A stretch of DNA of 28,247 nt from Parvularia atlantis (Eukaryota > Opisthokonta > Rotosphaerida): positions 5,762-34,008 of the forward strand of contig CALSCO010000456.1 of the NCBI GenBank assembly GCA_943704415.1. Direction: 5' to 3'. Position 1 is the first letter of the stretch; every line of letters starts with the position of its first letter. This document shows, one piece after another, positions 1 through 28,247 of this stretch. Made by a program: the position numbers and the translations under genes. Below the pieces are notes generated by a model, which had not been told where the DNA came from, ran no database searches, and saw only the letters and a list, made by a program, of their open reading frames with translations.

Positions 1-64
1 GGGGGGGGCCGCACGCGCGCGCGATGAGCGTGGTCGCGCGCTGCACCGCACGTGGGGGCCGCAC

Positions 65-1845
65 CTTGGAGACGATCCACTTGAACATGCGCTCGTACGT
101 GACCTTGGCGAGGGCTTCGCACGAGTACTCGGCCTTCTGCGCGTTGACCATCTGCGTGACGACCTCGCGGCCGGCACGGACGCGCGGCTTGACGAGGGCC
201 TTCTGGAAATCGGCCGACTTGATGCCGAGCACGTGCGAGATCTTGTCGCAGACTGGCGCACGCACGCGCACGCGCGGTGAGCAGGAGCAGCCGCGACAAG
301 GGAGAAAAAAAACGCACTCGCCGTGTCCTTGATCTTGGCCGCGTCGTCGTTGCGCGACTGCTGGAACTCCATGTTGCCGAGCAGAAGCACACCCGAGAGG
401 ATGCGGAAGATGTTGTTGATCTCTGCCTCGGTGAAGCCGATCGTCTTGATGGCGTTCATCGTGTCGCCAAACTCGCGTACGTTGTCGACGCCGTCGATCG
501 TCGTCTCGCCCTCGAGGTATTTGTAGTGGCGCGGTGCCTCGAGGAACATGTCCTCTTTTTGCTGCGGCGACGCCGCGTCTAGCAGCTGGTAGAAGATGTG
601 GAACGAGCGCTCGTTCTTGGCGTGGCGCACGACACGCGACTTCTCGAGCAGGTCTGTGCGCGGCAGCGTCAGGCGATGCACGGCAGCAAGGGGGGCGCGC
701 ACAGTTGTCGATGTTGCAGCCGACAATCTTGCCGTCCGAGCCAAACTCGATGCGGATGAACTTGCCCTGCGCGCACGCGCGACCGTGAGTGCCTCACGGG
801 GGCGGCGATGGACGGAAACGGCGCGCGACGCACGAAGCGCGACGAGTTGTTGTTGCGGATCGTCTTGGCGTTGCCGAAGGCCTCCAGCAGCGGGTTGGTC
901 TGGAGGATCTGCTGCTCGAGCTTGTTCTGTGTGCGCGGCACCATCAGCGGACGATGCGTGCGCGCGTAGACAACGCACCTGCGTCGCGCCGCCCGACGTG
1001 CCGGCGACGGCCGCGAGATACTGAATCACCTTCTTGGTGTTCTCGGTCTTGCCGGCGCCCGACTCACCCCTGCGACGCAGGTCAGCCACGCAGCGGGGCT
1101 GGATCCGCGGCCCACGCACGTGATGAGCAGCGACTGGTTGTCCTTGTCTGCGGTGTGGTGCGCGAGGGTGGCGTGAGCGCGCGCGCACGGGCGAGGGCGA
1201 GAAGAGCGGCACGCACTCTGCAGCATGTCACGGTAGGCCTCGTCGCACACGGCGAACACGTGCGGCGGCATCTCCCTGCGCTTCTTGCCCTGCGTTGCGC
1301 GCGTGCAAGACGTGAGTCGTGATTGTCGCGCGAGACGAGGCGCGCGCGCCGCACCTTGTACATGCCGACGATCTCGTCCGTGTAGATCGGCAGGCGCTTC
1401 CACGGGTTGATCACGACGAGGAACAGGCCCGAGTAGGTGTAGATCAGGTTGGCGTAGTAGCGGTCGCGCAGGTTGTGCAGCACCGACGACTCGTTCAGGT
1501 GCGTGAGCTCGGCCATGTCCTCGCACTTGTCGAACTTGGGCGGGTTCATGTTCTCAAGGTCGTCCTTGTTGACCGTCTGCTCGTTGCCGTTCTGGAGCTT
1601 GACCTGGACCTCGTTGCCGTTCTCCTTGAGCACGTAGCACGCGACGCAGCCCTCCTTGGCGTCGATGAGCCACATCCACTGCGGGCAGGCGGCGGTGAGC
1701 GGCCCTTTTTTTTCTTCTTTTTTTCGTTCCTCGTGATGGGGCGGGAGATGTGCACGCGGCGCACCTTCTTCGAGGCCCACTCCTGCTGCTTCGCCTCCTG
1801 CAGCTTCTGCTGCTCCGAGCGCAGATCCTTGATCGCGGTGGCCAT
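65..1845 (-). CDS. Myosin II heavy chain, N-terminal part (3' incomplete)
   Basis: Actin-based motor; only the first 426 residues lie in the window. Exons on the minus strand: 1845-1765, 1678-1355, 1289-1217, 1147-1120, 1069-979, 926-834, 766-703, 653-318, 252-65. All phases agree, and the next intron starts at 64 and leaves the window. A short N-terminal helix is followed by an SH3-like region from about residue 28 ([10 protein letters not shown]), then the motor core with [14 protein letters not shown]. The P-loop GESGAGKT is rebuilt exactly across the intron at 1119-1070, and switch I reads [20 protein letters not shown] and YLLEKSRVV are typical of conventional class II myosins of animals, fungi and amoebae. 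The rest of the motor and the tail are missing, so class II rests on motor similarity rather than on a visible coiled-coil tail. Divergent from the sulfotransferase at 2147. Confidence 0.92.
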
Positions 1846-2146
1846 GGCTGCGGCGGTGCGGCGACTGCGGCTGAGAGGGGGCGCGTGTGAGCGCGCGTGC
1901 GGCCGCAGCGTGCGCGGCCGTGAGAAGACGAAAGAAAGATCTTAGGCACTGCCCGCGCCGCGCATCCCGCGCCCGCCCCCTGCTCGCCCTGCCGAAACGC
2001 GCGCGCGCGCGGCGAGGGAGCGGGCTCTGCGCGCGCGGTGGCGGCCCGCGGCGGTGCGGCGAGGCGCGTCAGGGCCAGAAAAAGCGGCAGAGCGAGGCAG
2101 ATGCCCCAAAATAGCTTCGCCGTTTCCCAGCCACGCACTTGCGCGC
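1846..2146. promoter_or_regulatory. Divergent intergenic region, myosin II / sulfotransferase
   Basis: This gap of about 300 bp between two head-to-head start codons must hold both promoters and 5' UTRs. It is GC-rich with many CG/GC runs. I see no TATA box, no credible ORF and no repeat beyond low complexity. Confidence 0.5.
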
Positions 2147-3135
2147 ATGGACGAGCGTCACCTTTGCTTCCTGGGTGACGCCGACGACGCCGACGCCGCG
2201 ACGCAGCAGCCGCTCGTGCCGCGCACGTTCGAGCCGCGCAGGTCGGACGTGTACGTGGCGTCGTACATGAAGGTGCGGCGGATCTCCCCATGCGGGCGAC
2301 TGACCGCTTCCCCTCGAGACAGTCCGGCACGACCTGGGTGCTCTACCTCGTGCGCCTCCTCGTGCGCCTGCGCGCGGGCGACGGCGACGCCTTCGCGCGC
2401 CTGACCGATGTGTGCCCGTGGATCGAGGCCGTGGACGCGCGCGCGCCGACCGCTGACCGCGGCGCCGCGCTCAACGCACTCCCGGCGCCGCGCGTGATCA
2501 AGACCCACGCCCTCCCGCGGCACCTCCCGCCCGTCGGCCGCGTCGTCTGCGTCGTGCGCGACCCGTGCGACGTCGCCGTATCGCTGTACGCGCACGCCAT
2601 CGGCTTTCAGGCGTTCGACGACACGTTTGAGCGCTTCCTCGAGCTCATGGGCCGCGGCGGGTGCACCTACTTTGGCAACTTTGCGCCGTGGCCGGCGCAC
2701 GTGCGCGCGTGGCTGGACGAGGCCGCGCGCGACCCCGCGCAGGGTACGACGCGTGCGGATCGGCGAGGCTGTGCTGATCGGCCCGCGCCAGTGCTCGTCG
2801 TGCGGTACGAGGACCTGCTGGCCGACGCCGCGGGCACGATCGCACGGCTGGCTGCGTTCCTCGGCATCGACGCGTCGGTGGACGAGCTCGAGCACGTGCG
2901 CGAGCTGGCGACGTTCGAGCGCATGCGTGCGCAGGCCGAGCGCTTCAACTACGTGTGGCAGGACGCCGAGAGCCAGGAGCGGTTCAGCTTCTTCCGTGTG
3001 GGGCGTGCGGGCACGTGGCGCGAGCACGCGTCGCGCGAGGCGTGGGCGGCGTTCCGGGCGGCCGTGGCGGCTGATCTGCGGGCGGACGGGCGAGACAGCG
3101 CGGCGCACGTGCTGCTCTTTGGCAGTCTGGGCTGA
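2147..3135 (+). CDS. Cytosolic-type sulfotransferase (PAPS-dependent)
   Basis: Transfers sulfate from PAPS to a hydroxyl or amine acceptor; the substrate cannot be told from the sequence. Exons 2147-2272, 2323-2743 and 2792-3135 give 296 aa, the usual size for this family. The 5' PSB loop appears as SGTTW (residues 43-47), right after the first intron, which removes an in-frame spacer at the expected YPKSGTTW position. The likely catalytic His104 is in IKTHALP. The 3'-phosphate-binding segment is VVRDPCDVAVSLY (about 119-131). The C-terminal cofactor loop reads FRVGRAGTW (about 250-258), matching the family's RKGxxGDW motif. There is no signal peptide or membrane segment, so it is probably cytosolic. 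Its 3' end lies only 296 bp before the next start codon on the same strand. Confidence 0.9.
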
Positions 3136-3173
3136 ACCGGGCTGGGCAAGCGGACGTGGCAGGGCAGACAGCC

Positions 3174-3201
3174 GTGACGCCGGAGTGACGCCCGAGTGAC
3201 G
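3174..3201 (+). promoter_or_regulatory. Three GTGACG elements at 11-bp spacing
   Basis: GTGACG occurs at 3174-3179, 3185-3190 and 3196-3201, so the copies are exactly 11 bp apart. They lie 61-88 bp upstream of a TATA box. TGACG is the half-site bound by CREB/ATF-type bZIP proteins. That these are real operators for the HAM1-like gene is inference. Confidence 0.45.
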
Positions 3202-3261
3202 GCACTGCGCGGGCAGCGGCCCTTTCACGCGCACTCTGCCGCCCCGAGACTGCCCACCAGG

Positions 3262-3267
3262 TATAAA
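3262..3267 (+). promoter_or_regulatory. TATA box upstream of the HAM1-like gene
   Basis: A clean TATAAA stands out in GC-rich surroundings, 165 bp upstream of the start codon at 3432. The leader between them is pyrimidine-rich and ends in an A/C-rich stretch with CCACCATGG at the start, close to an ideal initiation context. I saw no other TATA box this clear upstream of a gene in the window. Confidence 0.6.
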
Positions 3268-3431
3268 GTGCGTCTGGCCGCGCCCCCGTCGCTTGCTGCT
3301 TTTCTTCTCTCCCCCTCCCCTCTGCGCCTTTCGGCCGCGTGCTGACAACCCCCCCGGCCCCTGCCCGCCCGCTCGCAGTCTCTCTCTGCCTTTTCTCCCC
3401 CCCAACAACCACTACCACAACCGCAACCACC

Positions 3432-6095
3432 ATGGTGCTCGGCAAGGAACAGCCCACGACGCTCGAGGAGCAGCTCGCGATGCAGCGCAGCAGCGCCGTG
3501 TCCGAGGGCCAGAAGGTCTCGCTCCAGGAGCAGCTGGCGTACACGCGCGCCGCGGCCGCCCAGGATGCGTCGTCGTCGGCCTACTCGGACCTGCAGGCGC
3601 AGCAGACGGCCAAGGAGGTGACGATGTCGATGCAGCAGGGCGAGCTCCCGGGCAACCCGGTCATTGCCAACATCCTCGACCGCGGCGAGGCCGTGACGGT
3701 GCGTATGGACGCGCGCGCTGCCGCTGCCGTTGCGGCACTTACGCTCGGGGCGCGCCAGGCCGCCAAGATGGCCGACCCCACGCTGTCGACTGACGCGCGC
3801 CAGGCCGCTGACGACCTGCGCAACCTGCTCTCGCTCACGCGCGAGATGCTCGTGACCAAGAACCAAGACGAGGCGCTGCAGCGCGTCGTGCACCACAGCA
3901 AGGAGGCCGGCGTGGCCTCGGCGTGTGCGTGATGCCGTGGGCTGACGCGCGCCCACATATGCTCACCGGGGCCGCGCTTGCCCGCAGCCGCCGCCGCCAG
4001 CACCGGCCCGACCGCCCAGGTCGGCCGCGTGCGCGAGAAGACGGGCGAGCTCGCAATGACGACCTACAACCTGGTCAAGCTGATGGCGCGCTCGGGCGAC
4101 TTCCGCAAGTGCGTCTGCGCGTGCGCGGACCATCGGCTGACGCGCGCGTCGTCGCCAGGCTCGTCATGGACCTGGTCAACATTGTCTCGGACTTCACCAA
4201 GAACCGCTTCGAGGGTGCGCAGCAGACGACGCGCCAGCAGGAGACGCCCGAGGACGCCGGCCGCGAGCTTGGCGAGCGCACGCGCGCCCAGGGCAAGGAG
4301 GTCCGCGAGGTGCGCGTGCTCGGCCTCCCGCTCGCCCGTGCGCGTGTTTGTCACACGCGGCACGCGCTCGCAGGCGCTAAAGGACGACCGCGTCCAGGAC
4401 CGCCTGATCGACCGCTTCCACGACTGGCTCAAGAAGATCAACCGGCGCGACGACTTCCGCCAGGTGGCGTTTCGTGCCCGCTGCGCCGCGCGTGCTGAGC
4501 CGCCGTCCGCCGGCCAGGGCATCCGCGAGCTCGTCGACTCGCTCGACGACTTTGCGCGCTTCGGCGGCGACACGAACGAGGAGCTGCGCAACAACCCGGA
4601 CCTGCTCCAGGCGCGCCTGCACTCTGCCCGGGTGCGCTCGCTCGCCCTCCGTGCCAGCTGCAGTGCGGCTCACGCGTGCTGCACGCCAGGCCCGCGCCGA
4701 GGCCAAGAAGGTCGTCGAGCGCTTCGCGTCGGGCTACTCGATTGACAACATCCTCCAGTCGATGAAGAACATCCTTGAGGACGCCCAACGCGACGAGGAG
4801 CTGCGCGACTTCCTCTACAGCCTGCGCGAGTTTGTGATGCGCTCCATCAACGAGCCCGAGGTGCGTTGGCTGTGCCGCGCGCGCCGCGCCCTGACGCGCC
4901 GTGCCGCGCACAGTTTGTCGAGAGCGACAGCTGGCGCGAGGAGGCCCGCAACAAGAAGAACCGCAGCAAGGAGGTCTTTGATCGCATCCGCCCGCACATC
5001 GACCGCTTCGTGGACGAGGTGCGCGCGCGAGCGTCTCCGTTTGTGCCGTGCTCCGCTCACGGCCCGCCGCAGTCGCGCGCGCTCATGGACGCGTTCAAGG
5101 GCGACCCGCAGCTAATGGCGCTGTCGCAGTCGACGCGGGTGCGTGAGTGCACGGCCGTTTGCATGCTGCGTCTTACGCCGCTCCCGTCCGCGCTGCAGAG
5201 CTTTGTGCAGCACCTGTTCCTGGACGAGAACGGCCGGCCCAAGCTCAAGCCCGGCGTGCTGCTGGACCTGCGCAGCATCCTCGGCCCGCTGCTGCAGGAG
5301 GAGCTCAAGTACATCTACGTGCCGCGGCTGGCGTCGGACGACGAGTCGATCACGTGGGTGCTCGACAACGTCATGCTCAAGGGCGAGGACGTCCTGCCCG
5401 ACAAGATCGTGGTCGAGAACTACAACAAGATGGTCATGAGCCCGACCAAGGTGGACGAGCAGGCCATGGGCTCGACTCTGCGCATCTACATGTTCGTTCG
5501 TTCGGGCGCGTGCTGGCGCGGCGGTACGGTCTGACGGCGGCGCGCAGCTCGGGCATCCGCGCGCACCTGTACGACGTGCGCATGGCGTACGCGCGCAAGA
5601 CCTTCCCGAAGATGGAGGACGTGATCACGTTCGACGCGCACCTCGCGGGTGACGGCCTGAGCATGGAGATCATCCTGTCGACGACGCCGCGCGTGCGTTC
5701 TTTTGACCGCTGCCGTTCGCGCGGACGAGCTGAGCGTCGGTGGCCGCAGGTCGACCACCTCTTCCGCATCGTCTCGATCAAGACCGACGTGGACGAGTTC
5801 ACGCTCAACAACATCCACGGCGTCGACCACAGCAAGTGCGTCGTCGCATCGCTGTGCCTTGCGCGGCGCTCACTCGCGCCCGCAGCATGCTGTACACGCT
5901 CATGAAGCCCATCATCCAGAACCAGGTTCGGCGCAACATGGAGTCGTCGATCACCGACGCGATTCGCACGCGCCTGCTGGTGCGTCTGCGGCCGGGCCGC
6001 CTGCGCCGCCGTGCTCACACGCTTGCACGCGCACACGTCTGCAGGACGTCGACCAGCTCCTGCTCGCGTACAAGGACCGCATCAGCCTGACGTGA
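3432..6095 (+). CDS. HAM1-like (DUF5923/DUF4449-type) protein
   Basis: Thirteen exons: 3432-3924, 3988-4108, 4159-4309, 4374-4463, 4518-4631, 4690-4860, 4914-5018, 5073-5138, 5199-5491, 5548-5692, 5750-5835, 5886-5979 and 6045-6095. Together they give 659 aa with all phases consistent. The N-terminus has two related segments (TTLEEQLAMQR and SLQEQLAYTR). The middle is helical and charged. From about residue 438 the protein alternates strands and helices (LLDLRSILGPLL, YIYVPRLAS, DKIVVENYNKM, LYTLMKPIIQNQVRRNME). This resembles the fungal HAM1-like C-terminal family as I remember it, whose fold is thought to be BPI/TULIP-like and lipid-binding. The family name is from memory and the molecular role is unknown. 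No signal peptide or membrane segment. The strong TATA and Kozak-type context suggests high expression. Confidence 0.6.
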
Positions 6096-6203
6096 GCGTG
6101 GCCGGCAGTGAAGGACGCCGCCCGGGCAGCGGCCGATGTCCTTGTCGTTCGCTTATTTATCCGACATGACACACTTTTGGTTGGGGCGGTTGCGGGCGGG
6201 CGT

Positions 6204-7624
6204 TCACGCGCCACGGTGCTGCTGCAGCCTTTGCAGCCGGTCGAGCGCGACGCGGGAAAAGTACAGGAACGCGGGCACAAACTCCTGCGGCGGGGTGCGG
6301 TGAGATGCGCGCACCAACAGCAGCACCCGCGCGCACCTGCGCCGCGTCGGAGATTTGCTCGGCCGGCAGCTCGTAGCCGCGCACGACGTCGGCCGTCGGC
6401 CGGATGTTGACCTGCAGCGACAGCGGGCAGAAGCCGATGAGCGTGCTCAGGTCGTCGCCGGCGCCCCTGCGTGCAGCCGCGCGCGCGGTTAGAGTTCGCC
6501 GGTGGCGGTGCGACGCGGGCCGGGTGAGGCGCACCAGTCGAGCGCGGTGCCGCCAAACGTCTCGCCGCGCTCCGACGCCTGGCGCACGCTGTAGCGCGTG
6601 CCGTTGCGCCGCTCGATCAGCCGCGCCATCTCGCCGCCGATCTCGCGGTACAGCGCGGCCTCCTCCACGGGCTCGGTCGTCCACTGGCTCGGGTAGAGGA
6701 TCTCCTGGCCGTACGCGCGCAGGTCGATCAGGCCGGCGACGTTGATCAGGTCCTGCGGGCGTTCGCCGTGCGCGTGAATGTCAGCGTGCGCGCGCGAGTG
6801 CCTCGCGGCGGCACGCACGTAGGCGATGAAGTAGGCCATCGCGCTCGTCTCCTTCTCGGACCAGGGGCGCCTGCCGCCAAACGCGTCCGACGCCTCGTCG
6901 CGCTCGTTGTCGACGATCCAGTGATCGTCTGCGCACGAGTCGTCAGCAACGTCGGTCAGCGCACGGGCGCCCTCTCGGCGCACCCCAGTTGCGGTTGAGC
7001 GCGACGCCGACCGGCTCGTCGCGCGCGTCCGCGGTCGTGCCGTTGGTCAGCGCGCGGTTCTTGACCCAGGCGCGGTCGGCCGTCCACGTGAAGTCGTACC
7101 CGTCCGGGTTGGCCATCGGCACAAACACAAACTCGGCGCGATCGAGCAGGTCGAGCACGTCCGGGTCGCGCGAGCTGACGAGGTGGTAGACGAGGTACAT
7201 GGTGGTCGTCGTCGTAGCCCACTCGCGTCCGCTCTGCAGGCTGTGTGCGCCCGGCGTCAGCGCGCGGCGGGCGGACGCCCGCCGTTCACGCCTCTGCACA
7301 AAGATCTTGGGCTTGTACGGGTTGTCGGTCGAGGAGCTGACGCGCGCGCAAATCACGTCGCGGCCCTCGGCGGCGCGGGTGATGCGCGGGTAGAAGACGA
7401 TGTTTTTGTTGTACGCGGCCGCGAGCTGCGCGCGGTGTGGCGTGGCGAAGCGTCGTCAGCGCGATGTCGTGCTCGCGGACAGCCGCGCGCACCTCCTTGA
7501 ACCACACGACAACGTCTGTGTAGTTGTGGTACGCGGCGAACCACTCGCGCGCGTCCGGCGGCTCGGCGCGCGCCGGCGCGGCCGACAGCAGTGCGGTCAG
7601 GGCCAACAGAGCGAGCGCGCGCAT
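6204..7624 (-). CDS. Secreted M14 carboxypeptidase-like protein, probably catalytically inactive
   Basis: Seven exons: 7624-7493, 7425-7292, 7240-6984, 6928-6819, 6752-6535, 6466-6337, 6284-6204 (353 aa). It starts with a clear signal peptide (MRALALLALTALLSAAPARA) and follows the M14A fold throughout: KPKIFVQ, GREW, MYLVYHLV, ANPDGYDFTWT, ALNRNW, WSEKET, LIDLRAYGQEILYP, QASERG, IRPTADVVRGYELP. The substrate-side LNRNW motif is kept, but active-site residues differ. Zn ligand His69 aligns with Ser92 (SLQSGREW) if intron 2 is a GC-AG intron. Zn ligand His196 is Arg223 (LIDLRAYG). Tyr248 is Arg (VRQAS). The general base Glu270 aligns with Asn304 (QVNIRPT). The Arg and Asn changes lie inside unambiguous exons. 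Likely a secreted pseudo-peptidase or binding protein. Its stop codon faces that of the HAM1-like gene 108 bp away. Confidence 0.85.
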
Positions 7625-7687
7625 CGTTTGCGTCGTTGGATGGTACGTGCGATCGTCGCACAATCGTCACAAAAACAGGGGGAGGCA

Positions 7688-9884
7688 TCACGCGACGGGC
7701 TGCGGTTGCCCTTTGCTCGACGACATCTGACGCACGCACGCACGCGTGAGAAGGGCGCGACAAGGGAGAGGGAGAGGGGGGCGGCGCGCCCGCACACCTT
7801 GTCAGTCCCGCGCCGGTCGTCGCGCCGGTTATCGCGCCGCCCATCGCCGCGCCCCTTGTAGCCGCCGCTGCCGCCGCCGCCTGTCCCTGCGTGGTAGCCG
7901 CCCCCTGAGACCCCCCGCCGCCCTCAGCGCCCCACTGACGGCCCAGCCGTCACGCGGCCGCACCGGACTGCCCGCCCGACTGCGCCCGCGCCGCCTCGCG
8001 CTTCTCGATGTGGTTGATCAGGACCTGTGTCCGGAAGCTCAGGTTCTTGGTCTTCTCGATCACCTGCTGGTAGATGCTCTGCGAGTGCTGCCCCATGATG
8101 ACCGAGTTCTGCTGCCGCGGTGAGCACCGACGCGCCGTCTCGCCGCCTGTGCGCACCGTGGCCGTGTCGATCTTGGCGTCGAGCTGCGCGTTGCGGATCA
8201 GGTTGACGATCCACTTCTCGGCCTCGTCCTGCGGCATCGTCAGCTTGTCGGCGAGCATGCTGCACGGCGCGCGCGTCAGGGGGGGCCACGCGGCGCAAAG
8301 CAGGTCGCGCACCTGATGTCGATCTTCTGGTGAATCTTGCAGTACGTCTCAAAGATAAACAGGCGCGCGTTGTCGATAAACTCGTCCAGGAACGGCTCAA
8401 GGAAAAAGTCCATCGAAAACACCTACGCGGCGGCTCACCACCGTCAGCCCACGCGCTGGTGCAGGGCTGGGCACGCCGTGGTGCACCTCGGAGCACTCGC
8501 GCAGCTTCTGCTGCGCCGCGTCAAAGTTGAAGTCTATGTACAGGCACTGGACAAAGTCCACAATCGGGTCGCGGTATGTGTGGCTCTCCTGCGCGTGCGC
8601 CCTCGCGTCGGCACACGCGGCGAGCCCAGCGCCCGCACGCACCTGCTGGATCATCGCCACAAGCTCGCGCAGGATGTCTTTGCGCCGCTTGGTCATGATC
8701 ACGGCCGCGGCCAGGTACCGCAACAGGTGCGGGCACGTCGTCTGGATGGTCTGCTTGTGGCTGGACCGCGGGTCAGCGGGCCCGAGTGCGCGCGTGACGG
8801 CGCCGCGGCCGCACTTGGGATGCAGGAACATGTCGACGAGGCTCTCGCGGCCCTTGGCGTGGTTGAAGTGCACAAAGAGGCTCCACGTGAGCAGCCAAGA
8901 GCGCTGCTGCAGCGTCGTCAGCGGAGGCACGACCGTCTGCCGGCTGTCGATCGCGAGGCGCAGCGAGCCGAGGTCCTCCACGGCATCGTCCCAGTTCTGC
9001 ACGAGGATCTCGGTCGCGAGCTTGCCCCAGAGCGCGCTCAGCATCTTGTCCGGGTCGGTCGTCTGCGGCCCGCCCGGTGCGCGGCGCGTCGGTTGATGCA
9101 CAGGCACAGGCGATGGGCACAGCGCGCGCGCGCGCGCGCGTGCGCACCAGCAGCAGGAACTGGTAGAGCGTCTCGGACGCCGCGGCCGAGTTGCCGCAGT
9201 TGTACAGAAACTTGGCGTAGTCGTGCAGGATGGCGATGTCCTCGGCCTTGATCTGCGCCCGAGCCCGCGCGCGTTCAGCGGCACGCCCGGCCCCGCGCCC
9301 GGCGCCCCGCGCGCGCACCCCGTAGTTCTCCTGCAGGAAGCGAAAGTTGTTCTGCTTGTCCTTGCCCATCTGGTCGAGCACCTGCGCGTGCGGCCGCTGT
9401 AAGCCGCGCCTGCGCGGCCGCTCTCCGACGTGCTGCGTGCCTTCTGGTCCTGGAACAGGTCCAGCAGCGCGCGCGAGCCGTCCTTGAGCTCAACCAGCCG
9501 CGCGACGACGCGCTCGCGCTTGCTGAGCAGCTCGGGCGGCGTCGCGTCCGTGCCATGCAGCTTCTTGTACTCGCTAATCTCAAAGTCGACAAGGTTCGTG
9601 CGTTGCAGCAGGCTGATCTTGGACTCGAGGATGTCCTTGACGCGGTAGACCTGCCGCGCCGCGCGCGCCGTGCGTCAGCCACGTGGTCGCGCGCCGGCCA
9701 TCCGCTCGCGACCGTCGCGCAGCCCATCCGGCCCGTCCGCGGCCCGTCCGCGGCCCATCCGCCGCCCATCCGCACGGCCGGCGCGCGCCCGCACCTGCTT
9801 GTCCTCGAGGAAGTCGAGCAGCGGCAGCGTCAGCTGGATGTCGAGCGAGCGCGCGAGGGTCGGCGTGAGGTCGTGCGCGGCCAT
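7688..9884 (-). CDS. Translation initiation factor eIF3 subunit e (INT6)
   Basis: Scaffold subunit of eIF3 with a PCI domain. Twelve exons: 9884-9795, 9650-9441, 9381-9319, 9252-9148, 9062-8815, 8760-8643, 8588-8487, 8422-8313, 8259-8157, 8111-7964, 7904-7798, 7726-7688 (480 aa). Hallmarks in order: N-terminal [11 protein letters not shown] and [83 protein letters not shown], then the PCI winged helix [26 protein letters not shown] and [16 protein letters not shown]. An in-frame stop at 7950 lies inside what I read as an intron (7963-7905). Splicing it adds a Gly-rich then Arg/Asp-rich tail ([14 protein letters not shown]) and a last exon ending [11 protein letters not shown]. Intron 9440-9382 begins with GC. 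Only 63 bp separate the stop from the next minus-strand start codon. Confidence 0.93.
9722..9775. repeat. Minisatellite in eIF3e intron 1
   Basis: About five tandem copies of an 11-bp unit of the form GCCC(A/G)TCCG(C/G)(C/G), with A/G alternation in the fifth base. They lie within the 144-nt first intron of eIF3e, which is longer than the usual introns here. Confidence 0.6.
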
Positions 9885-10175
9885 GGTGGTGATGCGCGCT
9901 CTGGATCAGTTTTGAGTTTTAACTCTCGGGACAAGGCACTGAGGTATGCGGGCGTGTTTGTGAACGGTGCGTGCGATGGTTGGGTGTGTGCAGTGTCGTG
10001 AGTGTGTGTCGTGCGTGCGTGGTGGTTAGGTGTGCGTGTGTGGTTGGGTGTGCGGGTGTCGTGAAGGTGTGCGATGTCGTTCAGTTTTCTGCTGAAGGCG
10101 TCTGCGCGCACGCGCACGCGCACGCGCACGCAGCGTCAGAGCCGCAAGCGCACACGGGCACGGGCACGCACCGGG
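9885..10175. other. Intergenic, GT-rich and alternating CG/CA tracts
   Basis: This gap of 291 bp sits between two minus-strand genes, so it must hold the eIF3e promoter and the 3' end of the RRM gene. It carries an AT-rich patch near 9910-9925 (GAGTT TT AACTC inverted arms), then GT-rich degenerate repeats (9960-10070), then an alternating CGCACG tract at about 10104-10131. Alternating purine-pyrimidine runs of this kind can form Z-DNA. I see no credible gene. A short extra 3' exon of the RRM gene near 10112 is possible but unsupported. Confidence 0.4.
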
Positions 10176-12216
10176 TCACGCAGCACGCAGCGTCGCAATG
10201 CAAAACTCGTAGAAACTGCGGTGGGGGGCCACCCGCGCGCTGTCGCTCACGCGGTAGCTGAACCAGGCCGTGCCGCCTGCGCCGCCCGCGCCGCCCGTGC
10301 CGCCCGCGCCGGCCTCGGCAGAGTCGGGGCTGGCGGGCCAGTGCAGCCGGTCTGCGACCTTCTCAATTGTCTCGACCACGCGTTGCTCCGTCTCGAGGCG
10401 ACGCGCGACCTCGCGCACGCCCAGCAGCCGCGCCGTGTCGTTGCCCATGCGCAGCATTTGCAGCCGGCCCTCGCGCGGGTGCAGCCGTGACGAGCCGATG
10501 AGGACGCGCCGCAGACGCTCGTTGGCAGGCTCAGGGCTGACGGTGCCAGCCGGCATCGTCGACCCGTCCGCGCGACGCTCGACACCGCTTGCGTCTGCGC
10601 GCGCACCAAGGCCGTGTCAGGACCAGAGCCGCCGGCGAGCCACGCCAGCGTACGCGCACCAAAGTAGCGGCCACGCTCGAACGGCTCGTCCGTCACCAAG
10701 AATACCCAGCCGGGCCCCTCGCCTGCCTCGGAGCGCACGTCGACCGTCGCGCCGCCGTCAAAGTGCACCATCGTGCTGATCGTGGCCACGCCCCGTCGTG
10801 CGCTCTCGGGCGTGCCTGCGTTGCTGTCGCCCTCGACCGGGCGCGCGTGCTGCGGCAGCGGCGGATGCGGCACAAGCGGCGTCGGCTGTGGCGGCGACGC
10901 AGCACCGGCACCAAAGACGACCGCGGCGAGCTGATCGACGTGGTCGAGGAACGTCGGGTCGACGTCGTCAAAGCCGGTCGCAGCGGGCAGCGGCACACGG
11001 CCAGCAACGACTGCGGGTGGGGTCGCGGCCGTCAGTCGCGCGCCGCCGCTCACACACGGGCACGCACCGGTCGGCGTGAGAAGAGGCTGCGCGCGGTGCG
11101 CGGGCGGCGATGCCGACAGCGATGGAGACGCAGACGAGGCTCCCGGCGTCGCGTAGGCCACGTAGAGCCGGTAGAGCTGGTTGGAGACGACGCCGAGCAT
11201 GAAGCTGAGCGTCTGGAAGTCCTTGGGCTCAGCGTGCAGCCAGCGCAGCAGGAGCAGCTCGGGTGAGAGGCTGAGGCGGCTGTGCGCGTTGAGGCCGAGG
11301 AGGCGGCTGAGCTGGACGGCGGCCGAGAACATGAGCACGCCGCGGCAGATGGCCTTGACCGCGGCCGGGCGCCACGGGTGCGAGCCGCCCGCGCCGTCGC
11401 CGCCTGCGCCCCAGCTGGCCTCGGTGCCGCCGCTGCCCTGCTCGGCGTCGGGCTGGAGGCGCTCGCGGTAGGCCAGGTCGGGCGGGTAGTACTGCATCAC
11501 GCGCAGGGCGATCGCGCGCACGTCGCCGAGGTCGTCGCCGCCGACGGGCCGCAGGGGCAAGCTGAGCGTCCAGGGCAGGACGGGCACGGCGGGCAGGCTG
11601 GATGTGTCCATGAGGTCGTTGCCGATCGCCGCCGCCGTGGCCGCCGCGGCCGACGCGGCCGCAGACGACGGCGCCCCGACCTTGCTCGCCACGCCGCTCG
11701 TCAGCAGCAGCGACGCCTGCCACATGCGCAGCAGCTGGCCCGAGATCACGCCCAGGACGGCGGCGTACTTGCGGTACTCTTGCGGGGGTGCGTGCAGCCA
11801 GTTGACAAAGAGCACATCGGCCTCGAGCCCGAGCTTGCGGTCGTAGTTGAGACAAAACAACTCCGAGACGGCCTGCGCCGGGACAAAGGCGAGGATGGCG
11901 TGGCAGATGCGCTTGACGTCGGCGGCGCTCCAGGGGTGCACCGCGGCCGCGTCCGTGTTGGGAGGGATGAAGCGCAGGGCGAGCGCGGCGGCGCGGCGTG
12001 CGGTCGTGAGCAGGCGCTCTATCTTGGACGAGTCGCGCTCGAGACTGTCGCTGCGCTCGCGCTCGTGCCCGCTCGAACCTGCGCCCGCACCGGCGGTCAA
12101 CGAGCCGGGCGATGTGCGTGCGATCGGTGCGGCGGACGGCGGCGAGTGCGCGACGGTCGCGGGCGGGAGCGGCGCAAAGCCGTAGCGCATCGCGAGCATG
12201 CTGCTGGTCTCGGTGC

Positions 12217-12254
<38 letters not shown>

Positions 12255-13182
12255 GGCTGCTGATGTTGAGGCGGCTGTTGCTGCTGCTGCGCAGGCGGTG
12301 GCGGTTGGGGCGCAAAGGCGGGGGCGCCGATCGGCATTGGCTGGACGAGGTAAAGGGCGCTCTGTCGAAACGCGTCGAGCGCGCGGCGCGCGGCCTGGGC
12401 GTCGGCGTAGGTCACGAAGGCGAAGGGTAGTCCGTCGGGCCCGGCCACGGCGGCGAGGGCGACCTCTGCGGACGCGCGTGCGCGGGTCAGGACGCTGGAC
12501 CTAACTGAACCGTTAACTGAAACCATGCCATCTCAGCCCCGCAGCCCCGCAGCGCGCGCGTCGCCAACGCCGCTCCGCGCCCAGACCGCGCCCAGACCGC
12601 AGCCGCCGTCCCATCCAGAGCCATCGCGCGCGAGGCACGTGTGTGCACGCGCGAGAGGAACAGGCGTAGCTAGGGCGACAAACACCCGAGCCCACGTCAA
12701 CCCACGGCCCCTGGCAAAACAAACACGGACCCAGACCGCACGGCAGCGCGCGCGCGCGCGCAATTGGCGCAGCGGCGACGGCGAGCGCGCGGGGGCACCG
12801 GTGCGCACGTGGGCGCTGTCACGCCAGCAAAGGGGCCCGTCGTCAACGCACCGAGCACGCCGGGCGCGGCCGCCTCAAAGTCGTTCACGATCTGCTGTGC
12901 GCCGGCCGGCTGGCGCAGGCGGACGTGCAGCGCGGGCAGCGGCGCGGCGGATGTCGGCGCAGATCCCGGCCCGACGCCCGGCCCGCGCGCGGCGGGCGGC
13001 GGCGTGGGCGGCGCTTGCTCGCCAAAGGGCCCCGCACCGGCGGCCGGAGCGGCGATGACGTTGCCATGGAAGGCCGCGGGCGGCGCAGCGGCGGCAGGCG
13101 TGGCGGCCGCGGCGCCGACCATCGGACGCGGCGCAGGTGGCCGCGCGCCCACGCGGCGCCCGCGCCCGCCGTCCCCTTCCAT
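10176..13182 (-). CDS. RRM and polyglutamine protein with a duplicated novel HPW/WLHA domain
   Basis: Three exons: 13182-12852, 12465-10660, 10594-10176 (851 aa). The RRM is split by the first intron and becomes complete only after splicing: LHVRLRQPAG, IVNDFEAAAPGVL, then EVALAAV, PFAFVTYADAQAARRALDAF and ALYLVQPMPI (about residues 83-155). A polyQ stretch follows (about 170-193). Then come two copies of an unfamiliar domain of about 75-90 residues, with HPW at 287 and 473 and WLHA at 333 and 519. A third region (GWVFLVTDEPFERGRYF) and an Ala/Gly-rich C-terminus with a helical segment (LETEQRVVETIEKVADRL) complete it. The RRM suggests RNA binding; I do not recognise the repeated domain. The intron phases agree, which supports joining the 5' exon to the large exon. 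Confidence 0.75.
12209..12290 (-). repeat. Polyglutamine-coding CAG/CAA repeats in the RRM gene
   Basis: CTG/TTG triplets on the plus strand encode runs of Gln broken by His and Pro on the minus strand. The longest uninterrupted run is 12 Gln, encoded almost purely by CAG. Confidence 0.8.
12466..12851 (-). other. Long first intron of the RRM gene
   Basis: At 386 nt this is the longest intron in the window. It starts GTGCGTTG and ends GTCCGCAG after a CCTGACC branch-like site. It contains an AT-richer near-direct repeat, TAACTGAAC / TTAACTGAAA (12501-12522), just before an ATG at 12526 (minus) that could start a shorter product lacking the first half of the RRM. An internal promoter is possible but not shown. 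Confidence 0.55.
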
Positions 13183-13504
13183 CTGGCGCGGCGGGAAAAA
13201 CGGGCGCGGCGGGCGCCTGTGCGACGGGTCACGCTGGCGCCTGATCAAGCAAAACTGGCACCAGGGGGGCGCGAAAATCACCGCGACCCGGGTCACAGCG
13301 CGCGGGCGAGGGAGCGAGAGCGAGCGCGAGGCAGAGAGGAGGGCGGCGCGCGGCGGCGAGCAACAGCAGCTGGCGCGCGGGTCAGATACGCTGATCGCCT
13401 CCGTGCTGCAGGAAAATCTCCTGCCCACACAAAGCCTCCGTGTGGAGCCCCGTGTCCGTTCGCGCGAACGCTGGCCGGCGAATTCTTTTGCGTCCGTCCA
13501 CGTT
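13183..13504. other. Intergenic region between PSMG3 and the RRM gene
   Basis: This gap of 322 bp is downstream of PSMG3 and upstream of the RRM gene, both on the minus strand. I see no gene in it. It contains one small perfect hairpin (arms GCAGGA 13408-13413 and TCCTGC 13419-13424) about 80 bp past the PSMG3 stop, which might sit in its 3' UTR. The rest is GC-rich sequence that presumably includes the RRM gene promoter. No TATA box is visible. Confidence 0.4.
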
Positions 13505-14138
13505 TCACCATACACGCACGGCGTCAACGAGCGCTGTGATCTCCCGAAACGCGGCCGCGGCGTCGGCGTCGTGTTGTGCGGCGTCGGGTGCGTCGGCGGC
13601 GGTGGGCCCGCCCGCCAGCGCCAGGCCGAGCAGAAGCGGGCGCACGTTGCCCTCGCCCTGCGCGGACGCGACGCGTTCGACGATCTCGCGTGCGTACACC
13701 ATCAGCGTCTCGTCGTCGCGCCGCCCGAGCAGGCAGTGGATCGAGTAGGTGCCCGTGCCGCGGCCGTGCTCGTCGACGTTGCGCGACGCGCGGATCTGCG
13801 CATCGCGCACGCGCACACGCTCGCGGTTGGTCACCGGCACGCGGCTCAACGCGCAGGGCACGCGCAGGGCACGCGCACAGCACGCGCACGCGCACGGCAC
13901 GGCACGGCACGGCACGGCACGGCACGCACCAGGCTGCCGACCTTGCCTAGCTGCGACACGATCAGCAGAATATGGTCCGCGTACGCCTGCGCGAGCAGCT
14001 GCGCCCGTGTCAGCCATCGCACGCGGGCGGACGTGGCGTGCATGTCGCGTGCCCGCCGCTCGCACGCACCTCCGTCCGCACGCCGCGCACGACCGTGACG
14101 TGCTGACGGGTTGTGATCGGGAAGGGTGACGTGTCCAT
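13505..14138 (-). CDS. PSMG3: Proteasome assembly chaperone 3 (PSMG3/PAC3)
   Basis: Small chaperone that pairs with PAC4 to help build the 20S proteasome alpha ring. Exons 14138-14070, 13998-13930 and 13795-13505 give 142 aa (human protein 122 aa). It shows the whole family outline: PFPITTRQHVTVVRGVRTE at the start, then ADHILLIVSQLGKVGSLV (human SHILVLVTQFGKMGTLV), YSIHCLLGRRDDETLMVYAR, LLLGLALAGG, and the final ITALVDAVRVW matching the human end VIRVCQVW. The extra length is an Ala/Asp-rich insert before the last helix. Intron 2 (13929-13796) carries a GGCAC repeat. Start codons of this gene and the GPCR are 74 bp apart, head to head. Confidence 0.88.
13896..13925. repeat. (GGCAC)6 tandem repeat in PSMG3 intron 2
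   Basis: Six perfect copies of GGCAC lie next to the 5' splice site of PSMG3 intron 2, flanked by degenerate GCGCACGC copies. This explains the larger size of that intron. Confidence 0.9.
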
Positions 14139-14212
14139 GCTGGGAAGTGTGCGCCCGGAGATACGCCGCTTTCCCCGCGCCGGCGTCGCACCCGCGTTTC
14201 GCGTTTGGGCGC
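14139..14212. promoter_or_regulatory. 74-bp bidirectional promoter, PSMG3 / GPR157-like
   Basis: Only 74 bp separate two divergent start codons, so both 5' UTRs and the core promoters must fit here or overlap the genes. No TATA box is visible. Confidence 0.5.
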
Positions 14213-15365
14213 ATGACAGCCGACGACGGCACCGGCTCGGGCTACGGCCCCGCGGGCGACGCGGCCGTGGCGGCGCTCGGGACGCTCACGTGCCTGCTGT
14301 CGATGCTGGGCTGCGTGGTGATCGTGCACTCGTACGCGCGCTGGAAGGAGCTGCGGACGGTCTCGCGCCTGCTGCTCGTGTTCCTGTCGTGCGCCGACTT
14401 TGCCGTGGCACTGGGCAACGCCGTGGGCCTGCTCTCGCGCGCGGGGCCGGGCACGCTCTGTACCGCGCAGAGCTTTGTCACGACGTACGCCTCCATGGTC
14501 TCGTTCTTCTGGACCGTGTACGTCGCGTGGTACCTGCTCGTGTGCATCCCCGAGCCCGCGAGCGGACCGCCCCTGCCGAGCGTCGTGGCGCGGTACCTGC
14601 TCGTGTTCCACGTGACGGCGTGGTTTGTGCCGCTCGTGGTCGTCATCGTCGCGGCGGTGTTTGGCGTGCTGGGCGCGTCGGCCAACGACACGTGGTGCTG
14701 GGTGAGCGACACCGTCGGCCAGGTCTTCTTCTGGTGCGCGCGCGCAAACGCACCGCACCGCACGCGCACGCTCATGCGCGCGCGGGCACACATACGCACA
14801 CACGCACACACCACAGGCGCATGTTCACCGGCAAGATGTGGGAGTTCATGGCCTACATCGCCACGCCGTTCCTGTACTTCCTCGTCAAGTGGCGCATCGA
14901 CGCCAACGTCGTGCGGGCGACGGTGGGGCTGCACCCGGCGCAGCGCACGGTCATCTCGAGCGCTGACCGCAAGATGACGCTCATCCCCGTCGTGTTCATC
15001 TTCGTGCGCATGTGGGGCAGCATCCGCTTCATCGTCGACTCGACGCCGAGCGGCTACGACGCGCTCTGGCTGACGATCCTCCAGGCACGTCGGGCTGCCG
15101 CGTGTGCTGTCGCGTGACCGCCCGCGGTGCGACGCGCCAGGCCGTTGGCGACTCGTCCCAGGGCTTTGCCAACTTCCTCATGTTTTGCGTCCTCACGCGC
15201 CGCGTCCGCAACAAGTACCTGCGGCTGCTGCGCCTACGCGCGGACGAAGACGAGGCGCCGCTCCTACCGCCGCCTACGCCCGCGCCCGCACCCGAGAGCG
15301 CCGGTACGATCGAGTACTACGAGCGCGCGGGCGGGGACGTGCTGCGCCCGGTCACCATGCGGTAG
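14213..15365 (+). CDS. GPR157-like seven-transmembrane receptor
   Basis: Plasma- or ciliary-membrane G-protein-coupled receptor; human GPR157 is 335 aa. Exons 14213-14733, 14817-15084 and 15141-15365 give 337 aa. Seven hydrophobic segments are visible: AALGTLTCLLSMLGCVVIV, LLLVFLSCADFAVALGNA, SMVSFFWTVYVAWYLLVC, YLLVFHVTAWFVPLVVVIV, FMAYIATPFLYFLV, LIPVVFIFVRMWGSIRFIV and GFANFLMFCVLTRR. FTGKMWEFMAY, ADRKMTLIP and SQGFANFLMF match GPR157 (LTGKLWEMLAY, ADKKLVLIP, FQGGANCIMF) rather than generic cAMP-receptor-like proteins. A Cys before TM3 (TLCTAQSF) and one in the second outer loop (TWCWVSD) would form the usual disulfide. Intron 2 (15085-15140) begins with GC. The cytosolic tail is short and Pro-rich. 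Confidence 0.85.
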
Positions 15366-15454
15366 CCCTGCATGCGTGTCGCGAGCTGTACAATCGATGC
15401 ATGACGGTACAGATCATGATAGATGCAGGAGCGGCAAACGGCACGGCGGCGGGG

Positions 15455-17635
15455 TCACGTGAACTGGATTGGTGTCATCACGCCCAGGCAGTACGACAGG
15501 CGGCCCTCGGGCATGGAGCGGATGCACGAGATGTGCGCGCGCGTGGTGAGCGTCTGGCCAAACCTGGTCATGAAGGTGAGCTGCTTGCGCGGACGCGCAT
15601 CAGATGAGCCGCAGACAGCACATGGTCGGCGCGCGCACGCACGCACGTTCACTTCGGCAAAGGCCACAGGCAGCTGCGTCATGATGACCTGGATGAACGC
15701 AGCCATGTTGCGCTGGTCGGGTACGAGCAGCTCCGAGATCATCTTGACTGCGACGCGGTGTGCCGTCAGGCCGCGTGCAGCGCCAGAAAAAAAAAACGCG
15801 ACCGCCCCACGCACTGTCGTTGCAGACCTGCTCGAGCGAGTACCCGAGGAGCTTGAGCATGGCCGAGTTGACGTCGATCACGCGCAGGAGCGTGTCCCAC
15901 GTGACTGCACGGCACACGCGCACGCGGCTGAGTCTACAGCGACGCACGACGCGCACGCACTCGTCGGCAGCACGTTGCCCTCCTCCGAGATCGGCGCGAT
16001 CGGCGTGAACCGGTCCAGCGCGTGCTTGACAAAGACTCGGTGCTGGCACAGCTCCTCAAACAGCACGCGCATCTTCATGATCGTCGTCAGGAACATGGTG
16101 TTGTTGCGCGCCGTCACGTTCGTCTCCAGCTGGCTGTAGGTCAGGCGGGTGCTGCTCTCGCGCGCCCGGCGTGAGAGCCTGCCCGGCCTGCGCCGCGCGC
16201 TGCGCACCCGATCACGTCGCTGAAGCTCTGCATGATCATCTTGCGCACGTCGACCATGCCCGCGTGCATGTCCTGGATGCTTGGCGACGGCAACGTGAAC
16301 CAGAGGCAATCGGCACAGAGCGCGGGCACGCGCGAGCCCGTCGGGTCTGACGCTGCGGCGCGTGTCGGCGGCGAGCGTGCACGCACGCGCAGGGGCGGTG
16401 CGCGCACGGTCAGGGTTGGCAAGGATGAACGCCGTGCGCGACATGAGCTGCGCCTGCGTGAGCGTCGCTGCGGCTGGAGCACCCGCGCCGCCCGTCGGCG
16501 AGTCGCGCGACAGAGCCGTCGAGTAGCGGTTGCCACCACCGCTGTTGCTTCCGTTGGCACCGTTGCCGCCGATGTCGGCGCCACCGGCCAAAGTCATTGG
16601 CGGCTTGTGGCCCGCCGACGCCTGCTGGTACTGTGCGCGCGAGCGAGCGTAAGGCGTCGCGGTCGCGCGCGCAAGTGACGCGCACCATCATGAACGACAC
16701 GAACGGATGGTCGGTGCCCTGGCTGTAGGCGGCGCCCCTGTGCGGCCGCGTGTGTCAGCGGCACACGCTCGGCTCGCAGGTGCAGCACTGCACCCGCTCG
16801 CGTACTCTGCGGGCACGCCGTTGCTGCAGATGCACGTCAGGCCATGCAACACGCCGCAGCACACGGCGACGCACCTGTCGTAGTACCCGGTCCCGTTCAC
16901 GTGCAGGTCGGGGCCCGTATACATGTCTGGTGCGCCAGATGAACATCGGCAACAGCGCGCGCGGCGCGTGCGCACTTTGCCCGGGCGGCCCTGCGGCGGC
17001 GTGCGTTGCCGACGAGACGGCGTCGAGCGCCGAGGCGTTGGTCACCGCGACGCTCACGCTTGCCGGCGTCCGCGTGCGCATGCCAGGCGGCAGCCTCGCC
17101 TTGCCGGCCGTGCCGTTGGGCTCGCGCCGAAGGGGGTCTCCCTTGGGGCGCGGCGGCCGGCCCGATGGCAGCTGGTTGCCTACGACGGCCCGGCACGCAT
17201 GAGCGCGCGGCGAGCCCGCGCCGCCGCTCCGCGCACCCTCGACGCAGCGGTCGGGCATGCCCTTGACGACGCAGCGCTTGCAGGGGCGTGTGTTGGAGCA
17301 CGCGCGGCGCGCGGCGCGGCACGGCGCACAGGACCGCTGTCGTGCACACGCATGCGTCAGCCCGGCACGCGCGCCGCCCGTCGCTGCGCACGCGCCTTGG
17401 CCCGCAGGCCGCTGTTGGGCCGCCGCGCGCCGCCGCCGCCGACAGCATGACCGTCGGCGTCCTTGCCCGCTGCGCCGTCTGCGCGCCACCCGTCACGTGC
17501 TGCACGCGGCTCGCCCGCGGCGCGGCGTGCACCGCGCGCGTCGTCATCGTCGTCGTCGTCGGCGGCGGCGTCGTCGTCCCAGTCGCTCTCCGTGTCCGGC
17601 GGCGGCAACGTCGGCGTCGGTGCGTCAGTGCTCAT
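15455..17635 (-). CDS. Zn2Cys6-PAS transcription factor A (ERT1/RDS2-like)
   Basis: Twelve exons: 17635-17369, 17336-17237, 17179-16976, 16926-16875, 16823-16794, 16737-16686, 16630-16408, 16352-16208, 16151-15961, 15904-15815, 15747-15647, 15580-15455 (526 aa). An acidic N-terminus is followed by a basic run and a zinc cluster with spacing C-x2-C-x6-C-x5-C-x2-C-x8-C (Cys 92, 95, 102, 108, 111, 120; CAPC, RPCKRC). SGRPPRPKG comes next, AT-hook-like. The last 110 residues form a PAS-like domain (LLRVIDVNSAMLKLLGYS, ISELLVPDQRN). Zinc cluster plus PAS is the layout of fungal ERT1/RDS2/AcuK regulators of carbon metabolism; the target genes here are unknown. The 32-nt intron 1 is suspiciously short, so that boundary is uncertain. 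An in-frame ATG at 17686 would overlap the ANP32 start, so the internal ATG was chosen. Confidence 0.78.
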
Positions 17636-17684
17636 CGCTCGCGGATTCCTCCGCACGTTTCTTCCGCTGGCCCCGACAGCCATC
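17636..17684. promoter_or_regulatory. 49-bp gap between divergent start codons (TF A / ANP32)
   Basis: The two start codons are 49 bp apart. Transcripts must begin inside this gap or overlap the opposing gene. No TATA or other known box is visible. Confidence 0.45.
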
Positions 17685-18279
17685 ATGGACGCCGGTCACG
17701 CAGCCGCGTCGCGCGTCGCGGGGCGCGACGAGGGCTCGGTGCGCGAGCTCAACCTGGACACGGTCCGGCTGACGTCCGGTGCGTGCGCGCGCGCGCACGC
17801 GTGCATCCCTCGGCCACACGGGGCTCGTCTGGAGGCCGTGGGCGACGGGGACGGCGCAGGCCAGAAGCGCAGGGGGGAAAAAAAACCGTTTGCGATGTTT
17901 GCGCGTCCGTGGCGCGCCGGGGGACGGCGCTGCGCCGGCCGCACTGGCTGCGCGCGCGAGCAGCCGGCACGGTGCTGACGGCCGCGTGGCACAGTGGCCG
18001 GCCTCAGCCCCAAGCTGGCCGCGCTGCGCTCGCTCTCGCTCAACAACACCGGGCTGACGTCGCTTGAGGGCCTGCCGCATCTGCCGAGCCTGCGCAAGGC
18101 GCGCCGCAACTCGCGCGAGCGGGCGTTGTGTGCTGATGCCCGTGCGACGCAGCTCTACGCGGCAGACAACAATATCGCGGGCGGGCTCGACTGCCTCGTG
18201 CGGGCCAACCTCGTCAACCTGACAGTGCTCGACCTGAGCAACAACCATATTGCGACGTTTGACCAGCTGCGGCCACTGG

Positions 18280-18332
<53 letters not shown>

Positions 18333-19406
18333 GCAGACTGTGTGTCCAGCCGGTGTCGCGTGACGCACGCGCGCCCGCAGAAGCAGCTGCCCAACCTGAG
18401 GCACCTCGACCTGCTCCAGTGCGACGTGTGCAAGACGCAGGGCTTCCGCGAAAAGACGTTCACGCTCATCCCGTCGCTGGTCACGCTCAACGGCATGGAC
18501 AAGTGCGTAGCGTGAGTGGCATGCGTAGCGGGGGGGCTGACGGGCGCGGAACGCAGGCACGGGACAGAGATTGAGGAGGACGACGACGAGGACGACGACG
18601 AGGACAACGACGAGGGCGAGGACGACGAGGGCGAGGACGACGCGCCGGCGGAGCAGGAGGACGACGAAGGGGAGGACGACGAGGGCGGCGTCGCGGCCAA
18701 CGGCGGCGTCGATGACGGCGAGGGCGACGGGGAGGCGGACGACGACAACAACGACGACGACGGCGACGAGGTCACGTGCTCGCGATGCCCGCCCGCAGAC
18801 GCTGACGCGCGGTGCAGGCGGCTGAGGGCCGGTTCACCAGCGAGGGCGAGTCGGCGGCAGGGCTGTCGAGCGATGCGATTGAGCCCGGCGACAACGGCGA
18901 CGAGGAGATGCAGGAGGAGTACTTGCCGGAGGTGCGCCGCGGCTGAACACGCGCTCGAGGGACACACGCACGCTCACACGGGCGCCTAGTCGGACGAGGC
19001 GTTTGCCGACTCGGCCTCGGAGGGCTACATGCCCGGGCTGCAGAACACGTCCTTCTCGCTGCAGATGCAGGGCAACGGCGGCAGCGAGCCGGAGCAGCTG
19101 TTCATGGGCGAGCCCGACGCGCTCACGGCGTACGACAGCACAAGCCTAAGTGACGAAAGGTACTACCAGATCCACGGCTCGGGCCAGAAGCGGAAACTGG
19201 ACCAGACCGACATCGACGCGGCCGCCGCGGCCGCCGCCTCCTCGGGGCAAGACGACCGCGCGGTGTGCTCGCGCTGCCGCTGCGTGCCGTGCGGCTCACG
19301 CGCGTGCGTGCGCTGCTGCTGCGGCGCACAGACAAGAGTCAAGACGGCAGAGGCCGCCGACAGTACGGACGCTCTGCTGGACCTGAACGATGTGTACGAC
19401 GCGTGA
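17685..19406 (+). CDS. ANP32-like acidic leucine-rich nuclear protein
   Basis: ANP32 proteins act in the nucleus as histone chaperones and phosphatase inhibitors. Eight exons: 17685-17778, 17995-18098, 18153-18278, 18381-18502, 18557-18770, 18818-18931, 18990-19262, 19332-19406 (373 aa). The LRR part reads LNLDTVRLTS, LRSLSLNNTGLTSLEGLPHL, LYAADNNIAGGLDCLV, VLDLSNNHIATFDQLRPL and LRHLDLLQCDV. The LRRCT-type cap is FREKTFTLIPSLVTLNGMD, as in ANP32 (YRENVFKLLPQLTYLDGYD). A long Asp/Glu tail follows, then ASEGYMPG and a GQKRKLDQ stretch that could be a nuclear localisation signal. Intron 2 starts with GC and intron 3 holds a (CA)n tract. The last intron (19263-19331) keeps the frame open, so its splicing is less certain. 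Longer than human ANP32A (249 aa). Confidence 0.87.
18286..18328. repeat. (CA)n microsatellite in ANP32 intron 3
   Basis: About 21 uninterrupted CA units lie inside the intron 18279-18380. Confidence 0.97.
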
Positions 19407-19524
19407 GAGCGCGGCCGGGACGCGTGGCCGCCCACAGTGTTGCGACCGAGCCGCGAATGGGAAAAGTTCACGTACTACTTTCACATGGGCGTGTACAGCA
19501 GGCGGGGCTCTCTGCCCGGCACGC

Positions 19525-20741
19525 TCACTGATCCGGCAGCGCGGGCGCGGCGGCAAAGTGCCCTGCGGGGATGAGGCCCTCGTTGATGAGCATGGCCTTG
19601 AGCAGGAGCGCGCGCTGAACGGCCGGTGTGAGTGGCACGGGCACGACACGTGCGTGTCGGGGCGCACGTACCAGGTTCGTGTCCTGCGACACGTTGGCAA
19701 AGTGCGCCAGCCAGCGCACGCTGCGCTTGGGCACGAGTGCGCGGTGGCAGACCATGACAGGCACGAGGTACGCGCGCAGCGTCGGCGTCTTGGTCGCCTG
19801 GACAAAGTGGCCGACGATCTGCGTACGTCGCCGTGAGAACGACACGCGCCGTGTCGCCGCCGCGTCGCGCGCACCTGGCGCACGCTCGCGTGCCGCTGCT
19901 TGCAGACCGGCAGCTCGGCCAGCGACGCGCTGAACAGGCGGTACAGCCGCAGCGTGAACAGCGCGTTCTCGTACTGGTTGTGCCCGTCGACGTCATCGGT
20001 CGCGCCGAGGTTGAGCATCATCTGGCGTGCGCGGTCGAGCGGTCAACGACAGACGCGCCGGGCCGGGCCGGGCCCGTGTGCACCTCAAGGATCGATAGTG
20101 TGAACCACCCGCGCTTGCGCCCGACGTCGAAGATCACGTCAAAGACGCGGAACGAGACCCGGTGCGACGCAAACAGGCACGTTGTCAGGTCGCCCTGAGC
20201 CATCGTGCCAAAGACCGTCCGCAGCCGCTCGCGGTCGCTCTTGGTCATGCGCAGCTGCTCGACCAGGTCCTTCGACAGGCCCTGCGCCGCGCTGTGAGCC
20301 GCGGCGGACGCTTGCGCGTGTGCGTGCACGTGCGTGCCTGCTGCCCGACCCGGTCGACGAAGCGGAAGAAGCCGAAGCGGCGGCGGATCTCGGCGTACTG
20401 CTCGTCGCTGTAGAAGACGTTGCGCACGAGCGGGTCGGTGCGGCGGATGGCCAGCCAGCGCGCGAGGCCGTCGAGCGAGTGCGCGTAGACCATGTCGTTG
20501 TTGTTGGGGAACTTGACCTGGCGCGTGGCCGGTAGACGTCAGCCCGCGAGCGGCGCCATGTCGGCGTGCGCACGCGCCTTGACGAGCGGCTGCGCGTCCG
20601 CCAGACTCTCGTGGCTGAAGATGTCCTCGTCATTGACGGGCGTGGTCGCGTCTTGCGCGCGCCGGGCGTCAACGGCGCCCAGCGCACAGCCGGCAGGCGC
20701 GCACCGTCCTCGGGCAGGACGATGAGGCGGTCGTCGGCCAT
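19525..20741 (-). CDS. Protein of unknown function (290 aa)
   Basis: Seven exons: 20741-20705, 20651-20578, 20517-20338, 20281-20084, 20021-19875, 19818-19672, 19614-19525. All phases close, and high-complexity sequence in each exon supports a real gene. I do not recognise the family. An acidic N-terminus leads into VKFPNNNDMVYAHSLDGLARW, a segment vaguely like the helix of U-box domains (small polar loop, then L..WL and DPLVRN), but no clear match. The middle is mixed and partly hydrophobic (MAQGDLTTCLFASHRVSFR, FDVIFDVGRKRGWFTLSIL). The C-terminus is helical (LRAYLVPVMVCHRAL, ALLLKAMLINEGLIP). No signal peptide or clear membrane span. Introns 2 and 3 are best read as GC-AG introns, but each has a GT alternative. 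The gene is convergent with ANP32 (118 bp apart) and divergent from TF B. Confidence 0.65.
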
Positions 20742-20917
20742 CGCGCAACGTCACACCGCCGCCACCGTCGCGCCAGCACCGCAGGAAAAAGCACGGCGCG
20801 AAGGGGGGGCCACCCATGCCAGCACACGCTGCCAGCACACGCATGCGTGTTTGTAGGGGGCGCGCACAGACGCGGCTGTATGCGCTCTGTTAGCCAATTG
20901 TGAATGCTCCTCCGAGG
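20742..20917. promoter_or_regulatory. Divergent promoter region with CCAAT (unknown protein / TF B)
   Basis: This gap of 176 bp between divergent start codons includes a CCAAT motif at 20894-20898, about 20 bp before the TF B start codon. That is unusually close for a CCAAT box, so it may be incidental. Confidence 0.35.
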
Positions 20918-20955
20918 ATGTACCAAGGATCAACCCAGTCGCCGCCGCCCCAGTC

Positions 20956-21018
<63 letters not shown>

Positions 21019-23789
21019 CGCGCAGAGCCTCGGGGCGGGCATGGCGCCGTCGCACGCGGCCGGGCACTACGCGCAGCTCGCGCCGCCCGTTCACAACGGC
21101 TACGACGGCGGGGCCGAATGGCACGCGGGTCTGATGCCGACGCCGCCGGCCCGCGCCGGGCTGCCGCGCAGGTGCGTGGGGTCTGTCAGGCGCGCGTGCG
21201 GGTGCGGTGGCCGCTGACGGCGCGAGGGGTGCGCGCAGTGCGTCGTTCGCAAACGACAGCAGCGCGTACGGCATGTACAACACCTACGCCTCACCGCCGC
21301 CGCCGCACCACGCGCCGCCGCCGCAGCGGCAGCACGGCATGCACTACGTGGGCCAGTATGCGCACCCGCTCTCGCCGCCGCAGGGCGTGCCGTTCTTCCA
21401 CATGGGCGTGGTGCCGCCGTCGGCGCGCATGCACCCGCACCCGCACCCGCATCTGCACGGCGTCCAGCAGCACCCGCAGCAGCAGCTGATGGTGTCGGCG
21501 CCGCTGTACGGCGGCCTGCCACGCTCGCACAGCGCGACGTCAAGGTGTGCGCGCGCTCGCTGGCGGGAGAATGCGCACTGACAACACGGGCGCGCAGCTC
21601 CCCGCGTGAGTACCCATACGCGCGCACGCCGTCGTCGCAGGACCGCATGGCGCGCACCAACGAGATCGGCCTGCCGCGCACCGACTCGAACCTGTCCGGG
21701 ATGTCGGAGGAGGGCGACGGCGACGACCCCGTGAGCTTCGACTGGCTCGAGGAGTTCAAGGACAAGTCGCGCAACAAGCCCGTTGTCAAGGCGTGCATCA
21801 ACTGCAAGCGCGCGCACCTCGCGTGCGACACCGAGCGCCCGTGCCGCCGGTGCGTCCGTCACACGTTTGTGTGTGTGTGTGTGTGTATGTGTATGCGTGG
21901 CTCACGCGCACCGCCCTGCGCGCCAGCTGCCTCGCGTCGGGCAAGCAAGACACATGTATCGACGTCGAGCACAAAAAGCGCGGCCGCCCGAAGCTGCTCA
22001 AGAACATGCCCGGCGGGAGTGTCGCGGCGTCGTCCGGTGCATTCGTGTGCGCGTGCGCGCTTGCGTGCGCTGATCGCGCCGCGCTCATGCAGAGCCGCAG
22101 AGCACGTCCCAGGCGACGCCGTCCGGCCTGCTCGGCATGGACACGCTGCAGCTGACGCGCGAAGACGCGGCGCGCCGGTCCGCCGCCCGCTCGGCGTCGC
22201 AAGGCTCGAGCCACAGCCACGGCCACGGCCACAGTCAAGGCCACGGCCAAGGCCTGCTGGCCGCGACGAGCACGCGGGCGGACCGGAGAAACATCTCGCC
22301 CAACCTCGTCGTGCCGGCTGACCTCAAGTGTATGTCGGAGAACACGCTCGACGGCATCTGCCTGTGCGTGCTCCCCTCTGCTCCCCTGGGTCGTGGTCTG
22401 GTGACGCGTCGCGCGAATGCACAGGACGGCGACGGCCGAGTGCGAGCTCATTCTCGGCTACGCTGCGCGCGACTTTGTGGGGCGCTCGATCTACGAGTTT
22501 GTGCACCAGGACGACATTGCGCTGCTGGCACAGCACCACGCGCGCACGCTTGGCACGGACGGCAACCAGACCGTGCGCGTGCAGTTCCGGGTGCGACCAC
22601 TGCGTTCACTTGCGCGTCATGCGCTGACCCGGGCCGCGCAGATGAAGCACGCCGCCGGCCACTACACCCCAGTCGACATCAGCATGAGCTCGCAGAAGAA
22701 CCAGCAGACGGGGCGCGCCGACACGCTGCAGTTTTCGTTCCGGCCGCTCACGATCACGCCGCAGCAAGTGGCGGTGAGCGAGGGCACAGCAGGTTGCACT
22801 TGGCCGCGACCGCGTTGCTGACCGCGGCGGGCGCAGGCGCACCACGAGCGCACCCAGCACCTGGCGTCAATGAGGTGAGCGGCCGCGCACGGCCGTCTGC
22901 GCCGCGGCGCCGGCTGATACGCTCGGTGCGCAGCAGCAAGTCGTTTGAGTCGCTCACGGCCGCGGCCGCCGAGGCGGCGCAGTACGAGCTCAGCGCGAGC
23001 GCATCGGGCTCGTCGGCGGCCGCGACGGGCCCGTCGGAGGACGGCGCGAGCAGCGGCGGCGGCGACGTGCTTGGCGGGGACGCGAGTGGGGCCAGCGGCG
23101 TGTCGATCGTCATCACGCCGGCCGACCGCAGCGCGCGGCCGAGCCTGAGCTCGATTGGCGGGAGTGCGTCCGACCTGAACGTGCACCGTCTGGTGGCGCT
23201 GCTGGACAACCAGTCGCACCCGGACCTGGGGCTGCTGTCGTCGACGCAGGGGCCGGGCGAGTGGTCCAACCCGACGACGCCGGCGTCGCTTGAGACGTAC
23301 ATGATCGACCTGTCGGGGTCGTCGCGGCGGACGAGCGACCTGGCGACGCTGATGGACGCGCGCAACGTGCAGCAGCTGCAAGAGACGAACAGCCGGCGCA
23401 CGTCCGAGCTCATGCCCATGCCGTCTGTCGCGGCCGCTGCCGAGCTGATGATGCTCTACCAGCAGCAGCAACAGCAGCAGCAACAGCAGCAGCAAGCGCA
23501 GGGCTCGGCCGCGCAGGACTACCTCGCCCGCCGCGGCAGCGACCGCTCGCTGGCCGAGCTCGTGGCCCTCGCGACGATGGCCGGCGACGTCTCCGCGGCC
23601 GACTACGCCGTGTACAAGCGCGCGCGCATGGGCTCGCTCGAGGGCCTGGCGCCGCCGCCGCCGCGGCAGCCAGCACCGCAGCAGCCGCCGGCGCGGCTGG
23701 TGCCGCAGGTGCCGGCGCCGGACGGCGACGCGGCCGCCGCGTTCGACAGCGGCCAGCTGCAGTTTGTGATCAACCACTTCCAGCAGCAA

Positions 23790-23830
<41 letters not shown>

Positions 23831-23954
23831 ACAGCAATCGGCGTTCTTCGGCTACGGCGGCGTGCCCACGCCGGCATTTGGCACGACTGCCACCGGCGCC
23901 ACGCCCACGGCCTCGCCCGCGCCCGGCGCCGCGTCCGGCTCGCCCTTTCCTTGA
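20918..23954 (+). CDS. Zn2Cys6-PAS transcription factor B (ERT1/RDS2-like), polyQ-rich
   Basis: Nine exons: 20918-21171, 21239-21544, 21598-21849, 21927-22036, 22093-22363, 22425-22590, 22642-22773, 22837-22874, 22934-23954 (849 aa). A polyQ and Pro/His-rich N-terminus precedes a zinc cluster, KACINCKRAHLACD..RPCRRCLASGKQDTC (Cys 253, 256, 263, 269, 272, 281), completed only after splicing. It is followed by an AT-hook-like KKRGRPKLLKN. A PAS domain spans about residues 378-485 (ENTLDGICLTATAECELILGY, FVGRSIYEFVHQDDIALL). This is the ERT1/RDS2/AcuK layout and gives a nuclear DNA-binding regulator. The large last exon encodes a low-complexity Ser/Ala/Gln region with two more polyQ runs, probably an activation domain. 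The cysteine spacing is identical to factor A, 3.3 kb away, so the two look like divergent relatives. Confidence 0.87.
20957..21016 (+). repeat. CAG repeat coding 20 glutamines in TF B
   Basis: One CAA is followed by 19 pure CAG codons, the purest and longest coding triplet repeat in the window. It is likely length-variable between strains. Confidence 0.95.
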
Positions 23955-24049
23955 GATGTGTACCTGGCAGCATTGCCATTCAACCCCCAATGCGGAAGAT
24001 CCACGCATGGTGACAGCTGGCGCCACTTTTGAACCAGCAGGGCCGCCTG

Positions 24050-25814
24050 ATGGACAGCGTCGTGCTCGGCCTGCGGCCCGTCGAGTGGGTCGGCCTACTC
24101 GGCCTCGTGGCCGTGGTCGCATACTTTGTCGTGCCGCGCCCGAAGCGCGTGCCCAAGGAGATCACGCCGGGCAAGTACACGGACGACGCACAGGTTGACA
24201 CGCGCGCGCACACGACCCAGCCGCGCTCAACCCGCGTGCGCGCAGAACAAGAGCCGCGCCTTCTACGACGTCGCGATCGTCGGCGCGGGCCCGTCGGGCT
24301 CGACCGCGGCCTACTACCTGTGCAAGGGCGGCGCCAAGACGCTCCTGCTCGAGAAGGCCAAGTTCCCGCGCGACAAGCACTGCGGCGACGCCGTGTGCAA
24401 GATCGCGATCGAGATCCTCCACGACATGGGCGTGTACGACGAGCTCATCCGCGACAACAAGGCGCACGTGGCCGACTCGGGTGGCCTCGTCTCGCCCAGC
24501 GGCTACAGCTTCATCGGCGCGAGCCACAAGGTCTTTTTTATTTTCTGGCGAACCGCCTTCGCCCTCTGCTCAAACGTTGCGCCCCGCCAGGTCCTCGGCA
24601 AGATCCCGGCCGCGCTCGCCTGCAAGCGCATCCTGCTGGACGAGGCCATCGCCCGCGCGGCGCAGAAGCAGGGCGCGGACCTGAAGGAGGAGCACAGCGT
24701 GACCGACGCCAAGTTTGACAGCGCCTCGGGCCTGTGGACGGTGACCTGCGAAGGTCCGCCCGCCGCGCATCTCCCCCCTCGTGCGCGCGCGCTCAGTGCA
24801 CTGACGCTCGCGCGCGCGCGCGCGCGCACCAGGCGGCCACCAGTACCAGGCGCGCGTGCTCGTCTGCGCCGACGGCGCGCCCTCGCGCCTCGCCACGCAG
24901 CTCGGCTACATCCACGAGGCGCCGCAGGGCGTGTGCTCGCGCGCGTACGTCAAGGGCAACCGGCACCAGTTCCCCGCCGACGGCGTCGTGTTCTACAACC
25001 AGGGCATGCTGCCGGGCTACTACGCGCTGTTCCGGCACCCGAATGACGAGCTCAACTACTGTGTCTACCTCATTCCCGGTGCGGTACACGAGCCCCAGCG
25101 TGCGCGTGGCGCTGACGTGCGCGTACGCAGGCAACCCGAAGGTGCTCAACGACGACCTCAAGAAGTGGCACGACTACCTCATGGTCAACGACCGCTGGAT
25201 CGTCGACTCGCTCGGCGAGGGCTTCGACCCGGAGAACGACATCGAGCGCATGAAGGCCGGCCCGCTGCGCCTGGGCGGGATCAACAACAGCTACGACCGC
25301 CACTTGCTGATCGTGGGCGACGCCGCGGGCATGATCGACCCGATGACGGGTGAGGGCATCCACCACGCGATGGACTCAGGCCGGATCGCGGCCAACCACC
25401 TCCTGCGCTGCATCAAGGCCGGCAACTACAGCAAGGAGGTCATGTCGATCTACCAGGACACGTGGAAGGAGCTCTTCGGCGACGACTTTGCCTGGTGCGC
25501 GAGGCTGCGGCGCCGCTCGCGCGCGTGGCTGCTCACCCACCGCGCTACCGCACAGGTCCATGGCCATCTGCCAGCTGCTCTTCCGCTACCCGATCCTGCT
25601 CGACGCCGCAACCAAGGCCGTCGCGCGCAAGGGCGATGAGTTCCTGGCGCGCTGGGCCGACATCATGACCGGCCGCGTGCCCAAGGTCCACCTGCTCCGG
25701 CCCGAGTTTGTCATCGTCGTCGGCTTTGAGCTGATCGTGCTGCTGATCCAGCGCGGTCTCGGCCTCGAGAAGAAGCCCAACGCGGCCCCGCCGAGCAAGA
25801 AGAAGTCGGAGTGA
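24050..25814 (+). CDS. Geranylgeranyl-reductase-type FAD oxidoreductase, membrane-anchored
   Basis: Six exons: 24050-24193, 24246-24530, 24591-24753, 24833-25078, 25131-25494, 25556-25814 (486 aa). A hydrophobic N-terminal anchor (WVGLLGLVAVVAYFVV) precedes the FAD-binding Rossmann motif VAIVGAGPSGSTAAYYL (about residues 57-73), LLLEKAKFPRDKHCGD, and the second dinucleotide motif LLIVGDAAGMIDPMTGEG with GIHHAMDSGR. These are marks of the geranylgeranyl reductase family, which saturates isoprenoid double bonds in chlorophyll, quinone and archaeal lipid synthesis. A C-terminal hydrophobic segment (FVIVVGFELIVLLI) is followed by a tail ending KKSE, a KKxx ER-retrieval signal. The likely site is the ER membrane acting on a polyprenyl substrate, but the substrate is inference. 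The start was chosen at the first in-frame ATG. Confidence 0.85.
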
Positions 25815-25894
25815 GCGGGCAGGGCGCGGTGGGGCAGCTGTGTGTGTGTGAAAAGCACGTGGCGGGCACTTTTGCCTCACTCTGCGGCGCCACG

Positions 25895-26861
25895 ATGAGT
25901 GCGCTCTGGACTACGCGCCTGCAGACCGTGCGCGCCAAGGGCGATGCGGTGCGCGCTTGCCCGGCCCCGCGTCTTGCCGCTCACCGCCATTGCCAGGCGC
26001 TCGCCGAGTGGGCGCAGCTCGCGGCCCGGCTCGACGCCGAGCAGCACGAGGCAGAGCGCCTGTCGCGCGCGTGCCAGGCCGGCACGGCGCAGCTGGTGCG
26101 CGACGCCCGACGCGCCTAGTTAAGCCGGCTACTGCGCGGCGGCATCGCAGCTCGAGCAGCGGACGGAGGCGGCCGCCCTGCGGTGGGCGCACACGCGCGC
26201 GCACTCGTGATCTGAGCGGGCAAGCGCGCAGACACGACATCCGCACGGCGCTGCAGGGCCTGGCTGACCGGCGCCGCGGCACGTCGTTCTTCGCGCTGCG
26301 GCAGCAGGCGCGCCGGCGTGCGCGCGAAGCCCGCGAGGCGCTGGCGTCGGTGCTGCGAGGTGCGCCGGGGCGCGGGGCCGGGTGCCGATGCGGTCGCTCA
26401 GGGCTGCTGCGGCGGCGGGCAGAGCTGGCCGAGACGCAACAGCGCCACCGGCAGGTGCAGGCGCAGACGGACGAGCTCAAGACGCTGCAGGCCGTGGCCG
26501 AGAGCGTGCAGCAGGCGACGGAGCGTGCGTGCGCGAGCCGGCGCGCGGCAGTCGATGCTCACGTCCGCGCAGAGCTCAAGCAAGAGGTCGCGCAGACGCG
26601 CAGCAGCGTCCATAGCACGCACGCGCTGCTGCACCACGAGCGCACAGTCTTCGACGAGCGCAAGCGCCGGCACGCGCCCCCCTTGCCGCGCCCGCCCGAC
26701 CCGCCTGACCCGCCTGACACACCCGCCCGCCCGCACGCCCGCACGCCCGCACGTCCGCACGCAGTCTCGAGGCCGAGCTGACCAAACTGCAGGTGGAGAA
26801 CCTGGGCGACTACGAGCGCGGGCTTGAGCGCGAGCTGGCCACGCCTGAGAGAGCCGCGTGA
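25895..26861 (+). CDS. Coiled-coil protein of unknown function (225 aa)
   Basis: Six exons: 25895-25948, 25997-26095, 26151-26182, 26232-26359, 26402-26669, 26765-26861; phases close. Without splicing the frame is broken repeatedly, whereas the joined product is one continuous Arg/Glu/Gln/Ala-rich helix with heptad-like patterning (LAEWAQLAARLDAEQHEAE, LRQQARRRAREAREAL, LEAELTKLQVENLGDYE). No globular domain, signal peptide or membrane span is visible, and I cannot assign a family. A structural or axonemal/centrosomal role would be a guess. Intron 5 (26670-26764) starts with GC and contains a CGCACGCC minisatellite. The stop lies 42 bp before the CCT4 start codon on the same strand. Confidence 0.6.
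26670..26764 (+). repeat. Minisatellite in coiled-coil gene intron 5
   Basis: CCGCCTGAC and CGCACGCC-type units are each repeated two to four times inside this 95-nt intron. The two CCTGAC copies offer duplicate branch-point candidates. Confidence 0.6.
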
Positions 26862-26903
26862 GTGAGTGTGCGACACATTATCGTTCCGGTGTGCGCCACG
26901 AGG

Positions 26904-28157
26904 ATGTCTGCGGCTGCTGTGACCGCGGCGGCGACGGCGGCGGCGGGCGGCGGCGGCAGCGGTGGCGGCGTGCGTGCGTTCAAGGACCGCGAGAAGCCTG
27001 CGGACGTGCGCCTGAGCAACATCACCGCAGCCAAGGGTGCGCCGCGCCGTCCTTTCCTTGCGCGTGCACTCTGACCCTTGCTTCGCGCGCGCCGCGCAGC
27101 CGTGGCCGATGCCGCACGCACGTCACTCGGCCCCAAGGGCATGGACAAGATGGTACGTGCGACGGGCAACCGCGGGCGCGCGCGGGACGAGGATGGTCAA
27201 CGAGATTTCTGTCTGAGCGGCGCGGCGCTGCTCGCCTTGCGCGCGCCCGCGCCGCAGTGCTTACAGAATTTCCCTTTGCTGCTGAGTCTCTCTCTCTCTC
27301 TCTCTCTCCGCGTGCCGTCGTCCTCGCGCCGCGTGCTGCCGTCCGCAGCCGCGTGCTCACGCGCCCGCGCCCGCCCCGCCGCCAGATCGTCAAGGGCGAC
27401 GGCGAGGTCGTCATCACGAACGACGGCGCGACGATCCTCAAGACCATGGCCGTGCAGCACCCGGCGGCCAAGATGGTGCGCGCGTCGCGCTGCGACGGCG
27501 AGGCCGCCGGGCGTGACCGATGGCCGCGCGACGCAGCTCGTCGAGCTGTCGCAGGCGCAGGACATCGAGGCCGGCGACGGCACGACGTCCGTGGTCGTGC
27601 TCGCGGGCAGCATGCTGCACGAGTGCGAGGGCCTGCTGGCCAAGGGTGCGCGCGGCGTGCAGGCGCGTGCGCATGAGGCTGACGTGGGCCGCAGGCATCC
27701 ACGCGTCGCAGATCTCGGACGGCTGGAAGTACGCGCAGACCAAGGCGATCGAGTACCTGACCGAGATCTCGCAACCGGTCGACCTGGCCGACCGCGAGTC
27801 TCTGCTCAAGAGCGCGACGACGTCGCTCAACTCCAAAGTGGTGTCGCAGTACTCGAGCCTGCTCGGCCCGATCGCGGTCGACTCGGTCCTGCACGTGATC
27901 AACCCTGCGCTCGACGATAACGTCGATCTGCGCGACATCCGCCTGGTCAAAAAGGTGCGGGCGTGGGCGGACGTGCGCGCATTTCATTGCGGCCCTTGAC
28001 GCCGCGGTGCCAGGTTGGCGGCACGATCGACGACACGGAGATGTCGCCCGGGCTGATCCTGGCGCAAAACGTGATCACGAGCGCCGGCGGGCCCACGCGC
28101 ATGGAGAAGGCCAAGATCGGCCTGATCCAGTTCCAGCTGTCACCGCCAAAGTCGGAC
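26904..28157 (+). CDS. CCT4: Chaperonin TCP-1 delta subunit CCT4, N-terminal part (3' incomplete)
   Basis: Subunit of the cytosolic TRiC/CCT ring that folds actin, tubulin and other proteins. Six exons are visible: 26904-27036, 27100-27152, 27386-27475, 27537-27645, 27695-27954, 28014-28157 (263 aa). A further intron starts at 28158 and leaves the window. Subunit identity comes from [34 protein letters not shown] and [13 protein letters not shown] (nucleotide contacts), the [13 protein letters not shown] loop, and [18 protein letters not shown], which is characteristic of the delta subunit, then [17 protein letters not shown]. The Gly/Ala-rich N-terminus is short, as in human CCT4. Intron 2 (27153-27385) is long at 233 nt and holds a (TC)n tract. 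A housekeeping gene; only 42 bp separate it from the upstream coiled-coil gene. Confidence 0.93.
27287..27308 (+). repeat. (TC)11 tract in CCT4 intron 2
   Basis: Eleven TC units lie within the 233-nt second intron of CCT4. They are part of a longer pyrimidine-rich section, distant from the 3' splice site at 27385. Confidence 0.9.
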
Positions 28158-28247
28158 GTGCGTGTGCGGTCGCGCGGTTCTCGCGGCATGCTGAGGCGCG
28201 CGGGACCTGCGCGAGAAGGTCTGGCGCACCTATTACAGCCGCGGCGA

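What the first reader, a model, noticed from the sequence alone, without database searches (positions are those of the whole stretch)
6204..7624. A secreted M14 carboxypeptidase that has lost its zinc and catalytic residues
The fold motifs of M14A carboxypeptidases run from end to end, yet four key positions differ from the bovine carboxypeptidase A pattern. His196 is Arg223 (LIDLRAYG). Glu270 is Asn304 (QVNIRPT). Tyr248 is Arg (VRQAS). His69 is Ser92 (SLQSGREW) under the best splice model. The frame is intact, the signal peptide is good and LNRNW is retained, so it looks like a maintained pseudoenzyme rather than a decaying gene. A secreted non-catalytic peptidase could act as a C-terminus-binding or inhibitor-like protein.
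Basis: partly seen in the sequence, partly recalled or inferred. Interest (0 to 1): 0.7.

Follow-up and report, generated by a model that had tools for sequence, protein, structure and literature searches.

The report
Secreted carboxypeptidase look-alike without zinc site
This gene encodes a secreted protein with the shape of a protein-trimming enzyme but without the parts that hold zinc and cut, so it probably binds something rather than digesting it.

Summary
On the minus strand, 7624-6204 encodes a 353-residue, apparently secreted M14 carboxypeptidase-like protein in 7 modelled exons (Pfam Peptidase_M14, E 6.4e-52). Tyr248 is lost too, but aligns with Glu275, not with the Arg of VRQAS. Arg71, Glu72, Asn144 and Arg145 are kept. 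Ser69 survives every splice model tried. No relative examined shares the losses at 69, 196 or 270: 7 of 7 modelled M14 relatives in the same genome and 80 of 80 prokaryotic relatives keep His69, Glu72 and His196. No second copy was found. The branch is long, but frame and base composition are not those of long neutral drift. M14 pseudopeptidases are known (fungal Ecm14, AEBP1), and one basidiomycete group also has His196Arg with changes at 127 and 270. This is a more complete loss in an unnamed lineage: a new variant of a known kind. The function (C-terminus binding or partner regulation) is inferred, not shown.

The parts
7493..7624 (-). exon 1: start codon, signal peptide (residues 1-20, by eye), start of the M14 domain
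   Evidence: remodelled
7426..7492 (-). intron 1, 67 nt, GT-AG
   Evidence: chosen by 8 of 10 single-relative queries
7292..7425 (-). exon 2 (ends KIFVQ)
7241..7291 (-). intron 2, 51 nt, GC-AG; rival GT-AG intron 7299-7234 also leaves Ser at position 69
   Evidence: 8 of 10 single-relative queries
6984..7240 (-). exon 3: SLQSGREW (His69 to Ser92, Glu72 kept as Glu95), AWVKNR (Arg127 to Val148), LNRNW (Asn144, Arg145 kept)
6929..6983 (-). intron 3, 55 nt, GT-AG
   Evidence: 10 of 10 single-relative queries
6819..6928 (-). exon 4
6753..6818 (-). intron 4, 66 nt, GT-AG
   Evidence: 7 of 10 single-relative queries; the other 3 put the donor at 6824
6535..6752 (-). exon 5: LIDLRAYGQ (His196 to Arg223), RGETFGG (Tyr248 to Glu275), Leu282 at position 255
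6467..6534 (-). intron 5, 68 nt, GT-AG
   Evidence: 5 of 10 single-relative queries; the others end earlier, read through, or (C44) place another intron
6337..6466 (-). exon 6: LQVNIRPT (Glu270 to Asn304)
6285..6336 (-). intron 6, 52 nt, GT-AG
   Evidence: 4 of 10 single-relative queries; the others end earlier
6204..6284 (-). exon 7 and stop codon: C-terminal end of the domain and short tail

Best explanation
A secreted M14 carboxypeptidase pseudoenzyme, probably derived from the same stock as four active carboxypeptidases of its own genome. It has lost two of three zinc ligands (His69 to Ser, His196 to Arg), the base Glu270 (Asn), the carbonyl-polarising Arg127 (Val) and Tyr248 (Glu). Its M14 domain starts right after the signal peptide, which leaves no room for a prodomain. 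Shown: the residues, the retained family signature, the intact modelled frame, and the exceptional status among the relatives examined. Inferred: no zinc is bound, and Arg196 pairs with the retained Glu72 where zinc would sit and keeps the domain folded without metal. Inferred and less certain: the protein works outside the cell by binding, most likely C-terminal carboxylates through Asn144/Arg145/Arg71, or by pairing with an active paralogue or wall protein, without cutting.
For: Pfam M14 177 bits over residues 40-329. Best solved relatives are insect CPA 1jqg, CPB and CPO, E 5e-29 to 1e-24. Active-site table over 7 own-genome relatives and 3 PDB chains. 80 of 80 prokaryotic relatives keep His69, Arg71, Glu72, Arg127, Asn144, Arg145 and His196, and 77 of 77 with a letter keep Glu270. 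The protein keeps 4 of 9 active-site columns but 26 of 35 other columns that are at least 90% one letter in 88 relatives. GC2 0.459, GC3 0.946 and no stop, against means of 0.639, 0.85 and 4.1 stops in 100 neutral simulations from the nearest paralogue's coding sequence to 34% identity. Basidiomycete Ecm14-like proteins with Arg127Tyr, His196Arg and Glu270His are reported as likely inactive (PMC7706225, section 5 read).
Against: Long branch (2.01, 1.84), the longest terminal branch in both trees; no well-supported set holds the protein, and its fork with the four paralogues has only 81/76. The contrast of active-site against other columns is not significant alone (Fisher p 0.12, 0.14). No transcript, no dN/dS, no close orthologue, no structure model. 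Retained Asn144/Arg145 may be structural, since LNRNW is a conserved motif. Loss of Arg127 and Tyr248 weakens peptide binding in the classical cleft.
Confidence: 0.8

Rival explanations
1. A pseudogene that lost function recently and is still intact by chance.
For: Long branch; no orthologue to test; in the simulation from its own coding sequence, drift of 0.05 substitutions per site leaves GC3 at 0.933 and no stop in 28% of 100 runs.
Against: Most of the divergence looks as if it was accumulated under coding constraint: GC2 0.459, GC3 0.946, fourfold-site GC 0.972 against intron GC 0.766. All six modelled introns have usable ends and there is no frameshift. Several catalytic changes with the frame intact are unlikely in a short neutral spell (inference).
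Confidence: 0.12
2. A sequencing, assembly or splicing artefact hides an active enzyme.
For: The GC-AG intron beside position 69 rests on homology alone; no reads or RNA available.
Against: Positions 127, 196, 248 and 270 lie inside modelled exons and carry ordinary sense codons. Ser at 69 remains under every splice model tried, GT-only included. The DNA search found no second copy; its only other match is 70% identity to paralogue C445 over part of the query.
Confidence: 0.03
3. A true orthologue of fungal Ecm14.
For: Ecm14 is the known fungal M14 pseudopeptidase of the secretory pathway (PMC7706225).
Against: Ecm14 is defined by N144D and E270K, keeps the zinc ligands and has a prodomain. 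Here Asn144 and Arg145 are kept, 270 is Asn, 69 and 196 are changed, and the domain starts right after the signal peptide. In the tree it falls beside four active paralogues of its own genome, with moderate support 81/76.
Confidence: 0.04

Closest known systems
Basidiomycete Ecm14-like group with Arg127Tyr, His196Arg, Glu270His (PMC7706225, section 5 read)
   Same: Same three positions lost, with the identical His196Arg; Asn144 conserved; presumed inactive.
   Different: Here 127 is Val and 270 is Asn, and His69 and Tyr248 are lost too. The nearest rows are active paralogues of the same genome.
Ecm14 of ascomycetes
   Same: Secreted M14 A/B-type pseudopeptidase.
   Different: Ecm14 keeps H69, E72, H196 and R127, changes N144D, R145H and E270K, and has a prodomain.
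AEBP1/ACLP, CPXM2 and CPD domain III
   Same: M14 pseudopeptidases with positions 196 and 270 changed (table in PMC11266112, seen as a passage).
   Different: They carry transthyretin and, in part, discoidin domains; here a single M14 domain. All five M14 pseudopeptidases listed in that table keep His69, which is lost here.
Active-site-intact carboxypeptidases of the same genome (C365, C559, C139a, C445)
   Same: Same family; 31.5-36.2% identical; nearest in the tree.
   Different: All four keep the zinc ligands and Glu270. C445 has an N-terminal region of roughly 120 residues before the domain, not recognised as an M14 propeptide by Pfam.

Membership tests
Pfam Peptidase_M14 (PF00246) | Profile match over the curated cut-off | tested here: met
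   177.4 bits against 21.6; profile positions 3-283 of 286
Active M14 metallocarboxypeptidase | Zinc ligands H69, E72, H196 | tested here: not met
   S92, E95, R223
Active M14 metallocarboxypeptidase | General base E270 and Arg127 | tested here: not met
   N304, V148
Active M14 metallocarboxypeptidase | Carboxylate clamp N144, R145 (with R71) | tested here: met
   N171, R172, R94; Tyr248 is lost
M14A (A/B) subfamily | Groups with A/B carboxypeptidases | tested here: inconclusive
   In one fork with own-genome enzymes and PDB CPA/CPB/CPO rows, support 80/93, long branch; no M14B row was in the tree
Ecm14 (strict) | N144D and E270K | tested here: not met
   Asn and Asn; definition read
Ecm14 (strict) | N-terminal prodomain | tested here: not met
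   The M14 domain starts right after the signal peptide in the gene model. A scan with C445's N-terminal region was at shuffle level (42 against 40-52), but that query also gave only 48-66 in the six other paralogues, against shuffles of 41-54, so it is a weak test
Basidiomycete Ecm14-like group | R127Y, H196R, E270H | tested here: not met
   Only H196R is identical; 127 is Val and 270 is Asn
Secreted protein | Cleavable signal peptide | tested here: inconclusive
   Judged by eye from the sequence; three N-glycosylation sequons at residues 34, 155, 261; no predictor run

The most novel reading that the evidence does not exclude
An M14 domain that has become metal-free in a constructive way: Arg196 and Glu72 form a salt bridge in the zinc pocket, the carboxylate clamp Asn144/Arg145/Arg71 is kept, and the protein reads C-termini of extracellular or wall peptides without cutting them, perhaps competing with the host's own active paralogues. 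The same His196Arg in a basidiomycete group would make this a repeated route of zinc loss.
Probability: 0.25. Interest if true: 0.6.

Novelty: new variant of a known kind. Interest (0 to 1): 0.42.

Why it matters
M14 pseudopeptidases have poorly known functions. A case that has emptied the zinc site itself, in a genome that also carries active-site-intact paralogues, offers a clean test of whether such proteins act as peptide readers or partners. If confirmed, a recurrent His196Arg would suggest a common structural way of losing the metal. PMC7706225 (data of June 2019, section 5 read) says that the CPA and Ecm14-group sequences from basal fungi all have CPA-like active sites, so a case from an early-branching lineage would add to that picture, if the organism is such a fungus, which is not settled.

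Tried and rejected
Splice alternatives: GT-only donors (7299-7234) and the two models chosen with C445 and C290 as queries were examined; all keep Ser at 69. No HxxE occurs in any of the three minus-strand frames from 7303 to about 7210.

A second copy or allele for dN/dS was sought: the DNA search listed only the gene itself and a 70% match to C445. The protein search listed only loci already known, C445, C139, C365 and C559. Viral contigs gave 1 distant locus, not analysed. Prokaryotic relatives (92 confirmed, best 80 kept) served only as a baseline for residue conservation. They were found with two short conserved patterns, one of which demands Arg or Val at 127, so relatives that lack those patterns would be missed.

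Intron positions as support for the GC-AG intron: none of the six is identical in column and phase to an intron of the modelled paralogues, so no support either way.

A prodomain scan with C445's N-terminal region was uninformative, because it also failed to stand out in the six other paralogues, whose scores were 48-66. Whether they have prodomains is not known, so lack of one is not claimed as special to this gene.

Rows left out of counts: C44 and C290 were left out of the core set, because they form a separate subfamily and C290's model is partial. C44 has Arg, not Tyr, at 248, and C290 has no letter there or at 270. C139b and C204 have HGDE and HGNE motifs, look M14B-like (recalled label) and gave no good model. 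Only 14 of the 80 prokaryotic loci went into the tree.

Organism: Zn_clus and HAM1_N in the same window suggest a fungus or close kin. EF-1A carries a stretch that I recall as the opisthokont insertion. Two chitin synthase families and two flagellar families did not match, but three of those four searches had no ringing control. The exon-wise search also missed the window's own Zn_clus, so these absences are weak. Caulochytrium was considered from memory of its GC content and not confirmed. The organism is left unnamed.

Structure prediction was not asked for: the tool admits only proteins read letter for letter from DNA, and this one is spliced.

Full report
Observation. The minus strand from 7624 to 6204 reads as a seven-exon gene for 353 residues, with short introns of 51-68 nt. 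Five are GT-AG. A splice-aware aligner written for the purpose was run with each of ten relatives as the only query. Eight of ten chose the GC-AG intron, C445 and C290 chose others, and a profile of the ten chose it too (276.9, against 268.8 with GT donors only). In every one of these models the residue three before the retained Glu72 is Ser. Pfam Peptidase_M14 matches residues 40-329 with E 6.4e-52. The nearest solved chains are 1jqg (named carboxypeptidase A; its insect source is recalled), CPB and CPO.

Active site. In a MAFFT alignment with seven modelled M14 proteins of the same genome and three PDB chains, the residues at CPA positions are: 69 Ser, 71 Arg, 72 Glu, 127 Val, 144 Asn, 145 Arg, 196 Arg, 197 Ala, 198 Tyr, 248 Glu, 255 Leu, 270 Asn. 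The numbers were assigned by motif on the pig CPB chain; the numbering is recalled. Tyr248 is lost, but its place is taken by Glu275, not by the Arg of VRQAS. Arg127Val was missed. All 7 own-genome relatives keep His69, Glu72 and His196, and 6 of 6 with a letter keep Glu270; at 248, 5 of 6 with a letter have Tyr and C44 has Arg. Of 80 prokaryotic relatives (the best 80 of 92 found), 80 of 80 keep His69, Arg71, Glu72, Arg127, Asn144, Arg145 and His196, 77 of 77 with a letter keep Glu270, and 74 of 78 with a letter have Tyr at 248. They were found by short conserved patterns, one of which requires Arg or Val at 127, so the sample leans towards ordinary members.

Is it maintained? Against 88 relatives (80 prokaryotic, 5 own-genome, 3 PDB; C44 and C290 left out), the protein keeps 4 of 9 active-site columns and 26 of 35 other columns that are at least 90% one letter. 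A smaller set gave 4 of 10 and 33 of 47. Fisher's test gives p 0.12 and 0.14, so the contrast alone is not significant. In the same kind of count the seven paralogues keep all of their active-site columns (C445, C139a, C365, C290) or all but one (C417, C44, C559); for other columns C417 keeps 43 of 61, about the same share as this protein. Base composition is more telling. GC at codon positions 1, 2, 3 is 0.643, 0.459, 0.946, close to the paralogues, while its introns are 0.766 (299 bases). A hundred neutral simulations from the nearest paralogue's coding sequence to about 34% identity gave on average GC2 0.639, GC3 0.85 and 4.1 stops. Under that simple model most of the divergence was not neutral. 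Against this, the terminal branch is the longest in both trees (2.01; 1.84), so constraint is relaxed or altered, and a loss of function within the last roughly 0.05 substitutions per site cannot be excluded.

Origin. The tree of 25 rows places it beside four paralogues of its own genome with intact active sites, C365, C559, C139a and C445, with moderate support 81/76; no strongly supported set holds it. C365 is the nearest at 36%. The DNA search listed no second copy. The M14 domain begins right after the signal peptide. A scan for a prodomain with C445's N-terminal region was uninformative, since it did not stand out in the other paralogues either. Three sequons lie at residues 34, 155 and 261, and there are only two cysteines, at 70 and 297.

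Mechanism. Shown: family signature, loss of two zinc ligands and of catalytic residues, retained Arg71, Glu72, Asn144 and Arg145. Inferred: no zinc is bound, and Arg196 pairs with Glu72. Inferred with less weight: a secreted binder, either of C-termini through the retained clamp or of an active paralogue or wall protein. Roles of Arg127, Asn144, Arg145, His196 and Glu270 are as described in PMC7706225 (section 5 read); those of Arg71 and Tyr248 are recalled.

Comparison. Ecm14 keeps its zinc ligands and is defined by N144D and E270K (PMC7706225, passages and section 5; table in PMC11266112, passages). About half of a basidiomycete sister group has Arg127Tyr, His196Arg and Glu270His, which is the nearest published pattern that I saw. 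In the table of PMC11266112 all five listed M14 pseudopeptidases (AEBP1, CPXM1, CPXM2, CPD-III, Ecm14) keep His69. I saw no case without His69 in the parts read. Literature searches on this question were made; of the papers that they listed only PMC7706225 and PMC11266112 were opened, and those in part. That is a narrow search.

Verdict. A real and well-supported pseudoenzyme: a new variant of a known kind, of moderate interest.

Noticed in passing
window, about 3400-6095 (+); matched piece in ORF 4779-5534: Neighbouring gene with a HAM1-like N-terminal domain (PF19343); the gene's outer limits are a guess from ORFs.
   Followed up: no
window 14117-14977 (+): Seven-helix receptor of the slime-mould cAMP receptor type (Dicty_CAR PF05462, E 2e-9).
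   Followed up: no
window, about 21700-23954 (+): Zn(2)Cys(6) cluster stretch (PF00172, E 1e-5) followed by a PAS-like stretch (recalled, not tested) and Gln runs.
   Followed up: no
window, about 24051-25814 (+): FAD-dependent protein that looks like a geranylgeranyl reductase (FAD_binding_3; the specific name is recalled).
   Followed up: no
window 2179-3135 (+): Sulfotransferase (PF00685, E 4e-32) in one open frame.
   Followed up: no
G000 whole genome: No match to chitin synthase families PF03142 and PF01644, although Zn_clus matches occur (4) and EF-1A carries a stretch recalled as the opisthokont insertion. Lineage unclear, perhaps a fungus or a fungus-related protist; the absences are weak evidence.
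   Followed up: partly
L010/L018 (C44) and L009 (C290): A second M14 subfamily of the same genome with HAREIVTP/HARELVTP motifs, well separated in the trees (100/100).
   Followed up: partly
window gene and the modelled M14 relatives: Fourfold-site GC of 0.92-0.99 in the eight M14 genes against 0.766 in the window gene's introns: strong codon bias or GC-biased conversion.
   Followed up: partly
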